Assembly (NCBI RefSeq): GCF_013466785.1
Contig: NZ_CP059163.1
Coordinates: 62,001 to 126,000, forward strand
Length of the DNA stretch: 64,000 nucleotides
Direction: 5' to 3'
DNA from: Nocardioides marinisabuli
Lineage (GTDB): Bacteria > Actinomycetota > Actinomycetes > Propionibacteriales > Nocardioidaceae
Shown here one piece after another: positions 1 to 64,000 of this stretch. Numbering within the stretch: position 1 is the stretch's first letter; each line of letters opens with the position of its first letter. The notes under the pieces were generated by a model, which was given only the letters and a program-made list of their open reading frames with translations, was not told the DNA's origin and made no database searches. A program made the position numbers and the translations under genes.

Positions 1-859
1 TCGGGTCGGCGCTGGTGCGCAGCCGCTCGTCGCCGGCCGCGGGACCGGTCAGCGTGAACGGGGTGTCGATGTGGACCCGGCGGTTGTAGCGGGCCTTCTT
101 GAGGCTCTTGACCCGGCGCCAGGAGCCGGCGCGCGAGCCGCGGCGGATCTCGACGACCGACATGCCGTGGTTGGCCATCGCGATCGCGGCGACCTCGGTG
201 TCGCTGTAGAGGCCCGTGGGGAACATCAGGGCCTCGTCGGTGTACTCGTGGTTGACCACGAGCAGCGAGCGGTCCTTGCGGTCGCGCTTGGCGTCGCGCA
301 GCGGCAGCACGCCCACGTAGTCGCAGTTGTAGCCGAACTGCTGCTTGGCAGCCTCGGGGGTCTGGCGGCGCACGTCGAAGGCGGGGGCGCCGGCCACGAC
401 GCCGTCGCCCCAGCGGATCACCACGTCGTGGGCGAAGCCCGAGGGGGTCACGACCGCGTCGCGCTTGTTCGGCGGCACGGGGGTGAACGCGGCGCGGGCC
501 AGGTCGCCGGAGACCGGGCGGCCCGCGGCGGCGGGCCCGGCGGGCTCGGCGGCGGCCGGGGCCACCGCCACGGCGGCGAGGGTGCCGCCGAGCACCATCA
601 CGCCACCGCCGGCGACCGCGCCGCGCAGCACGGCGCGACGGGCGACGGCCTTGGTGATCTCGTCCTGCACGTGCCCGTGGCCGGTGCGGTTGGGCTCGGG
701 GTGGTCGCAGGCGTTGCCGCAGCGGTACTGGCAGGTCATGAAGCTCCGGCCGCCGTGGCGCAGGCCGGTGGGGGCGAGCGGCAGCAGCGTCCGGGCGCCC
801 GGGGAGGTGGCCGGGGAGGCGCCCGGGGAGACGGCGGGGCGGGCGGGGGTGCAGGTCAT
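1..859 (-). CDS. PhoX/DUF839-family secreted phosphatase (3' end outside window)
   Basis: The reading frame begins at ATG 859 (AGGAG about 9 nt upstream) and runs off the left edge, so only about 286 N-terminal residues are visible. The segment FMTCQYRCGNACDHPEPN is typical of the N-terminus of actinobacterial PhoX-like proteins. It is followed by a twin-arginine pair and a hydrophobic Ala/Gly stretch ending in APAAA, consistent with Tat export of a folded metalloenzyme. Downstream the frame keeps family-like text (VVIRWGDGVV, LLVVNHEYTDEALMF). PhoX proteins are Ca/Fe-dependent alkaline phosphatases; the metal-binding C-terminal part cannot be checked here. The gene stands alone, upstream of no obvious partner on its strand. 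Family assignment is firm; substrate is inference. Confidence 0.85.
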   Translation of the reverse strand, partial: MTCTPARPAVSPGASPATSPGARTLLPLAPTGLRHGGRSFMTCQYRCGNACDHPEPNRTGHGHVQDEITKAVARRAVLRGAVAGGGVMVLGGTLAAVAVAPAAAEPAGPAAAGRPVSGDLARAAFTPVPPNKRDAVVTPSGFAHDVVIRWGDGVVAGAPAFDVRRQTPEAAKQQFGYNCDYVGVLPLRDAKRDRKDRSLLVVNHEYTDEALMFPTGLYSDTEVAAIAMANHGMSVVEIRRGSRAGSWRRVKSLKKARYNRRVHIDTPFTLTGPAAGDERLRTSADP

Positions 860-903
860 GGCGGGTGGCTCCTGGGTCGTGGGGGTCCTACGCGCCAGCG
901 AAC

Positions 904-1938
904 CTAGGGACGCTGCGGGAGCCCGCCGCGACGGTGCGGTGACGCGTCGCCGTCGGCCGGGTGAACGCCGGGTGCCGGGCCGCGGCGCGCCGCGCCGGGT
1001 GGGCGCCCGGTCCAGCGGCGGTGGGCGTGCACGAGCGCCGCGGGCTCGGCGTACCCCAGGCGCGCGGCGACCTCGGCGACCGGCAGGCCGGCGCGGAGCA
1101 GGTCGGCGCCCAGCGATCGGCGCACCTCCTCCAGCAGCGCGCGGTACGACGTGCCGCCGGCGGCGAGCTGGCGGCGCAGGGTCCGGTCGGTGCGGCCCAG
1201 CGCCGCGGCCACCACCGGCATCGGCGCCCCGTCGGCGAGCCGCTGGGTGATCAGCACCCGCACCTCCTGGGGCAGCCCGGTGGCGCTGCGCCGGTCGGCG
1301 GCCAGGTCGCGGCACACCGCCTCGGCGAGCTCGCGCCGGCGGGCGTCGCCACCGGCCAGCGGCCGGTCGAGCTCGGTGGCCGCGAAGCGCAGCACGGCCC
1401 GGTCGGGGCCGACCTCGAGGTGGGCGCCCACGCCACCGGGCACCAGCGAGTCGAGCACGGTGCGCACCGCCGTCGCGTCGCGGGCCACCAGGAAGGCGCG
1501 CACGTCGCGGGGCAGCGAGGAACCGTCGAGGAACGCCACGACCTCGTCGTCGACCAGCTCGACCCGCAGCACCACGAACGCGTAGCTGAGGTCGAAGAAA
1601 CGCTGCGTCACGTCGGCCACGTCGAGCACGGTGCGGCTGGTCATCAGCGCGAAGCCCAGCGCGCCGAACGAGCCGACGTCGTACGACGCCCCGACGACCG
1701 CGCCGTCGTCGGGGACCCGGTGGCGCAGCGCCCGGACCACGCGCAGCTCCTGCGCCGCGGTCACCTCGCGCACCCCGCCGGGGCCCAGGTCGTCGAGGTG
1801 CAGGCCGGTGCCGACCAGCAGGGCGGCCGGGTCGAGGCCCCTGGCCCGCGCGTGCCGCAGCAGGTGGCGCACGCCGTCGGCCGAGCGGGGCACGTCCCAG
1901 CCGGCCAGCCGGTCGGGCGACGGCGAAGTCGACGACAT
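904..1938 (-). CDS. AraC-family transcriptional regulator (OruR/ArgR-like N-terminal domain)
   Basis: This 344-aa protein has an N-terminal arabinose-binding-like effector domain (about residues 20-210) and a C-terminal AraC helix-turn-helix (about 240-330). The second HTH helix region reads AEVAARLGYAEPAALVHAHRRWTG. I chose ATG 1938 over longer open frames because a GATAAT -10 hexamer (1946-1951, reverse strand) lies 7 nt upstream, implying a leaderless mRNA. Longer starts would overlap the divergent monooxygenase. It is transcribed away from that monooxygenase, with only 70 bp between the start codons. The usual arrangement suggests it controls the monooxygenase; this is inference. The C-terminal tail after the HTH is Pro/Gly/Arg-rich and probably unstructured. 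Confidence 0.85.
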   Translation of the reverse strand: MSSTSPSPDRLAGWDVPRSADGVRHLLRHARARGLDPAALLVGTGLHLDDLGPGGVREVTAAQELRVVRALRHRVPDDGAVVGASYDVGSFGALGFALMTSRTVLDVADVTQRFFDLSYAFVVLRVELVDDEVVAFLDGSSLPRDVRAFLVARDATAVRTVLDSLVPGGVGAHLEVGPDRAVLRFAATELDRPLAGGDARRRELAEAVCRDLAADRRSATGLPQEVRVLITQRLADGAPMPVVAAALGRTDRTLRRQLAAGGTSYRALLEEVRRSLGADLLRAGLPVAEVAARLGYAEPAALVHAHRRWTGRPPGAARRGPAPGVHPADGDASPHRRGGLPQRP

Positions 1939-2008
1939 GTCCGCGATTATCAAGTCTCTTGCGGCCGATGTCTCCCCCGCCCGCCTCGACCGACCTAGCG
2001 TCCAGGGC
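1939..2008. promoter_or_regulatory. Divergent promoter region, AraC regulator / monooxygenase
   Basis: This 70-bp intergenic segment separates two divergent genes. On the minus strand GATAAT (1951-1946) ends 7 nt before the regulator start codon. On the plus strand TAGCGT (1996-2001) ends 7 nt before the monooxygenase ATG. Both placements imply leaderless transcripts. The segment is AT-richer than its surroundings in the middle. An AraC operator would be expected here, but I see no clear direct repeat. Confidence 0.5.
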
Positions 2009-3520
2009 ATGAGCCCGTCATCCTCCCCGGCCAGCCCGTCCCCCGCCCCCACCGCCCGGTCGCCGCGCGTCGTCGTGGTCGGCGCCGGCTTCGGGGGGCT
2101 GGGCGTCGTGCACGCCCTGCACGAGCAGGGCGTCACCGACGTGACCGTGCTCGAGCGGGCCGACGAGGTCGGCGGGGTGTGGCGCGAGAACACCTACCCC
2201 AACGCCGCCTGCGACGTGCCCTCGCCGCTCTACTCCTGGTCGTGGTCGCCCAACCTCGCCTGGGGCCGCCGCTACTCCCCGCAGCCGGAGATCCTCGGCT
2301 ACATCCGGCGCACCGCTGCCGAGCACGGCCTGCTCGACGCGGTGGTCACCGGCACCACCGTCACCGGCGCGCGCCACGACGGCGAGGCCTGGCGGGTCTC
2401 GACCGAGGTCGCCGGCGCGGCGGGGCCGACGTACGACGCCGACGTGCTGGTGCTGGCCACCGGCCAGCTCTCCGAGCCGGTGGTGCCGGACCTCCCGGGC
2501 CGTGACGACTTCGCCGGGCCGGCCTTCCACTCCGCGCAGTGGCGCCACGACGTCGACCTGCGGGGCAAGCGGGTCGCGGTCGTGGGCACCGGCGCCAGCG
2601 CGATCCAGTTCGTGCCCGGCATCGCCGACGACGCCGCGGCGATCACGGTCTTCCAGCGCTCGGCGCCGTACGTCGTGCCCAAGCCCGACCAGGCCTACTC
2701 GAAGCGCCACCACGCACTCTTCCGGCGCCTGCCCGGCACCCTGGCCGCCGAGCGGCGCGCCGTCTTCTGGCTGACCGAGCAGCTCAACGGCGCCCTGGCA
2801 GGCGAGAGCCGGATGTCGAAGCCGCTGACCCGGGCGCTGGAGGCGGCCTGGCGCGCCCACCTGCGCCTCACCGTCAAGGACGCCGGCCTGCGCGCGCGGC
2901 TGGTGCCCGACTACCCGCTGGGCTGCAAGCGCCTGCTCTTCTCGAACCAGTGGTACCGCACCCTGGACCGCGACCACGTCGACGTCGTCACCGGCGCCGT
3001 CGAGCGCGTGGAGGCCGGCGGGGTGCGGACAGCCGACGGCACCCTGCACGAGGCCGACGTGCTGATCTGGGGCACCGGTTTCGCGGCCACCGACTTCCTG
3101 CGCGGCCTCGACGTCGTGGCCCCCGACGGGCGCAGCCTGGGCGAGGTGTGGGCCGACGGCGCCCGTGCCCACCTGGGCATGGGCGTGCCCGGGTTCCCGA
3201 ACCTGTTCAGCATCTACGGGCCCAACACCAACCTCGGCGGCAGCTCGATCATCGCGATGATGGAGGCCCAGGCCGGGTACGTCGCGCAGGTCGCGCGCCG
3301 CCTGGCCGACGGCGGCGCCCGCGCGCTCGCGCCGCGCCCGGAGGTCTGGGAGGCCTTCGACGCCGAGATGCAGTCGCGCCTGGGCGACAGCGTGTGGGCG
3401 GGCTGCACCAGCTGGTACACCGACGGGCCGCGGATCACCACCAACTGGCCGGGCCTGGTGGCCGAGTACCAGCGCCGCACCGCCACCGTCGACTGGTCGG
3501 AGCTGGAGGAGGTCGGCTGA
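2009..3520 (+). CDS. FAD-dependent Baeyer-Villiger-type monooxygenase
   Basis: The 503-aa cytosolic flavoprotein has an N-terminal FAD Rossmann motif (VVGAGFGGLGV, about residues 23-33), a second dinucleotide motif for NADPH (VVGTGASAIQF, about 192-202) and, just before it, the Baeyer-Villiger fingerprint FAGPAFHSAQWRHD (FxGxxxHxxxW form). The GTGFAATDF region near residue 355 also fits the family. The predicted reaction is NADPH/O2-dependent oxygen insertion into a ketone or aldehyde; the substrate is unknown. Start ATG 2009 follows a TAGCGT -10 box by 7 nt. The gene is divergent from an AraC regulator, which may sense its substrate. A cobalamin riboswitch begins about 35 bp after its stop but belongs to the next operon. 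Confidence 0.88.
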   Translation: MSPSSSPASPSPAPTARSPRVVVVGAGFGGLGVVHALHEQGVTDVTVLERADEVGGVWRENTYPNAACDVPSPLYSWSWSPNLAWGRRYSPQPEILGYIRRTAAEHGLLDAVVTGTTVTGARHDGEAWRVSTEVAGAAGPTYDADVLVLATGQLSEPVVPDLPGRDDFAGPAFHSAQWRHDVDLRGKRVAVVGTGASAIQFVPGIADDAAAITVFQRSAPYVVPKPDQAYSKRHHALFRRLPGTLAAERRAVFWLTEQLNGALAGESRMSKPLTRALEAAWRAHLRLTVKDAGLRARLVPDYPLGCKRLLFSNQWYRTLDRDHVDVVTGAVERVEAGGVRTADGTLHEADVLIWGTGFAATDFLRGLDVVAPDGRSLGEVWADGARAHLGMGVPGFPNLFSIYGPNTNLGGSSIIAMMEAQAGYVAQVARRLADGGARALAPRPEVWEAFDAEMQSRLGDSVWAGCTSWYTDGPRITTNWPGLVAEYQRRTATVDWSELEEVG

Positions 3521-3554
3521 CCGGCAGCCGAGCGGCCCGCGCACCCGCCGGTCG

Positions 3555-3755
3555 GGGTTGGTACGGTCCACCTGCCAGTCACGCCTCCCCCGGGAGGCTC
3601 AGGGAACCCGGTGCGACTCCGGGACTGACGCGCAGCGGTGTGGGTGACGGGCGGGACACGTGGCACCTCCGGGTGCCGCAGCCACTGGGCTCCGGCCCGG
3701 GAAGGCGTCCTGGCCCGGTCGAACCCGAGTCCGAAGACCTGCTGGCCCTCACGGC
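3555..3755 (+). promoter_or_regulatory. Cobalamin (B12) riboswitch upstream of cobG-cobH-cobIJ
   Basis: The conserved elements occur in the family's order: AGGGAACCCGGTGCGACTCC (3601-3620), a B12-box-like GACGCGCAGCGGT (3627-3639), GCCACTG (3680-3686) and the terminal GTCCGAAGACCTGC (3729-3742). The cobG start lies about 60 nt downstream. Boundaries are approximate. Riboswitches of this class repress biosynthesis genes when adenosylcobalamin is bound. The mechanism here (RBS masking or termination) is not obvious. Confidence 0.9.
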
Positions 3756-3812
3756 AGCCGCCGGGAGGTCACCCACGGGCTCCGCGCACGGGCCCCGACC
3801 TCGAAGGAACCG

Positions 3813-4715
3813 ATGGTCGACGTCGCCGTCCCCCAGACCCACTCCCCCGCCTCCCCCCGCTCGCGAGCAGACCGGTGCCCCGGGGTGTCGCGCCCCTGGC
3901 CCGCCGACGACGGCGCCCTGGTGCGGGTGCGCCTGGTCGGCGGGCGCGTGCCCGCCGCCGCGCTGCGGGCGCTGAGCCGGGTCGCCCAGGAGCACGGCGA
4001 CGGCCGGCTGCACCTGACCGGCCGGGCCAACCTGCAGCTGCGCGCCCTGCCGTCGTACGACGTCGGCGCGCGCCCGGCGCTGCTGCCCGAGGTCGTCCAC
4101 GCGATCCGGGCGACCGGTCTGCTGCCGGCCCCCGCCCACGACCTGGTGCGCAACATCGTGGTCTCCCCGCAGACCGGGCTGGCCGGCGGCCGCGCCGACC
4201 TGCGCCCCGTGGCCGCGCGCCTCGACACCCTGCTCTGCGCCGACCCGGCCCTGGCCGCGCTGCCCGGGCGGTTCCTGCACGTGCTCGACGACGGCCGCGG
4301 CGACGTGGCCGGGCGCGGCTGCGACCTGGGGTTGGTGGCGCTCGACGACCGCACCGCCCAGCTGCGGGTCGGTGACGCGTGGGGCGAGGTGCTGCCCCTC
4401 GACGACGCCCCCGCCCGGCTCGTCGACCTGGCCCGCGCGTTCCTCGCCACCCGCGGCAGCGGCCCCCAGGCGGCCTGGCACGTCAGCGAGCTGGCGCGCC
4501 CGCTGGCCCCGCCCAGCCCGCCGGACGAGCGGGCGCTGGTGCGCAGCGCGCCGCCGGCGTACGGCGTGGTGGCCGGCGGGTGGCACCAGGAGGCGGTCGA
4601 CGGCGTGCTGGGCGCCGCCGACGTCGACGCCCTGGTCGAGCGGGCGGGCGGCCCTGACTGCGAGCTGGTCATCACCCCGTGGCGCGGCGTGCTGGTGCCG
4701 GAGGTCGCGCGATGA
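3813..4715 (+). CDS. cobG: CobG-like precorrin-3B synthase homolog, C-terminally truncated
   Basis: This 300-aa protein matches CobG / nitrite-sulfite reductase half-domain proteins. It has a DGALVRVRLVGGRV ferredoxin-like start, TGRANLQLRAL, VRNIVVSPQTG and LPGRFLHVLDDGRGDVAG. Full-length CobG (about 360-450 aa) converts precorrin-3A to precorrin-3B using a siroheme-type 4Fe-4S centre held by a C-x5-C and C-x3-C set in its C-terminal half. Here the frame ends right after ITPWRGVLV, just where that segment would follow. None of its cysteines forms either motif. Start ATG 3813 follows AAGGA. Its stop overlaps the cobH ATG (ATGA), so the short form fits cleanly into the operon. It may be inactive or need a partner; the family call is good, the activity doubtful. 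Confidence 0.75.
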   Translation: MVDVAVPQTHSPASPRSRADRCPGVSRPWPADDGALVRVRLVGGRVPAAALRALSRVAQEHGDGRLHLTGRANLQLRALPSYDVGARPALLPEVVHAIRATGLLPAPAHDLVRNIVVSPQTGLAGGRADLRPVAARLDTLLCADPALAALPGRFLHVLDDGRGDVAGRGCDLGLVALDDRTAQLRVGDAWGEVLPLDDAPARLVDLARAFLATRGSGPQAAWHVSELARPLAPPSPPDERALVRSAPPAYGVVAGGWHQEAVDGVLGAADVDALVERAGGPDCELVITPWRGVLVPEVAR

Positions 4716-5377
4716 GCCCGCTGGTCGCGCCGCCGCGGCGCTACGACTACATCAGCGACGGCCCGGCGATCTACGTCGACTCCTTCGCCACGATCCGTCG
4801 CGAGGCGGACCTGACGGGTGTGCCGGCCGACGCGGAGAAGCTGGCCGTGCGGATGGTGCACGGCAGCGGCCAGGTCGACCTGGTGCCCGACCTGGTCATC
4901 CACCCTGGCCTGGTCGCGGCCGCCCGTGACGCGCTGGCGGCGGGCGCCCCGGTGCTGTGCGACGCGCGGATGGTGGCGATGGGCGTCACCGCGAGCCGGC
5001 TGCCCGCCGGCAACGAGGTGCTGTGCCACCTCACCGACGCCGAGGTGCCCGACCTGGCGCGCCGGTGGGGCACGACGCGCACCGCCGCGGCGGTGTCGCT
5101 GTGGGAGCCGCGGCTGGAGGGGGCGGTGGTCGCGATCGGCAACGCCCCGACGGCGCTGTTCCACCTGCTCGAGATGATCCTCGACGGTGGTCCGCGGCCC
5201 GCTGCCGTGATCGGCTGCCCGGTGGGCTTCATCGGCGCCCGGGAGTCGAAGGAGGCCTTGGCCGCCTTCGGCGACGAGCACGGCATCGACCTGCCGTTCG
5301 TGACCGTCCGCGGCCGCCGCGGCGGCTCGGCGATGGCCTCCTCGGCCGTCAACGCGCTGGCCCAGGAGCAGGAGTGA
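4712..5377 (+). CDS. cobH: Precorrin-8X methylmutase
   Basis: The 221-aa cytosolic enzyme moves the C-11 methyl group of precorrin-8X to C-12, giving hydrogenobyrinate. The N-terminus RYDYISDGPAIYVDSFA and the catalytic-His region VRMVHGSGQVDLV are characteristic of the family, as are the central TASRLPAGNEVLC and the glycine-rich VIGCPVGFIGARESKE. Length is normal. It overlaps cobG (ATGA at 4712) and cobIJ (GTGA at 5374), so the three are probably translationally coupled and share the upstream B12 riboswitch. Confidence 0.95.
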   Translation: MSPLVAPPRRYDYISDGPAIYVDSFATIRREADLTGVPADAEKLAVRMVHGSGQVDLVPDLVIHPGLVAAARDALAAGAPVLCDARMVAMGVTASRLPAGNEVLCHLTDAEVPDLARRWGTTRTAAAVSLWEPRLEGAVVAIGNAPTALFHLLEMILDGGPRPAAVIGCPVGFIGARESKEALAAFGDEHGIDLPFVTVRGRRGGSAMASSAVNALAQEQE

Positions 5378-6906
5378 GCGGGCGGCTGTACGGCGTCGGG
5401 CTGGGGCCCGGCGACCCGGAGCTGGTGACGCTGAAGGCGGCCCGGCTGATCGGGGCGGCCGACGTGGTGGCCTACCACGCGGGGGTCGGCAAGCAGTCCA
5501 ACGCACGACGCATCGCCGCCGACCTGATCCCGGCGGGCGCGGTCGAGGAGGAGCTGCGCTATCCCGTCACGACCGGCGCGACGAGCCACCCGGGCGGGTA
5601 CGCCGGCGCGCTGGCCGACTTCTACGCCGAGTGCGGCGAGCGGCTGGCCGCCCACCTGGAGGCCGGGCGCGACGTGGTGGTGCTCGCCGAGGGCGACCCG
5701 TTGTTCTACGGGTCGTTCATGTACCTGCACGACCAGCTCGCGGAGCGCTTCGAGACCGAGATCGTGCCGGGGGTGCCGGCGTTCGCGGCCGCCACCGCGG
5801 CCACGGCCACGCCGCTGGTGCGCCAGACCGACGTGCTCACGGTGCTGCCGGGCACGCTGCCGAAGCCCGAGCTGGCGCGCCGGCTCGCCGACACCGACGC
5901 GGCGGTGATCATGAAGCTCGGGCGCACCTTCCCGGCCGTGCGCGAGGCGCTCGCCGAGGCCGGGCGCCTCGACCACGCGCTGTACGTCGAGCGCGCGGCC
6001 ATGCCCGAGCAGCGCTGGCTGCCGGTCGCCGACGTCGACCCCGCGACCGTGCCGTACTTCTCGCTCGTGGTGGTGCCCGGCGACTCGCTGTCGGGCCAGG
6101 GGCGCCGGGCGCCGCGGGTGGCGTCGGAGGTCGTGGCCGACCGTGCGGCGCCGACTGCGGAGCTGCTGGTCGTGGGCCTGGGGCCGGGGCCGGGGCGGTG
6201 GCTGACCCCGGAGGTCGAGTCGGCGCTCGCGGAGGTCGACCACGTGGTCGGCTACGCGCCGTACGTCGCCCGGGTGCCGCAGCGCCCCGGCCTGACCCGG
6301 CACGCCTCGGGCAACACCGTCGAGGTCGACCGGGCCAGGTTGGCGCTCGAGCTGGCCTGCCGCGGGGAGCGGGTGGCGGTGGTCTCGGGAGGTGACGCGG
6401 GCGTCTTCGGGATGGCCTCGGCGGTCTTCGAGGCGGTCGACGCCGACCCGGCGCTGGCCGACGTGCCGGTCAGGGTGCTGCCCGGTGTCTCGGCCGTGCA
6501 GGCCGTGGCGGCCCGCGCCGGTGCCCCGGTGGGCGCCGACTTCGCGGTCGTGAGCCTGTCGGACCGGCTCAAGCCCTGGTCCGTGGTCGAGAAGCGGCTG
6601 CGCGCGATCGCGGAGGCCGACCTGGTCCTCGCTGTCTACAACCCCGCCAGCCGATCGCGCACCGACCAGGTGGTGACGATGCAGAAGGTGCTCCTCGAGC
6701 ACCGCTCACCCGACACCGTCGTGGTCGTCGGGCGCGACGTGGGCCGCGCCGAGGAGTCGCTCGAGGTGACCACCCTGGGCGCGCTCGACCCCGAGAGCAT
6801 CGACATGAAGTGCCTGCTGCTCGTCGGGGCGACCTCGACCCGCGTGGGCGCCGGCGGCGCGGTCTGGACGCCCCGGTACGTCGACGATCAGGCGGCGGGC
6901 GTGTAG
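5374..6906 (+). CDS. cobIJ: Fused precorrin-2 C20-methyltransferase / precorrin-3B C17-methyltransferase
   Basis: The 510-aa protein contains two tetrapyrrole methylase domains in tandem. CobI (about 1-245) starts RLYGVGLGPGDPELVTLKA, with the SAM-site loop VLAEGDPLFYGSF. CobJ (about 255-505) starts LLVVGLGPGPGRWLTPE, with VVSGGDAGVFGMA. CobI methylates precorrin-2 at C20; CobJ methylates C17 with ring contraction. Such CobIJ fusions are common in actinobacteria. Start GTG 5374 overlaps the cobH stop. Its last 19 bp overlap the convergent 3' end of the DUF222/HNH gene, and this is where the accessory island abuts the cobalamin genes. CobJ is the enzyme that would use the product of the doubtful CobG upstream. 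Confidence 0.95.
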   Translation: MSGRLYGVGLGPGDPELVTLKAARLIGAADVVAYHAGVGKQSNARRIAADLIPAGAVEEELRYPVTTGATSHPGGYAGALADFYAECGERLAAHLEAGRDVVVLAEGDPLFYGSFMYLHDQLAERFETEIVPGVPAFAAATAATATPLVRQTDVLTVLPGTLPKPELARRLADTDAAVIMKLGRTFPAVREALAEAGRLDHALYVERAAMPEQRWLPVADVDPATVPYFSLVVVPGDSLSGQGRRAPRVASEVVADRAAPTAELLVVGLGPGPGRWLTPEVESALAEVDHVVGYAPYVARVPQRPGLTRHASGNTVEVDRARLALELACRGERVAVVSGGDAGVFGMASAVFEAVDADPALADVPVRVLPGVSAVQAVAARAGAPVGADFAVVSLSDRLKPWSVVEKRLRAIAEADLVLAVYNPASRSRTDQVVTMQKVLLEHRSPDTVVVVGRDVGRAEESLEVTTLGALDPESIDMKCLLLVGATSTRVGAGGAVWTPRYVDDQAAGV

Positions 6907-8201
6907 TCGTCGAGGACGACCTGCAGGCGCGGGTGGACGACGTCGACCCTTGGTCGTGAGGGTTCGGGTGTGACCGGTGGGTCGCCGGGTGGGAGGTCGG
7001 GTGCGCGGGAGCGGACCTGCTGTCCGGTGGGGGTGGTCGTGACGACGGCGCTGCCCACGGTGGCGGCGGTGAAGCCGGGGGCCTCCTTGGCCTGGTTGCA
7101 GGCCTCGCACAGTCCCTGTCCGTTGGTGGCGCTGGTGGGGCCGCCGGCGTGGTCGGGGACCACGTGGTCGCGGTGCCGGATGGGTGCGTCGCACCACGGG
7201 GTACGGCACGACCGGTCGCGCAGGTCGATGAAGAAACCCAGGCTGGCGGGGAAGGCGCGGGCCCGGGAGTCCATCGCCACGAGCGCCCCGGCGCTAGTGG
7301 TGTAGAGCCGCCGCAGCGTCGCCTGCGCGTCAGCGATCGCGGTGGCGACCAGCTCGCGGGCGAACCCGGCCGGCACCGGCCCGTAGCCGGTCACCCAGCC
7401 CGGCTGGTGGCCGCCGCCGAGGAGGGTGGCGTCGGAGACCGTCAGGTTCACCGCCACCGGGACCGCGGGAACTGGCGCCGGCTCGGCGGACCGGGTGAGC
7501 ACGGAGGTGACGAGGGTGTCGGCCATGACCTGCCCGCGGGAGCGCTCATCACCGTCGGCGCGGGCAGAGTCGGCGGCCCGGGTCAGCGCGGCGTACGCTG
7601 CGACGCCCTGGGCGACCGGGAGCAGCGCGGTCAGCCAGGTCATCGTGTCCGGTGCCGGTCGCAGCGACACGTACCGCTCACCCTCGGCCTTCCTCGACCG
7701 CTTCAACGCGGCGTGCGGATCGAGCTCGTAGGCACGAGCCCGCGCAGCAGCCGCCAGCCGCTTGTCACCCCACCCCTCGGTGGTCTCGGGGTCGGCCATC
7801 AGCTCCGCATCGACACGGCGCCGGTCCTCCAGCGACAGGCACGCGGTCTCGCGGGCCAACAGGGTGGCACGCCACTCACCGCACCAACCCGCGCGCATCG
7901 CAGCCAGCGTGTGCGGCATCTCAGCCACCAGGACCTTCGCCAACCCCAGGTGGCGGGCACCCCGGTTCGGCGACTCCCGCCGCGCCAGCCCGACCTGCGA
8001 GGCCACCCCCGCGCCCTGCCGATCGACGGGCAGCCCGGCCGCGGCGTGCCGGCGGCGTACGACCTCGTCGAGACGAGCCGCCAGCTCCACCTGCAGCGCG
8101 TCCAGCCGGCACTTCTGCTCCTCCGCCGCCCGCAGCGCCTCGACCAGTTCGACCTCAGTGAGGTCGGCCGGGTCGAGACCGGCAGTCGGAATGGGAACCA
8201 T
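6888..8201 (-). CDS. DUF222 / HNH endonuclease domain protein (13E12-repeat family type)
   Basis: This 437-aa protein has the DUF222 helical region (about 15-320) followed by an HNH nuclease motif near residues 335-375. The motif reads CRTPWCDAPIRHRDHVVPDH, then NGQGLCEACNQAKE, with both zinc-type Cys pairs and the catalytic DH present. It belongs to the large, multicopy actinobacterial family that includes the M. tuberculosis REP13E12 proteins. A perfect LexA-type SOS box sits 14 bp upstream of the ATG, so damage induction is likely, as known for several M. tuberculosis 13E12 genes. It converges on and overlaps cobIJ by 19 bp. Cellular role is unknown for the family; the sequence gives no substrate. 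Confidence 0.88.
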   Translation of the reverse strand: MVPIPTAGLDPADLTEVELVEALRAAEEQKCRLDALQVELAARLDEVVRRRHAAAGLPVDRQGAGVASQVGLARRESPNRGARHLGLAKVLVAEMPHTLAAMRAGWCGEWRATLLARETACLSLEDRRRVDAELMADPETTEGWGDKRLAAAARARAYELDPHAALKRSRKAEGERYVSLRPAPDTMTWLTALLPVAQGVAAYAALTRAADSARADGDERSRGQVMADTLVTSVLTRSAEPAPVPAVPVAVNLTVSDATLLGGGHQPGWVTGYGPVPAGFARELVATAIADAQATLRRLYTTSAGALVAMDSRARAFPASLGFFIDLRDRSCRTPWCDAPIRHRDHVVPDHAGGPTSATNGQGLCEACNQAKEAPGFTAATVGSAVVTTTPTGQQVRSRAPDLPPGDPPVTPEPSRPRVDVVHPRLQVVLDDYTPAA

Positions 8202-8214
8202 GACGACACCTTAC

Positions 8215-8230
8215 TCGAACACACGTTCGA
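8215..8230. promoter_or_regulatory. LexA SOS box upstream of DUF222/HNH gene
   Basis: TCGAACACACGTTCGA has two perfect 6-bp half-sites (TCGAAC and GTTCGA) spaced by 4 bp, matching the actinobacterial LexA consensus. It lies 14-29 bp upstream of the start codon at 8201 on the minus strand, where LexA would block transcription. Confidence 0.85.
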
Positions 8231-8469
8231 CATCAAGAGGTGCTGCACAGCGAGATGGGCTCCTCCCGCCGCTTGCGGCCCGCGTGGCTGACGGACACAC
8301 GCGCGCCGTACAGGACCACCACCCCGACACCCTGTAGCTCGGGCCCGCTTCTAGGGGGCCGGGACATCTTGGCGCTTACTTGGCATGTCCTGTTTCCCAT
8401 TCATCGAGGCCCGCGAGAAACGCACTCTCATGCCGATGTCCGGGCGGATGGAATCACTACGCTGAGGGC

Positions 8470-9015
8470 GTGTTCCGGGACCTCATGCGTGACAAAGCCA
8501 AGACCATGCCGACCGATCCGGATGCTGCCGACGTCACGGCGCTTCGGGTCTGGCACTGCAACTACGCGTCACTCGCGCTGGTGACGCAGTACCAACACCT
8601 GAGGACCCTCGTAGTCGCTACCTACCCTGACGCCGACCTCGAACCCGTCGCCTCGTTGGAGGACCTGGAGTACCTGAGCCTCCTGCACCTGCCGGGTGTG
8701 ACCGACTTGGCCCCGCTGGCGCGGTTGACGAATCTCCGCACGCTCCGACTCTCGACACTGCCGAGTTGGGACTCGTCGGGCAAGGTGACCCAAGTGGACT
8801 CGCTGCGACCGCTCGCCATGCTTCCCAAGTTGACTCGCCTGGAGCTCTTTGGGGTACGGCCCGCGAGCAAGTCGCTAAGCGACCTGGAGGGTTCGACAAG
8901 TCTCGTCAGTGTCCGGGTCTCGAAGTACCCCAAGGCAGAGGTCGCGCGTTTCCGCGACGTGACAGGTCTTTCGGATGAGTTCGCACCGGCGCCCGGTGTC
9001 GCTGACTGGAACTGA
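8470..9015 (+). CDS. Leucine-rich-repeat domain protein, cytosolic
   Basis: About 181 aa. From residue 20 onward the protein is made of repeated LRR-like units: VTALRVWHCNYASLA, LRTLVVATY, LEYLSLLHLPGVTDLAPL, LRTLRLSTLP, LTRLELFGV and LVSVRVSKYP. There is no signal peptide or membrane segment. I chose GTG 8470 because TACGCT (8458-8463) lies 6 nt upstream, a spacing shared by several genes in the window and typical of leaderless mRNAs; ATG 8485 is an alternative. Codon use is less GC-biased than the cob genes, and it is the first small gene of the accessory island. LRR proteins of this size usually mediate protein binding; no partner can be named. Confidence 0.65.
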   Translation: MFRDLMRDKAKTMPTDPDAADVTALRVWHCNYASLALVTQYQHLRTLVVATYPDADLEPVASLEDLEYLSLLHLPGVTDLAPLARLTNLRTLRLSTLPSWDSSGKVTQVDSLRPLAMLPKLTRLELFGVRPASKSLSDLEGSTSLVSVRVSKYPKAEVARFRDVTGLSDEFAPAPGVADWN

Positions 9016-9022
9016 CTCGACC

Positions 9023-9062
9023 GGACATGCCGCATTGTGCGCGGTCGTGCCGAGGCGGTCGG
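9023..9062. repeat. Island inter-gene repeat, copy 1
   Basis: This copy of the GC-rich repeat lies exactly between the convergent stops of the LRR gene and the next minus-strand gene. It shares a 15-nt exact word, GCGCGGTCGTGCCGA (9039-9053), with copies at 12513-12557 and 13193-13232. Confidence 0.6.
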
Positions 9063-9236
9063 CTACCGAGTTGAGGGGCGATTGGTGTACACGAAGAGTG
9101 CAGAACGGACTCCGAGCGCGACGGCGGCCACGGCGATGACGCCGCCAACAATCCGCATCCATGTCGGCCCATCCGTCTCCAATGCAGTGGCAAGGGCCAA
9201 GAAGAACACGACAGCATCGAGCACGAGCAGGGTCAT
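9063..9236 (-). CDS. Small membrane protein, hypothetical
   Basis: The predicted 57-aa protein starts MTLLVLDAVVFFLALATAL and has two hydrophobic helices (about 3-20 and 27-47) joined by a short polar loop (ETDGPTWMR), with a charged C-terminus. A 13-residue longer form from GTG 9275 is possible. I recognise no family. It is one of several tiny two-helix proteins in the island, each flanked by the same repeat family. Support comes from the coherent transmembrane pattern and the flanking repeats, not from homology. Confidence 0.45.
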   Translation of the reverse strand: MTLLVLDAVVFFLALATALETDGPTWMRIVGGVIAVAAVALGVRSALFVYTNRPSTR

Positions 9237-9303
9237 GCTCGGTTCTGACCTGAGGCGGACGGGAAGCACCTGCACACGCTAGTCGAGCGGCGGGCCGATA
9301 TAC

Positions 9304-9346
9304 GCACGCTCTTGCCGCGAAGCGCTCGGCCGTGCCGAGATCCGGG
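9304..9346. repeat. Island inter-gene repeat, copy 2
   Basis: This variant copy lies between two minus-strand small membrane genes. It has the pattern GCTCTTGCCGCGAAGCG then CTCGGCCGTGCCGAG, matching the layout of copies 1, 6 and 8 with substitutions. Confidence 0.5.
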
Positions 9347-9362
9347 CTTCTGGTCTCGTGAG

Positions 9363-9773
9363 TCAGGAACGCGTCTTGAACAGCCGAGAAAGGGCCACGG
9401 CAAGAGCACCCACGAGCAGCCCAACTACTGCGACGACGGCTAAGACGATTAGCACATTCCCGACGAACGCCACCGCCGACACGTCCGTTGGGTGTTCCCA
9501 TGGCGAGGACAGGCCCAGCCGGTACGGCAAGGGTGAGTCCAGCGAACTCTGGTTCTGGTGAATCCAATCGAACGGCCAACCCAGATCGACGCTCCGCTGG
9601 CCCCCTCGCGTAGCGACAAGGTCCGTGTCACGAAGCGCTGCCACGAGGACGACACCGAGTGAGACCGCGAAGGCGGGGATCGCCCCGAACGCCGTCGCCA
9701 TGACCGCCCAACGTCGACGGCCACGAGGAGTCGCGTCCGAGACGTCGCTGGACGAAGTCACCAGTTGCTGCAC
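9363..9773 (-). CDS. Hypothetical membrane protein, two helices
   Basis: The 136-aa protein has an Arg-rich N-terminus (TPRGRRRWAVMATAFGAI) leading into a helix at about 25-46. A 50-residue hydrophilic, probably extracytoplasmic loop follows (SLDSPLPYRLGLSSPWEHP), then a second helix at about 101-127 and a basic tail. The start is GTG 9773 with TCTACT 6 nt upstream (9780-9785, reverse strand), suggesting a leaderless transcript. No recognised family. It is flanked on both sides by island repeats. Confidence 0.5.
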   Translation of the reverse strand: MQQLVTSSSDVSDATPRGRRRWAVMATAFGAIPAFAVSLGVVLVAALRDTDLVATRGGQRSVDLGWPFDWIHQNQSSLDSPLPYRLGLSSPWEHPTDVSAVAFVGNVLIVLAVVAVVGLLVGALAVALSRLFKTRS

Positions 9774-9786
9774 CCACGAAGTAGAC

Positions 9787-9833
9787 CATCCGGATCTGCC
9801 GCGATCCGCGCGGTTTCGACGACCAGCGGACGG
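9787..9833. repeat. Island inter-gene repeat, copy 3
   Basis: It contains TGCCGCGATCCGCGCGGT (9797-9814), identical to positions 12522-12539. It also has CATCCGG plus CTGCCGC in the same spacing as copies at 11757-11803 and 14004-14050. It lies between a small membrane gene and the tyrosine recombinase. Confidence 0.6.
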
Positions 9834-9934
9834 GGCAGCTATTGCTGCTGTTCAAGTACTTGCCTGCCACCAGTGTCAGATCCCACCGCCGCCAGTGACC
9901 AGCATCTGTCCGCCACGGCGTTGACGGCTTCACG

Positions 9935-10870
9935 ATGCAGGTTCTTGCTGAAGTGATGACTGCTGACGCCGCACTCCCCGTGACTATCGACATCAACGAC
10001 CAGGTCCTTCATCTGGCTGTTGCCGCACACCTCGCCCGCTACAAGGGCCAGAGCCGCACCCACACCGCCTCCGACCTGAACACCTACCTGGCGTGGTGCC
10101 GCGACCACGGCCTCTTGCCGCTGCAGGCCACTCGAGCTCACATCGAGCTCTTCCTGCGATGGATGCAAGAAGTTCGGCAGCTCAAGCCCTCCACGGTGTC
10201 CCGACGCCTGTCGGTCCTGACGGGCTTCTACCGGACCTGCGTCATCGACGGCGTCCTCGAGCACTCCCCAGCCGAGCACGTCCGCCGACCGAAGGTGACC
10301 CCCGAGTCGCCCACACTTGGGCTAAGCCACCTGCAGTTTGAGGCGATGCTCACCGCTGCTCGCGACTCCAGTAACGTCAACGACTTTGCTCTGGTCGCCA
10401 TGTTGGGTTTGCTCGGACTACGCATCTTCGAGGCCACCGGTGCCGACATCGAAGCACTCAGCGAAGTCCGCGGCCACCGAGTGCTCCGCGTCCATGGCAA
10501 AGGCGACAAGGTCGTCCTGGTGCCACTCTCACCCGCGGTAAGCCGAGCCATCGATCGAGCTGCCGGACACCGCGAAAGCGGCCCGCTGCTACTCAACCGC
10601 GAAGGCCGACGCATGGACCGTCACGCCGCGACCCGTCGGCTACGAAGACTCGCCAAGACGTCTGGCATCACCATCGAGCGCATGCATCCCCACATGCTCA
10701 GACACACCTTCGTCACCACCATGCTCGACGCCGGAGTCGATCTGCGCGACGTCCAGATAGCTGCCCGCCACGCCGACCCCCGCACCACCATGCGATACGA
10801 CCGAGCACGCACGAACCTCGATCGCCACCCCAACTACATCCTGGCCGCCTACATGGCCTCGGCTACCTGA
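9935..10870 (+). CDS. Tyrosine recombinase / integrase (XerC/D-like)
   Basis: The 311-aa protein has an N-terminal SAM-like core-binding domain (about 25-115) and a complete C-terminal catalytic domain. The active-site set is visible: Arg163 (LGLRIFE), the beta-hairpin Lys in HGKGDK, His253 and Arg256 in HMLRHTF, His279 in ARHADP and nucleophile Tyr288 in TTMRYD. The gene therefore appears intact. It performs DNA strand exchange; the target site is unknown. There is no excisionase, no tRNA and no phage gene beside it. It lacks the extra insertion that marks integron integrases. ATG 9956 is an alternative start. It lies inside the array of small repeat-separated genes, and a link between the two is an inference. 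Confidence 0.9.
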   Translation: MQVLAEVMTADAALPVTIDINDQVLHLAVAAHLARYKGQSRTHTASDLNTYLAWCRDHGLLPLQATRAHIELFLRWMQEVRQLKPSTVSRRLSVLTGFYRTCVIDGVLEHSPAEHVRRPKVTPESPTLGLSHLQFEAMLTAARDSSNVNDFALVAMLGLLGLRIFEATGADIEALSEVRGHRVLRVHGKGDKVVLVPLSPAVSRAIDRAAGHRESGPLLLNREGRRMDRHAATRRLRRLAKTSGITIERMHPHMLRHTFVTTMLDAGVDLRDVQIAARHADPRTTMRYDRARTNLDRHPNYILAAYMASAT

Positions 10871-10890
10871 CCAGGTCCGTAACAAGCCTC

Positions 10891-10920
10891 GCGCGCTCGT
10901 GCCGAGAGCCGGACGTGCGG
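10891..10920. repeat. Island inter-gene repeat, partial copy 4
   Basis: GCGCGCTCGTGCCGAGAGCC then GGACG lies just after the recombinase stop. It matches the left half of the copy at 12513-12557. Confidence 0.45.
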
Positions 10921-10945
10921 GCGCAGACGCGATTACCCTCGCTAG

Positions 10946-11440
10946 GTGCAACCGCCGAGACTGCGGCACTCTGCCCGCGCCCTACTCCTCGACGAGGACG
11001 ACCGTCTTCTACTGGCAAGGCACGACCTCACGACTCGGCACATTGGCAGTGTCATTTGGGCGCCGCCCGGCGGCGGCTTGGAGGTCGGGGAGACGCCACT
11101 CGAAGCCGTCGTGCGCGAGTTGGCGGAGGAGGTGGCGCTGTCCGTGCCGATGGACGGCCCCCGCCATGTCTGGCATCAGCAGGTGGTGTCTTCGGCTTAC
11201 GCGAGGGGCTGGGATGGGGCTGTCTTCGACTACTTCCTCGTCAAGTGCGACGCCTTATCTCTCCCCTCAACTTCCAACGATCGGTTGTTGAGAGACGAAG
11301 GCATAACCGAGTTTCGCTGGTGGACGATCGACCAACTTCACGACGCATCGGGCAGCGGTCTACTCCGCCCGCACCACCTGGCCGCGTTGCTCAGCGACCT
11401 ACTGACTGAATCAGCAGAGTCGTATCCCATCGCCATCTGA
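10946..11440 (+). CDS. Nudix hydrolase
   Basis: The 164-aa cytosolic protein has a complete Nudix box near residues 42-64. It begins GGGLEVGETPLEAVVREL, followed by AEEVAL (Gx5Ex7REUxEExGU with Ala/Leu at the end). Enzymes of this family hydrolyse nucleoside diphosphate derivatives (X-P-P-X) with Mg2+; the substrate cannot be read from sequence. The start GTG 10946 has TACCCT (10934-10939) 6 nt upstream, so the mRNA is probably leaderless. It lies directly downstream of the recombinase in the repeat-separated island and on the same strand, but with its own promoter. Confidence 0.85.
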   Translation: MQPPRLRHSARALLLDEDDRLLLARHDLTTRHIGSVIWAPPGGGLEVGETPLEAVVRELAEEVALSVPMDGPRHVWHQQVVSSAYARGWDGAVFDYFLVKCDALSLPSTSNDRLLRDEGITEFRWWTIDQLHDASGSGLLRPHHLAALLSDLLTESAESYPIAI

Positions 11441-11478
11441 CATGCTCGGTGGCGCCGGTGAACGGCGCGTCGGCTATT

Positions 11479-11571
11479 GACGATCTACCCGCGTGCGCTC
11501 CTGGTGCAGCGCTACCTCGGGTCACTTCTGTCGTTGCCGCAGGGAGATCCCCGAGTTGCGCGCGCCGCGCG
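11479..11571. repeat. Long dispersed repeat, copy A (about 92 bp)
   Basis: It is about 80 percent identical by eye to 13246-13340, including the exact stretch GTGCAGCGCTACCTCGGGTCA. It covers the 3' end and downstream flank of the minus-strand small membrane gene that stops at 11522. Confidence 0.65.
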
Positions 11572-11737
11572 CGGCCCCGCGTTGGAGGGCAGTCCAGCCA
11601 GACGCCCCCATGATGATCGCAAGAACCACCATGACCGACACCCCTGGAGAGAACGGAAGCGGATCGGCCACGAGAGCGACGACAACGCCGATCAGGCAGG
11701 CTACCGCTAGGCACACGAGCCACCACTTCGCGTTCAT
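11522..11737 (-). CDS. Small membrane protein, hypothetical
   Basis: The predicted protein is 71 aa from ATG 11737 (MNAKWWLVCLAVACLIGVV...), with two hydrophobic helices (about 4-22 and 28-46) and a basic Arg-rich tail (ALQRGAARGARNSG). A 14-aa longer form is possible. The 3' end lies within a dispersed repeat whose second copy (13246-13340) could encode a decayed version of the same tail. No family recognised. Confidence 0.45.
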   Translation of the reverse strand: MNAKWWLVCLAVACLIGVVVALVADPLPFSPGVSVMVVLAIIMGASGWTALQRGAARGARNSGISLRQRQK

Positions 11738-11756
11738 GCGGCTCACCTTAGAGGGC

Positions 11757-11803
11757 GCGCAGCGTGCGCCCGCGATCATCCGGAACTGCCGCGTCAGCGC
11801 GCG
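11757..11803. repeat. Island inter-gene repeat, copy 5
   Basis: It shares AGCGTGCGCCCGCG (11761-11774) exactly with 14008-14021, then CATCCGG and CTGCCGC at the same spacing. It lies upstream of the 11737 gene and about 20 bp before the next stop. Confidence 0.6.
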
Positions 11804-11824
11804 AACATCTGCCGCAGGTCGCGC

Positions 11825-12019
11825 CTACTGACGGTCGGTGATCCGACGAACGATCAACTTCCCAACTCCGAGCGCCAGTAGCAGTGCCAGCGGCAGAACG
11901 AGTGCAGGGTGCAAGTCAACAGCGCGACCGGCCCAACTGAAGATGACGATGAGCAAGAGGGTGCATAGCCCTACCGCGACAAACGGGCTCACCGCTCGTA
12001 GGTCTGTTCGCGTGGTCAC
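11825..12019 (-). CDS. Small membrane protein, hypothetical
   Basis: This 64-aa protein starts at GTG 12019 and has two hydrophobic helices (about 10-28 and 36-54): FVAVGLCTLLLIVIFSWA and ALVLPLALLLALGVGKL. It ends in a basic tail (RRITDRQ). No family recognised. Repeats flank it at 11757-11803 and 12066-12115. The strand is supported by the coherent helix pattern on this strand only. Confidence 0.45.
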   Translation of the reverse strand: MTTRTDLRAVSPFVAVGLCTLLLIVIFSWAGRAVDLHPALVLPLALLLALGVGKLIVRRITDRQ

Positions 12020-12065
12020 GATCTGCTCAACGAACTTCGGATCGGGTGGCTACGCGTCGGCTGCC

Positions 12066-12115
12066 GCGTAGCGTGCGCGTCAGCGCGCGCTCATCTGCCG
12101 CGTTGAGGGCGGAGA
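12066..12115. repeat. Island inter-gene repeat, copy 6 (divergent)
   Basis: GCGTAGCGTGCGCGTCAGCG then GCTCATCTGCCGCGTTGAGGG joins elements of the 11757 and 13193 copies. It lies between two minus-strand small genes. Confidence 0.45.
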
Positions 12116-12200
12116 GATGAGCGGCAAGATCAAGTTGAGGCCGATGCGGTCCCCATCCTTCGGGACTGCTGCTCGACGCGCGCCTCAGGCTTTCGTCCTC

Positions 12201-12437
12201 CTAGGTCGTCACAAAGAACAAAAGGCTAGAGAGTACGCACGCGATCCCCGCCCCGTAGAGAGCCAGAGTCACCTTGGGAAGCGGCTGGTCGCCGCTCTGT
12301 AGCGCACGAAAGATGGAACGTGGAGCGTGAGTGGTTGCGTGATAGCGGGAGTTCCACGCCAGCAGTCCGAGCATCCCGACAATCGTCAGCGGCAAGCCGC
12401 CGACGAGCAGCAAGAAGGAAAGATCCCGAGTGTCCAC
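12201..12437 (-). CDS. Small membrane protein, hypothetical
   Basis: The 78-aa prediction starts at GTG 12437 because TAGAGT (12445-12450, reverse strand) lies 7 nt upstream; a 6-residue longer TTG start is possible. Two helices are evident, FLLLVGGLPLTIVGMLGLLAW (about 8-28) and VTLALYGAGIACVLSSLLFFV (about 56-76), with a polar loop containing HATTHAPRSIF. No family recognised. Confidence 0.45.
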   Translation of the reverse strand: MDTRDLSFLLLVGGLPLTIVGMLGLLAWNSRYHATTHAPRSIFRALQSGDQPLPKVTLALYGAGIACVLSSLLFFVTT

Positions 12438-12512
12438 CTGGAGCACTCTAGGCAACGCTTACTCGCTGCACCCTGCCCTCGGCTGACGAAGCCGGGACGA
12501 CGCACATGGAAT

Positions 12513-12557
12513 GCGCGCTCGTGCCGCGATCCGCGCGGTCGTGCCGATGAGCGGACG
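12513..12557. repeat. Island inter-gene repeat, copy 7 (best conserved)
   Basis: It contains the 18-nt word shared with 9797-9814 and, at 12533-12553, a 21-nt exact match to 13212-13232. The GCGCTC...GAGCGG ends form an imperfect inverted repeat. Confidence 0.65.
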
Positions 12558-12615
12558 TCCCACCTATCCTCGAATCGTCGACGCGTGCCACCGCCCCGAG
12601 CAAGGGAACTGATTC

Positions 12616-12810
12616 TTGAAACTGAAACTTGTGAACGACGGTGAGGCCTTCCGTGACGTCTATGGAATCGTCGCTGGTGGCGCAGTAATTATTGCGGCAA
12701 TCAGTGCGGTGCAGGGTGGTTGGCGCGCAGCAGTTGTCTTTGTTTGCCTCGCGCTGATTCCCGGAGCCATCTGGCTTCGCGCTCGGTCCAGTAGTCGCCA
12801 CCGACGTTAG
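12616..12810 (+). CDS. Small membrane protein, hypothetical
   Basis: This 64-aa protein starts at TTG 12616, supported by AAGGGA 8 nt upstream and a TATCCT -10 box at 12565-12570. It has one or two hydrophobic segments (VYGIVAGGAVIIAAISAV and WRAAVVFVCLALIPGAIWL) and ends in an Arg/Ser-rich cytosolic tail. Base composition is clearly less GC-rich than in flanking host genes. No family recognised. Confidence 0.5.
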   Translation: MKLKLVNDGEAFRDVYGIVAGGAVIIAAISAVQGGWRAAVVFVCLALIPGAIWLRARSSSRHRR

Positions 12811-12836
12811 GAAGCCACGTTGAAGACTCGGGCCAC

Positions 12837-12867
12837 CGCACGCACGTGCCGATGAGCGTGCGCACGC
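12837..12867. repeat. Island inter-gene repeat, partial copy 8
   Basis: GTGCCGATGAGCG (12846-12858), the right half of the 12513 and 13193 copies, is embedded in a GCGCACGC-type inverted repeat. It lies between two convergent genes. Confidence 0.5.
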
Positions 12868-13122
12868 CTACCGGGGTCTGCCGAACCTGAACCCGCGCTT
12901 CTTCTGCCTCTCCCGTTCGGGAGAAAGGTGCGTGAGAGCGAACTCCAAAGCCAACCCCTTGGTCTGGCCATCGTCGAAGTCGATCCAGACCAAGGGCACG
13001 TCCTTGTAGGTGCCCACGCGTCCAACGCTCCCCGGCCCGAAGGTGCTGTGCAGAACTCGGGCCCCTTCGACCAGCCACGGGGGCGGCTCGACGCTGAAGT
13101 CTGGATGATCCCACTTGGGCAT
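12868..13122 (-). CDS. Small protein resembling the Tudor-like C-terminal domain of UvrD/PcrA helicases
   Basis: The 84-aa protein starts at ATG 13122, with CATACT (13129-13134, reverse strand) 6 nt upstream; GTG 13140 would add six residues. The core VLHSTFGPGSVGRVGTYK then VPLVWIDFDDGQTKGLA follows the pattern V-x-H-x-x-FG-x-G-x-V seen in the SH3/Tudor-like domains at the C-termini of UvrD/PcrA and in CarD/Mfd RNA-polymerase interaction modules. Here it stands alone. Its role is unknown; binding a protein or nucleic acid partner is a guess from the fold. It is flanked by island repeats on both sides. Confidence 0.55.
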   Translation of the reverse strand: MPKWDHPDFSVEPPPWLVEGARVLHSTFGPGSVGRVGTYKDVPLVWIDFDDGQTKGLALEFALTHLSPERERQKKRGFRFGRPR

Positions 13123-13192
13123 GGGCAGAGTATGAGTCACCAGCCTGGGGCTTGCGACCGCTCATGCCCCGTAGCGCGCCCTCAGAGACGCT

Positions 13193-13232
13193 CGCTCATG
13201 CCGCCGACAGCGCGCGGTCGTGCCGATGAGCG
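13193..13232. repeat. Island inter-gene repeat, copy 9 (clearest palindrome)
   Basis: It begins CGCTCAT and ends ATGAGCG (13193-13199 and 13226-13232), with partly complementary interior arms separated by a GC-rich centre. Its right 21 nt are identical to 12533-12553. Confidence 0.65.
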
Positions 13233-13245
13233 CGAGGCGCTTGTT

Positions 13246-13340
13246 GGCGATCTACCGGCGTGCGCTTCTGGGTGCAGCGCTACCTCGGGTCATTCCTGTC
13301 GATGCCGGAGGGGCGACCCCGAGTCGCACGCGCTCCCCGC
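13246..13340. repeat. Long dispersed repeat, copy B (about 95 bp)
   Basis: This second copy of the repeat at 11479-11571 has the same orientation. The reverse strand encodes AARGARATRGRPSG, similar to the tail of the gene at 11522-11737, so this may be the remnant of a lost related gene. No other gene is visible between 13123 and 13415. Confidence 0.6.
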
Positions 13341-13415
13341 GCTGCAGCGATCATTGCGCCGATCAGGTGTCTGGGTGACCGGGGCAGGGTCGATAGCGTG
13401 CCGCGAGCTGCGTGT

Positions 13416-13814
13416 TTACCGGCGGAGCTCGGTGCGTAACCTCGTCGCGAACGGCGGCCAGTGCCGTCGTGGACTGGGACGATCGAATTCTTTCCATGTC
13501 CACACAGTGAATCCCGAACCGCCCATGAGCGATAGTACTGCCAGAATCACTAGTGTTCGATATTGCAGCGTTATGGCCAGAGTGGTGAAACCCATTGCGA
13601 AGGCCATGCAAAGTGCTGACAGTGACGCAGGGAACAAGCAGAATCCCAATTTTGCCCGCCACAGCGCCTCGCGTCGACTTCTAAAATTGTCAACACCGGC
13701 TTTGCCGAAACCGCGATGAAACCATCGATGTTGAACCCACAGCACACCCGCGGCCAAAAAAAGGCCGATGGAGAGGGCCAGAGAGAACAGCATCTCGCCA
13801 AGATGCGGATTAGA
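13416..13814 (-). CDS. Hypothetical multi-pass membrane protein, AT-richer than surroundings
   Basis: The predicted 132-aa protein starts at ATG 13814 (MSNPHLGEMLFSLAL...) with GAAGG upstream; ATG 13829 would add five residues. Hydrophobic segments lie near 8-27, 57-78 and 86-105 (FSLALSIGLFLAAGVLW, LGFCLFPASLSALCMAFAMGF, LVILAVLSLMGGSGFTVW). Codons are strikingly less GC-biased than the rest of the window, with many A/T third positions between about 13490 and 13830. This suggests recent acquisition from a lower-GC source. No family recognised. Confidence 0.55.
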   Translation of the reverse strand, partial: SNPHLGEMLFSLALSIGLFLAAGVLWVQHRWFHRGFGKAGVDNFRSRREALWRAKLGFCLFPASLSALCMAFAMGFTTLAITLQYRTLVILAVLSLMGGSGFTVWTWKEFDRPSPRRHWPPFATRLRTELRR

Positions 13815-14003
13815 CATCGCCTTCACCACAGAATTTCGGCGAGCTCAAGTATGGCGAAGTTCACAAATGCCCAACTACTGGCCCCAGCCCCGAAGGGATG
13901 ACGAGTAGGACTGTGTCGACTATGGCAGGTGGCAAGGTCGTGAGCAGGGACCGGCTCCTGGTCATGTCTGAGGCGTCATCCACGGCAGGACGGTATCCCG
14001 CCC

Positions 14004-14050
14004 GCGTAGCGTGCGCCCGCGGCCATCCGGTTCTGCCGCTAGTGGTGCGC
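14004..14050. repeat. Island inter-gene repeat, copy 10, in an otherwise empty 340-bp gap
   Basis: It shares AGCGTGCGCCCGCG (14008-14021) with 11761-11774 and the CATCCGG-N2-CTGCCGC spacing with copies 3 and 5. The interval 13815-14154 contains no other supportable gene; open frames there on both strands lack start context and any recognisable protein pattern. Confidence 0.55.
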
Positions 14051-14154
14051 CCTCGGAGCGAGATACGTGCGTTCCTACGCGGGCGCACGAACCTCGACCG
14101 TCGAACCTGGCTGACGTTAGTTCGTGGATCACGATCACGGGCGATACTCCGAGC

Positions 14155-14577
14155 ATGAGCATCTCGGAACGGTCGACTATCGAAGAGACGCACGCGTCCG
14201 GGACCAGGGCAGGATGGACAACTCGACGCGTCGTTCTCGCTGCCGTTCTCGCACTGCTCCTCGTATCGCTCGGCTACGTCGGCGGTGCTCGTTCGCCGTG
14301 GATGGCTCACCATCCTTCTGTCGTCAGCGGCACCGCGGAAAGGGTTCCAGCGAACGTTCCCTACGCTTACTTCCAGCCGGACGACGGTGACAAGTTCGCC
14401 TTCCGACTCGACGACGTCGCGTGGGAATCCGGGGACAGGGTCGGCTCTGGGAACATCCCGCCCTGCCTGCGAGAAGCCGGTGAGAGCGTGGCCGTGCACG
14501 CGGGGGTCATCGAGGTGGCCCGCCCCTATGGTTCCGGTTCCTATCGGCAGGTCCTGTCAGTGACGTGCCTCGACTGA
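14155..14577 (+). CDS. Hypothetical membrane-anchored extracytoplasmic protein
   Basis: The 140-aa protein starts at ATG 14155, with GATACT (14143-14148) 6 nt upstream (leaderless pattern). It has a short cytosolic N-terminus, one signal-anchor helix (RRVVLAAVLALLLVSLGYV, about 24-42) and a soluble C-terminal domain of about 95 residues with two cysteines (PPCLREAGE and SVTCLD) that could form a disulfide outside the cell. No family recognised. It is the last gene of the repeat-separated island. Confidence 0.6.
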   Translation: MSISERSTIEETHASGTRAGWTTRRVVLAAVLALLLVSLGYVGGARSPWMAHHPSVVSGTAERVPANVPYAYFQPDDGDKFAFRLDDVAWESGDRVGSGNIPPCLREAGESVAVHAGVIEVARPYGSGSYRQVLSVTCLD

Positions 14578-14645
14578 CCGACTCCGCCGCGATGCGCTGA
14601 ACGGATGCAGGAGGCACGCAGCCAACCCGGCGTGGGACCGCTCGC

Positions 14646-15116
14646 TCAGTCCCGGGCCGCCCGGTAGCCCCACTCGAGGGCGCTCTCGCGCGAGCGCGCC
14701 CGACCACGCAGCCGGATGGTCGCCCGCGGCCCGCCCTTCGTACCGCCCCCGGCGGCCCGACGGGCCCCGGCGACGACGTGCACGCGCTGCGCGAAGACCA
14801 CGTAGCGAGCGTCCTCCTCGGGGCTCCCCGCCGGGGTCACGTCCACCGCGAGCCACAGCCCGTCCGGCTCGAAGCCGACGACGGCCTTGCCCGTGCCGGG
14901 GCGCTCCCTGCTCACGGCGGAGGAGGTGAGCTGCAGGTCGAACTCGACCGCCCGGGCGTGCGCCCCACGGGTCCTGCGCAGCAGCTGCGTCGCCTCGACG
15001 AACGCCCGCTCCTCCGAGGAGATGACGCCGGCCGCGATCCACGGCGCCCGTGGGCCCGCGGCGTCGATCCCGGGTCGAACCTTGTCCCCGTTGACCCAGA
15101 CGTCTCCCCAGCTCAT
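14646..15116 (-). CDS. Hypothetical protein
   Basis: The 156-aa prediction starts at ATG 15116 (MSWGDVWVNGDKVRPGIDAAG). It has no signal peptide or membrane helix. Visible features are a mixed alpha/beta profile, a segment predicted to be beta-rich (KAVVGFEPDGLWLAVDVTP, ARYVVFAQRVHVVAG) and a basic C-terminus (RATIRLRGRARSRES). Codon use is host-like. No family recognised. It sits between the island and cobM on the same strand as cobM-cobL but is separated from cobM by 53 bp, so it is probably transcribed from the cobL-cobM side. A cobalamin role is not supported. Confidence 0.55.
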   Translation of the reverse strand: MSWGDVWVNGDKVRPGIDAAGPRAPWIAAGVISSEERAFVEATQLLRRTRGAHARAVEFDLQLTSSAVSRERPGTGKAVVGFEPDGLWLAVDVTPAGSPEEDARYVVFAQRVHVVAGARRAAGGGTKGGPRATIRLRGRARSRESALEWGYRAARD

Positions 15117-15169
15117 CCACGCATCCTCGCACTGGCCCCGGCCCGGTCCGGAGGAGGTGCGGTCGAGGC

Positions 15170-15916
15170 CTACGACGTCGTCCGCTCCCGCGCCGCGTCG
15201 TAGAGGTACGACTCCCCGCCGTCGCGCGCCAGCGCCCGCCCGACCAGGATCACCGCGGCCTGGCGCAGCCCGGCCTCCTCGACCCGGTCGGCGATGTCGC
15301 CGATCGTGCCGCGCAGCAGCAGCTCGTCGGGCTGGCTGGCCCGGTGCACCACGACGACCGGGCAGTCGCTGCCGTAGTGCCCCTCGACCTCGGCCATCAG
15401 CTCGCGGGTGCGGGTGATCGCCAGGTGCAGCACCAGCGTGGCGCCGGTGGCGGCGTAGGCGGCCAGCGACTCGCCCTCGGGCATCGCGGTCGAGCGGGCC
15501 TGGGTGCGCGTCAGCACCACCGACTGCGCGACCAGCGGCACCGTCAGCTCGCGCCCAGCCAGCGCAGCCGCGGCGGCGTACGCCGGGACGCCGGGGGTGA
15601 CGTCCCACTCCACGCCGGCCGCGTCGAGACGCCGCGACTGCTCGGCCACCGCGGAGTAGAGCGACGGGTCGCCCGAGGTCAGGCGCACCACGTCGAGGCC
15701 GTCGCGGGTGGCGGCCACCATCTCGGCGACCATCGTGTCGAGGTCGAGGTGCTGGGTGTCGACCAGGCGCGCGCCGTCGCGGGCGTGGGAGAGCACGGCG
15801 GCGTCGAGGTAGGTGCCGGGGTAGAGCACCACGTCGGCCGCGCCGACCAGCGCCGCGGCGCGCAGGGTGATCAGGTCGGCGGCGCCGGGCCCGGCGCCCA
15901 CGAAGTGCACGGTCAC
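15170..15916 (-). CDS. cobM: Precorrin-4 C11-methyltransferase
   Basis: The 248-aa tetrapyrrole methylase has the N-terminal SAM motif VHFVGAGPGAADLIT, the loop RLTSGDPSLYSA and the TPGVPAYAAAAA region; length matches the family. It methylates precorrin-4 at C11 to give precorrin-5. Start GTG 15916 overlaps the cobL stop by 4 bp (GTGA), so cobL-cobM are one translationally coupled unit, transcribed toward the accessory island. AGGAG lies about 8 nt before the start. Confidence 0.95.
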   Translation of the reverse strand: MTVHFVGAGPGAADLITLRAAALVGAADVVLYPGTYLDAAVLSHARDGARLVDTQHLDLDTMVAEMVAATRDGLDVVRLTSGDPSLYSAVAEQSRRLDAAGVEWDVTPGVPAYAAAAALAGRELTVPLVAQSVVLTRTQARSTAMPEGESLAAYAATGATLVLHLAITRTRELMAEVEGHYGSDCPVVVVHRASQPDELLLRGTIGDIADRVEEAGLRQAAVILVGRALARDGGESYLYDAARERTTS

Positions 15917-17157
15917 GATGGCTCCTGGCTGGTCGGGAGGGGCTTGGTCCACGCCCACTGGGTCACGGCCCGGGCGGGGGTCCAACCGGTGAACGAGCCG
16001 AGCGCAGCGGCGTGCTCGACCGAGGTGCGGGTCAGCTCACCGCCGTGCGCGGCGTACGCCGCCGCGAGCACCTGCTCGCTCTCGAGCGTCACGCCGTGCA
16101 CCACCAGCCGCCCACCCGGGCGCAGCCGGTCGCGGCACAGGTCGAGCAGGCCGCGCGCGGTGGCGCCGCCACCGACGAAGACCGCGTGCGGGTCGGGGAG
16201 GTCGGCCAGCGCGTCGGGGGCCCGCCCCGGCACCACCTCGAGCCCGGGGACGCCCAGCCGCGCGGCGTTGCGCACCACCCGCTCGGCACGGGTGCCGTCG
16301 GCCTCGACCGCGAACGTGCGGCAGGTGGGGTGGGCGCGCATCCACTCGATGCCCACCGAGCCCGCGCCCGCACCGACGTCCCACAGCAGCTGGCCGGGCT
16401 GGGGCGCCAGCCGCGCCAGGGCGGCCGCCCGCAGGTCGCGCTTGGTGAGCTGGCCGTCGTGCTCGAAGGCATCGTCGGGCAGCCCCGTGGCCCACGAGCC
16501 GACCACGGGCCCGCGCAGGTCGAGGGCGACGACGTTGAGGGCCGGGACGTCCGGCGGATCGGCGGCCCAGGCCCCGACGGTGGCGTCGACCCGCGCCTCA
16601 CGCTCGCCGCCGAGGTGGCTCAGCACGCTGATCCCCGAGCCGGCGTACCCCCGCTCGACCAGCAGCCGCGCCAGCACCGACGGCGTGGTGGCGTCGGAGG
16701 AGAGCACCAGCAGCCGGCGGCCGGGCGCGAGCTCGCGCAGGACGGTCTCGGGCCGGCGGCCCACCACGGAGACGACCTCGACCGTCTCGGCCGGCCACCG
16801 CATCCGGGCCCGCGCCAGCGCCACCGACGACACGGCCGGGTGCACCTCGACCGCCTCGGCGCCGAGCAGGCCGACCAGGGTGCCGGCGATGCCGGAGACG
16901 AACGGGTCGCCGGAGGCCAGCGCGACGACGCGGCGCCCGTCGTGCTGCCACAGCAGCGCGGGCAGCCCGTCGCGCAGCGGCGAGGGCCAGGCCACCCGCA
17001 GCTGGTCGACGTCGGTGGGCAGCATCGCCAGGTGGCGCTGCCCGCCCAGCACCACGTCGGCCTCCAGCACGGTGCGGCGCTGCGGCTCGGGGAGCCCCTC
17101 CCAGCCGTCGTCGCCGACGCCGATCACGACGACGGTGGACGGGCTGGGTGGACTCAC
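15913..17157 (-). CDS. cobL: Precorrin-6B C5,15-methyltransferase (decarboxylating), CbiE-CbiT fusion
   Basis: The roughly 414-aa protein has an N-terminal CbiE-type methylase domain (about 1-205; VVVIGVGDDGWEGL, VVALASGDPFVSGI) and a C-terminal CbiT-type class I SAM methyltransferase (about 215-410; LLWDVGAGAGSVGIEWMR, LRPGGRLVVHGV). It performs two methylations at C5 and C15 plus decarboxylation of the C12 acetate, giving precorrin-8X for CobH. I chose GTG 17157; the frame stays open to 17217, but that extension runs into the intergenic region with the opposing riboswitch. It is divergent from the riboswitch-controlled chlID operon. Confidence 0.93.
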   Translation of the reverse strand: MSPPSPSTVVVIGVGDDGWEGLPEPQRRTVLEADVVLGGQRHLAMLPTDVDQLRVAWPSPLRDGLPALLWQHDGRRVVALASGDPFVSGIAGTLVGLLGAEAVEVHPAVSSVALARARMRWPAETVEVVSVVGRRPETVLRELAPGRRLLVLSSDATTPSVLARLLVERGYAGSGISVLSHLGGEREARVDATVGAWAADPPDVPALNVVALDLRGPVVGSWATGLPDDAFEHDGQLTKRDLRAAALARLAPQPGQLLWDVGAGAGSVGIEWMRAHPTCRTFAVEADGTRAERVVRNAARLGVPGLEVVPGRAPDALADLPDPHAVFVGGGATARGLLDLCRDRLRPGGRLVVHGVTLESEQVLAAAYAAHGGELTRTSVEHAAALGSFTGWTPARAVTQWAWTKPLPTSQEPS

Positions 17158-17194
17158 GGGCGCTGACGCTATCGTGACGCCGAAGCCACGAGGT

Positions 17195-17335
17195 GCCCCG
17201 AGGCCCGGTCGAGACAAGCCGACGCGGAGGGGAGAATCTGGGAAGCCGGTGAAAGTCCGGCACAGGCCCGCTGCGGTGACCTGGAGGGTGCGAGAGCACC
17301 GGTCCAGGAAGTCCGAAGACCGGCCTCGAGGCGCC
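17195..17335 (+). promoter_or_regulatory. Cobalamin riboswitch upstream of chlID-bluB-cobO-cobB-cobC-cobT-cobS
   Basis: Conserved blocks appear in order: GGGAAGCCGGTGAAAGTCCG (17240-17259), the B12-box-type CCCGCTGCGGTGA (17267-17279) and the closing AGTCCGAAGACCGGCC (17310-17325). The downstream start codon is about 30-40 nt away, close enough for control of translation initiation. Boundaries are approximate. Confidence 0.92.
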
Positions 17336-17365
17336 TATCCGATGGCGGACGAGCGGGAGCCTCCC

Positions 17366-19417
17366 ATGCCACAGCAGTACCCCTTCTGCGCCGTTGTCGG
17401 CGCTGACGACCCCGACGGTCCCTTCGGCGAGATGGCCCTCGCCCTCCTCCTCACCACGATCTCCCCCGAGGTCGGCGGCGTGCTGGTGCGCGGCGAGAAG
17501 GGCACCGCCAAGTCCACGATCGTGCGGGCGCTGGCCGAGGTGCTGCCCCGCATCGACGTCGTCGCCGGCGACCGCTTCTCCAGCGACCCGCGCGACGACA
17601 CCCACCTCTCCCCCGACGGCCCCTTCGCCGCCGACGCGCCCGTCGAGTCGCGCCCGGTGCGCCTGGTCGAGCTGCCGGTCGGCGCCACCGAGGACCGGGT
17701 GCTCGGCTCGCTGCACCTCGAGCGCGCCCTCTCCGAGGGCCGCACGGAGTACGAGCCCGGCCTGCTGGCCCGCGCCCACCGCGGCCTGCTGTACGTCGAT
17801 GAGGTCAACCTCCTGCACGACCACCTCGTCGACGTGCTCCTCGACGCCGCCGCGATGGGGCGCGCCACCGTGGAGCGCGACGGCGTCTCGCTGACCCACG
17901 CCGCGCGCTTCGTGCTGGTCGGGACGATGAACCCCGAGGAGGGCGAGCTGCGCCCGCAGCTGCTCGACCGCTTCGGGCTCAGCGTCGAGGTCGCCGCGCC
18001 CCGCGACCCGGCCGTGCGCGCCGAGGTGGTGCGGCGCCGGATGGCCTTCGACGCCGACCCGGCCGGGTTCACCACGTCGTACGCCGCCGCCCAGGCCGCG
18101 CTGACCGAGCGGGTGCGCACCGCCCAGGAGCTGGTGGCCCACGTCGAGCTCACCGACGCCGGGCTGCTGAAGATCGCCGAGGTCTGCGCCGCCTTCGACG
18201 TCGACGGGCTGCGCGCCGACATCGTCACCGCCCGCACCGCCGTCGCGCACGCCGCCTGGCAGGGCCGCGACCGGGTCGTCCTCGACGACATCCGCGCCGC
18301 GGCCCGCCTGGCGCTGCCGCACCGGCGCCGCCGCAACCCCTTCGACGCGCCCGGCATGGACGACGACCTGCTCGACCAGGTGCTCGGCGACGACCTCCCC
18401 GAGCCGCCCGAGCCGCCCGAGCCCGAGCCGGACCCCGACGGCCCCGGCGACCCCGGCGACCCCGACAGCCCCGACAGCCCCGGCGGCCCCGACGGCCCCG
18501 ACGGCCCCGACGGCCCCGACGGGACGTCATCCGCTGGGGACGAGGGGACGTCCCGCCCGGATGACGTCCCGCAGGACCCCGCGCCCAAGGGCGACTCCCA
18601 GGCCGGCGCCGGCTCCACCGTGGCCTCGGGCCAGCCCTACCGCACGCGCCTGCTCACCGCCCGCGGCACCGGGGCGGGCGAGGCCGGGCGTCGCAGCCGG
18701 GCCACGACCGAGCGCGGGCGCCGGGTCGGCTCCTCGACCACCGGCAGCGGGTCGGTGCACCTGCTGGAGACCCTGCGCGCCGCCGCGCCCCACCAGGCGG
18801 CCCGGGGCCGCGACGGCGGCCGGCTGCTGCTGCGCCCGCCCGACCTGCGCTTCGCGACGCGGGAGGGCAAGGAGTCCAACCTGGTGCTCTTCTGCGTCGA
18901 CGCGTCGGGCTCGATGGCCGCGCGCCGCCGGATGGAGGAGGTCAAGACAGCGATCCTCTCGCTGCTCCTCGACGCCTACCGCCGCCGCGACAAGGTGGGG
19001 CTGGTGACCTTCCGTGGTGCCGCCGCCGAGCTGGCGCTGCCGCCCACGCACTCCGTCGACGTCGCCGCCCGGCGCCTGGAGGAGCTGCCCGCCGGCGGGC
19101 GGACCCCGCTGGCCGAGGGACTCCTCGAGGCCGGCCGGGTGCTCGCCGTCGAGCGGCTGCGCGACCCGCGGCGCAGGCCGCTGCTCGTGGTGGTCACCGA
19201 CGGCCGCGCCACCAGCGGCCCCGACGCGGTCGACCGCTCGCGCCGGGCCGCCGACCTGCTCGCCGCCCAGGGGCTCTCGAGCGTGGTCGTCGACTGCGAG
19301 AGCGGGGCGATGCGCCTGGGCCTGGCGGGCGTGCTGGCCGGCCACCTGGGTGCCGAGCACCTGCCGGTGGGCGAGGTGAGCGCCGAGGCGCTCGCCGACG
19401 TCGCGCGCGCCGCGTGA
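17366..19417 (+). CDS. Fused ChlI-ChlD type chelatase subunit (cobaltochelatase AAA+/VWA partner of CobN)
   Basis: The 683-aa protein has an AAA+ domain (about 1-325; Walker A GEKGTAKST, Walker B LLYVDEVNLL) and an acidic linker of repeated PDGP/GDP units (about 345-410). It ends with a VWA integrin-I-like domain (about 500-680) carrying the MIDAS motif CVDASGSMA. This matches the I+D fusions paired with CobN in actinobacteria, such as M. tuberculosis Rv2850c. They supply ATPase drive for Co2+ insertion into hydrogenobyrinate diamide. Start ATG 17366 has GGGAG 6 nt upstream; ATG 17342 is an in-frame alternative. The first gene after a B12 riboswitch, it overlaps bluB (TGATG). A magnesium-chelatase role is unlikely because no bacteriochlorophyll genes are present. 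Confidence 0.9.
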   Translation: MPQQYPFCAVVGADDPDGPFGEMALALLLTTISPEVGGVLVRGEKGTAKSTIVRALAEVLPRIDVVAGDRFSSDPRDDTHLSPDGPFAADAPVESRPVRLVELPVGATEDRVLGSLHLERALSEGRTEYEPGLLARAHRGLLYVDEVNLLHDHLVDVLLDAAAMGRATVERDGVSLTHAARFVLVGTMNPEEGELRPQLLDRFGLSVEVAAPRDPAVRAEVVRRRMAFDADPAGFTTSYAAAQAALTERVRTAQELVAHVELTDAGLLKIAEVCAAFDVDGLRADIVTARTAVAHAAWQGRDRVVLDDIRAAARLALPHRRRRNPFDAPGMDDDLLDQVLGDDLPEPPEPPEPEPDPDGPGDPGDPDSPDSPGGPDGPDGPDGPDGTSSAGDEGTSRPDDVPQDPAPKGDSQAGAGSTVASGQPYRTRLLTARGTGAGEAGRRSRATTERGRRVGSSTTGSGSVHLLETLRAAAPHQAARGRDGGRLLLRPPDLRFATREGKESNLVLFCVDASGSMAARRRMEEVKTAILSLLLDAYRRRDKVGLVTFRGAAAELALPPTHSVDVAARRLEELPAGGRTPLAEGLLEAGRVLAVERLRDPRRRPLLVVVTDGRATSGPDAVDRSRRAADLLAAQGLSSVVVDCESGAMRLGLAGVLAGHLGAEHLPVGEVSAEALADVARAA

Positions 19418-20061
19418 TGGCGGCGCCCGAGCCCTCCCCGATGTCGCTCTACGAGGCGATCGAGCGACGCCGCGACGTGCGGGCCGAGTTCACCGGGGAG
19501 CCGCCCGACGACGAGGCGCTGACCCGCGTGCTGGGCGCCGCGCACCGCGCCCCCAGCGTCGGGATGAGCCAGCCCTGGGACTTCGTCGTGGTCCGCGACC
19601 CCGCCACCCGCGAGCGCTTCGCGGCCCACGTCGCCGACGAGCGGGCGTCGTACGCCGCCGGGCTTGACGACAAGCGCGCCGCGACCTTCGCCGGGATCAA
19701 GGTCGAGGGCATCCGCGAGGCCGGCCTCGGCGTGGTCGTCACCCACGACCCCGACCGCGGCGGGCCACAGGTGCTCGGCCGGGCCACCATCGACGACACC
19801 GGCCTCTACTCGACCTGCCTGGCCGTCCAGAACCTCTGGCTGGCCGCCACCGCCGAGGGGCTGGGCGTCGGCTGGGTCTCCTTCTACCGCGAGCAGCACC
19901 TGCGCGACCTGCTGGGCATCCCGCCCCGGGTGCGCCCGGTCGCCTGGCTCTGCGTCGGCCGCGTCAGCGGCCTGCACGACGTCCCCGACCTCGAACGCCA
20001 CCGGTGGCGCAGCCGCCGCCCGCTGGCCGAGGCCGTCCACCACGAGAGATACCGGAGCTAG
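19417..20061 (+). CDS. bluB: 5,6-dimethylbenzimidazole synthase (BluB)
   Basis: The 214-aa nitroreductase-fold flavoprotein shows BluB-type motifs: IERRRDVRAEF, APSVGMSQPW, FVVVRDPATR, and LGVGWVSFYREQHL near the C-terminus. BluB breaks down reduced FMN with O2 to make the lower ligand DMB. Its place between the chelatase and cobO, and ahead of cobT (which activates DMB), fits. The start ATG 19417 shares a base with the chelatase stop. Confidence 0.92.
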   Translation: MAAPEPSPMSLYEAIERRRDVRAEFTGEPPDDEALTRVLGAAHRAPSVGMSQPWDFVVVRDPATRERFAAHVADERASYAAGLDDKRAATFAGIKVEGIREAGLGVVVTHDPDRGGPQVLGRATIDDTGLYSTCLAVQNLWLAATAEGLGVGWVSFYREQHLRDLLGIPPRVRPVAWLCVGRVSGLHDVPDLERHRWRSRRPLAEAVHHERYRS

Positions 20062-20063
20062 AC

Positions 20064-20678
20064 ATGCCGCAGGGCCGACCCACGACCGTCCCCGACGACG
20101 GGCTCACCACCGCGCAGCGCCGCTCGCTGCCGCTGCTGATGGTGCACACCGGCGACGGCAAGGGGAAGTCGACCGCAGCGTTCGGCGTCGCGCTGCGCGC
20201 CTGGAACCAGGGCTGGGACGTCGGCGTCTTCCAGTTCGTGAAGTCCGCCAAGTGGCGCATCGGCGAGCAGACCGTCCTCGAGCGCCTCGGCGAGCTGCAC
20301 GAGCAGACCGGCGAGGGCGGGCCGGTGACCTGGCACAAGATGGGCGCCGGCTGGTCGTGGAGCCGCAAGGAGGGCTCGACCGAGGACCACGCCGCCGACG
20401 CCGCCGAGGGCTGGGCCGAGGTGAAGCGGGCGATCGCCGAGGAGCGCCACGACCTCTACGTGCTCGACGAGTTCACCTACCCGATGGAGTGGGGCTGGGT
20501 CGACGTCGACGACGTCGTGTCCACGCTGCGCGACCGCCCCGGGCGCCAGTACGTCGTGGTGACCGGGCGCCGCGCGCACCCGGCGCTGGTCGAGGCCGCC
20601 GACCTGGTCACCGAGATGACGAAGGTCAAGCACCAGATGGACCGCGGCCAGAAGGGCCAGCGGGGCATCGAGTGGTGA
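20064..20678 (+). CDS. cobO: Cob(I)yrinic acid a,c-diamide adenosyltransferase (CobA/CobO/BtuR type)
   Basis: The 204-aa P-loop enzyme has VHTGDGKGKSTAAFG near residue 30, followed by VGVFQFVKS, ITDEF-like LYVLDEFTYP and VVTGRRAHPALVEAADLVTEM, all family hallmarks. It transfers the 5'-deoxyadenosyl group from ATP to the cobalt of the corrin. It starts 2 bp after bluB and its stop overlaps the cobB GTG start (GTGA). Confidence 0.95.
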   Translation: MPQGRPTTVPDDGLTTAQRRSLPLLMVHTGDGKGKSTAAFGVALRAWNQGWDVGVFQFVKSAKWRIGEQTVLERLGELHEQTGEGGPVTWHKMGAGWSWSRKEGSTEDHAADAAEGWAEVKRAIAEERHDLYVLDEFTYPMEWGWVDVDDVVSTLRDRPGRQYVVVTGRRAHPALVEAADLVTEMTKVKHQMDRGQKGQRGIEW

Positions 20679-22045
20679 ACGAGCCCGCCTCCTCGCGCCT
20701 CCCCCGCGTCGTGGTCGCCGCCCCCGCCACCGGGGCCGGCAAGACCACGGTCGCGACCGGGCTGATGGCCGCGCTGGCCCGGGCCGGTCACGAGGTCTCG
20801 GGCCACAAGGTCGGCCCCGACTACATCGACCCCGGCTACCACGCGCTGGCCTGCGGGCGGCCCGGCCGCAACCTCGACCCGCACCTGGTCGGCGAGGACC
20901 TGCTCGCGCCGCTGCTGCTGCACGGCGCCCGGGGCGCCGACGTGGCGGTGGTCGAGGGCGTGATGGGCCTGTACGACGGCCGGGTCGGCACCGACGGCTT
21001 CGCCTCCACCGCGCACGTCGCGGGGCTGACCCGCTCCCCCATCGTGCTCGTGGTCGACATCTCGCGCTCCTCGCGCTCGATCGGGGCGGTGGTGCACGGG
21101 ATGGCGACCTACGACCCGGGCGTGCAGGTGGCCGGGGTCGTCCTCAACAAGGCCGGCTCCCCGCGGCACGCCCGCGAGGTGGTCGACTCGATCGCGCCGA
21201 CCGGCATCCCGGTGCTCGGCACCATCGGCCGCGACCAGGCCGTCGAGGCGCCCTCGCGCCACCTCGGGCTGGTGCCGGCGGCCGAGCGGGGCCTGGCCGC
21301 CGAGTCGCTGGACCGCCTGGCCGCCCAGGTGGCCGAGCAGGTCGACCTCGAGGCGGTGCTCGCGATCGCGCGCAGCGCCCCCGACCTCGCGGCCGCGCCC
21401 TGGGACCCCGCCGCGCAGGTCCGGCCCCCCGCGGGCGCCACACCCACCGGTCGACCGGTCGTGGCCGTGGCCGGCGGGCGCTCGTTCACCTTCCGCTACA
21501 CCGAGACCGACGAGCTGCTGCGCGCCGGCGGCTGCGAGGTGGTCACCTTCGACCCCGCCACCGACACCGCGCTGCCGGACGGCACCCGCGGCCTCTACCT
21601 GGGCGGCGGCTTCCCCGAGGTGCACGCCACCGCCCTGGGTGACAACGCCGCCCTGCGCGCCGAGGTCGCGGCCGCCGTGGCCGCCGGGGTGCCGACGGTG
21701 GCGGAGTGCGCCGGGCTGCTCTACCTGTGCCAGAGCCTCGACGACGTCCCGATGGTCGGCGCGGTGCCGGCAGCCGCGTCGATGACCGAGCGGCTGACGC
21801 TGGCCTACCCCGAGATGACCGCCGCCTCCGACTCGCTGCTGACCCGCGCCGGCGAACGGGTCACCGGCCACGAGTTCCACCGCACCCACGTCGAGCCGGC
21901 CGCCGGGCCCGCGCCGGCGTGGAGCGGCGAGGGGCACACCGTCGGCTTCACCAGCGCCAGCCTGCACGCGGCGTACCTGCACGTGCACTGGGCCGGGCAC
22001 CCGCACCTCGCGCAGCGCTTCGTGGACGCGGTGCACCGTGGCTGA
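20675..22045 (+). CDS. cobB: Hydrogenobyrinate/cobyrinate a,c-diamide synthase
   Basis: The 456-aa enzyme has an N-terminal ATP-binding domain (APATGAGKTTVATGLM; KVGPDYIDPGYH) and a C-terminal class I glutamine amidotransferase-like domain whose catalytic Cys is in VAECAGLLYL, with GHEFHRTHVE near the end. It amidates the a and c side chains. Start GTG 20675 overlaps cobO; the 3' end overlaps cobC by 8 bp. Length is normal. Confidence 0.95.
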   Translation: MNEPASSRLPRVVVAAPATGAGKTTVATGLMAALARAGHEVSGHKVGPDYIDPGYHALACGRPGRNLDPHLVGEDLLAPLLLHGARGADVAVVEGVMGLYDGRVGTDGFASTAHVAGLTRSPIVLVVDISRSSRSIGAVVHGMATYDPGVQVAGVVLNKAGSPRHAREVVDSIAPTGIPVLGTIGRDQAVEAPSRHLGLVPAAERGLAAESLDRLAAQVAEQVDLEAVLAIARSAPDLAAAPWDPAAQVRPPAGATPTGRPVVAVAGGRSFTFRYTETDELLRAGGCEVVTFDPATDTALPDGTRGLYLGGGFPEVHATALGDNAALRAEVAAAVAAGVPTVAECAGLLYLCQSLDDVPMVGAVPAAASMTERLTLAYPEMTAASDSLLTRAGERVTGHEFHRTHVEPAAGPAPAWSGEGHTVGFTSASLHAAYLHVHWAGHPHLAQRFVDAVHRG

Positions 22046-23117
22046 GGCGCTGCCCACCGATCCGCTGCGCCACCACGGCGACGTGGAGGTGCGCGGCAGC
22101 GACCTGCTCGACCTGGCCGTCAACGTCTACCCCGGCCCGCGGCCGGGGTGGCTCGACGCCGCGCTGCGCGCCAGCCTCGACGACGTCGGTGCCTACCCCG
22201 ACCCGACGCGCGCCGAGCGGGCCGTCGCGGCCCGGCACGCCCGCCCGGCCTCAGAGGTGCTGGCCACCGCGGGCGCCGCCGAGGCGTTCTCGCTGGTGGC
22301 CCGGCTGCGGCCCTGGCGTCGCCCGGTGGTGGTGCACCCCCAGTTCACCGAGCCGCACGCGGCGCTCGAGCAGGCCGGCCACCGGGTCACGAGCGTGCTC
22401 ACCCGGGCCGCCGACGGATTCGCCCTCGACCCCGCAGCGGTGCCGGACGACGCCGACCTCGTCGTGGTCGGCAACCCCACCAACCCGACCGGGCGGCTGC
22501 ACCCGGTCGACGACCTGCTCGCCCTGCGGCGCCCGGGCCGGCTGGTGCTCGTCGACGAGGCGTTCATCGACACCGTGCCCGGCGAGGCCGGGACCCTGGC
22601 CGGGGCACCGGCGGAGGGCCTCGTGGTGCTGCGCAGCCTGACCAAGCACTGGTCGATCCCGGGCGTGCGGGCCGGGTACCTCCTCGGCACGCCCGACGTG
22701 GTGGCCGCGCTGCGCCGTGGGCAGGTGCCGTGGTCGGTCTCCACCACCGCCGCGGCCGCGATCGAGGCCTGCTGCACGCCGCTCGCGCTGGCCGAGGCGG
22801 AGCGTCGGGCCCGCACGATCGCGGGCTGGCGGACCCACCTGGTCGACTCGCTCACCGCCCTGGGCACCACCACCCTGCCCTCGCGGACGTCGTTCCTGCT
22901 CGCCCGGCTCGGCGAGGGCGGGCGCGAGCGGCTGCGCGCGCAGGGTGTCGCCGTACGCCGCTGCGACACCTTCCCCGGCCTCGACGCCGGGTGGGCGCGC
23001 GTCGCGGTGCGGCCCCCCGACGTCACCGACCGGCTCGTCGCCGCCCTGCGCGCCGGCCCCGCCGCTCCAGCCCCCGCTCCAGCCCCCGTCCAGCCCCGAG
23101 TCCAGGAGGACCCGTGA
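22038..23117 (+). CDS. cobC: Threonine-phosphate decarboxylase / CobC-like PLP aminotransferase
   Basis: This 359-aa fold-type I PLP enzyme related to HisC has a substrate-side NVYPGPRPGWL, the VVVGNPTNPTGRLHP motif, the cofactor Asp in VLVDEAF and the Schiff-base Lys in LRSLTKHWSIPG followed by RAGYLLG. In cobalamin synthesis this family makes (R)-1-aminopropan-2-ol phosphate for CobD. The C-terminus ends in an Ala/Pro repeat (APAPAPAPVQP) that is probably disordered. Start GTG 22038 overlaps cobB by 8 bp; the stop overlaps cobT. Confidence 0.9.
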   Translation: MAEALPTDPLRHHGDVEVRGSDLLDLAVNVYPGPRPGWLDAALRASLDDVGAYPDPTRAERAVAARHARPASEVLATAGAAEAFSLVARLRPWRRPVVVHPQFTEPHAALEQAGHRVTSVLTRAADGFALDPAAVPDDADLVVVGNPTNPTGRLHPVDDLLALRRPGRLVLVDEAFIDTVPGEAGTLAGAPAEGLVVLRSLTKHWSIPGVRAGYLLGTPDVVAALRRGQVPWSVSTTAAAAIEACCTPLALAEAERRARTIAGWRTHLVDSLTALGTTTLPSRTSFLLARLGEGGRERLRAQGVAVRRCDTFPGLDAGWARVAVRPPDVTDRLVAALRAGPAAPAPAPAPVQPRVQEDP

Positions 23118-24177
23118 CCGCTTCCCTGCCCGTCCCCGCGCCGCACGCCCCGAGCGCCCGGGCCGCCGCCGAGCGGCTGGCCGGGCTGGCCGTCCCGGCC
23201 GGTGCCCTGGGCCGCCTCGGCGAGCTCGGCACCTGGCTGAGCGCCGTGCAGGGCCAGGTGCCGCCGCGCCCGCTCGACGACGTGCGCCTGGTCATCTTCG
23301 CCGGCGACCACGGCGTCGCCCGGCACGGCGTCTCGGCGTACCCGCCCGAGATCACCGCCGCGATGGTGCGCACCTTCGTGGCCGGGCGCGCCGGCGTCAA
23401 CGCCCTGGCCGGCGCCCACGGGGTGCGGGTGCGGGTGCTCGACCTCGGCGTCGACGACGACCTCGACGGACTGCCCCCGGAGGTCGGCGAGCACAAGGTC
23501 CGCCGCGGCAGCGGCGCCATCCACCTCGAGGACGCCCTGACCGCCGCCGAGACCGCGCAGGCGCTGGCTGCGGGCCGGCGGGTGGCCGAGCGCGAGGTCG
23601 CCGACGGGGCGCAGCTGCTGCTCAGCGGCGACATGGGCATCGGCAACACCACCCCCGCCGCCGCGCTGGTGGCGGCCGGCCTGGGTCTCGGCGCGGGCGA
23701 CGTGGCCGAGGTCGCGGGCCGGGGCACCGGCGTCGACGACGCGGGCCTGGCCCGCAAGCGCGAGGTGCTGGGTGCCGCGCTCGAGCGGGCCGGGAGCGGG
23801 CCGCCGACCCGGTCGAGACGCTCACCGCGCTCGGCAGCGCCGACCTGGCCGCGAGCGTGGGCTACGTCGTGGGCGCCGCCGAGGCCGGGGTGCCCGTGCT
23901 GCTGGACGGGCTGATGTCGGTGGCCTGCGCGCTCACCGCCGAGCGGATCGCCCCCGGCACCGCCGCCTGGTGCGTCGCCGGGCACCGCTCCCCCGAGCCG
24001 GCCCAGACGCTGGCGCTGGCCCGCCTGGGGCTCGACCCGCTGCTCGACCTCGGGATGCGGCTGGGCGAGGGTAGCGGCGCGGTCGCGGCGGTGCCGCTGC
24101 TGCGCAGCGCGGTCGCGCTGCTCAACGACGTCGCCCTGCTGAGCGACCTGGGCGACCTGGTGCCCACGGATGCCTGA
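23114..24177 (+). CDS. cobT: Nicotinate-nucleotide:dimethylbenzimidazole phosphoribosyltransferase, frameshifted
   Basis: The N-terminal part (GTG 23114, strong AGGAGGA) encodes a typical CobT up to GVDDAGLARKREVLGAALERAG: FAGDHGVARHGVSAYP, LLSGDMGIGNTTPAAAL. Around 23790-23800 the homology moves to another frame (RAADPVETLTALGSADLAA, then LLDGLMSVACALTAERI, GHRSPEP, LGEGSGAVAAVPLL) and ends at 24177. One missing base in the GCCGGGAGCGGGCC tract would restore a normal protein of about 354 aa. Both halves are otherwise intact, so a sequencing error is as likely as a true mutation. CobT makes alpha-ribazole phosphate from DMB. The end overlaps cobS by 8 bp. Confidence 0.88.
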
Positions 24178-24937
24178 CTCCTGGCGGCTGGCGCTCGGCA
24201 CCCTGACCGTGCTGCGGGTGCCCCCGCCGCGCGCCGTGACTCCCGTGGTCGCCGGTCGGGCGATGCTGCTGGCTCCGCTGGCGGTCCTCCCGCTGGGTCT
24301 CGTCGTCGCCGTGGTCGGCCTGGTCGGCGCCCGGCTCGAGCTGCCCCCGCTCGTCGTGGCACTCCTCGCGGTGGGCGCGCTCGCCGCCGGCAGCCGGGCC
24401 CTGCACTGGGACGGGCTCTCCGACGTGGTCGACGGACTCACCGCCTCCTACGACCCGGCGCGCTCCCTCGAGGTGATGAAGTCGGGCACCTCCGGACCGG
24501 CCGGCGTGGTGGCGACGGTGGTGGTGCTGGGCGTGCAGGCCGCTGCGCTGGCGCCGCTGCTCACCACCGCCCGCGGGGCGCTGGTCGCCGGGCTGCTGGT
24601 CTGCGTCTCCCGGGCCGCGCTCGGCTGGTGCTGCCTGCGCGGGGTCCCGGGTGCGCGCCCCGACGGTCTCGGGGCGGCGTACGTCGGCACGGTCGGGCCG
24701 CTGCCCGCCGCAGCCGTGTGGCTGGTCGCGGCCCTGCTCCTGACGCTCACCGCGGGCTGGTCGGGCCTGCTGGCCGCGGTCCTGGCGGCGCTGGTGGTCG
24801 CGGCGCTGCTGCACCGCGTCGTGCGCCGGCTCGGCGGGGTGACCGGCGACGTGCTGGGCGCCGCCGTCGAGCTCTCCCTGGCGGCCCTGCTCGTGGGCGT
24901 GCTCGTCGGAGGGCCGCCGAGCGGAGGCGTCGGGTGA
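24170..24937 (+). CDS. cobS: Adenosylcobinamide-GDP ribazoletransferase (cobalamin synthase)
   Basis: The 255-aa integral membrane protein has about six to seven helices. The conserved metal-binding segment ALHWDGLSDVVDGLTA is followed by SLEVMKSGTSGPAGVV. It joins alpha-ribazole (phosphate) to AdoCbi-GDP at the membrane, the last assembly step. ATG 24170 overlaps the end of cobT. It is the last gene of the plus-strand operon and converges on cobU, whose stop is 5 bp away. Confidence 0.94.
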   Translation: MPDSWRLALGTLTVLRVPPPRAVTPVVAGRAMLLAPLAVLPLGLVVAVVGLVGARLELPPLVVALLAVGALAAGSRALHWDGLSDVVDGLTASYDPARSLEVMKSGTSGPAGVVATVVVLGVQAAALAPLLTTARGALVAGLLVCVSRAALGWCCLRGVPGARPDGLGAAYVGTVGPLPAAAVWLVAALLLTLTAGWSGLLAAVLAALVVAALLHRVVRRLGGVTGDVLGAAVELSLAALLVGVLVGGPPSGGVG

Positions 24938-24942
24938 GCCCC

Positions 24943-25479
24943 TCAGAGCCGCAGCACCCGGCCGGCCACCACCAGGTGCACCTCGTCGCAGGCCTCGGCG
25001 ACGCGCTGGTTGGCGAGGCCGAGCAGGTCGCGGAAGAGCCGGCCCGACCGGTGCGCCGGCACCACGCCCAGCCCCACCTCGTTGGTCACCAGCACCACGT
25101 CGTGCGGGCAGTCGCGCAGCGCCGCCACGACCGCGGCCAGCCGGGCCTCCACCAGCGCGACGACGTCGTCGGAGGAGCGCTCCCACGCCTGCTCCTCGTC
25201 GAGCAGACCGGTCACCCAGGTGCCCAGGCAGTCGACCAGCAGCGGGCGGTCGGCGCCGACCAGCGCGCCGGCCAGGTCGCGGGTCTCGAGCGTGCTCCAC
25301 GACGCCGGGCGCCGCTCGCGGTGGGCCGCGACACGCGCCGCCCAGTCGGGGTCGTCGTCCTTCGGCACCGGGCCCGGCGCGACGTAGGTGACGGGGGCGG
25401 TGCCCACGAGCGACCCCACGAGCGACTCGGCGTGCCGGGACTTGCCCGAGCGCACGCCGCCGGTGACCAGGACCTTCAC
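24943..25479 (-). CDS. cobU: Adenosylcobinamide kinase / phosphate guanylyltransferase
   Basis: The 178-aa protein starts at GTG 25479 (GGAGG upstream) with the P-loop VTGGVRSGKSRHAE. It then shows PLLVDCLGTWVTG and VVLVTNEVGLGVVPAH, ending LGLANQRVAEACDEVHLVVAG, as in CobU/CobP. It phosphorylates and then guanylylates adenosylcobinamide, giving AdoCbi-GDP for CobS. Its start codon is only 11 bp from the divergent cobD start, so each promoter must extend into the other gene. Confidence 0.95.
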   Translation of the reverse strand: MKVLVTGGVRSGKSRHAESLVGSLVGTAPVTYVAPGPVPKDDDPDWAARVAAHRERRPASWSTLETRDLAGALVGADRPLLVDCLGTWVTGLLDEEQAWERSSDDVVALVEARLAAVVAALRDCPHDVVLVTNEVGLGVVPAHRSGRLFRDLLGLANQRVAEACDEVHLVVAGRVLRL

Positions 25480-25490
25480 GAGAGCCTCCA

Positions 25491-26435
25491 GTGCTGAGCA
25501 GATCGGTGGGGATGGTGCTGGGGGTCGGCCTCGACCGCGCCCTGGCCGACCCCGCACGATGGCACCCCGTCGCCGGCCTCGGCACCCTGGCCGCCCGCCT
25601 CGAGCAGACGACGTACGCCGACCGGCGCGCGGCGGGCGCCGCCCACGTGTTGGTGCTGGTCGGGGGCTGCGTGGCGCTGGGGGCCGTCGCCGAGCGCGCC
25701 ACCCGCGACCGGCCGGTGCCGCACGCGCTGGTCACCGCGGCCGCGACCTGGACCGTGCTGGGCGGCACCACCCTGGGCCGGGAGGCCGCCGAGGTGGCGC
25801 GGCTGCTGGAGGCCGGGCGGCTCGACGACGCGCGCACCCAGGTGGCGCGGCTGGTGGGCCGTGACACCCGCACCCTGGAGGCCACCGACGTGGCCCGGGC
25901 CGCGCTCGAGTCGCTGGCCGAGAACACCTCCGACGCGGTGGTCGCCCCGCTGGTGCTGGGCGCGGTGGCCGGGGTGCCGGGGCTGCTCGGCTACCGGGCG
26001 GCCAACACCCTCGACGCGATGGTCGGGCACCGCAGCGCCCGCTACGCCCGCTTCGGCTGGGCAGCGGCGCGCCTCGACGACGTGCTCAACCTGCCCGGGG
26101 CGCGGCTCACCGCGGCCCTGGCCACCGTGCTCGGCGCCGACCCGGCGGCGAGCGTGCGGGCCTGGCGGCGCGACGCCGGCGCCCACCCCAGCCCCAACGC
26201 CGGCCCGGTGGAGGCCGCGTTCGCGGGCGGGCTGGGCGTCCGCCTGGGCGGGCGCACCGTCTACGGCACCGGCGCCGAGGCCCGGGTCGAGCTGCGTCCG
26301 GTGCTGGGCGACGGGCGCGCCCCGGCCGCTCACGACGTGGCCCGGGGGCGCCGGCTGGCCGACCGGGTCGGGGTCGGTGCGCTCATCGTGACGGCAGCCG
26401 TCGCAGCCAGGCCAGCGCGCCGTCGACGTCGCTGA
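25491..26435 (+). CDS. cobD: Adenosylcobinamide-phosphate synthase (CbiB/CobD)
   Basis: The 314-aa membrane protein has [17 protein letters not shown] at the N-terminus and the conserved [26 protein letters not shown], and [19 protein letters not shown] segments of CbiB/CobD. It attaches aminopropanol phosphate to adenosylcobyric acid. GTG 25491 was taken as start; ATG 25512 ([13 protein letters not shown]) is possible. It is divergent from cobU, and its last 53 bp overlap the convergent 3' end of cobK. The tail is unusually Arg-rich (ARPARRRRR). Confidence 0.93.
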
Positions 26436-27105
26436 CCGTGGGCACGCCCGGCGGCGGTGCCGGGCGGCGCACGACGACGGTGGCGACCCCGAGGTCGGCG
26501 GCGGCCTGCATCTTGGGCCAGGTCAGCGCCCCGCCGGAGTCCTTGGTGACCAGCACGTCGGCGCGGTGCCCGCGCAGCAGGTCGCGCTCCCCCGCCTCCT
26601 GGTAGGGGCCGCGGCTGCGCAGCAGCGTCCAGGTCGCGGGCAGCGGCACGTCGGGCTCGTCGACCACCCGGGCCAGCACCGTGTGCTCGGCCAGCGGACC
26701 GGCGAAGGCGCCGAGCTGCTGGCGGCCCACGGTCAGCACCGGGCGCCGCCCGAGCCGCGCGGCCGTGGCGGCCGCCTCGTCGTGGCCGTCGACCCAGTGC
26801 CAGCGCCCGGTCGGGTCGCTCCAGCCGGGGCGCTGCAGCCGCAGCAGCGGCACGTCGACCGCGGCGGCGTGCGTCGAGATGGTGGCCGCGAAGGGGTGCG
26901 TCGCGTCGACCACGGCGTCGTGCGCCGCGGCGTACGCACGCAGCGCCTCGGCGCCCCCGAAGCCGCCGATGCGCACCCGGCCCACGGGCAGGCGCGGCCG
27001 CACCACCCGCCCGGCCAGCGAGGACTCGACGTCGACGCCGGCCTCGACCAGGGCGGCGGCCAGGGCCCGCGCCTCGCCGGTGCCGCCGAGCAGCAGCACC
27101 CTCAC
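26383..27105 (-). CDS. cobK: Precorrin-6A reductase
   Basis: The 240-aa NADPH-dependent enzyme has the N-terminal motif [42 protein letters not shown] and the C-terminal [19 protein letters not shown], all family signatures. It reduces precorrin-6A to 6B for CobL. Start GTG 27105 overlaps the cobQ stop (GTGA), making it the last gene of the long minus-strand operon. It overlaps cobD tail-to-tail by 53 bp. Confidence 0.95.
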
Positions 27106-28556
27106 GGCTGGGCTCCCGGCGCTCCCGGCGGCAGGAACGGCAGCCCGGCGGGCGCCCCGTCGAGGGCCAGCGCGAGCAGCGCGTCGACGTCGAGGTGGGT
27201 CTCGACGAGCTCGCCGAGCAGGTCGAGCCGGCGCTCGCGGGCGGCGGGGAACGACGCCGTCGACGCCACGCCGAGTGCCCGGCGCAGGTAGGCGGCGCGG
27301 TGGGCGTCGTCCTCCAGGGCACCGTGCACCATCGTGGCCGTCACCGCCCCGTGCTCGCGCTGGCCCTCGAGGCGCCCGTGGTGGATCTCGTAACCCGCGG
27401 GCTCGTGGCGGCGCAGCACCTTCGCGGGGGTGAAGGCGGTGACGGCGTCGAGCAGCCCCAGCCCCTCGACGTCGGCGCCCGCGGGCCCCTCGACCCCCTG
27501 CGGGTCGCGGATCCGCCGGCCGAGCATCTGGGCGCCGCCGCAGATCCCGAGCAGCGGGCGACCCGCCGCGACGTGGGCCTGCAGGGCGGTGTCGAGGCCG
27601 CGCCCGCGCAGCCAGGCCAGGTCGGCGAGCGTGGCGCGGGTGCCGGGCAGCACCACCAGGTCGGCGTCGGAGAGCGCCTGCGGGGTGGAGGCGAAGACCA
27701 CGTCGAGGCCGGGCTCGAGGCCGAGCGCGTCGACGTCGGTGAGGTTGGAGATCCGCGGCAGCCGCACCACGACGACCCGGGCGGTCGACTCCCCCGCGCC
27801 GGCGCCGCGGCGGGCCCGGCGCCCCTCCAGGTCGAGGGCGTCCTCGGAGTCGAGCCACAGGTCCGGGCTCCAGGGCAGCACGCCGTAGGTGCGACGACCG
27901 GTCGCGGCCTCCAGCTGGGCCAGGCCCGGGCGCAGCAGCTCGAGGTCGCCGCGGAACTTGTTGACCACGAAGCCCGCCAGCAGCGCCTGGTCCTCAGGTG
28001 CGAGCAGCGCGACCGTGCCGAGGAACGCGGCGAAGACCCCGCCCCGGTCGATGTCGCCGACGACGACCGTGGGCAGGTCGGCGTGCCGGGCCAGGCCCAT
28101 GTTGACGTAGTCGCCCGCGCGCAGGTTGATCTCGGCCGGGCTGCCTGCCCCCTCGGCGACCACGACGTCGTGGCGCCCGGCCAGGTCGTCGTACGCCGCG
28201 TGGGCGGCGCGGGCCAGGTGGGCGCGCCCGGTGGTCCAGTCGCGCGAGGACACCTCGCCGGCGGGCCGGCCCAGCACCACCACGTGGCTGCGCCGGTCGC
28301 TGCCGGGCTTGAGCAGCACCGGGTTCATCGCCGGCTCCGGCTCGACCCGCGCGGCCAGCGCCTGCACCCACTGGGCGCGGCCGATCTCGGCGGTGCCCCC
28401 GTCGGGGTGGGCCACGACCATCGAGTTGTTCGACATGTTCTGCGCCTTGTACGGCGCCACCGCCACCCCGCGGCGGGCCAGGGCGCGGCACAGCCCCGTG
28501 GTGACCACGCTCTTGCCGGCGTCGGAGGTGGTGCCGGCGACCAGCAGGCCGCCCAT
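27102..28556 (-). CDS. cobQ: Cobyric acid synthase (glutamine-hydrolysing)
   Basis: The 484-aa enzyme starts [18 protein letters not shown] (synthetase P-loop-like motif) and continues [32 protein letters not shown], and the glutaminase catalytic Cys in [15 protein letters not shown], with the His in YEIHHGR. It amidates side chains b, d, e and g. ATG 28556 overlaps the stop of the preceding 2H-phosphoesterase gene (ATGA), and its stop overlaps cobK. Longer starts would add Arg/Pro-rich shadow sequence. Confidence 0.95.
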
Positions 28557-29137
28557 CAGGCGACCGCCTCGGCGGCGAGGGGGAAGGAGTGCAGCAGCCG
28601 GCACCCGTCGGCCTGCCACCACTGCAGGTCGACCCGGTCGACCCGGGTGCGCACCGGCAGGCGCCCGGAGAGGTCACCGGCCACGGAGCCGACCGTGACC
28701 CGCTGGCCGACCTGCTGGCCGACCCGGGTGGGGCCGGGCCCGACCTGGTCGAGGCTGAGGTGCGGCTCGACCGCGCCGTACCTGCCCTCGTAGGGCGGGT
28801 GCTGGGGGTAGGCCTCGGCGAGCAGGCCGGTCAGCGCCGCGAACCGTCCGTGCGGCTCGGGGCGCAGGTGCACCAACCCGTTCGGGAAGACGTCGACCTC
28901 GCCCAGCCGGGCCTCGAAGGTCGGCACCGAGGCGAGCAGGGCCGCGACCCGCCCGAGGTCGGCGTCGTCGGGCGCCGGCACCCACGGCGCCAGCACGGTG
29001 ACGTGGGCGTGCACGAACGCCGGGTCGCTCGAGACCCACGCCGGGTCGTACTCGTGGGTGCGGGCCCGCACCCAGTCGTCGAGCGCGGGCACCGGCACGG
29101 CGAGCACGGTGTGACCGCTGGTGGGGTGCCCGCTCAC
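28556..29137 (-). CDS. 2H phosphoesterase / 2'-5' RNA ligase-like protein embedded in the cob operon
   Basis: The 193-aa cytosolic protein has the two H-x-[ST]-x motifs that define the 2H superfamily: HAHVTVLAPW (about residues 43-52) and EPHLSLDQVG (about 124-133), with the usual spacing. Members hydrolyse or ligate cyclic or 2'-5' phosphodiesters. It overlaps cobF by 4 bp at its start (GTGA, 29134-29137) and cobQ by 3 bp at its end, so it is translated as part of the cobalamin operon. No known cobalamin step requires this family. A role in processing a ribazole phosphate or a cyclic phosphate by-product is only a guess. Fold confidence is good, function unknown. Confidence 0.8.
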   Translation of the reverse strand: MSGHPTSGHTVLAVPVPALDDWVRARTHEYDPAWVSSDPAFVHAHVTVLAPWVPAPDDADLGRVAALLASVPTFEARLGEVDVFPNGLVHLRPEPHGRFAALTGLLAEAYPQHPPYEGRYGAVEPHLSLDQVGPGPTRVGQQVGQRVTVGSVAGDLSGRLPVRTRVDRVDLQWWQADGCRLLHSFPLAAEAVA

Positions 29138-29910
29138 GGGGCGTCCCCGGCCGGCGCCCGCAGCAGGTGCAGGTCGAGCACCCAGCCGTCGTGGGCGCGG
29201 GCCCGCTCGCGGGCGGCCTCGATGTCGGCGAGCACCTCACCGACCCGCCCGGCGACCAGCTGCTCACCGGGGGCGCCGAGGTTGGCCCCCCACCAGATCG
29301 ACCAGTCGGCGAGCGCGGGGTCGGCCAGCGCGTCGAGGCGACGGTTGAGCACGACGACGACGTTGCGCTGCCCCTGGGCGAGCGCCTCGGCGAACCGGCG
29401 GGCGGTGGTGACGTGCAGCGGGGCGCCGACGTCGTGCAGCACCAGCCGGTGCCGGGCGGCGAGCAGCTGGAGGCTGCTGATGCCGGGCACCACCTCGACG
29501 GCCAGCGGCAACCGCTCCTGGAGCCGGTCCAGCAGCCGCAGCGTGGAGTCGTAGAGGCTCGGGTCGCCCCACACCAGCAGCCCCACGTCGCCGGGGTGCG
29601 TGGCCAGGGCGGCCTCCCACGCCTCGGCCCGCGCGGCGTGCCAGGCGTCGACCGCCGCGTCGTAGTCGACGTCGTCGTGCCGCGCGCGCGGCGGGTCGTC
29701 GAGCACGACCAGCTCGACGCCGTGCAGGTCGCAGACCTCGCGGCGCACCGCGAGCAGCGGGTCGTCGGCGGACTTCACGAAGGCGAGCACCACGTCGACG
29801 GAGCCGATCGCGGCCGCGGCCTCGACGGTCACGTGCTGCGGACCCATCCCGATGCCGACGACGACCACCCGGCGGGCCGCCGTGGCGGTCCCGCCCGGCG
29901 CCTCAGCCAC
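29134..29910 (-). CDS. cobF: Precorrin-6A synthase (deacetylating)
   Basis: The 258-aa tetrapyrrole methylase has the N-terminal VVVVGIGMGPQHVTVEAA, VLAFVKSADDPLLAVRRE, LLVWGDPSLYDSTLRLLD and VEVVPGISSLQLLAARH. The GIGMGPQHxT variant of the SAM loop is typical of CobF rather than the other cob methylases. It methylates precorrin-5 at C1 and removes the extruded acetyl group. GTG 29910 overlaps the cobN stop by 8 bp and its stop overlaps the 2H-phosphoesterase gene. Its presence marks the aerobic pathway. Confidence 0.93.
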   Translation of the reverse strand: MAEAPGGTATAARRVVVVGIGMGPQHVTVEAAAAIGSVDVVLAFVKSADDPLLAVRREVCDLHGVELVVLDDPPRARHDDVDYDAAVDAWHAARAEAWEAALATHPGDVGLLVWGDPSLYDSTLRLLDRLQERLPLAVEVVPGISSLQLLAARHRLVLHDVGAPLHVTTARRFAEALAQGQRNVVVVLNRRLDALADPALADWSIWWGANLGAPGEQLVAGRVGEVLADIEAARERARAHDGWVLDLHLLRAPAGDAP

Positions 29911-32900
29911 CGGCGCGGTCCTCCAGGTCGCCCTCGAGGTCGAGGTAGACCGCCTGCATCCGCGCCAGCGTGTCGGCGTCGGGCGACTCCCACAGCCCGC
30001 GGTCGGCGGCCTCGTGCAGCTTCTCCACGATGCCGCGCAGCGCCCACGGGTTGGAGCGGCGCATGAACTCCTGGTTGGTCTCGTCGAGCACGTACTCCTG
30101 GGCCAGCGACTCGTACATCCAGTCGTGCACGACCCCGGCGGTGGCGTCGAAGCCGAAGAGGTAGTCGACGGTGGCGGCGAGCTCGAAGGCGCCCTTGTAG
30201 CCGTGGCGCTGCATGGCGGTGATCCAGCGCGGGTTGACCACCCGGGCGCGGAAGACCCGGTTGGTCTCCTCCTGCAGGGTGCGGGTGCGCACCGCGTCGG
30301 GGCTGGTGGAGTCGCCGACGTAGGCCTTCGGGTCGGAGCCGGTGAGCGCGCGGACGGTGGCGACCATCCCGCCGTGGTACTGGAAGTAGTCGTCGGAGTC
30401 GGCGATGTCGTGCTCGCGGGTGTCGATGTTCTTGGCCGCGACCTGGATGCGGCGGTAGGCCGTGCGCATGTCGTCGGCGGCCGGGGCGCCGTCGAGGCCG
30501 CGGCCGTAGGCGAAGCCGCCCCAGGCGGTGTAGACCTCGGCCAGGTCCTTGTCGTCGCGCCAGGAGCCGGACTCGACGACCTGCAGGATGCCGGCGCCGT
30601 ACGAGCCCGGCTTGGAGCCGAAGACCCGGGTGGTGGCCCGGCGCCGGTCGCCGTGCTCGGCCAGGTCGGTCTCGACGTGGGCGCGCACGAAGTTCTGCTC
30701 GGCCGGCTCGTCGAGGTCGGCGACCAGCTGCACGGCGTCGTCGAGCATCGCCACGACGTGCGGGAAGGCGTCGCGGAAGAACCCCGAGATCCGCACGGTG
30801 ACGTCGATGCGGGGTCGGCCGAGGTCCTCCAGGGGGACGACCTGCAGCTCGGAGACGCGGCGCGAGGCCTCGTCCCAGACCGGGCGCACGCCCAGCAGCG
30901 CGAGCACCTCGGCCACGTCGTCGCCGGAGGTGCGCATCGCGCTGGTGCCCCACACCGACAGGCCCACCGAGGTCGGGTAGGCGCCGGTGTCGTCGAGGTG
31001 GCGCTGGAGCAGCGAGTCGGCCATCGCGACGCCGGTCTGCCAGGCCAGCCGGCTGGGCACGGCGCGCGGGTCGACGGTGTAGAAGTTGCGCCCGGTGGGC
31101 AGCACGTTGACCAGCCCGCGCAGCGGGGAGCCGGAGGGGCCGGCCGGCACGAAGCCGCCGTCGAGGGCGTGCAGCACCGCGTCGAGCTCGTCGGTGGTGC
31201 AGGCCAGCCGGGGCACGACCTGCTCGGCCGCGAAGCACAGCACCCGGCGCACCTCGGGGTCGTCGTGCAGTGCTGCGACCGCGGCCGGGTCCCACCCGGA
31301 CTCCTCCATGGCCAGCACCAGGGCACGGGCCTGCTGCTCGGCGGCGTCGACGGCGCCGGTGTCCTCGTGCCCCTCCTTCAGCCCCAGGGCGACTCGCAGG
31401 CCGGGCACCGCCGCGGACTCGCCTCCCCACACCTGGGAGGCACGCAGGATCGCGAGCACCAGGTTGACCCGGGCCTCCCCGTCGGGCGCCTGGCCCAGCA
31501 CGTGCAGGCCGTCGCGGATCTGGGCGTCCTTGATCTCGCAGAGCCACCCGTCGACGTGCAGCAGGAAGTCGTCGAACTCCTCGTCGTCGGGGCGCTCGTC
31601 GAGACCGAGGTCGCGGTGCATCTCCGCGGCGTGCATCAGCTGCCAGATCTCGCCCCGCACCGCCGGCAGCTTGGCCGGGTCCATCGCGGCGATGTTGGCG
31701 TGCTCGTCGAGCAGCTGCTCCAGGCGCGCGATGTCGCCGTAGGTCTCGGCGCGCGCCATCGGCGGGATCAGGTGGTCGACGATGGTGGCGTGGGCGCGCC
31801 GCTTGGCCTGCGCGCCCTCCCCCGGGTCGTTGACCAGGAACGGGTAGACCAGCGGCAGGTTGCCGATCGCGGCGTCGGTCGCGCAGGAGGCCGAGAGGGC
31901 CGCGTTCTTGCCGGGCAGCCACTCCATCGACCCGTGCTTGCCCAGGTGCACGACCGCGTGCGCGCCGAACCCGCCGGACTCCGGCGACGCCTCCAGCCAG
32001 CGGTACGCCGCCAGGTAGTGGTGGCTGGGGGCCAGGTCGGGGTCGTGGTAGATCGCGACCGGGTTCTCCCCGAAGCCGCGGGGCGGCTGGATGAGCAGCA
32101 CCACGTTGCCGGCGGTGATGGTGGCCAGCACGATCTCGCCGGCGGCGTTGGTGAAGAGGGTGCCGGGCGCCGCGCCCCACGCGTCGGTGATCTGCGCGCG
32201 CAGGTCGGCGGGCAGGTCGGCGGTCCACGCGTCGTACTGCGCCGGGGTGATCCGCACGTGCGCGTCGCTGAGCTGGGCGTGGGTCAGCCACTCCTCGTCC
32301 TGCCCGCCGGCCGCGATCAGGGCGTGGATGAGGGCGTCGCCGGCCTCGGTGTCGTCGTCGAGCTCGAGACCCGGGATCTCGCCCGGCGCCCCGAGGTCGT
32401 AGCCGGCCTCGCGCATCCGGCGCAGCAGGCGGATCGTGGAGACCGGCGTGTCCAGGCCCACCGCGTTGCCGACCCGGGAGTGCTTGGTCGGGTAGGCCGA
32501 GAGCATCAGCGCGACCTTGCGCTCCGCGGGCGGCGTGCTCCGCAGCCGGGCGTGGTTGACCGCGGTGCGGGCCACCCGGGCGCAGCGCTCGGCGTCGGCG
32601 ACGTAGCGCGGCAGCCCGTCGGCGTCGACCTCCTTGAAGGAGAACGGCGCGGTGATGATCCGCCCGTCGAACTCGGGGATCGCGATCTGGGTGGCGGAGT
32701 CGAGCGGGGTGACTCCGTCGTCGCTGGCCTCCCACTCCGCGCGGCTGCTGGTCAGGCACAGGCCCTGGAGGACGGGGATGTCGAGGGCCGCCATCCGCTC
32801 CACGTCCCAGGCCTCGTCGTGCTCGCCGGCGCTGGCCGAGGCCGGGGTGCTGCCGCCGGCGGCGAGCACGGTGACCACGAGGGCGTCCAGGGTGCCCAGC

Positions 32901-33514
32901 GCGTCGTAGAGCGCGTCGGGGGCCGCGCGCAGCGAGCCCGCGAAGATCGGGACGCCGACCGCGAGCCCGGTCGCGTCGACGGCGTCGGCCAGCGCGTGGG
33001 CGAAGGCGGTGTTCCCGCTGGCCTCGTGGGCGCGGTAGTAGAGGATGCCGACCCGCGGCAGGTCGCTGTCGACGTGCGGGCGGGCCCACCCCCACTGCGG
33101 CAGCGCGACCGGGGGCTCGAAGCCCTCGCCGGTGAGCAGCACGGTGTCGGAGAGGAACGCGTGCAGCTGGGCCAGGTTGGCCGGGCCGCCCTCCGCGAGG
33201 TAGCGGTGCGCCTCGGCGGCCACGCCCATCGGCACCGAGGAGAGCTCCATCAGCTCGGCGCTGGGCTGCTGCTCCCCGCCCAGCACGACGGTCGGCACGC
33301 CGGTCGCCGCCACGCGGGTGAAGCCCGAGCAGAGGTCCTGGGGCGAGCCCAGGACGCGTCCGACCACCAGGTCGCAGCCCTCGATGGTCTCGGCCATCGA
33401 CTGGTGACCCGGCCGGGCCGGGTTGGCCACGACGTAGTCCGCACCGCTGGCGCGGGCCGAGAGGAGGTCGGTGTCGGAGGTGGAGAGCAGCGCGATGCGC
33501 GCGCGTCGGTTCAT
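29903..33514 (-). CDS. cobN: Cobaltochelatase subunit CobN
   Basis: The 1203-aa protein is the large porphyrin/corrin-binding subunit that inserts Co2+ into hydrogenobyrinate a,c-diamide with an AAA+ partner (here the ChlI-ChlD fusion at 17366). Family landmarks include IGILYYRAHEASGNTAF near the N-terminus, VVHLGKHGSMEWLPGKN in the middle, and YGAGILQVVESGSW plus LFGFDATAGVVHDWMYE toward the end. Length is standard. ATG 33514 has AGGAG upstream and overlaps the stop of the CbiX-ferredoxin gene (ATGA). A B12 riboswitch lies immediately upstream, so cobN has its own B12-responsive control within the longer btuF operon. Confidence 0.96.
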   Translation of the reverse strand: MNRRARIALLSTSDTDLLSARASGADYVVANPARPGHQSMAETIEGCDLVVGRVLGSPQDLCSGFTRVAATGVPTVVLGGEQQPSAELMELSSVPMGVAAEAHRYLAEGGPANLAQLHAFLSDTVLLTGEGFEPPVALPQWGWARPHVDSDLPRVGILYYRAHEASGNTAFAHALADAVDATGLAVGVPIFAGSLRAAPDALYDALGTLDALVVTVLAAGGSTPASASAGEHDEAWDVERMAALDIPVLQGLCLTSSRAEWEASDDGVTPLDSATQIAIPEFDGRIITAPFSFKEVDADGLPRYVADAERCARVARTAVNHARLRSTPPAERKVALMLSAYPTKHSRVGNAVGLDTPVSTIRLLRRMREAGYDLGAPGEIPGLELDDDTEAGDALIHALIAAGGQDEEWLTHAQLSDAHVRITPAQYDAWTADLPADLRAQITDAWGAAPGTLFTNAAGEIVLATITAGNVVLLIQPPRGFGENPVAIYHDPDLAPSHHYLAAYRWLEASPESGGFGAHAVVHLGKHGSMEWLPGKNAALSASCATDAAIGNLPLVYPFLVNDPGEGAQAKRRAHATIVDHLIPPMARAETYGDIARLEQLLDEHANIAAMDPAKLPAVRGEIWQLMHAAEMHRDLGLDERPDDEEFDDFLLHVDGWLCEIKDAQIRDGLHVLGQAPDGEARVNLVLAILRASQVWGGESAAVPGLRVALGLKEGHEDTGAVDAAEQQARALVLAMEESGWDPAAVAALHDDPEVRRVLCFAAEQVVPRLACTTDELDAVLHALDGGFVPAGPSGSPLRGLVNVLPTGRNFYTVDPRAVPSRLAWQTGVAMADSLLQRHLDDTGAYPTSVGLSVWGTSAMRTSGDDVAEVLALLGVRPVWDEASRRVSELQVVPLEDLGRPRIDVTVRISGFFRDAFPHVVAMLDDAVQLVADLDEPAEQNFVRAHVETDLAEHGDRRRATTRVFGSKPGSYGAGILQVVESGSWRDDKDLAEVYTAWGGFAYGRGLDGAPAADDMRTAYRRIQVAAKNIDTREHDIADSDDYFQYHGGMVATVRALTGSDPKAYVGDSTSPDAVRTRTLQEETNRVFRARVVNPRWITAMQRHGYKGAFELAATVDYLFGFDATAGVVHDWMYESLAQEYVLDETNQEFMRRSNPWALRGIVEKLHEAADRGLWESPDADTLARMQAVYLDLEGDLEDRAGG

Positions 33515-34397
33515 CGTGTTTCTCCTCGGGGTTCTCGCCCCTGGTCGGCGGAGGTCCCGTGGCCAGTGTCTGGCTTCACCCGCTGCTCTCGCAGCGGGCT
33601 CACAGTGGCGGAACCGCCCCGGACTTCGGCATCGCTGCCGGCACCGGGTTCCTGGTCACCACGAGACGTGTGCGACCACCCTAGTCCCCTCGCCGGGCCA
33701 CGGCGCCGCGGCAGCCGCTGCTCGGTCACGGGCGCGCCCGCGACGAGGTGCTGCGCGACGACCCGGGTCGCCGCGGCGTCGTCCACGCGGCCGTACCAGA
33801 CGTCGTCGGGCTGCACCGCGACCACCGGGGCGTGGTTGCAGGGGAACAGGCAGCCGGTCTGGGTGACCAGCACGTCGTCGTCGCCCTGCCCGTGCTCGAC
33901 CAGGGCCCGCGACAGCGCGGCCGCGGTGGCGTCGGAGCCGCGCGCGGTGCACCGCGGCCCCCGGCACACCAGGACCTGGTAGCGGTGGCCCGGCACGTCC
34001 TGCCAGGCCGCGGAGGCCAGGCCCGCCTCCCGACCGGTGACCGGGCGGACCGCGCGCCCCAGCACCGTGGGCAGCTCGCCGTCATGACGCAGCAGCTGGG
34101 CGGCCACGGTGATCTCGGGCCGGTGCCCCGACCGCTCGCGCCACCAGTGCCCGGCGACCCGGCGCAGCCACGACGCGCCGGGGCCGCTCGCGCCCAGCCG
34201 CACCCCGACCAGCGCCACCCGCCCGGTGCCGAGGTCGGCCAGGCGGGTCAGCTCGCGCGAGAGCGACGGGTCGCCCACCTGCAGGAACGCCACCGTGGCC
34301 AGCCGGTCGCCGGCCAGCCGCGCGACCCGGTCGGCCAGCGCCACCTCGTGGGCCGACATCCCCACCAGCACCAGGTGCTCGGCCCGGTCGTCGACGC

Positions 34398-34401
<4 letters not shown>
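33511..34401 (-). CDS. CbiX-like domain fused to thioredoxin-like [2Fe-2S] ferredoxin; frame continues through riboswitch
   Basis: From GTG 34401 (overlapping the btuD stop, GTGA) the first 130 or so residues resemble a CbiX/CbiK-type chelatase half (LVLVGMSAHEVALADR, FLQVGDPSLSRELTRLADLGTGRVALVGVRLG); the usual catalytic His is not in its normal place. Residues about 145-240 form a thioredoxin-like ferredoxin with C-x4-C (VCRGPRCTA) and C-x3-C (TGCLFPCNHAP), predicted to bind a 2Fe-2S cluster. The remaining 55 or so residues are low-complexity and coincide with the cobN riboswitch. The frame closes exactly at the cobN ATG. A redox or cobalt-handling role in B12 synthesis is inferred from position. 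Whether the tail is really translated is uncertain. Confidence 0.78.
33518..33675 (-). promoter_or_regulatory. Cobalamin riboswitch upstream of cobN (copy 1 of a near-identical pair)
   Basis: On the minus strand the order is GAACCCGGTGCCGGCAGCG, CGATGCCGAAGTCCGG, GGAACCGCCACTGTGAGCC-type core, AAGCCAGACACTGGCC, then a short GGGGCGAGAACCCC hairpin directly before GAGGAG and the cobN ATG. Proximity to the RBS suggests control of translation initiation. The whole element lies inside an open reading frame that continues from the upstream CbiX-ferredoxin gene. Confidence 0.93.
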
Positions 34402-35211
<810 letters not shown>

Positions 35212-35215
<4 letters not shown>

Positions 35216-36255
35216 GCCGCCACCCGGGTGCGCCGCAGCAGGTAGGCGAAGAAGGGGGCGCCGACCAGCGCCGTCACGACCCCGATCGGGATCTCCTGGC
35301 CCTGCACCAGCGAGCGGGCCAGCGTGTCGGCCCACACGAGCAGCACCGCGCCGAGCAGCGCCGCGAGCGGCAGCAGCAGCCGGTGCTGCGGCCCGGTCAC
35401 GAAGCGCACCACGTGGGGCACCACCAGGCCCACGAAGCCGATGGCGCCCGAGAAGGCCACCAGGCAGGCCGTCACCAGGGCGGTGACGACCATCAGCACC
35501 CAGCGCAGGCGCTCCACCTCGATGCCCAGCGAGCGGGCCGAGGACTCCCCGAAGGCCAGGGCGTCGAGCTGGCCGGCCATCGCCACGAAGACCACGGTGG
35601 AGACGACGGCGACCACGCCCACGGTCAGCGCGGTGCCCCAGCGCAGGCCGGCCACCGACCCCAGGGTCCAGGTCAGCACCCGGCGGGCCGCGTCGGAGTC
35701 CCCGGCCAGGATGACGACCATCGAGGTGTAGGCGCCGCACACCTGCGCCGTGGCCACGCCGGCCAGGACGGTGCGTCCGGGCGAGAGGCTGCCGCCGCGG
35801 CCGGCGGCCAGCACCAGCACCAGCACCAGGGCCCCGAGGGCGCCGGCGAACCCGGCCGCGGCCACGGCGGCCGAGCCCACCAGCCCCACGACCGAGACGC
35901 CGAGCACGATGACGGTGACCGCCCCGACCGCGGCCCCGCTGGAGATCCCGAGCAGGTAGGGGTCGGCCAGGTCGTTGCGGGTCAGCGCCTGCAGCACCGC
36001 GCCGCAGCAGGCCAGCGCCGCCCCGATGGCGGCGGCCCCGAGCACGCGCGGCATCCGCAGCTGCCAGACGATCTGGTCGTCGAGCAGCCGCACGTCGAGG
36101 CCGTCCGCGCCCAGCCGGCGCGCCACCACCTCGACGACCGTCGACAGCGGGACCGGGACCGCCCCGATGCCCAGCGCCGCGGCCATGCTCAGCAGCAGCA
36201 GGGCCGCCGTGGTCAGCAGCGCGAGGGTCGAGAGGGCCGGTCGGCCCCGCCTCAC
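35212..36255 (-). CDS. btuC: FecCD/BtuC-family ABC transporter permease
   Basis: The 347-aa membrane protein has about ten helices and family signatures: RMPRVLGAAAIGAALACCGAVLQ, NDLADPYLLGISSGAAVG, TWTLGSVAGLRW and the coupling region FSGAIGFVGLVVPHVVRF. It forms the channel for uptake of vitamin B12 or a metal chelate. GTG 36255 overlaps the btuF stop (GTGA); its stop overlaps the likely btuD start. Placement behind a B12 riboswitch favours a corrinoid or cobalt substrate over siderophores. Confidence 0.93.
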
Positions 36256-37277
36256 GAGGCGTCCAGGCCCGCCAGCTGGGCGGCCACCGAGACGGCACCG
36301 TCGACCAGCCGCACCCCGGCGGTCGACTCGGAGAACGCGACGGTGACGAAGCGCTGCTCACGCACCGCCCGCAGGGTGCTGAGCACCGGGTCGGCCTCCA
36401 GGTAGGCGATCTTCTCCTCCGCACTGGACCAGGAGGCGTCGGCGAGCACGACGACGTCGGGGTCGGCGGCGACGACCTCCTCCCAGCTGGCCTCGACCCA
36501 GCTGCCCGGCTGGTCGGCGAAGACGTTGCGCGCACCCACGGCGTCCAGCACCAGCTGCGGCCCGCCCGCGCCCGCCCCGACGTACGGCGCGCGGTCCCCG
36601 GAGTCGTACCAGAGCACGTCGAGCCCGGCCCCCGCCTCCTCGGCGGCGAGCCCGGCCAGCCGCTGCTGCTGCTCGGCGCGCAGCGCCTCGGCCCGCTCGG
36701 GCACCCCGAACGCGGCCGCCACGGAGTCGACCTCGTCCCACACCGCCTCGAACGACGCGTCGGGACGCAGGTTCTGCTCCTCGCAGCCGAACGGCGAGAG
36801 GTAGGCGGCGGTGCCGGTGCGCTCCAGCTCGGCCCGGCTCCCGGCCGCACCGGGGTCGAAGGCGCTGGCGTAGGCGCCGTACACGAGGTCGGGCTCCACC
36901 GCGAGCAGCTCCTCGCGGGTGGGGTACTCCGGGGACAGCACCGGCACCGCGTCGTACGCCGCCGCCCAGCGCTGCGGCACGGCGTCGTCGAGGTAGGCGG
37001 TGCCCGCCAGCCGGTCCTCGACGCCGAGCGCGAGGGCGACCTCGGTGGCGCCCTGGTTCATCGTGACCGCCCGGTGCACGGGGCTCGCGATCGTGCTGGT
37101 GTGCCCGCAGCTGGTGATCTCGACCGGGAACCCGGTGGCCTCGGCCGCGGCGCTCGCCGGCGGCTGCGGGGCACCGGCGCACGCGGAGGTCAGCAGGGCC
37201 AGCGCGAGAGCGGCCGTGGCCGCCAGCGGGCGCCGGCTCGTCGTGGGGTGGGTGGACACGGACCGGCAGGGCCTCAT
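36252..37277 (-). CDS. btuF: BtuF-like ABC substrate-binding lipoprotein
   Basis: The 341-aa protein has a signal peptide (LAATAALALALLTSAC) with lipobox L-T-S-A-C; the lipidated Cys is near residue 33. A class III (helical-backbone) binding fold follows: ITSCGHTSTIASPVHRAVTMN, ELLAVEPDLVYGAY, EEVVAADPDVVVLADASW. ATG 37277 has AGGAGAAA upstream and sits right after the riboswitch. Longer frames read through the riboswitch and are rejected. It captures ligand for BtuCD outside the cell. Cobalamin/cobinamide is the likely ligand from the riboswitch, not from the binding site. Confidence 0.88.
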   Translation of the reverse strand: MRPCRSVSTHPTTSRRPLAATAALALALLTSACAGAPQPPASAAAEATGFPVEITSCGHTSTIASPVHRAVTMNQGATEVALALGVEDRLAGTAYLDDAVPQRWAAAYDAVPVLSPEYPTREELLAVEPDLVYGAYASAFDPGAAGSRAELERTGTAAYLSPFGCEEQNLRPDASFEAVWDEVDSVAAAFGVPERAEALRAEQQQRLAGLAAEEAGAGLDVLWYDSGDRAPYVGAGAGGPQLVLDAVGARNVFADQPGSWVEASWEEVVAADPDVVVLADASWSSAEEKIAYLEADPVLSTLRAVREQRFVTVAFSESTAGVRLVDGAVSVAAQLAGLDAS

Positions 37278-37280
37278 GGG

Positions 37281-37436
37281 TTTCTCCTCGGGGTTCTCGC
37301 CCCTTGCTCGACGGAGGTCCCGTGGCCAGTGTCTGGCTCGCCCGCGGTGCTGCTGCGGGCTCACAGTGGCGGAACCGCCCCGGACTTCGGCATCGCTGCC
37401 GGCACCGGGTTCCTGGTCACCACGAGACGTGTGCGG
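37281..37436 (-). promoter_or_regulatory. Cobalamin riboswitch upstream of btuF (copy 2 of a near-identical pair)
   Basis: It is almost base-for-base the same as the element at 33518-33675, including the GAACCCGGTGCCGGCAGCG start, the GCCACTGTGAGCC core, the CAGACACTGGCCACGGGACC segment and the GGGGCGAGAACCCC-GAGGAG end. The pair differs mainly in one variable arm and a few bases before the final hairpin. The btuF start is 4 bp away. Confidence 0.94.
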
Positions 37437-37525
37437 GCAGCGTAGCGCCGTGGCGCCTAGGCTCGGCGCGGCAGGTCCACGCAGCGGTCGACCTCGACCG
37501 TCCGTCCCCCCACGAGGAGAGTCTC

Positions 37526-37849
37526 TTGATCTTCATCACCGCCCGGTTCCGCATCAAGCCCGAGCACGCCGAGGCCTGGCCCGAGATCTCGCGCGAGTTC
37601 ACCGAGTCGACCCGCGCCGAGCCGGGCTGCCTGTGGTTCGACTGGGCGCGTGCGCTCGACGACAGCGACGAGTACTTCCTCACCGAGGCCTTCGCCGACG
37701 GTGACGCCGGCGCGGCCCACGTGCAGTCCGAGCACTTCCAGAAGGCCACCCGCGAGCTGCCGGCCTACCTCGTCGAGACCCCGCGCATCGTCAGCACCGA
37801 GGTCGAGGGCACCGGCTGGTCCGAGCTCGGCGAGATGCGGGTCGGCTGA
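37526..37849 (+). CDS. Antibiotic-biosynthesis monooxygenase (ABM) domain protein
   Basis: The 107-aa single-domain protein has a ferredoxin-like ABM/YgiN pattern: IFITARFRIKPEHAEAWPE, STRAEPGCLWFDWARALDD, FLTEAFADGDAGAAHVQSEHF. These small dimers act as cofactor-less oxygenases or quinol-handling enzymes; the substrate is unknown. I chose TTG 37526 because GAGGAGA precedes it at good spacing and the frame upstream lacks other sensible starts. It is divergent from btuF and lies 16 bp before the broken oxidase gene, which may be its partner. Confidence 0.8.
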   Translation: MIFITARFRIKPEHAEAWPEISREFTESTRAEPGCLWFDWARALDDSDEYFLTEAFADGDAGAAHVQSEHFQKATRELPAYLVETPRIVSTEVEGTGWSELGEMRVG

Positions 37850-37865
37850 GGCTCGAGCGGCACCG

Positions 37866-39231
37866 ATGAGCACTCCGTTCGACACGCTCGGTCCCGACCT
37901 GGTCACCACCGACCCTGACCTCGTCGCGTCGTACGCACGCGACGAGACGGCCCTCGGGGTGAGCGGCGGGGCCGGGCCGGTCGCCGTCGTCAGCCCCCGC
38001 ACCACCGCCGACGTCGCGGCGGTGCTCGCGATCGCCCACGAGCACCGGGTGCCGGTGTGGTGCGCGGCGCCGGCAGCGCCTGTCCGGCGCCGCCAGCGCA
38101 CCCGAGGGCTCGGTGGTCCTCTCCACCCGGCGCCTGACGCGGGTGCTCGAGGTCGACCCCGACGAGCGGCTGGCCGTGGTGCAGCCCGGGGTCGTCACCG
38201 GCGACCTGCGCGCCGCCGTCGCCGAGGTCGGCCTCTTCTACCCGCCCGACCCCGGGTCGGTGGCCTTCTCCACCATCGGCGGCAACGTCGCGACCAACGC
38301 CGGCGGCATGTGCTGCGTGAAGTACGGCGTCACCGGCGACTTCGTGCTCGGCCTCGAGGTGGTGCTGGCCGACGGCACCGTGACCCGCACCGGTCGCCGG
38401 ACCGCCAAGGGCGTGGCCGGCTACGACCTCACCGCGCTGCTGGTCGGCTCCGAGGGCACCCTCGGCGTCGTCACCGAGATCACGCTGCGGCTGCTGCCGG
38501 CGCCGGCGCCGGCCCGCACGCTGGTCCGCGACGTTCCCCGGCCTGGCCGCCGCCGGCGCGGCGGTCGCCGCCGTGACCCGGGCCGGGCTCGACCTGTCGA
38601 TGCTCGAGATCATGGACCGCACCACGCTCGACGCCGTCGACGAGCTGACCGGGATGGGCCTCGGCGCCGACGGCACCCGGCGGCGATGCTGCTGGCCCAG
38701 TGCGACGGCGAGGACGCGCCCGCCGTGCTGGAGCGGATGGCGGCGCTGTGCGAGGACGCCGGCGCCGAGGACGTCCGTGGCGGCCGACGACGCCGCCGAG
38801 GCGAGGCGCTGCTCGAGGCGCGGCGCCAGGCGCTGCCGGCGCTGGAGCGGCTCGGCGACTGGGTCCTCGACGACGTCTGCGTGCCGCGCGGACGGGTGGT
38901 CGAGCTCCTCGAGGCCGTCGAGCGGGTGGCCGAGCAGGAGGCGCTGACCATCGGCGTCTTCGGGCACGCCGGCGACGGCAACATGCACCCCACGATCGTC
39001 CACGACGCCGCCGACCCGGCCTCCGTGGCCGCCGCGACCCGTGCCTTCGACGCCATCACCGCTGCCGCTCTCGAGCTCGGCGGCACCATCACCGGCGAGC
39101 ACGGCGTGGGCCGGCTCAAGCGCGACTGGCTGGCCCGCGAGCTCGACCCCGGCGCGATGGCGATGTCGCGGGCGGTCAAGGGGGCGCTGGACCCGCTCGG
39201 CATCTTGAATCCTGGGGCTGTGCTGGCCTGA
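37866..39231 (+). pseudogene. GlcD-like FAD-linked oxidase with several frameshifts
   Basis: It is recognisable as a (D)-lactate/glycolate oxidase type flavoprotein (about 450 aa when joined): DPDLVASYARDETALGVSG at the start, then FAD-site text PGSVAFSTIGGNVATNAGG, EGTLGVVTEIT, and C-terminal GHAGDGNMHPT and TGEHGVGRLKR. The coding frame changes near 38065-38090, 38525, 38685, and briefly near 38780-38810. At least four small indels are therefore needed to rebuild one protein, all in G/C-rich tracts. Intact motifs between breaks suggest either very recent decay or poor base calling. If real, the gene is inactive. Confidence 0.85.
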
Positions 39232-39283
39232 GGCAGTTGCCCGGCGTGCGGTGGCCCGGCACCTCACGCTTCGCTCCGGGATC

Positions 39284-39346
39284 GCCGAGTCGTCGCTTCT
39301 TCCCGTCCCCCGCTTCGCTCCTCCCGGGAAGGAGCGACGACTCGGC
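39284..39346. terminator. Strong inverted repeat downstream of oxidase gene
   Basis: GCCGAGTCGTCGCT and AGCGACGACTCGGC form the outer arms of a 22-bp stem (39284-39305 with 39325-39346) with one G.U position and a 19-nt loop. There is no T-run. It could end transcription from either side or act as a REP-like element. Confidence 0.6.
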
Positions 39347-39356
39347 TCCTCTGCAC

Positions 39357-39413
39357 AACGAAGAAGACCCCCGGCTCAGCGCTCTCGCGCTGTGCCGGGG
39401 GTCTGTCTTCGTT
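39357..39413 (-). terminator. Hairpin directly downstream of tRNA-Ala
   Basis: AACGAAGA...GACCCCCGGC pairs with GCCGGGGGTC...TCTTCGTT; the inner arms CAGCGC and GCGCTG extend it to a nearly continuous stem of about 25 bp with a tiny loop. It starts 2 bp after the tRNA 3' end on the minus strand, the expected place for its terminator. Confidence 0.75.
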
Positions 39414-39414
39414 G

Positions 39415-39487
39415 TGGAGCTGAGGGGACTCGAACCCCTGACCCTCTGCATGCCATGCAGATGCGCTACCAGCTGCGCCACAGCCCC
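39415..39487 (-). tRNA. tRNA-Ala (anticodon GGC)
   Basis: The 73-nt cloverleaf has a GGGGCTG/CAGCTCC acceptor stem, a D-arm with AGCTGGTA, and an anticodon stem TCTGC/GCAGA closing the loop ATGGCAT (anticodon GGC). The T-arm is AGGGG-TTCGAGT-CCCCT. The discriminator is A; CCA is not encoded. No integrase or att-like repeat is attached to it. Confidence 0.97.
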
Positions 39488-39564
39488 AACTCGTCTGCCT
39501 CCCCGTTGCCGGTGAGCGACCTGCGGAACATTAGCCGACGCCCACGACGATGTGAAATCGGGGG

Positions 39565-40185
39565 TCAGGACACCGTGCGGTTGTAGGCCTCGAGGCGCAG
39601 CACGCCGTCGCCGGCGTGCTCGCGGAAGACCACCCAGCCGCAGTTCCCGACTCCCTGGAGGGTCGCGAACTGCTGCTCGGGCCACCCCAGCAGCGCCCCG
39701 GTGGCGACGCGGATCGCCGCCCCGTGCGAGACCGCCAGCGCGGTGCCGCCCGCGGGGGTCGCCCGCAGCAGCTCGCCGAGCGCCTCGCCCATCCGCAGGC
39801 CCACCTCGGCGGCCTTCTCGGCCCCCGGCACCACGTCGTAGTCACCGGCCCGGAACGCCGAGAACTCCGTCGCGTCGAGCGCGCGGTACTCGTCGTGGGT
39901 GAGGCCCTGCCGCTCGCCGAGGTGGAACTCGCGCAGCCGTGCGTCGTACGACGCCCACGACGGCTCGCGGCCCAGCTCGCGCAGCACCGGCGCGACGGTG
40001 GCCCGGGCACGGGCCAGGTCGGAGCACCACACGACGTCCGGGCGCAGCGCGGCCACGACGGGCGCGGTGCGCGCCGCCTGCTCGCGGCCGGTGTCGTCGA
40101 GGTCGACGTCGAGCTGGCCCTGGATCCGCCGCTCGCGGTTGGAGGCGGTCTGGCCGTGCCGGAGCAGGACCAGGGTGCGGCTCAC
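39565..40185 (-). CDS. Histidine phosphatase family protein, GpgP-like
   Basis: The 206-aa protein has the phosphohistidine motif LVLLRHGQTASNRERRIQG at residues 4-22, the acid in REFHLGERQGLTHDEY and the second His in ALAVSHGAAIRV. In mycobacteria the gene in this position (before rsfS and nadD) is GpgP, glucosyl-3-phosphoglycerate phosphatase. By synteny that is the best guess; a generic phosphoglycerate-mutase-like or alpha-ribazole phosphatase (CobC) role is also possible. GTG 40185 overlaps the rsfS stop (GTGA). Confidence 0.85.
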   Translation of the reverse strand: MSRTLVLLRHGQTASNRERRIQGQLDVDLDDTGREQAARTAPVVAALRPDVVWCSDLARARATVAPVLRELGREPSWASYDARLREFHLGERQGLTHDEYRALDATEFSAFRAGDYDVVPGAEKAAEVGLRMGEALGELLRATPAGGTALAVSHGAAIRVATGALLGWPEQQFATLQGVGNCGWVVFREHAGDGVLRLEAYNRTVS

Positions 40186-40574
40186 GCCGGGTCGCGGGGA
40201 GCGCTGGGACCCGTGGCGTCGGCCGGCAGCTCGATGACCGGGCAGTCGCGCCACAGCCGCTCGAGGGCGTAGAACTCGCGCTCCTCCTCGTGCTGGACGT
40301 GCACCACGATCTCGCCGTAGTCGATGAGGACCCAGCGCCCGTCGCGCTCGCCCTCCCGGCGGATCGGCTTGGCGCCGATCTCGCGCAGCTTGTCCTCGAC
40401 CTCGTCGACGATCGCCTTGACCTGGCGGTCGTTGGAGGCGGAGACGAGGAGGAAGGCGTCGGTGATGGCCAGCTGCTCGCTGACGTCGTAGGCGAGGAGG
40501 TCCTGGCCGAGCTTGTCGCCGGCGGCGCGCGCCGCGGCGTGCACGAGCTCGATCGCGTGGTCGGTGGCGGTCAT
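40182..40574 (-). CDS. rsfS: Ribosomal silencing factor RsfS
   Basis: The 130-aa protein shows the RsfS/Iojap core: [53 protein letters not shown] and [12 protein letters not shown]. It binds ribosomal protein uL14 and blocks subunit joining in starvation. ATG 40574 overlaps the nadD stop (ATGA) and its stop overlaps the phosphatase start. The C-terminal 15 residues are family-atypical and probably disordered. Confidence 0.95.
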
Positions 40575-41206
40575 GAGTCTCCGAGGTGGGTCGTGGCGGC
40601 GCCGGGAGCGCCTGGGTAGAGGTCGTGCTTGGCGATGTACTGGACGACGCCGTCGGGCACGAGGTACCACACCGGCTCGCCACGCTGCGTGCGCGCACGG
40701 CAGTCCGTGGACGAGATGGCCAGTGCGGGGATCTCCACCATCGTGACACGGTCGGCCGGGATCGACCGCAACGTCTCCTCGTCCATCTCGTAGCCGGGCC
40801 GGGTGCAGCCCACGAACTGGGCGAGCTCGAAGAGCTCGTCGGCGTCGCGCCAGGTGAAGATCTCGGCCAGCGCGTCGGCGCCGGTGATGAAGTAGAGGTC
40901 GGCGTCGGGCAGCCGCTCACGCAGGTCGCGCAGGGTGTCGATCGTGTACGTCCGCCCGCTGCGGTCGATGTCGACGCGGCTGACGTTGAAGCGCGGGTTG
41001 GCCGCGGTCGCGATCACCGTCATCAGGTAGCGGTGCTCGGCCTCGGTGACCTGCCGGTCGGCCTTCTGCCAGGGGTCGCCGGTGGGGACGAAGACGACCT
41101 CGTCGAGGTCGAACCACGCCTGGACCTCCGAGGCCGCCACGAGGTGCCCGTGGTGGATGGGGTCGAAGGTGCCGCCCATGACGCCGACCCGGCGTCGACG
41201 CGTCAC
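40571..41206 (-). CDS. nadD: Nicotinate-nucleotide adenylyltransferase
   Basis: The 211-aa nucleotidyltransferase has [19 protein letters not shown] (the HxGH site) near the N-terminus and the C-terminal [15 protein letters not shown] matching the ISSTxxR motif. It adenylates nicotinate mononucleotide in NAD synthesis. It is first of nadD-rsfS-gpgP, with 4-bp overlaps. The start is GTG or ATG near 41206, with the first residues rich in Arg. Confidence 0.95.
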
Positions 41207-41216
41207 GAGCCGAGGC

Positions 41217-41381
41217 TCAGCTGTGCTCGCGGCCGTTGCCGAACCCGAGCAGCGCGGCGAGCAGGCCCAGCATGATCACCAGGACCAGCAGTCCGACGCC
41301 GTAGGACACCAGGTGGTCGACCTCGTGCTCGGCCTCGGAGGCGAGGACGACGGTGCTCTGCAGGATCTGGGCCGCGGTCAT
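41217..41381 (-). CDS. Small single-pass membrane protein, hypothetical
   Basis: The 54-aa protein runs from ATG 41381: [20 protein letters not shown], then one strong hydrophobic helix ([19 protein letters not shown], residues about 29-47) and a short polar tail ending EHS. It ends 10 bp before nadD begins, so the two are probably co-transcribed. No family recognised, but the codon pattern is host-like and the helix convincing. Confidence 0.7.
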
Positions 41382-41423
41382 GGCCACAGACTACCGCCCG
41401 CGCCGCCCCCGCCCGGCACCGCC

Positions 41424-42679
41424 TCAGCGCACGTGCCCCTCGCCCGTGACGACGTACTTGGTCGAGGTCATCTCGGGCAGCCCCATCGGGCCGCGGGCGT
41501 GCAGCTTCTGGGTGCTGATCCCGATCTCGGCACCGAAGCCCAGCTCTCCCCCGTCGGTGAAGCGGGTGCTGGCGTTGACCAGCACCGCCGCCGAGTCGAC
41601 CGAGGCCACGAAGCGGCGCGCGGCCGACTGGTCCTCGGTGAGGATGGCCTCGCTGTGGGCGCTGGAGTGGCGGCGCACATGCGCGATCGCGGCGTCGATC
41701 GAGTCGACGACGGCCACGGCCAGGTCCAGGGAGAGGTACTCGGCGTCCCAGTCGTCGTCGGTGGCAGGCACGACGCCGGGCAGCGCCGCGGTCGCGGCGT
41801 CGCCGTGCACGGTCACCCCGGCCTCCTGCAGCGCGGTCACGACGCGGGGCAGGAAGGTCTCGGCGAGGTCGGCGTGCACGAGCAGCGTCTCGGCGGCGTT
41901 GCAGACGCTGGGGCGGTGGGTCTTGGCGTTGAGCACGACCGCCAGGGCCTTGTCGAGGTCGGCGGCGCGGTCGACGTACACGTGGCAGTTGCCGACCCCG
42001 GTCTCGATGACCGGCACCGTCGAGCCCTCCACCACGCTGCGGATCAGCCCCGCTCCCCCGCGCGGGATCAGCACGTCGACGCGCCCGCGGGCGCGCATCA
42101 GGGTGGTGACGCTCTCGCGGGAGTCGGCGGGCACCAGCTGTACGACATCGGGCTCGAGGCCGGCCCCGGCCGCCGCTCCGCGCAGCACCTCGACGATCGC
42201 GGCGTTGCTGGCCGCGGCGCTCGAGGAGCCGCGCAGCAGCACCGCGTTGCCCGACTTCACGCAGATCCCGGCGGCGTCGGCCGTGACGTTGGGCCGGGCC
42301 TCGTAGATCATCGCGACCACGCCGAAGGGCACCCGCACCTGGCGCATCTCGAGGCCGTTGGCCAGGGTGCTGCCGCGCACCACCTCCCCCACCGGGTCGG
42401 GCAGGCCCGCGACGTCGCGCAGCCCCTGGGCCATCGCCTCGACGCGCTCGTGGGTCAGGCGCAGCCGGTCGACGATGCCGCGGGCGTGCCCGCCTCCTCC
42501 GCCCGGCGCACGTCGTCGGCGTTGGCGCCCAGCACCGTGTCGGCGGCCGCGACGAGCGCGTCGGCCATCGCGTGCAGCGCCGCGTCCTTGGTGGCGCGCG
42601 TGGCCTGGGCGAGGCCGTGGCTGGCCTCGCGGGCACGGTCGGCCAGGACGAGCACGGGGTCGGTGGGGGCGTCGCTCAT
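41424..42679 (-). CDS. proA: Gamma-glutamyl phosphate reductase, apparent frameshift near residue 68
   Basis: The N-terminus (ATG 42679, [34 protein letters not shown]) and the rest ([19 protein letters not shown] onward) are in different frames. One missing base near 42476-42490 would restore a normal protein of about 418 aa. The large part is intact: [16 protein letters not shown], the catalytic Cys in [16 protein letters not shown], and [19 protein letters not shown]. The enzyme makes glutamate semialdehyde for proline. As a housekeeping gene in its conserved place next to nadD, true loss would cause proline auxotrophy, so a base-calling error is likely. Confidence 0.9.
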
Positions 42680-42735
42680 GACGCGATCGTAGAGGCCGCG
42701 CCGGGGCCGGCCCCGCGGCCTCCTAGGCTGCGGAC

Positions 42736-43278
42736 ATGCGCATCGTGCTGCTCGGCGACAGCCACCTCGACCGGGTCCGCCGCGACCTGCACCGGCTGGC
42801 TCCCGAGCCCGGGGTCGAGGTCGTCAACGCCGCCGTGGGCGGCTCGTTCGCGTTCGAGCTGCGCGGGCAGGCCGACGGGGTGCACCTGCGCCCCGAGGAC
42901 GCCGTGGTCGTCTCGGTCGGCACCAACGACGCCGCCCCCTGGAAGGCGGTGCCGCCCTACGACTTCGAGACCAACCTGCGCGAGCTGCTCGACCACCTGG
43001 CCGACCTCGGCACCACCCGCCTAGGCCGCCTGGTCTACGTCACCCCGCCCGGGGTCGACGAGGCCCGGCTCGGCGGCCCCGGCGACCGCACCAGCGCCGT
43101 CGTGGCGTCGTACGCCGCCATCGGCGCCCGGCTCACCACCGAGGCCGGCGGCCGCGTCGTCGACGCCCTGGCCCTGCTCGCCCCGCTCGGCGCGGCGGCG
43201 TACCTCGACGACGGCGTGCACCTCACCGGCGCCGCCTACGACCTCCTGCTGCCCGCCGTCGCCGACGCCCTGCGCTGA
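42736..43278 (+). CDS. SGNH/GDSL hydrolase family protein
   Basis: The 180-aa cytosolic protein has block I IVLLGDSHLDRV (catalytic Ser in GDS), a Gly in VVNAAVGGSFAFEL, block III VVVSVGTNDAAPW (Asn) and block V DGVHLTGAAYDLL (Asp and His), the complete SGNH set. The predicted activity is esterase or deacetylase; substrate unknown. TAGGCT (42724-42729) lies 6 nt before the ATG, so the mRNA is likely leaderless. It is divergent from proA. Confidence 0.85.
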   Translation: MRIVLLGDSHLDRVRRDLHRLAPEPGVEVVNAAVGGSFAFELRGQADGVHLRPEDAVVVSVGTNDAAPWKAVPPYDFETNLRELLDHLADLGTTRLGRLVYVTPPGVDEARLGGPGDRTSAVVASYAAIGARLTTEAGGRVVDALALLAPLGAAAYLDDGVHLTGAAYDLLLPAVADALR

Positions 43279-43282
43279 GACC

Positions 43283-43461
43283 GGGTCGTGGCCTGAGTCG
43301 TGGTCCGGGTCGTGGCCTGGGTCGTGGCCTGAGTCGTGGCTCGGGTCGTGGCCTGTGGCCGCGCCATGGCGCGTCCTCGACCACACGACCGGGACCACGA
43401 CCCGGACCACGACCCGGACGCGGACGCCGAAGGGCCCCGACCACGTCGTGGTCGGGGCCCT
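43283..43461. terminator. Repeat-rich bidirectional terminator region between SGNH gene and etfA
   Basis: Four to five tandem copies of GGGTCGTGGCCTG-like units (43283-43352) are followed by inverse units ACCACGACCCGG (43393-43418), which can form a long imperfect hairpin. Then comes a perfect 31-bp palindrome (43431-43461), arms AGGGCCCCGACCACG and complement around a single central T. It lies between convergent genes. Confidence 0.75.
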
Positions 43462-43481
43462 CGGTGAGGTGAGCCGGGGGC

Positions 43482-44435
43482 TCAGCCCTTGCGCTGGTTG
43501 ATCTTCTCGGTGGCGGCCGGGAGCACGTTGTGCAGGTCGCCGACGACGCCGAAGTCCACGAGCTCGAAGATCGGGGCCTCCTCGTCCTTGTTGACCGCGA
43601 CGATCGTCTTCGAGGTCTGCATGCCGGCGCGGTGCTGGATCGCACCGGAGATGCCGTTGGCCACGTAGAGCTGCGGCGAGACGACCTTGCCGGTCTGGCC
43701 GACCTGGAAGCTGTGCGGCATCCAGCCGGAGTCGACGGCGGCACGCGAGGCACCGACCGCGGCGCCGAGCGCGTCGGCCAGGCCCTCGATCGGGGCGAAG
43801 TCGCCACCGGTGCCACGACCGCCCGAGACCACGATCGCGGCCTCGGTCAGCTCGGGGCGGCCCGAGGCCTTGCGCGGCTGGGCGGCCACGATCTGGGCCT
43901 TCTTGGCCGAGTCGGAGATCGTCGCGGCGAACTGCTCGACGGTGCCGGCACCGGCGGTCTCCTCGGGCGCGGCCGAGTTGGGCTTGACCGTGATGATCGG
44001 GGTGCCGTGGGTGACCTTCGCCTTGACGGTGTAGCTGCCGGCGAAGACCGACTGGGTGGTCACGCCACCCTCCTCGACGTCGACGGCGTCGGTGATCAGG
44101 CCCGAGCCGGTCTTGATCGCCAGGCGGGCCGCCACCTCCTTGCCCTCGTAGCCGGAGACCAGGAGCACCGCGGCGGGGCTGGTCTTCTCGACCAGCTGCT
44201 GCAGGGCCTCGGCCTTGGGGGCCACCAGGTAGCCCTTGATCTCCGCGTCGTCGACGACGTAGATCTTCTCGGCCCCGAAGGCCGTGAGCTTCTCGGCCGC
44301 GGCCGAGGCCGCCTCCGAGCCGCCGAAGACGACGGCGCTGGGCTCGCCGAGGCGCTTGGCCAGGGCGAGGAGCTCGAAGGTGGGCTTCTTGACTGCGCCG
44401 TCGACGTGGTCGACGACAACCAGGACTTCAGACAT
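43482..44435 (-). CDS. etfA: Electron transfer flavoprotein alpha subunit
   Basis: The 317-aa protein has an N-terminal ETF domain ([22 protein letters not shown]) and a C-terminal FAD-binding domain with [60 protein letters not shown] and [22 protein letters not shown]. It pairs with EtfB to pass electrons from acyl-CoA dehydrogenases to the quinone pool. GAGGAG precedes ATG 44435, 12 bp after etfB. Confidence 0.96.
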
Positions 44436-44447
44436 CTCGGACGCTCC

Positions 44448-45245
44448 TCAGATGAACTTCTTGGAGGCGAGGAAGCCGGTGAGCGCCTCGGCGCCCGACC
44501 CGTCCTCGTCGGTGACGATCTCGCCGGCGGTGCGCGGCGGGCGGGCGGCGGTCTCCTCGACCTGCGACCACGCCACGGACAGACCGACCTGGTCGGCCTC
44601 GACGCCGATGTCGGCCAGCGACCAGGTCTCCATCGGCTTCTTCTTGGCCGCCATGATCCCCTTGAAGGAGGGGTAGCGGGCCTCGCCGGTCTGGTCGGTG
44701 ACCGAGAGCACCAGCGGCATCGTCGCGCCGATGACCTCGGTGGCGGTGTCGCCGTCGCGCTTGATCCGCACCTGGTCGCCCTGGGCCTCGATGACCGAGG
44801 CGAAGGTGACCTGGGGCAGGTCGAGACGCTCGGCCAGCATGGCCGGGACGACCGAGCCGGAGGCGTCGGTCGAGGCCATGCCGCACATGACGAGGTCGAC
44901 GGGCTTCTCGGCGCCGGCCTTCTCGACGGCCTTGGCCAGCACCAGCGACGTGGCGATGTAGTCGGAGCCGGCGATGGCCTCGTCGGAGACGTGGATGCCC
45001 TTGTCGGCACCCATCTGCAGTGCCTTGCGCACGGCGTCGACGGCCTTCTCGGGGCCCACGCACAGCGCGGTCACCTCGGTGTCGTCGCCGGCCTTCTCCT
45101 TCAGCTGCAGCGCCTGCTCGACGGCGTACTCGTCGAGCTCGGACAGCAGGCCGTCGACGCCCACGCGGTCGACGGTGTTGTCCGACTCGAACTGGCGGTC
45201 GGCGGTGGCATCGGGCACGTACTTCACACAGACAACAATGTTCAT
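44448..45245 (-). CDS. etfB: Electron transfer flavoprotein beta subunit
   Basis: The 265-aa partner of EtfA starts MNIVVCVKYVPDATADRQF, with the AMP-binding-type VTALCVGPEKAVDAVRKALQMGADKGIHV and the conserved MCGMASTDASGSVVPAMLAERL. It is first in the etfBA operon. AGGAGGGG occurs upstream of the ATG though at long spacing. A palindromic site lies about 110 bp upstream (45354-45372). Confidence 0.95.
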   Translation of the reverse strand: MNIVVCVKYVPDATADRQFESDNTVDRVGVDGLLSELDEYAVEQALQLKEKAGDDTEVTALCVGPEKAVDAVRKALQMGADKGIHVSDEAIAGSDYIATSLVLAKAVEKAGAEKPVDLVMCGMASTDASGSVVPAMLAERLDLPQVTFASVIEAQGDQVRIKRDGDTATEVIGATMPLVLSVTDQTGEARYPSFKGIMAAKKKPMETWSLADIGVEADQVGLSVAWSQVEETAARPPRTAGEIVTDEDGSGAEALTGFLASKKFI

Positions 45246-45353
45246 GGGATCTGGCCCGGTCAGGGCCCCTCCTGTGCACTCGGTGGTCTCGGCGAGGTTA
45301 CCCGCGAGTCGGGGGTCCGCGGTACAGCGTCCGCGGTTGGGTATCTCACATGT

Positions 45354-45372
45354 GTGACAGCGGCGCTGTCAC
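45354..45372. promoter_or_regulatory. Candidate operator upstream of etfBA
   Basis: GTGACAGC-GGC-GCTGTCAC is a perfect 8-bp inverted repeat, directly adjoining CACATGTG (45347-45354). It lies upstream of etfB and just after the 3' end of the next gene, fitting a dimeric regulator of electron-transfer or fatty-acid genes. The regulator is not identifiable from here. Confidence 0.45.
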
Positions 45373-45399
45373 GGTCGGGCCGGCTGCTGGGCCGGTGGG

Positions 45400-45798
45400 T
45401 CAGGGCTTGACGACGCGCTCCACGAGGCGGCCGACGACCAGGTAGGCCACCGCCCCGAGGCCCCAGTTGAACAGCGCGTTCTTGGTCTCGGCGTTGGAGC
45501 CGTCGAACTCGCGGATGCCGTTCTCGCGGGAGAAGACGCCCAGGTCGACGCCGTCGGCGAGGTCGAGCACGAAGGAGACCAGGCCGTTGTCGCGGTTGGC
45601 GTCGATCGCGATCAGCAGTGCCCCCACGGCCAGCACCATCGCGAGCAGCACGAAGACCGCCCACAGGGCGGTGGCCACCTTGGCGCGCACCACCGCGGTG
45701 CTCGTGCCCCCGCGTCCGCGCTTGGCGGGCGCGGCCGCCGCGGTCGTGGTGTCCTGCTCGGCCACCTCGGCGCTCTTCTTCGATCTCTTCAGTGCCAC
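45400..45798 (-). CDS. Hypothetical membrane protein
   Basis: The 132-aa protein has a basic, Ala-rich cytosolic N-terminus (about 1-38), a long hydrophobic helix (ATALWAVFVLLAMVLAVGALLIAI, about 42-65), a polar loop with GVDLGVFSRENGIREFDGSNAETKNAL, and a second helix (LGAVAYLVVGRLVERVV). This pattern, with a short extracytoplasmic loop, recurs in actinobacterial proteins of unknown role. It lies between ech and etfB on the same strand, with 31 bp to the ech stop. Confidence 0.7.
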   Translation of the reverse strand: MALKRSKKSAEVAEQDTTTAAAAPAKRGRGGTSTAVVRAKVATALWAVFVLLAMVLAVGALLIAIDANRDNGLVSFVLDLADGVDLGVFSRENGIREFDGSNAETKNALFNWGLGAVAYLVVGRLVERVVKP

Positions 45799-45829
45799 GC
45801 GGCGCTCCTTGGAGGTCCGACCCTGACGC

Positions 45830-46618
45830 TCAGCTCCCGGTGAACTGAGCCTTGCCCGGTCCGTTCTCGACGAAGGATGACATACCGACGGTCCGGTCCC
45901 GGGTGGCGAACAGCGACGCGAACTGCATCCGCTCGATCTCCAGGCCCGTCTCGAGGTCGACCTCGAGGCCGCGGTCGATGCACTCCTTGGCCGCGCGCAC
46001 GGCGTACGACGCCGCGCCGGCGAACTGGCGCGCCCAGGCAGTCGCCTCCTCCAGGACGCTCTCGTCGGGCACCACCTTGTCGACCAGGCCGATGGCCAGC
46101 GCCTCGTCGGCCTTCACGAAGCGGCCGGTGAAGATGATGTCCTTGGCCTTGCTGGGCCCGACCAGGCGCGAGAGCCGCTGGGTGCCGCCGGCGCCGGGGA
46201 TGATGCCGAGCAGCACCTCGGGCTGGCCCATCACGGTGCGCTCCCCCGCGACCCGGATGTCGGCGGCCAGCGCGAGCTCGCAGCCGCCGCCGAGGGCGTA
46301 GCCGTTGACGGCCGCGACCACCGGCTTGGGGATGCGCGCCACCGCGGTGACCGCGGCCTGCAGCGGCCCGGAGCGCTTGACCATGTCGGTGTGCGACATG
46401 CCGGCCATCTCCTTGACGTCGTTGCCGGCCGCGAAGACCCGCTCGCCGCCGGTCAGCACGACGGCCTTGACGTCGTCGCGCTCGACGACCTCGGCCACCA
46501 CCGCGGTGAGCTCCTGCTGCACCTGGATGGAGATGGCGTTCATCTTCGGGCGGTCCAGGCGGATGGTGGCGACGCCGTCGGCCACCTCGAGACGCACGAA
46601 CTCGGCTTGGTCGGCCAC
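45830..46618 (-). CDS. Enoyl-CoA hydratase/isomerase family protein
   Basis: The 262-aa crotonase has the CoA-binding and oxyanion segments VFAAGNDVKEMAGMS and VVAAVNGYALGGGCELALAADIRV. The catalytic Glu positions are in MGQPEVLLGIIPGAGGTQRLSRLVG; both glutamate-region motifs resemble true hydratases (EchA8/PaaF-like). It hydrates 2-enoyl-CoA in beta-oxidation, consistent with etfBA nearby. GTG 46618 has AGAGAGG about 8 nt upstream. It is divergent from glgX. Confidence 0.9.
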   Translation of the reverse strand: MADQAEFVRLEVADGVATIRLDRPKMNAISIQVQQELTAVVAEVVERDDVKAVVLTGGERVFAAGNDVKEMAGMSHTDMVKRSGPLQAAVTAVARIPKPVVAAVNGYALGGGCELALAADIRVAGERTVMGQPEVLLGIIPGAGGTQRLSRLVGPSKAKDIIFTGRFVKADEALAIGLVDKVVPDESVLEEATAWARQFAGAASYAVRAAKECIDRGLEVDLETGLEIERMQFASLFATRDRTVGMSSFVENGPGKAQFTGS

Positions 46619-46715
46619 GGGCACAACCTCTCTGGTCGGTGAGGATCGATGCTGTGCGCGGTGCGCACCCGGGCATCGTGCCACTGGCGCGACCGGTGCT
46701 GGGAGACTGGTGCGT

Positions 46716-48899
<2,184 letters not shown>

Positions 48900-48905
48900 C
48901 GGCGG

Positions 48906-48951
48906 GTCGTGCCCCCGGGCGTGGTCCGGCGACCACGCCCGGGGGCACGAC
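48906..48951. terminator. Bidirectional terminator between glgX and glgP
   Basis: This is a perfect 21-bp inverted repeat, arms GTCGTGCCCCCGGGCGTGGTC and complement, with a 4-nt CGGC loop, in the 55-bp gap between convergent genes. It has no T-run, as is usual in high-GC actinobacteria. Confidence 0.85.
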
Positions 48952-48954
48952 TCG

Positions 48955-51558
48955 TCAGAGCGGCAGCGCGACGACGCCGAGCTCGGCGTCGGAGGCCAGC
49001 AGCGGGTGCTGCGGCAGCACCCGCACGGTGTAGCCGAACGCCCCGGCGTGGGCCAGCGACACGTCGCCGTCGAAGCGGAAGCGCCCGCCGCCGTAGGTCT
49101 CGGCGAGCGCGAGCTCCGCGCGCTCGGCGTCGAGGATCGCGTCGTCGGCGTCGGCGCGGCCGTGCACCAGCTGCACGGTGACGTCGTCCGGGTCCAGCTC
49201 GCCCAGCGAGACGAAGGCCCGCGCCGAGAGCACCGAGCCGACCTCGGGCGAGTCGCCCACGCCGCTGCTCTCGACGTGCTCGACGCGCACCGAGGGCCAG
49301 GCGGCCAGCACCCGGCGCTTCCAGGCCGCCAGCTCGACGGCACCCGCGTAGTCGCTGTTGAGCGCGCGGGCGTGGCCGGTCGCGGGCGCGTAGAGCTCGC
49401 GCACGTAGTCGCGCACCATCCGGGTCGCGAGCACCTTAGGGCCCAGCGACCTCAGCGTGTGGCGCAGCATCTCGACCCAGCCGGTCGGCACGCCCGCCTC
49501 GTCGACGTCGTAGAAGCGCGGTGCGACCTGGTTCTCCAGCAGGTCGTAGAGCGCCGAGGCCTCGAGGTCGTCGCGGCGGTCGGCGTCGTCGAGCCCGTCG
49601 GCCGACGGGATCGCCCAGCCGTTGCCGCCGTCGTACCACTCGTCCCACCAGCCGTCGAGGATGGAGAGGTTGAGGCCGCCGTTGAGCGCGGCCTTCATGC
49701 CCGAGGTGCCGCAGGCCTCGTAGGGCCGCAGCGGGTTGTTGAGCCACACGTCGCAGCCGGGGTAGAGCGGCTGGGCCATCGCGATGTCGTAGTTGGGCAG
49801 GAAGACGATGCGGTGACGCACCTCGGGGTCGTCGGCGAAGCGCACCATCTCCTGGATCAGCCGCTTGCCGCCGTCGTCGGCGGGGTGCGACTTGCCGGCG
49901 ATGACCAGCTGCACCGGCCGCTCGGGGTCGAGCAGCAGCCGCTTGAGGCGCGCGGGGTCGCGCAGCATCAGCGTGAGGCGCTTGTACGACGGCACCCGGC
50001 GCGCGAAGCCGATGGTCAGCACGTCGGGGTCCAGCGCGGAGTCGATCCAGCCGAGCTCGGCCGGGGCCGCGCCCCGCTCGACCCACGAGCGGGCCAGGCG
50101 GGCCCGGGCGTCCTGCACCAGGCGCAGGCGCAGCTCGCGCTTGACCGCCCACATGCGCCCGGCGTCGACGGTGTCGGCGGCGGCGAAGAACGCACCGGTG
50201 TCGTCGGAGTCGGGGTCGGCCCCGTCGGCCAGCCCGAAGACCTCGCGCGCCACCCAGGTCGGGGCGTGCACCCCGTTGGTGATCGAGGTGATCGGCACCT
50301 CGGCCTCGTCGAAGGCCGGCCACAGGCCCTGGAACATGCCGCGGGAGACCTGCCCGTGCAGCAGCGAGACGCCGTTGGCCCGCTGGGCCAGCCGGAAGCC
50401 CATCACGGCCATGTTGAAGACGCCGCTGTCGCCGCCGGCGTAGTCCTCGGCGCCCAGCGCCAGGATCCGCTCGAGCGGGACGCCCGGGGTGGCGCCGGCC
50501 TCGCTGAAGTACTGCTCGACCAGGGTGCGGTCGAAGCGGTCGATGCCGGCGGGCACCGGGGTGTGGGTGGTGAAGACGGTGGAGGCCCGGCCGACCTCGA
50601 GGGCGGTGTCGAAGTCGAGCCCGGGCCCGTCGGCCGCAGCGGTCAGCTCGCGGATCCGCTCCAGGCCCAGGAAGCCCGCGTGGCCCTCGTTGGTGTGGAA
50701 GACCTCCGGCTCGGGGTGCCCGGTCAGCCGCGAGAAGACCCGCAGCGCACGCACGCCGCCGACGCCGAGCAGCAGCTCCTGGCGCAGGCGGTGCTCGGAG
50801 GTGCCGCCGTACAGGCGGTCGGTGACGTCGACGTAGTGCTCGGGGTTGCCCTCGACGTCGGTGTCGAGCATCAGCAGCGGCACCCGGCCCACCGCGGCGA
50901 CCCAGATGCGCGCGACGAGGTCGGGCCCGCCGGGCATCGCGATCGAGATGGTGGCCGCGGCGCCGTTCTCCTCGCGCAGTAGCGAGATCGGCAGCTCGTC
51001 GGGGTCCAGGACGGGGTAGGTCTCCTGCTGCCAGCCCTCGCGCGAGAGCGACTGGCGGAAGTAGCCGTGGCGGTAGAGCAGCCCGACACCGATGATCGGC
51101 ACGCCCAGGTCGCTGGCGGCCTTGAGGTGGTCGCCGGCCAGGATGCCGAGGCCGCCGGAGTACTGCGGCAGCACCGCGGTGATGCCGAACTCCGGGGAGA
51201 AGTAGCCGATCGCGCGGGGCGCGGCCCCGCCGGTGGGCCCGGTCAGGGTGCCGGCGGCGACGCGCTTCTGGTACCACCGCTCCCCCTCGACGTACGCCGC
51301 CAGGTCGGCACGCGCCGCCTCGAGCCGCGCCACGAACGACGCGTCGGCGGCCAGCTCGTCGAGCCGCTCGGCGCCGACCGAGGCCAGCAGGCGCACCGGG
51401 TCGTGCCCGGTCGACTCCCACAGCTCGGCGTCGACGGCCGCGAAGACGTCCTGGGTCGGCGGGTGCCAGGACCAGCGCAGGTTGCCGGCCAGCTCGCTGA
51501 GGGCGCCCAGGCGGGCGGGGAGGACGGGGTGGACGGTGAATCGTCGGATCGCGCGCAC
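48955..51558 (-). CDS. glgP: Alpha-glucan phosphorylase
   Basis: The 867-aa protein is of the shorter Thermotoga/actinobacterial GT35 type: YFSPEFGITAVLPQYSGGLGILAGDHLK near residue 120, VFHTNEGHAGFLGLERI, VFTTHTPVPAGIDRF, ITNGVHAPTW and the PLP-binding region YEACGTSGMKAALNGGLNLSILDG. It releases glucose-1-phosphate from alpha-1,4 chains. GTG 51558 has TAGCGT (51565-51570, reverse) 6 nt upstream, suggesting a leaderless mRNA. Confidence 0.95.
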   Translation of the reverse strand: MRAIRRFTVHPVLPARLGALSELAGNLRWSWHPPTQDVFAAVDAELWESTGHDPVRLLASVGAERLDELAADASFVARLEAARADLAAYVEGERWYQKRVAAGTLTGPTGGAAPRAIGYFSPEFGITAVLPQYSGGLGILAGDHLKAASDLGVPIIGVGLLYRHGYFRQSLSREGWQQETYPVLDPDELPISLLREENGAAATISIAMPGGPDLVARIWVAAVGRVPLLMLDTDVEGNPEHYVDVTDRLYGGTSEHRLRQELLLGVGGVRALRVFSRLTGHPEPEVFHTNEGHAGFLGLERIRELTAAADGPGLDFDTALEVGRASTVFTTHTPVPAGIDRFDRTLVEQYFSEAGATPGVPLERILALGAEDYAGGDSGVFNMAVMGFRLAQRANGVSLLHGQVSRGMFQGLWPAFDEAEVPITSITNGVHAPTWVAREVFGLADGADPDSDDTGAFFAAADTVDAGRMWAVKRELRLRLVQDARARLARSWVERGAAPAELGWIDSALDPDVLTIGFARRVPSYKRLTLMLRDPARLKRLLLDPERPVQLVIAGKSHPADDGGKRLIQEMVRFADDPEVRHRIVFLPNYDIAMAQPLYPGCDVWLNNPLRPYEACGTSGMKAALNGGLNLSILDGWWDEWYDGGNGWAIPSADGLDDADRRDDLEASALYDLLENQVAPRFYDVDEAGVPTGWVEMLRHTLRSLGPKVLATRMVRDYVRELYAPATGHARALNSDYAGAVELAAWKRRVLAAWPSVRVEHVESSGVGDSPEVGSVLSARAFVSLGELDPDDVTVQLVHGRADADDAILDAERAELALAETYGGGRFRFDGDVSLAHAGAFGYTVRVLPQHPLLASDAELGVVALPL

Positions 51559-51694
51559 CCGCTGACGCTAGCGCCTCGTGGAACGATCCAAAAAGCCTCT
51601 GCGCCGTATTTCTTCCCGGTCACGAACCTGTCACGGCGTCAGGTTCGTGGGCCACCACGCATAACCGCCGGCACCCGGTGGCGTTGAGAGGGCC

Positions 51695-54600
51695 ATGACC
51701 ACGAACCCCGTGCGCAGACGCCGCCGCAGGACGGCGGCGTTGGCCCTGGCGACCGCCACCTTGGTGCCCGGCCTCGCGCAGCTCCCCGCCCTCGCCACCA
51801 GCGGCCCTGCCGCCCCGAGCACCTTCTCCCTCGACGACGTCGTGACCATCGGCGACTCCGTGCCCGGTCTCTCCGACCTCGACGCGCGCGGCACCGCCCT
51901 GCCCACCCTGGCCCAGCGCCGGGTCGCCGACGCCCTGGGCGCCGTCAGCGTGCGGTGGAACGACTTCGGGACCCCCGCCTCGATCCTGCCCGCCGACGGG
52001 GTGCTGGCCCGCGCTGCCTTCCCGGGCGCCGGCGCGGCGAACGCCGAGAAGTCGGCGCGCGCCTGGCTCGAGGCCAACGCCGCCGTCTTCGGGATGGACG
52101 CCACCCAGATGCGCGGCCTCGAGCTGGTCAACACCCAGGAGCTCGCCGTCTACGACGACGCCCCGCACCCCGGGTACGCCGTGCTGCTGCGCCAGCGCTT
52201 CGGGGACCTCACCCCCGCCCTCGGCTCGATGGTGACCGTCGGGGTCGCGCGCGGCGAGATCGCCTACGTCTCCTCCTCGCTGGTGCGCTCCGGCACCGAG
52301 CTCGACGCCTCCGCGACGAAGCTCAGCCCCCAGCAGGGCTGGCTGGCCGCCGCCCGCAACGTGGGCCGCGACCTGACCGCCTCGGCCGTGGCCGACATCG
52401 TCCGCGACGTCACCGAGGACTGGACCGTGCTGACGGTGCCCGGCTTCGCCCAGCCGCAGCAGGTCCGCCTGCGCGCCCTGGCCAAGGCCGACGGCACCGT
52501 GCGCCCGGTGCTGGAGGCCAACGTCGTCGACAGCGACGCGGGCGACGCGTTCGCCTACACGCTGATGGTCGACGCCCTGACCGGCGAGGTGCTGCACCGC
52601 GAGAACAAGGTCGAGCACGACCAGGTCAACGACGTCTTCACCGGCGCCTTCACCGGCGACCAGTGCGGCCCCGTGCACGACTTCGAGCTGGCCGACGACA
52701 AGACCCGCACCATCAACGCGCTCGGCCTGAGCACCCCCGCCGACGACATCACCGTCAAGATCTTCGGCCCCGGCAAGGAGCTGCTCTTCACCCAGGACCT
52801 GCTCACCAGCCCCGAGCTGGCGACGTACTCCTCGGACAAGCTGAAGGCCGGCATCTACGGCGTGCAGGTCTGCCCCTTCGACTCCGCCTCCGCGGTGAGC
52901 GGCACCTACTCGCTGCTGCTCTCCACCAGCGACCAGGGCGCCCCGTCGACCGGCGGTCAGCTCTTCTCGCCGGCGTGGCGCTACTTCGCTGCCAACCCGG
53001 CGATGAGCTCGGTCAACAACGACTCGACGCCCACGAACTCGGTCATCGGCTGCTGGATCGCCGGTCCCGAGTGCACGCTGCCCAGCGGCCCCTTCAAGAA
53101 CGTGGCCGCCACCTACCCGTGGGACGCGCTGGACGCCACCGGCACGACGACCGCGACCACCGTCGGCAACAACGCCAACACCCACGAGGCGTGGGCCAGC
53201 CCGCTGACCCCCGGCGGCCTGCTGCAGGCCCCGGTCTCCCCCACGCGCCAGTACACCGGCGAGTTCACCGACGCCTGGAACAACTCCGGGTGCAGCCCCA
53301 GCGAGCTGGTGCCCGGCGGCAACGACATCGAGTTCTCGACGCAGAACCTCTTCGTCTCCCACAACCGGATGCACGACTACAGCTACTACCTGGGCTTCAC
53401 CGAAGCCAACTACAACCTGCAGCTCGAGAACTTCGGGCGCGGCGGTGTCGAGGGCGACCAGGAGATCGGCAACGTGCAGGCCGGCGCCCTCAGCGGCGGC
53501 CAGCCGACGTACCTGGGCCGTGACAACGCCAACCAGATCACCCTGCAGGACGGCGTGCCCGGCATCACCAACCAGTACCTCTTCCAGCCGATCGCGGGCG
53601 CGTTCTACGCCCCCTGCACCGACGGCGGGCTCGACATGGGCATCGTGGGCCACGAGTACACCCACGCCATCTCCAACCGCATGGTCGCCGGGCCCGACGA
53701 GGGCCTGACCTCCGCGCAGGGTGGCGCGATGGGCGAGTCGTGGGGCGACCTGGTCGCCGCGGAGTACCACTTCAGCCACGGCTACAAGAACGGCGGCAAC
53801 GTCTGGGCCGTCGGCGTCTACGCCACCGGCAACAAGCGCACCGCGATCCGCGACTACGCCATCAACAAGAACCCGCTGAACTACAGCAACGTCGGCTTCG
53901 ACACCACCGGCCAGCAGGTCCACGCCGACGGCGAGATCTGGAGCGGCACCCAGTGGTCGGTGCGCCAGGCCCTGGTGAAGAAGCACAACCGGCAGTTCCC
54001 CTACAAGGACAAGGCGCTGCAGCTGCGGTGCGCCCAGGCCACCGAGGACGCCAGCCCGCTGGCGCCCCAGTTCTGCCCCGGCAACCGCCGCTGGGTGCAG
54101 CTGATGTTCGACGCCTTCCTGCTCCAGCAGGGCGCCACCTCGATGCTCGACGCACGTGACGCGATGCTGGCCGCCGACCGGATGCGCTTCGGCGGCGAGG
54201 ACACCAAGGTGATGTGGAAGGCCTTCGCGCAGCGCGGCATGGGCAAGGACGCCTCGACGCCCGACGCCGACTCCGAGCACGTCAAGGGCGGCTTCGCCTC
54301 CCCGAAGCAGCGCAACGGCACGGTCACCTTCAAGGCCTCGCGCGGCGCCGGCAAGATCTACGTGGGCGACTACCAGGCCCGGGTCACCCCCGTCGCCGAC
54401 ACCTCGCCGAAGTCGAAGCTCGACGCCACCGTCTCGATGGTCCCCGGCACCTACCGGATGCTCTACACCTCCGGCAAGGGCGGCTTCAAGCGGTTCACGC
54501 TGCGGGTCAAGGCCGGCGAGCGCAAGACCGTGCGGCTGACCAAGCAGAAGAACCTGGCCGCGGCCGCGAACGGCGCGAAGGTCATCGACGCGACCCCCGG

Positions 54601-55156
54601 CTCGCTCAACACCGCCCACCTGATCGACGGCAAGGAGTCGACCAACTGGGGTGCCGTCACCGAGACCAACGTCGACGAGTCGAAGCCCTTCGTCTCCGTC
54701 GACCTGGCCAAGGGCACGCACACGATCCGTCGCGTGCAGGTCAGCGCCCTGCTGACCCCCGCGCCGGCCTCGGGCGACACGATCCCGCTGGCCACCGACG
54801 AGGACCCGGCCTCCGGCTCGCGCTTCACCGCGCTGCGCCGCTTCGCCATCGAGGTCTGCACCAGCGGCTGCGAGTCGGACAAGGCCACCTGGAAGCGCGT
54901 CTTCACCTCGAAGGCCGACGCCTTCCCGGCCGGGCGCCCCCGCCCGGTCGCGCCCGACCAGACGATGCGCTCCTTCAAGATCGGGAAGACCAGGGCCGCC
55001 GCGGTGCGCCTGGTGACCCTGGAGAACCAGTGCACCGGCACCCCGGGCTACTCCGGTGAGCAGGACAACGACCCGCTCAACGACACCGACTGCGCCACGG
55101 CCTCCGACCGCGGCACGATCGTGCACGCCTCGGAGCTGCAGGTCTTCTCCCGCTGA
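51695..55156 (+). CDS. Secreted M36 (fungalysin-type) zinc metallopeptidase with C-terminal discoidin-like domain
   Basis: The 1153-aa protein has a signal peptide (TAALALATATLVPGLAQLPALA), an FTP propeptide (about 110-330) and the zinc site GIVGHEYTHAISNRM near residue 650 (HExxH), with the third ligand in GAMGESWGDLVAAEYHF. A PA-like insertion is possible at 330-420 and an F5/8-type carbohydrate-binding domain at about 960-1150 (GSLNTAHLIDGKESTNWGAV). It probably digests extracellular protein. It lies between glgP and glgE without obvious link to glucan metabolism. A strong terminator follows. Confidence 0.92.
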   Translation: MTTNPVRRRRRRTAALALATATLVPGLAQLPALATSGPAAPSTFSLDDVVTIGDSVPGLSDLDARGTALPTLAQRRVADALGAVSVRWNDFGTPASILPADGVLARAAFPGAGAANAEKSARAWLEANAAVFGMDATQMRGLELVNTQELAVYDDAPHPGYAVLLRQRFGDLTPALGSMVTVGVARGEIAYVSSSLVRSGTELDASATKLSPQQGWLAAARNVGRDLTASAVADIVRDVTEDWTVLTVPGFAQPQQVRLRALAKADGTVRPVLEANVVDSDAGDAFAYTLMVDALTGEVLHRENKVEHDQVNDVFTGAFTGDQCGPVHDFELADDKTRTINALGLSTPADDITVKIFGPGKELLFTQDLLTSPELATYSSDKLKAGIYGVQVCPFDSASAVSGTYSLLLSTSDQGAPSTGGQLFSPAWRYFAANPAMSSVNNDSTPTNSVIGCWIAGPECTLPSGPFKNVAATYPWDALDATGTTTATTVGNNANTHEAWASPLTPGGLLQAPVSPTRQYTGEFTDAWNNSGCSPSELVPGGNDIEFSTQNLFVSHNRMHDYSYYLGFTEANYNLQLENFGRGGVEGDQEIGNVQAGALSGGQPTYLGRDNANQITLQDGVPGITNQYLFQPIAGAFYAPCTDGGLDMGIVGHEYTHAISNRMVAGPDEGLTSAQGGAMGESWGDLVAAEYHFSHGYKNGGNVWAVGVYATGNKRTAIRDYAINKNPLNYSNVGFDTTGQQVHADGEIWSGTQWSVRQALVKKHNRQFPYKDKALQLRCAQATEDASPLAPQFCPGNRRWVQLMFDAFLLQQGATSMLDARDAMLAADRMRFGGEDTKVMWKAFAQRGMGKDASTPDADSEHVKGGFASPKQRNGTVTFKASRGAGKIYVGDYQARVTPVADTSPKSKLDATVSMVPGTYRMLYTSGKGGFKRFTLRVKAGERKTVRLTKQKNLAAAANGAKVIDATPGSLNTAHLIDGKESTNWGAVTETNVDESKPFVSVDLAKGTHTIRRVQVSALLTPAPASGDTIPLATDEDPASGSRFTALRRFAIEVCTSGCESDKATWKRVFTSKADAFPAGRPRPVAPDQTMRSFKIGKTRAAAVRLVTLENQCTGTPGYSGEQDNDPLNDTDCATASDRGTIVHASELQVFSR

Positions 55157-55177
55157 CCCGACGCTCCACCGCACCAC

Positions 55178-55218
55178 CGCCGAGCCGGCTCGTTCGAACG
55201 AGCCGGCTCGGCGCTTTT
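55178..55218 (+). terminator. Terminator after M36 peptidase
   Basis: This is a perfect palindrome, arms CGCCGAGCCGGCTCGTTC and complement centred on TTCGAA, followed by TTTT. It begins 22 bp after the stop codon and is one of the few classical intrinsic terminators in the window. Confidence 0.9.
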
Positions 55219-55220
55219 CG

Positions 55221-55268
55221 TAGGTCGAGCAGCGAGGGCCGGAGGCTCGAGCGTCGCCGAGACCCCTT
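55221..55268. repeat. REP-like element (single copy related to the 206-bp array)
   Basis: GTAGGTCGAGCAGCGAGGGC then CGAGCGTCGCCGAGACCCC is the same core that opens each unit of the tandem array at 55729. Such GGTCGAGCAGCGAG...GAGACC elements are common between genes in Nocardioides-like genomes. Confidence 0.7.
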
Positions 55269-55271
55269 GAG

Positions 55272-55583
55272 TCACGGCACGTCCTCAGCCAGGGGACGCC
55301 GACACCGGCCCCGCGCGAGCGCGGGCAGGTCCTCGTACCGTCCCTCGATCAGGGCGATCCGCTTCGCCCGGCTCCATCCCTGGATCCGCTTCTCACAGGC
55401 GTAGGCCTCGTCCCTCCGCTGGAACTGAACCGCCCAGACCAGCCGCACCGGACGACGTCGACTGGGTGTGGTGTACTCAGCTCCCTCTCCGCGGTCGTGT
55501 TGGCTGATGCGGCGCTCGAGGTCGGTGGTGCTGCCGACGTAGAACGAGCCGTCGGCGCACTCGAGGATGTAGGTCCAGGCCAT
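55272..55583 (-). CDS. GIY-YIG nuclease domain protein (UPF0213/YhbQ-like)
   Basis: The 103-aa protein has the GIY-YIG motif in variant form (TYILECADGSFYVGSTTDLERRISQHDRG, with Y-I-L and Y-V-G), the catalytic Arg in the following helix, and the YACEKRIQGWSRAKRIALI region typical of this single-domain family. It predicts a metal-dependent endonuclease; biological role unknown. ATG 55583 is chosen because the longer frame would translate the adjacent tandem repeats. It is bounded by REP-like sequence on both sides. Confidence 0.88.
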   Translation of the reverse strand: MAWTYILECADGSFYVGSTTDLERRISQHDRGEGAEYTTPSRRRPVRLVWAVQFQRRDEAYACEKRIQGWSRAKRIALIEGRYEDLPALARGRCRRPLAEDVP

Positions 55584-55728
55584 GGCATGGACGCTGTCCT
55601 GATCCACGGCTGGGCGCTCCGGGTGGCGGCGACGCTCAGGACAGCGCTGAGGCTCAGCGGGGCTGTGCAGGACAGGTGGGCCGGTCACCGGGTCTCGGCG
55701 ACGCTCCTCGCTGAGGCTCCTGTCCGTC

Positions 55729-56475
55729 GGTCGAGCAGCGAGGGCCGAAGGCTCGAGCGTCGCCGAGACCCCCGCCACCACACGGCGTACGGCGGGCGCG
55801 CCACTCACCGGGTCTCGGCGACGTTCGTCGCTGGCGCTCCTCACTGCTCGACCAACGGCGGGAGTCCTCGTCGTACGCCGAGTGGGCACCTCACCGGGCC
55901 TCGACGGGCACACGTCGCTCGCGCTCCCACCCGTAGGTCGAGCAGCGAGGGCCGAAGGCTCGAGCGTCGCCGAGACCCCGCCACCACACGGCGTACGGCG
56001 GGCGCGCCACTCACCGGGTCTCGGCGACGTTCGTCGCTGGCGCTCCTCACTGCTCGACCAACGGCGGGAGTCCTCGTCGTACGCCGAGTGGGCACCTCAC
56101 CGGGCCTCGACGGGCACACGTCGCTCGCGCTCCCACCCGTAGGTCGAGCAGCGAGGGCCGAAGGCTCGAGCGTCGCCGAGACCCCGCAACCACACGGCGT
56201 ACGGCGGGCGCGCCACTCACCGGGTCTCGGCGACGTTCGTCGCTAGCGCTCCTCACTGCTCGACCAACGGCGGGAGTCCTCGTCGTACGACGAGTGGGCA
56301 CCTCACCGGGCCTCGACGGGCACACGTCGCTCGCGCTCCCACCCGTAGGTCGAGCAGCGAGGGCCGAAGGCTCGAGCGTCGCCGAGACCCCGCAACCACA
56401 CGGCGTACGGCGGGCGCGCCACTCACCGGGTCTCGGCGACGCTCCTCGCTGGCGCTCCTCGCTGCTCGACCAACG
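55729..56475. repeat. Tandem array of a 206-bp unit (about 3.6 copies) with internal inverted repeats
   Basis: Units start at GGTCGAGCAGCGAGGGCCGA at about 55729, 55936, 56142 and 56348 (periods 207, 206, 206); the last unit is partial. Each unit carries GAGCGTCGCCGAGACC followed about 50 bp later by its near complement GGTCTCGGCGACG..., and ends with CTGCTCGACC, complementary to its start. The copies differ at only a few positions. No gene is supportable in 55584-56599; the remaining flanks (55590-55728, 56476-56599) hold degenerate pieces of the same element. Confidence 0.9.
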
Positions 56476-56599
56476 GTGGAACCGCCGGGGCTCAGACGGC
56501 GCTGCCGGGTGGTGCTCGTCACTGCTGGATGCGTGGGTCGTGGGTCTCTCACCCTGGTGGCGGCTTGCAGGTGGGGGCGTGGGCCGGAAGGGTGGAGGC

Positions 56600-58585
56600 A
56601 TGGTCGGACGCATCCCTGTCATGGACGTCACGCCGCTGGTCGACCTCGGTCGACAGCCGGCGAAGGCGACCGTCGGTGAACCCTTTCCCGTCGCCGCCAC
56701 CGTGTTCCGCGAGGGGCACGACAAGCTGTCGGCGGAGGTGGTGCTGACCGGGCCCGACGGACGCCGCGCCGCACCGGTGCGGATGCGCAAGCTGGCCGAT
56801 CCGCCCGACCGCTACCTCGCCTGGGTGACCCCCGACGCGGAGGGCGCCTGGACCTTCGAGGTGCAGGCCTGGTCGGACCCGCTGGCCACCTGGCAGCACG
56901 CGGCGGGCCTCAAGATCCCTGCCGGCGTCGACGTGGAGCTGATGTTCACCGAGGGCCGCCTGCTGCTCGAGAAGGTGCTGGCCGAACTGCCGAGGGTCGA
57001 CCCCGCCCGCGAGGTGCTGGGCGCCGCGGTCGCAGCCGCCCAGGACACCTCGCGGCCCGCCGAGGCCCGGCTCGCCGCGCTCCAGGACCCCGCCCTGCTG
57101 GCGGTGCTCGAGGAGCACCCGATCCGCGAGCTGATCAGCGTCGAGGGCCCCTTCCCGGCGTACGCCGACCGCGAGCGCGCGCTCTTCGGCTCCTGGTACG
57201 AGTTCTTCCCGCGCTCCGAGGGCGCCACCCGCGACGAGAAGACCGGCAAGGTCACCAGCGGCACGCTGCGCACCGCGGCGAAGCGGCTCGACGCGGTCGC
57301 CGAGATGGGCTTCGACGTCATCTACCTGCCGCCGATCCACCCGATCGGCGAGGTCAACCGCAAGGGCCCCAACAACACCCTGACCCCGGGCCCCGACGAC
57401 ACCGGCTCGCCGTGGGCGATCGGGTCGAAGGACGGCGGGCACGACGCCATCCACCCCGACCTGGGCGACTTCGACGACTTCGACGCCTTCGTGGCGAGGG
57501 CTCGTGAGCTCGGCCTCGAGGTCGCGCTCGACCTCGCGCTCCAGGCCGCGCCCGACCACCCGTGGGTCACCGAGCACCCCGAGTTCTTCACCACCCGCGC
57601 CGACGGCTCGATCGCCTACGCCGAGAACCCGCCGAAGAAGTACCAGGACATCTACCCGGTCAACTTCGACAACGACCCGGAGGGCATCCGCCGCGAGGTG
57701 CTGCGGATCGTGAAGCTGTGGATGTCGCACGGCGTGCGGATCTTCCGCGTCGACAACCCGCACACCAAGCCGGTGGCCTTCTGGGAGTGGCTGCTGGAGG
57801 AGGTGCGCCGCACCGACCCCGACGTGATCTTCCTGGCCGAGGCCTTCACCCGCCCGGCGATGATGCGCGGGCTCGGCGCGGTGGGCTTCCAGCAGAGCTA
57901 CACCTACTTCACCTGGCGCACCGCGAAGTGGGAGATCGAGGAGTACCTCACCGAGCTCGCCACCGAGACCGACCACCTGATGCGGCCCAACTTCTTCGTC
58001 AACACCCCCGACATCCTGCACGCGTTCCTGCAGTACGGCGGCCCGGCGGCGTTCAAGATCCGCGCGGTCCTGGCCGCCACCGGCTCCCCGACCTGGGGCG
58101 TGTACGCCGGCTACGAGCTGTACGAGCACGTGGCCGTCAAGCCCGGCAGCGAGGAGTACCTGGACTCGGAGAAGTACCAGATCCGCATCCGCGACTGGGA
58201 GGGCGCCGAGGCCGAGGGCCGCACCCTCGCGCCGTACCTGACCCGGCTCAACCAGCTGCGCCGCCAGCACCGGGCGCTGCAGCTGCTGCGCACCGTGGTC
58301 ATCCACGGCAGCGACGACGAGAACGTCCTCGTCTTCAGCAAGCAGGCCGTGGCCGGCGACCCCACCAGCGACACCGTGATCGTGGTGGTCAACCTCGACC
58401 CGCACGCCACCCGCGAGACCACGGTGCACATCGACCTGCCGAGCCTGGGCATGGACTGGGGCGACTCCTACGTCGTCCACGACGAGATCACCGGCGAGGC
58501 CTGGAGCTGGAGCCAGCACAACTACGTGCGCCTCGACCCCCACCACGAACCCGCTCACGTGCTGAGCGTCAGGAGGACCGCGTGA
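56600..58585 (+). CDS. glgE: Alpha-1,4-glucan:maltose-1-phosphate maltosyltransferase
   Basis: The 661-aa GH13_3 enzyme has an N-terminal beta-sandwich (about 1-110) and a catalytic barrel with [19 protein letters not shown], nucleophile Asp in [18 protein letters not shown], general acid Glu in [13 protein letters not shown] and [14 protein letters not shown]. It extends glucan with maltose-1-phosphate made by Mak. ATG 56600 follows GGTGGAGG. Start GTG of treS overlaps its stop, so glgE-treS-mak-glgB form one coupled operon. Confidence 0.96.
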
Positions 58586-60396
58586 ACGACCCCCACCCCA
58601 CCTCGCAGGACCACGGGGCGCAGGTCACCCACGCCGACGGGCCGCCGCTGGGCGACGACCCGGTCGTCGACGGCCACACCGACTCCGGTGTCGACGTCGG
58701 CCACGCCGCGCACGCGACGCCCGACTGGTTCAAGTCGGCGGTCTTCTACGAGGTCCTGGTCCGCTCCTTCCGCGACTCCAACGGCGACGGCACCGGCGAC
58801 TTCCGCGGCCTGGTGGAGAAGCTCGACTACCTGGAGTGGCTCGGCGTCGACTGCCTGTGGGTGCCGCCGTTCTTCCCCAGCCCGCTGCGCGACGGCGGGT
58901 ACGACGTGGCCGACTACACCGGGGTGCTCCCGGCGATCGGCACGATGGAGGACTTCCACTACTTCCTCGACGCCGCCCACGAGCGCGGCATCCGCGTGAT
59001 CATCGACTTCGTCATGAACCACACCAGCGACCAGCACCCGTGGTTCCAGGCCAGCCGCTCGGACCCCGACGGGCCGTACGGCGACTTCTACGTCTGGTCC
59101 GACACCGACGAGCTCTACCAGGACGCGCGGATCATCTTCGTCGACACCGAGCCGTCGAACTGGACCTGGGACCCGGTGCGCCAGCAGTACTACTGGCACC
59201 GGTTCTTCCACCACCAGCCCGACCTGAACTTCGACAACCCCGCCGTGCACGACGCGATGATCGAGGCGATGAAGGTCTGGCTCGACATGGGCCTCGACGG
59301 GTTCCGTCTCGACGCGGTGCCCTACCTCTACGAGCGCCCCGGCACCGACGGGGAGAACCTGCCCGAGACCCACGAGTTCCTCAAGAAGGTGCGCCGCATC
59401 GTCGACGAGGAGTACCCCGGCCGGGTGCTGCTGTGCGAGGCCAACCAGTGGCCCCAGGACGTCGTGGAGTACTTCGGTGACTTCGAGTCCGGCGGCGACG
59501 AGTGCCACATGGCCTTCCACTTCCCGGTGATGCCGCGCATCTTCATGGCGGTGCGCCGGGAGTCGCGCTACCCGATCTCGGAGATCCTCGAGCAGACCCC
59601 CGCGATCCCGCACAACTGCCAGTGGGGCATCTTCCTGCGCAACCACGACGAGCTGACCCTCGAGATGGTCACCGACGAGGACCGCGACTACATGTGGTCG
59701 GAGTACGCCAAGGACCCGCGGATGAAGGCCAACATCGGCATCCGCCGGCGCCTGGCCCCGCTGCTCGACAACGACACCAACCAGATCGAGCTGTTCAACG
59801 CGCTGCTGCTGAGCCTGCCCGGCTCCCCCGTCCTCTACTACGGCGACGAGATCGGGATGGGCGACAACATCTGGCTCGGCGACCGCGACGGCGTGCGCAC
59901 CCCGATGCAGTGGACCTCCGACCGCAACGCCGGCTTCTCCTCGGCCAACCCCGGCCGCCTGGACCTGCCGGTGGTCCAGGACGCGATCTACGGCTACGAG
60001 TCGGTCAACGTCGAGGCTCAGATGGAGAACCCCTCCTCGCTGCTGCACTGGACCCGCCGGATGCTCCAGGCCCGCCGCCACCACCCGGCGTTCGGCCTCG
60101 GCGAGTTCCACGACCTCGGCGGCTCGAACTCCACCGTGCTGTCCTACGTGCGCGAGCACACCGACGAGGACGGCCACGAGGACGTGATCCTCTGCGTCAA
60201 CAACCTCTCGCGCTTCCCCCAGCCGGTCGAGCTCGACCTGCGCCGCTTCGAGGGCCGCCGCCCGATCGAGATCATCGGCGGCGTGCCGTTCCCCGAGATC
60301 GGCGAGCTGCCCTACCTGCTCACGCTCGCCGGCTACGGCTTCTACTGGTTCCGGCTCACCACGCCGGAGCACCACGAGGAGGGTCAGCTGCTGTGA
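58582..60396 (+). CDS. treS: Maltose alpha-D-glucosyltransferase / trehalose synthase
   Basis: The 604-aa GH13_16 enzyme has [21 protein letters not shown], nucleophile Asp in [17 protein letters not shown], Glu in [18 protein letters not shown] and [16 protein letters not shown]. It interconverts trehalose and maltose, feeding Mak. GTG 58582 overlaps the glgE stop and follows AGGAGGA. The first 48 residues are Asp/His-rich and likely disordered. Mak is separate here rather than fused. Confidence 0.96.
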
Positions 60397-61895
60397 GCGA
60401 CCAGACGAGCACCCCCACGAGCGGCGACGGCCTGCCCGCCGCCCCCGACCCGCAGGTCTTCGTCGAGTACCTGGCCCGCACCCGCTGGTTCGGCGGCAAG
60501 GGCCGCCCGCTGGCCGTCACCGGCGTACGCCGCGTGGGCACGGTGCCCGGGGCGGTGCCGGGCGGGCCGCTGGTCCTGCTGTGCCTGGCCGAGGTGACCT
60601 ACGACGACGTGGGGCCCGAGGCCCCCGACAAGGTGGAGCACTACCAGGTGCCGATCGCCCTCTACGGCGAGGCGCAGGAGCGGCTCGAGCACGCCCACAT
60701 CGCCACCTGGGAGGACCCCGCGCGCGGCCGGCTGCACGGCTACGACGCCCTGCACGACCGCGGGGCGATGGCCTGCTGGCTGCGCTCCTTCGACCGGGCC
60801 GCGACCGAGCCCGGCGGCAACCTGGTCGACGACGACAGCTCGCTGGCCTTCCACCGGCTGCCCGGCCACGACCTCGACCTCGAGACCCACTCGACGCTCT
60901 TCTCCGGTGAGCAGTCGAACTCCTCCGTGGCCTTCGGCGAGGACGCGCTGATGAAGGTCTTCCGCAAGGTCACGCCGGGGGTCAACCCCGACGTGCAGGT
61001 GCACGAGGTGCTGAGCCGGGTCGGCTCCCCCGACGTCGCCGCGCTCTACGGCTGGCTCGACTGGGTCGACCCCGAGCAGCGCGGCGGCGACGACCACACC
61101 GACGACCCCGGCTCGGGCGGGGTGATGCAGCTGGCGATGCTCCAGCAGTTCCTGCGCACCGCCTCCGACGGCTGGGACCTGGCGCTCTCGAGCGTGCGCG
61201 ACCTCTTCCGCCAGCCCGAGCTGCACGCCTCCGAGGCCGGCGGCGACTTCGCCGGCGAGGCCACCCGGCTGGGCCGCACGCTGCGCGAGGTGCACGCCCT
61301 GATGGCCGAGCACTTCCCGACCTCGACGGTCCCCGGCGCCGACGTGGCGGCGACCATGGCCGGCCGGCTGCCGCCGGCGCTGGCCGCGGCCCCCGGGCTC
61401 GAGGAGCACCGCGCCGGGCTGGAGGCGCTCTTCGCCCGGGTCGGCGACCTGGGCGAGGTCCCGGTGCACCGGGTGCACGGCGACCTGCACCTGGGCCAGA
61501 CCCTGCGCACCGCGCTGGGCTGGAAGATCGTCGACTTCGAGGGCGAGCCGGCCAAGCCGCTGCACGAGCGGCTGCTGCCCGACTCCCCCTGGCGCGACGT
61601 CGCCGGGATGCTGCGCTCCTTCGACTACGCCCCGCGCGTGGTCGAGCGCACCTGGGCCGAGGACGACCCCGAGGGCTCGGAGGTGCGCGCCGCCAAGGCC
61701 GCCGAGTGGGCCAACCGCAGCAAGAACCACTTCCTCTACGCCTACGCCGACGGCGACATCAGCGACCAGCAGCGGACCCTGCTCGACGCCTACGTCGCCG
61801 ACAAGGCCGTCTACGAGACCGTCTACGAGACCCGCAACCGGCCGACCTGGGTGGACATCCCGCTCCAGGCCGTCGCCGAGATCGGAGCACCATGA
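60393..61895 (+). CDS. mak: Maltokinase (Mak/Pep2)
   Basis: The 500-aa protein has an N-terminal cap ([20 protein letters not shown]) and an aminoglycoside-kinase-like catalytic lobe with [14 protein letters not shown] (catalytic Asp) and [18 protein letters not shown] (metal Asp). It phosphorylates maltose with ATP to maltose-1-phosphate. GTG 60393 overlaps the treS stop; its own stop overlaps glgB (ATGA). Residues 230-245 hold an Asp/Gly-rich loop ([16 protein letters not shown]). Confidence 0.94.
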
Positions 61896-64000
61896 CCCCG
61901 GAGCAGCCCGTGAGCACCACCGCCAAGCCCGTCAGCCACGACGAGCTCGACCAGCTCGTGCGCGGCGAGCACGGCCACCCCCACGCCGTCCTCGGCCCGC
62001 ACCCGCACGACGGCGCGGTCACCGTGCGCGTGCTGCGGCCGCTGGCCTCCTCGGTCACGGTGTGCGGCGAGTGGGGCGAGACCCCGCTCGACCACGAGCA
62101 CCACGGCGTCTGGGTGGGGGTGCTGCCGGTCGCCGAGGTGCCGGCGTACACGCTCTCGGTCAGCTACGAGGGCGAGCCGTGGGACTCCGACGACCCCTAC
62201 CGGTTCCTGCCCACCCTGGGCGAGATGGACCTGCACCTGATCAACGAGGGCCGCCACGAGCAGCTGTGGACCGTGCTCGGCGCGCACGTGCACCACTACG
62301 ACGCCCCCGGCACCCCCGGCGGCAGCGTCACCGGCACCTCCTTCGCCGTCTGGGCGCCCGCCGCGCGCGGCGTGCGGGTCAAGGCCGACTTCAACTCCTG
62401 GGACGGCCGCGAGCACCCGATGCGCCAGCTCGGCACCTCGGGCGTCTGGGAGCTGTTCGTGCCCGACGTCGGCAGCGGTACGTCGTACAAGTTCGCGGTG
62501 CTGGGCCCCGACGGCCAGTGGCGCGACAAGGCCGACCCGATGGCGGCCTGGGCCGAGAAGCCCGCCAGCACCGCCTCGCGCGTCTTCGAGTCCTCCTACA
62601 CCTGGGGCGACGACGCCTGGATGACCGCGCGCGCCGAGAAGGCCGCGATCGAGGCCCCGATGAGCGTCTACGAGGTGCACCTGGCCTCGTGGAAGAAGAA
62701 CTACGACCAGTCGATGTGGTCGTGGGAGCAGATGGCCGACGACCTGGTCGCCTACGTCTCCGACCTCGGCTTCACCCACGTCGAGATGATGCCGGTGATG
62801 CAGCACCCGTTCGGCGGCTCGTGGGGCTACCACGTGACGTCGTACTTCGCCCCCGACGCCCGCTTCGGCGACCCCGACGGCTTCCGGCTGCTGGTCGACC
62901 GGCTGCACCAGGCCGGCGTCGGCGTGATCCTCGACTGGGTGCCGGGCCACTTCGCCACCGACGAGTGGGCGCTGGCCCGCTTCGACGGCACCCCCCTCTA
63001 CGAGGACCCCAACCCCCAGCGCGGCTGGCACAAGGAGTGGGGCAGCCACATCTTCAACTTCGGGCGGCGCGAGGTGCGCAACTTCCTCTACGCCAACGCC
63101 GTCTACTGGTGCGAGGAGTTCCACGCCGACGGCCTGCGCGTCGACGGCGTGGCCTCGATGCTCTACCTCGACTACTCCCGCGAGGAGGGCGAGTGGAGCC
63201 CCAACATCCACGGCGGGCGCGAGAACCTCGAGGCCGTGCAGTTCCTGCAGGAGATGAACGCGACCGTCTACCGCCGGGTGCCCGGCGTGGTGACGATCGC
63301 CGAGGAGTCGACCTCGTGGCCGGGCGTGACCCGCCCCACCGAGCACGACGGCCTGGGCTTCGGCTTCAAGTGGAACATGGGCTGGATGAACGACTCGCTG
63401 GCCTACATGGCCAACGACCCGGTGCACCGCGCCTACCACCACGGCGAGATGACCTTCTCCCTCGTCTACGCCTTCTCCGAGAACTACGTGCTGCCGATCA
63501 GCCACGACGAGGTCGTGCACGGCAAGGGCTCGATGCTGCGCAAGATGCCCGGCGACCGCTGGCAGCAGCTGGCCAACCTGCGCGCCTACCTGGGCTACAT
63601 GTGGGCCCACCCCGGCAAGCAGCTGCTCTTCATGGGCACCGAGATGGGCCAGGAGTCGGAGTGGGCCGAGGCCCGCGAGCTCGACTGGTGGCTGCTCGAG
63701 CACCCCGAGCACCGCGGCGTGCAGAGCCTGGTGCGCGACCTCAACCGCACGTACGCCGACACGGCGGCGCTGTGGGCGCGCGACCACTCCCCCGAGGGGT
63801 TCATGTGGCTCGACGGCAACGACGCCGGGCGCAACACCTTCTCGTTCGTGCGCCGGGCCCCGGGCGAGCCCGACCTGGTGTGCGTCTCGAACTTCTCGGC
63901 CGTGCCGCACCACGGCTACCGGCTGGCGCTGCCGTCGGTCGGTGAGTGGGACGAGGTGCTCAACACCGACGCCGAGGGCTACACCGGCTCGGGCGTGGGC
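61892..64000 (+). CDS. glgB: 1,4-alpha-glucan branching enzyme (3' end outside window)
   Basis: About 703 residues are visible from ATG 61892. An N-terminal CBM48-type pair of domains (HPHAVLGPHPHDGAVTVRVL; GTSFAVWAPAARGVRVKADFN) is followed by a GH13_9 barrel with nucleophile Asp in FHADGLRVDGVASMLYLDYSR, Glu in VVTIAEESTSWPGV, and LPISHDEVVHGKGSML. Only the last few residues should be missing, as the usual length is about 730-740. It adds alpha-1,6 branches to glucan made by GlgE. Confidence 0.96.
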   Translation, partial: MTPEQPVSTTAKPVSHDELDQLVRGEHGHPHAVLGPHPHDGAVTVRVLRPLASSVTVCGEWGETPLDHEHHGVWVGVLPVAEVPAYTLSVSYEGEPWDSDDPYRFLPTLGEMDLHLINEGRHEQLWTVLGAHVHHYDAPGTPGGSVTGTSFAVWAPAARGVRVKADFNSWDGREHPMRQLGTSGVWELFVPDVGSGTSYKFAVLGPDGQWRDKADPMAAWAEKPASTASRVFESSYTWGDDAWMTARAEKAAIEAPMSVYEVHLASWKKNYDQSMWSWEQMADDLVAYVSDLGFTHVEMMPVMQHPFGGSWGYHVTSYFAPDARFGDPDGFRLLVDRLHQAGVGVILDWVPGHFATDEWALARFDGTPLYEDPNPQRGWHKEWGSHIFNFGRREVRNFLYANAVYWCEEFHADGLRVDGVASMLYLDYSREEGEWSPNIHGGRENLEAVQFLQEMNATVYRRVPGVVTIAEESTSWPGVTRPTEHDGLGFGFKWNMGWMNDSLAYMANDPVHRAYHHGEMTFSLVYAFSENYVLPISHDEVVHGKGSMLRKMPGDRWQQLANLRAYLGYMWAHPGKQLLFMGTEMGQESEWAEARELDWWLLEHPEHRGVQSLVRDLNRTYADTAALWARDHSPEGFMWLDGNDAGRNTFSFVRRAPGEPDLVCVSNFSAVPHHGYRLALPSVGEWDEVLNTDAEGYTGSGVG

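What the first reader, a model, noticed from the sequence alone, without database searches (positions are those of the whole stretch)
8470..14577. Cassette-like array: a tyrosine recombinase amid about ten small genes separated by one family of palindromic repeats
Between the LRR gene and 14.6 kb, nearly every junction between small genes carries a 30-50 bp GC-rich element of one family. Exact shared words include 18 nt (9797-9814 = 12522-12539), 21 nt (12533-12553 = 13212-13232), 15 nt (9039-9053 inside both of those) and 14 nt (11761-11774 = 14008-14021). The copy at 13193-13232 has CGCTCAT/ATGAGCG ends with partly complementary arms. Genes lie in both orientations, are short and unrelated, and several have their own promoters. 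An intact tyrosine recombinase sits inside. This looks like a gene-cassette array with hairpin recombination sites, but the integron attC core (GTTRRRY/RYYYAAC) is absent and the recombinase lacks the integron-integrase insertion. If the repeats are recombination sites, this would be an undescribed actinobacterial cassette system. The alternative is plain REP elements or terminators.
Basis: partly seen in the sequence, partly recalled or inferred. Interest (0 to 1): 0.78.

Follow-up and report, generated by a model that had tools for sequence, protein, structure and literature searches.

The report
Integron-like gene-cassette array in actinobacteria
In this actinobacterial genome about ten small unrelated genes are separated by copies of one 30-letter DNA site at which related bacteria have gained, lost and exchanged genes, likely through the recombinase encoded among them; it resembles the gene-collecting integrons of other bacteria but is built from different parts.

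Summary
The repeat is a ~30-bp site: inverted ~10-bp arms around a 6-bp spacer TGCCG(A/C). The window has 14 strong copies, all in one orientation (8431-14034), bounding about ten small genes including a tyrosine recombinase (9935-10870).

A weight matrix trained on 21 loci was tested on 71 other loci, fetched only because they encode a 67-80% identical recombinase, across many actinomycete families. It found 366 sites (2 in the reversed sequences), in 71 of 71 loci. All 18 loci with less similar recombinases have none, and the site-associated recombinases form one clade (100/99).

Recombination at the spacer is read from sequence. Two copies of one cassette in one genome match for 620 bp, exactly spacer to spacer. 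Two sister species differ by three insertions with five of six junctions at sites. Cassettes are shared between families.

Base-pair covariation, expected of an attC-like hairpin, was not found; the recombinase is far below integron-integrase cut-offs. So this is not an integron and not REP elements or terminators, but a separate cassette platform in a phylum reported to lack complete integrons. Catalysis by this recombinase is inferred.

The parts
8419..8448 (+). cassette site 1 (AACGCACTCTCA-TGCCGA-TGTCCGGGCGGA), left end of the array
   Evidence: weight matrix 30.5 bits
8470..9015 (+). cassette 1: leucine-rich-repeat protein, likely leaderless (TACGCT a few nt before GTG, read from sequence)
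   Evidence: ORF; Pfam LRR, weak, below gathering score; same cassette 70-71% identical at two places in genome G098
9016..9045 (+). cassette site 2
   Evidence: 18.2 bits
9063..9275 (-). cassette 2: 70-aa protein, likely membrane (read from sequence)
   Evidence: ORF; no family above cut-off
9301..9350 (+). cassette sites 3 and 4, spacers 9313 (TGCCGC) and 9333 (TGCCGA)
   Evidence: 24.0 and 21.8 bits
9363..9773 (-). cassette 3: 136-aa protein, likely membrane (read from sequence)
   Evidence: ORF
9785..9814 (+). cassette site 5
   Evidence: 25.4 bits
9935..10870 (+). cassette 4: tyrosine recombinase, 311 aa, catalytic R163 K189 H253 R256 H279 Y288
   Evidence: Pfam Phage_integrase 1.2e-26; catalytic residues kept in 88-91 of 91 orthologue rows; tree
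10888..10917 (+). cassette site 6, starting 18 bp after the recombinase stop
   Evidence: 17.0 bits; a site within 150 bp downstream in 32 of 71 loci
10946..11440 (+). cassette 5: NUDIX hydrolase
   Evidence: Pfam NUDIX 4.1e-16
11444..11573 (+). segment 79% identical to 13212-13341, which starts in site 13 there and in a decayed site here
   Evidence: blastn
11522..12019 (-). two small ORFs, likely membrane (11522-11779, 11825-12019), separated by decayed sites near 11756-11815
   Evidence: ORFs; repeats D9, D13, D17
12084..12113 (+). cassette site 7
   Evidence: 18.7 bits
12201..12455 (-). cassette 6: 84-aa protein, likely membrane (read from sequence)
   Evidence: ORF
12510..12559 (+). cassette sites 8 and 9, spacers 12522 and 12542
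   Evidence: 25.1 and 23.4 bits
12616..12810 (+). cassette 7: 64-aa protein, likely membrane (read from sequence)
   Evidence: ORF
12835..12864 (+). cassette site 10
   Evidence: 26.9 bits
12868..13140 (-). cassette 8: 90-aa protein
   Evidence: ORF
   Evidence: 15.5, 22.8 and 23.5 bits
13416..13829 (-). cassette 9: 137-aa protein, likely membrane (read from sequence)
   Evidence: ORF
14022..14051 (+). cassette site 14, last strong site
   Evidence: 19.5 bits
14155..14577 (+). cassette 10: 140-aa protein
   Evidence: ORF; a weak site follows at 14573-14602 (11.0 bits)

Best explanation
The 8.4-14.6 kb region is an array of about ten gene cassettes bounded by co-oriented copies of one ~30-bp site (two inverted ~10-bp arms around the 6-bp spacer TGCCG[A/C]), and the tyrosine recombinase encoded in it (9935-10870) is predicted to insert and excise cassettes by crossing over within that spacer. 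Shown from sequence: homologous cassettes in different places can begin and end exactly at the spacer, cassettes have been gained or lost at sites between sister species, and cassettes recur in different actinobacterial families. Shown from sequence: the site accompanies one clade of recombinases and none of the 18 more distant ones tested. Inferred: a dimer of this recombinase binds the two arms of double-stranded DNA, the asymmetric spacer sets the common orientation, and an excised cassette is a circle with one site that can re-enter at any other site. Inferred: most cassettes carry their own promoter, often leaderless, because genes lie in either direction. The recombinase is itself in a cassette slot and, by its tree, is inherited mostly with the host family, while its cargo turns over.
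For: Out-of-sample test: 71 loci (of 79 fetched; 8 from training genomes dropped) chosen by recombinase homology alone hold 366 sites >15 bits in 1.147 Mb against 2 in the same sequences reversed; 71 of 71 loci against 2 of 71; 334 of 366 oriented like the recombinase gene. Specificity: 0 sites in 18 of 18 loci of 40-48% identical recombinases (69 kb) and 0 in 78 kb of other chromosome, against 54 in 11 of 11 orthologue loci (41 kb; these overlap the training loci). 90 site-associated recombinase rows (82 distinct loci) are one clade, support 100/99, with 19 others outside. Exchange: in G098 an LRR cassette at two loci is identical but for 2 of 620 bp, from left TGCCGA to right TGCCGA, flanks unrelated. 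N. glacieisoli and N. lacusdianchii are colinear with three indels of about 2.2, 3.6 and 0.7 kb, five of six junctions at sites. Of 50 homologous segments, 35 of 100 ends lie within 20 nt of a spacer (shift null 6.7, max 15 in 1000) and 10 have both ends there (null 0.31, max 3); cross-family pairs include 974 bp at 93.6% (G108/G105) and 606 bp at 90.4% (G105/G098). Catalytic residues kept in 88-91 of 91 rows. Cargo: 157 called ORFs in 122 clusters, only the recombinase (25) recurring more than twice. Five of five IS110-family copies read at both ends sit in the spacer of a site.
Against: No recombination was assayed; the enzyme-site link is by association. Of 132 genomes without an orthologue, 28 still have at least 7 model hits, so arrays persist without the gene or another enzyme serves them. 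25 of 50 homologous segments have neither end at a site. One of six sister-species junctions is diffuse, and a duplicated G002 cassette matches 48 and 27 bp beyond its sites. Some sites are solitary: 7 of 20 stretches fetched around model hits hold only one or two sites, 2671778 and 3962074 of the own genome among them. Conserved site sequence can itself pull alignment ends towards sites, so overstates somewhat; the 620-bp case does not depend on that. No strain-level pair of the window's own species was available.
Confidence: 0.87

Rival explanations
1. The sites act as folded single-stranded hairpins, as attC sites of integrons do; the paired 40-bp elements (site-loop-site) would be the true unit.
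For: Paired elements have the layout arm-spacer-arm-arm-spacer-arm, and six large Propionibacteriales arrays have 47 close pairs among 152 sites; each site is an inverted repeat in consensus.
Against: No covariation between arms: z 0.44-0.65 for outer arms and -0.19 to 0.99 for inner arms in 49 pairs; z 0.74-0.97 within 252 distinct single sites. Folding energies of 12 window elements are near shuffled values except one at z -2.5 and one at -1.8. Only 3 close pairs among 182 sites in Micromonosporaceae.
Confidence: 0.08
2. The sites and cassette exchange are real but another enzyme does it (for example the host XerC/XerD pair); this recombinase is one more passenger gene.
For: Sites resemble dif in layout (two arms, 6-bp spacer) and the genome has two other Xer-type recombinases; arrays occur in genomes without the orthologue; the gene sits in a cassette slot.
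Against: Sites accompany this clade in 71 of 71 independent loci and none of the 18 paralogue loci; genomes with the orthologue have more sites (median 12 against 2, Mann-Whitney p 2e-7); no other cargo family recurs more than twice.
Confidence: 0.06
3. The repeats are REP/BIME elements or transcription terminators between ordinary genes.
For: Short GC-rich inverted repeats between genes; only a consensus-level dyad; some solitary copies.
Against: Mostly in arrays; nearly one orientation per array although 56 of 132 called non-recombinase genes run against it; breakpoints at the spacer.
Confidence: 0.01
4. A true integron with diverged attC sites and IntI.
For: Array logic, diverse cargo, tyrosine recombinase; weak match to the integron-integrase model.
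Against: TIGR02249 48 bits against a cut-off of 265, below the XerC/XerD models, and two Xer-type proteins of the same genome score higher on it (102 and 122 bits); no GTTRRRY core in the consensus; no hairpin covariation.
Confidence: 0.01

Closest known systems
Integrons (IntI / attI / attC gene cassettes)
   Same: Tandem small unrelated genes bounded by co-oriented recombination sites, a tyrosine recombinase at the array, cargo exchanged between distant hosts, arrays lacking the recombinase, recombinase tree that mostly follows host families (integron side recalled).
   Different: Different recombinase clade, different site (TGCCG spacer, no GTTRRRY in the consensus, no hairpin covariation), genes in either direction (76 with, 56 against the site), recombinase itself in a cassette slot. 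[quoted passage not shown]
dif modules bounded by pdif sites (Acinetobacter plasmids, XerC/XerD)
   Same: Gene modules bounded by short sites of two inverted arms around a 6-bp spacer; insertion sequences that home on the sites (PMC10132070, passages seen).
   Different: Here sites are mostly co-oriented (334:32) rather than alternating, in chromosomal loci, and tied to a dedicated recombinase clade rather than host XerC/XerD; the IS found in the spacer is of the IS110 family, not IS1202.
Tyrosine integrases of Arthrobacter and Gordonia phages
   Same: Nearest listed phage relatives, about 48-49% identical over 89% of the protein (ten of 110 records listed, one unlisted record lies in the 60-80% band).
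   Different: Phage integrase genes; no site above 9 bits within 2.5 kb of the one examined.
IS1111/IS110 insertion sequences that target attC (recalled; PMC11187229 seen in a search listing only)
   Same: IS110-family element at a fixed place in a recombination site.
   Different: The target is the new site, in actinobacteria.

Membership tests
Integron | IntI integrase (NCBIfam TIGR02249 above cut-off) | tested here: not met
   48 bits, cut-off 265
Integron | attC core GTTRRRY/RYYYAAC | tested here: not met
   site consensus aaCGYMCGSWYM-TGCCGM-inverted arm
Integron | attC hairpin: arms base-pair | tested here: not met
   no covariation above shuffles
Integron | distinct attI site beside the integrase | tested here: inconclusive
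   a site within 150 bp downstream in 32 of 71 loci, but of the common type
Integron | array of diverse cassettes bounded by co-oriented sites | tested here: met
Integron | cassette gain and loss at the site | tested here: met
dif (pdif) modules | site of two inverted arms with 6-bp spacer | tested here: met
dif (pdif) modules | modules flanked by sites of opposite orientation | tested here: not met
   14:0 in the window; 334:32 in 71 loci; exceptions at a few recombinase-centred arrays
dif (pdif) modules | moved by host XerC/XerD | not testable with these tools
   needs an assay; Xer-type proteins exist in the genome
XerC or XerD | NCBIfam equivalog score above cut-off | tested here: not met
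   128 of 335 and 126 of 330 bits; the genome's two Xer-type proteins are also below these two cut-offs, at 281-304 and 292-301 bits
REP/BIME or terminator | dispersed, or placed by gene direction | tested here: not met
   mostly clustered and independent of gene direction

The most novel reading that the evidence does not exclude
Actinobacteria evolved their own gene-cassette platform, independent of integrons: a dedicated tyrosine recombinase clade that shuffles promoter-bearing cassettes as double-stranded circles through TGCCG-spacer sites, inherited with host families from Nocardioides to Micromonospora, Nocardia and Amycolatopsis, with its own recombinase-less arrays and its own IS110 parasites, filling the niche that integrons leave empty in this phylum.
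Probability: 0.6. Interest if true: 0.93.

Novelty: new variant of a known kind. Interest (0 to 1): 0.86.

Why it matters
Integrons are the textbook gene-capture platform, and Actinobacteria are reported to lack complete ones (PMC9024848). A second cassette platform, with its own recombinase and site, in a phylum rich in natural products and soil adaptation would mean that modular gene capture arose more than once. It also provides a ready map: 193 candidate recombinase stretches in one scan of named genomes, a site model that finds arrays, and hundreds of cassette intervals with mostly uncharacterised cargo. It makes open questions testable: whether single-stranded hairpins are needed for cassette capture, and how promoter-bearing cassettes differ from promoterless ones.

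Tried and rejected
Hairpin (attC-like) site: tested by arm covariation and by folding against shuffles, rejected for now. Known RNA families: one sub-threshold msiK match only. Plasmid or phage origin: the 12 plasmid records with a relative are all below 60% identity; the ten phage records listed of 110 are about 48-49% identical, one unlisted record in the 60-80% band was not examined; no site beside the one phage integrase read. Structure: the single-sequence model was useless (mean pLDDT 36); a model on 31 sequences (pLDDT 77.5, pTM 0.64) matched many tyrosine recombinases at query TM-scores of about 0.39-0.47 in the 50 rows listed, integron integrase 2a3v among them (rank 16), so it does not discriminate. 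Pattern AACGYMCKVWYMTGCCGM across 396 genomes of the phylum gave 18 genomes, no more than its reversed control, although sites are plain beside the recombinase in other orders, so the strict pattern understates the spread. Defence as the main cargo: of 125 ORFs, the 25 PADLOC families listed (of 90) match one ORF each, except one that matches three; Pfam gives scattered accessory families. The coding-potential caller found ORFs in only 157 of 471 intervals, so the cargo census is partial; of 130 cargo ORFs I scanned 125, leaving out five near-duplicates. Lower G+C as a mark of arrays: clear in the window but not in all arrays. The matrix threshold differs between scripts (12-15 bits); each count names its call. 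My junction print for L096/L098 used reversed coordinates and is void. My notebook line that every model hit lies in a cluster is too strong; the counts in the report replace it. Literature: 9 searches of the open PMC set showed no description of this system; subscription papers and bioRxiv were not searchable.
Full report
OBSERVATION. Starting from the shared word TGCCGATGAGCG and the same region of relatives, an expectation-maximisation weight matrix resolved the family as a simple site of about 30 bp: left arm aaCG(C/T)(C/A)CG(C/G)(A/T)C(A/C), spacer TGCCG(A/C), and a right arm that is the inverted repeat of the left in consensus. The window holds 14 strong copies from 8431 to 14034, all on the + strand, plus decayed ones. 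The 40-bp 'palindrome' is two sites about 20 bp apart, usually the first with TGCCGC and the second with TGCCGA. The window's array has lower G+C than the rest of the window (0.638 against 0.746); in six of seven other arrays measured the difference is smaller.

MOSTLY IN ARRAYS. In the own genome 12 hits of a sequence-only model reach E <= 0.1: seven in this array, two in a second array at 3.5647-3.5686 Mb and three elsewhere. Of the 20 stretches fetched around strict-pattern hits, 17 hold at least three sites above 15 bits; most such clusters are in one orientation, for example 14:0, 0:25, 0:15 and 8:0, with a few mixed (some of these genomes also gave training loci). Of 20 further stretches fetched around model hits, 13 hold three or more sites (up to 0:15, 14:0 and 1:16) and 7 hold one or two. 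A strict pattern finds a match in 68 of 145 genomes (own and relatives); in 396 genomes across the phylum it matches in 18, no more than its reversed control.

TIED TO ONE RECOMBINASE CLADE. A scan of named genomes with the window's recombinase returned 79 loci at 67-80% identity (best segment) from many actinomycete families, among them Nocardioides, Kribbella, Knoellia, Ornithinimicrobium, Tessaracoccus, Amycolatopsis, Lentzea, Nocardia, Micromonospora, Actinoplanes and Planotetraspora. The other 71 loci (a few genomes give two), chosen without regard to sites, hold 366 sites above 15 bits in 1.147 Mb; the same sequences reversed hold 2. All 71 have a site, and 334 of 366 sites point the way of the recombinase gene. 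Recombinases of 40-48% identity have none near them (0 of 18 loci, 69 kb), orthologue loci of the same fetch size have 54 in 11 of 11 (41 kb; these overlap the training loci), and other chromosomal loci have 0 in 78 kb. In a maximum-likelihood tree the 90 site-associated rows (82 distinct loci) are one clade (100/99) apart from 19 others, and inside it host families mostly cluster. The catalytic R, K, H, R, H, Y are kept in 89, 91, 91, 90, 91 and 88 of 91 orthologue rows. Among 145 genomes the 13 with an orthologue (one partial, one decayed) have a median of 12 model hits and the other 132 a median of 2 (p 2e-7); 28 of the 132 still have at least 7 (hit counts are lower bounds because only 50 candidates per genome were scored).

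EXCHANGE AT THE SPACER. The cleanest case is in genome G098, where the cassette for an LRR protein (the same kind as the window's first cassette, 70-71% identical to it) occurs at two places 1.7 Mb apart. The copies match at all but 2 of 620 positions, from the first base of the left TGCCGA to the last base of the right TGCCGA. The 40 bp before agree at 15 positions and the sequence after at about the chance level. Second, Nocardioides glacieisoli and N. lacusdianchii, sisters in the recombinase tree, are colinear around the recombinase but differ by insertions of about 2.2, 3.6 and 0.7 kb. Five of the six junctions fall within 16 nt of a spacer centre; the right junction of the first is diffuse, and the last also differs by a 34-bp gene-less unit. 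Third, over all loci 50 homologous non-recombinase segments passed filters (150-2500 bp, at least 80% identity, within 1.5 kb of a site, not at contig ends, not overlapping the recombinase). 35 of their 100 ends lie within 20 nt of a spacer centre, against 6.7 expected under shifts (maximum 15 in 1000); 10 segments have both ends there against 0.31 (maximum 3), 15 one end and 25 neither. Among them are cassettes shared between families, e.g. 974 bp at 93.6% (G108/G105) and 606 bp at 90.4% (G105/G098), and between the genera Micromonospora and Actinoplanes (855 bp at 86.8%).

HOW IT LIKELY WORKS. Two inverted arms around a short asymmetric spacer is the double-stranded core layout of tyrosine recombinases (for Xer/dif see PMC10132070, passages). 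The spacer asymmetry explains the common orientation. I infer that a dimer binds each site, that strand exchange is inside TGCCG, and that an excised cassette is a circle with one site. The hairpin alternative predicts base-pair covariation between arms; none was seen in 49 paired elements or 252 distinct single sites, although the consensus dyad is clear (4.68 of 10 positions paired against 2.83 for random sequence of 68% G+C). Six large Propionibacteriales arrays have 47 close pairs among 152 sites, but Micromonosporaceae loci have 3 among 182 and other groups 1 among 45, 6 among 49 and 12 among 96, so the single site is the unit.

CARGO. Between sites 471 intervals of 200-2500 bp have a median length of 649 bp. 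A coding-potential caller found an ORF in 157, of which 25 are the recombinase; the other 132 run 76 along and 56 against the site direction. The 157 fall in 122 clusters, of which only the recombinase recurs more than twice. Of 125 cargo ORFs scanned, Pfam gives 109 families, led by GNAT acetyltransferases (4), methyltransferases (3) and glyoxalases (3); anti-phage matches are scattered. Genes in both directions, and a TANNNT-like box just before a leaderless start as in cassette 1 (TACGCT, then GTG at 8470), suggest that cassettes carry their own promoters; this was read from sequence and not tested.

A PARASITE OF THE SITE. IS110-family elements (Pfam DEDD_Tnp_IS110 and Transposase_20) in five arrays were read at both ends; all five are inserted within the spacer of a site (left arm and TG, then the IS, then GCCG and the right arm). 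Other, weaker or shorter matches were not read at both ends. This parallels IS that home on attC (recalled) and near pdif (PMC10132070).

WHAT IT IS NOT. It is not an integron: TIGR02249 48 bits against 265, no GTTRRRY core in the consensus, no hairpin signal. It is not XerC/XerD (128 and 126 bits against 335 and 330), and two Xer-type proteins exist elsewhere in the genome. It is not a pdif module system by site orientation and location. It is not REP or terminators. It works like an integron or a dif-module array without being a member of either.

NOVELTY. Nine searches of the open-access library showed no account of such a system, and IntegronFinder 2.0 states that Actinobacteria lack complete integrons (PMC9024848, passages). 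I file it as a new variant of the tyrosine-recombinase cassette platforms, and put the bolder reading, an independent platform, in the novel case. The step that is not shown is catalysis by this recombinase.

Noticed in passing
G000:C1:3564728-3568618 (L093 4740-8610): A second array of the same sites in the own genome without a recombinase orthologue nearby; an IS110-family element sits in the spacer of a site at its left end.
   Followed up: partly
L093 2584-4035, L215 7528-8960, L204 4279-5698, L166 6164-7621, L183 3902-5355: IS110-family insertion sequences, about 77-79% identical to the L093 copy, each inserted inside the TGCCG spacer of a site; a candidate guide-RNA system that targets these sites.
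   Followed up: partly
L114 1290-1340 (reverse strand): A short remnant of such an IS end left inside a site spacer.
   Followed up: no
G000:C1:2671778 (L136 5795) and 3962074 (L137 6085): Strong sites outside the arrays; the first has an IS110-end remnant about 1.3 kb away.
   Followed up: no
L104 2276-2357: Two sites in inverted orientation form a long near-perfect palindrome (CGCTCATCGGCATGACAG...CTGTCATGCCGATGAGCG), unlike the other copies read.
   Followed up: no
L098 (same locus as L160), L107 (same as L179), L158, L178: Recombinase in the centre with the nearest sites pointing away from it on both sides, which could allow inversion of the recombinase segment; in most loci the array is one-directional.
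   Followed up: no
L153 8622-8758; L100 5689-5747; L103 5146-5175: Gene-less mini-units of 34 or 29 bp between successive TGCCG spacers, sometimes in tandem.
   Followed up: no
L140 6063-6885 and L141 6447-7269 (genome G002): One cassette, methyltransferase-like by eye, at two distant loci, 99.1% identical over 823 bp, slightly longer than site to site.
   Followed up: partly
L110 10245-10763 (genome G108): Recombinase orthologue lacking about 110 internal residues; beside it a stretch of array repeated elsewhere in the same genome (against L129, 96-99% identical).
   Followed up: no
L177: A MAG labelled Acidobacteria carries an Ornithinimicrobium-like recombinase and one site; either transfer or a binning error.
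   Followed up: no
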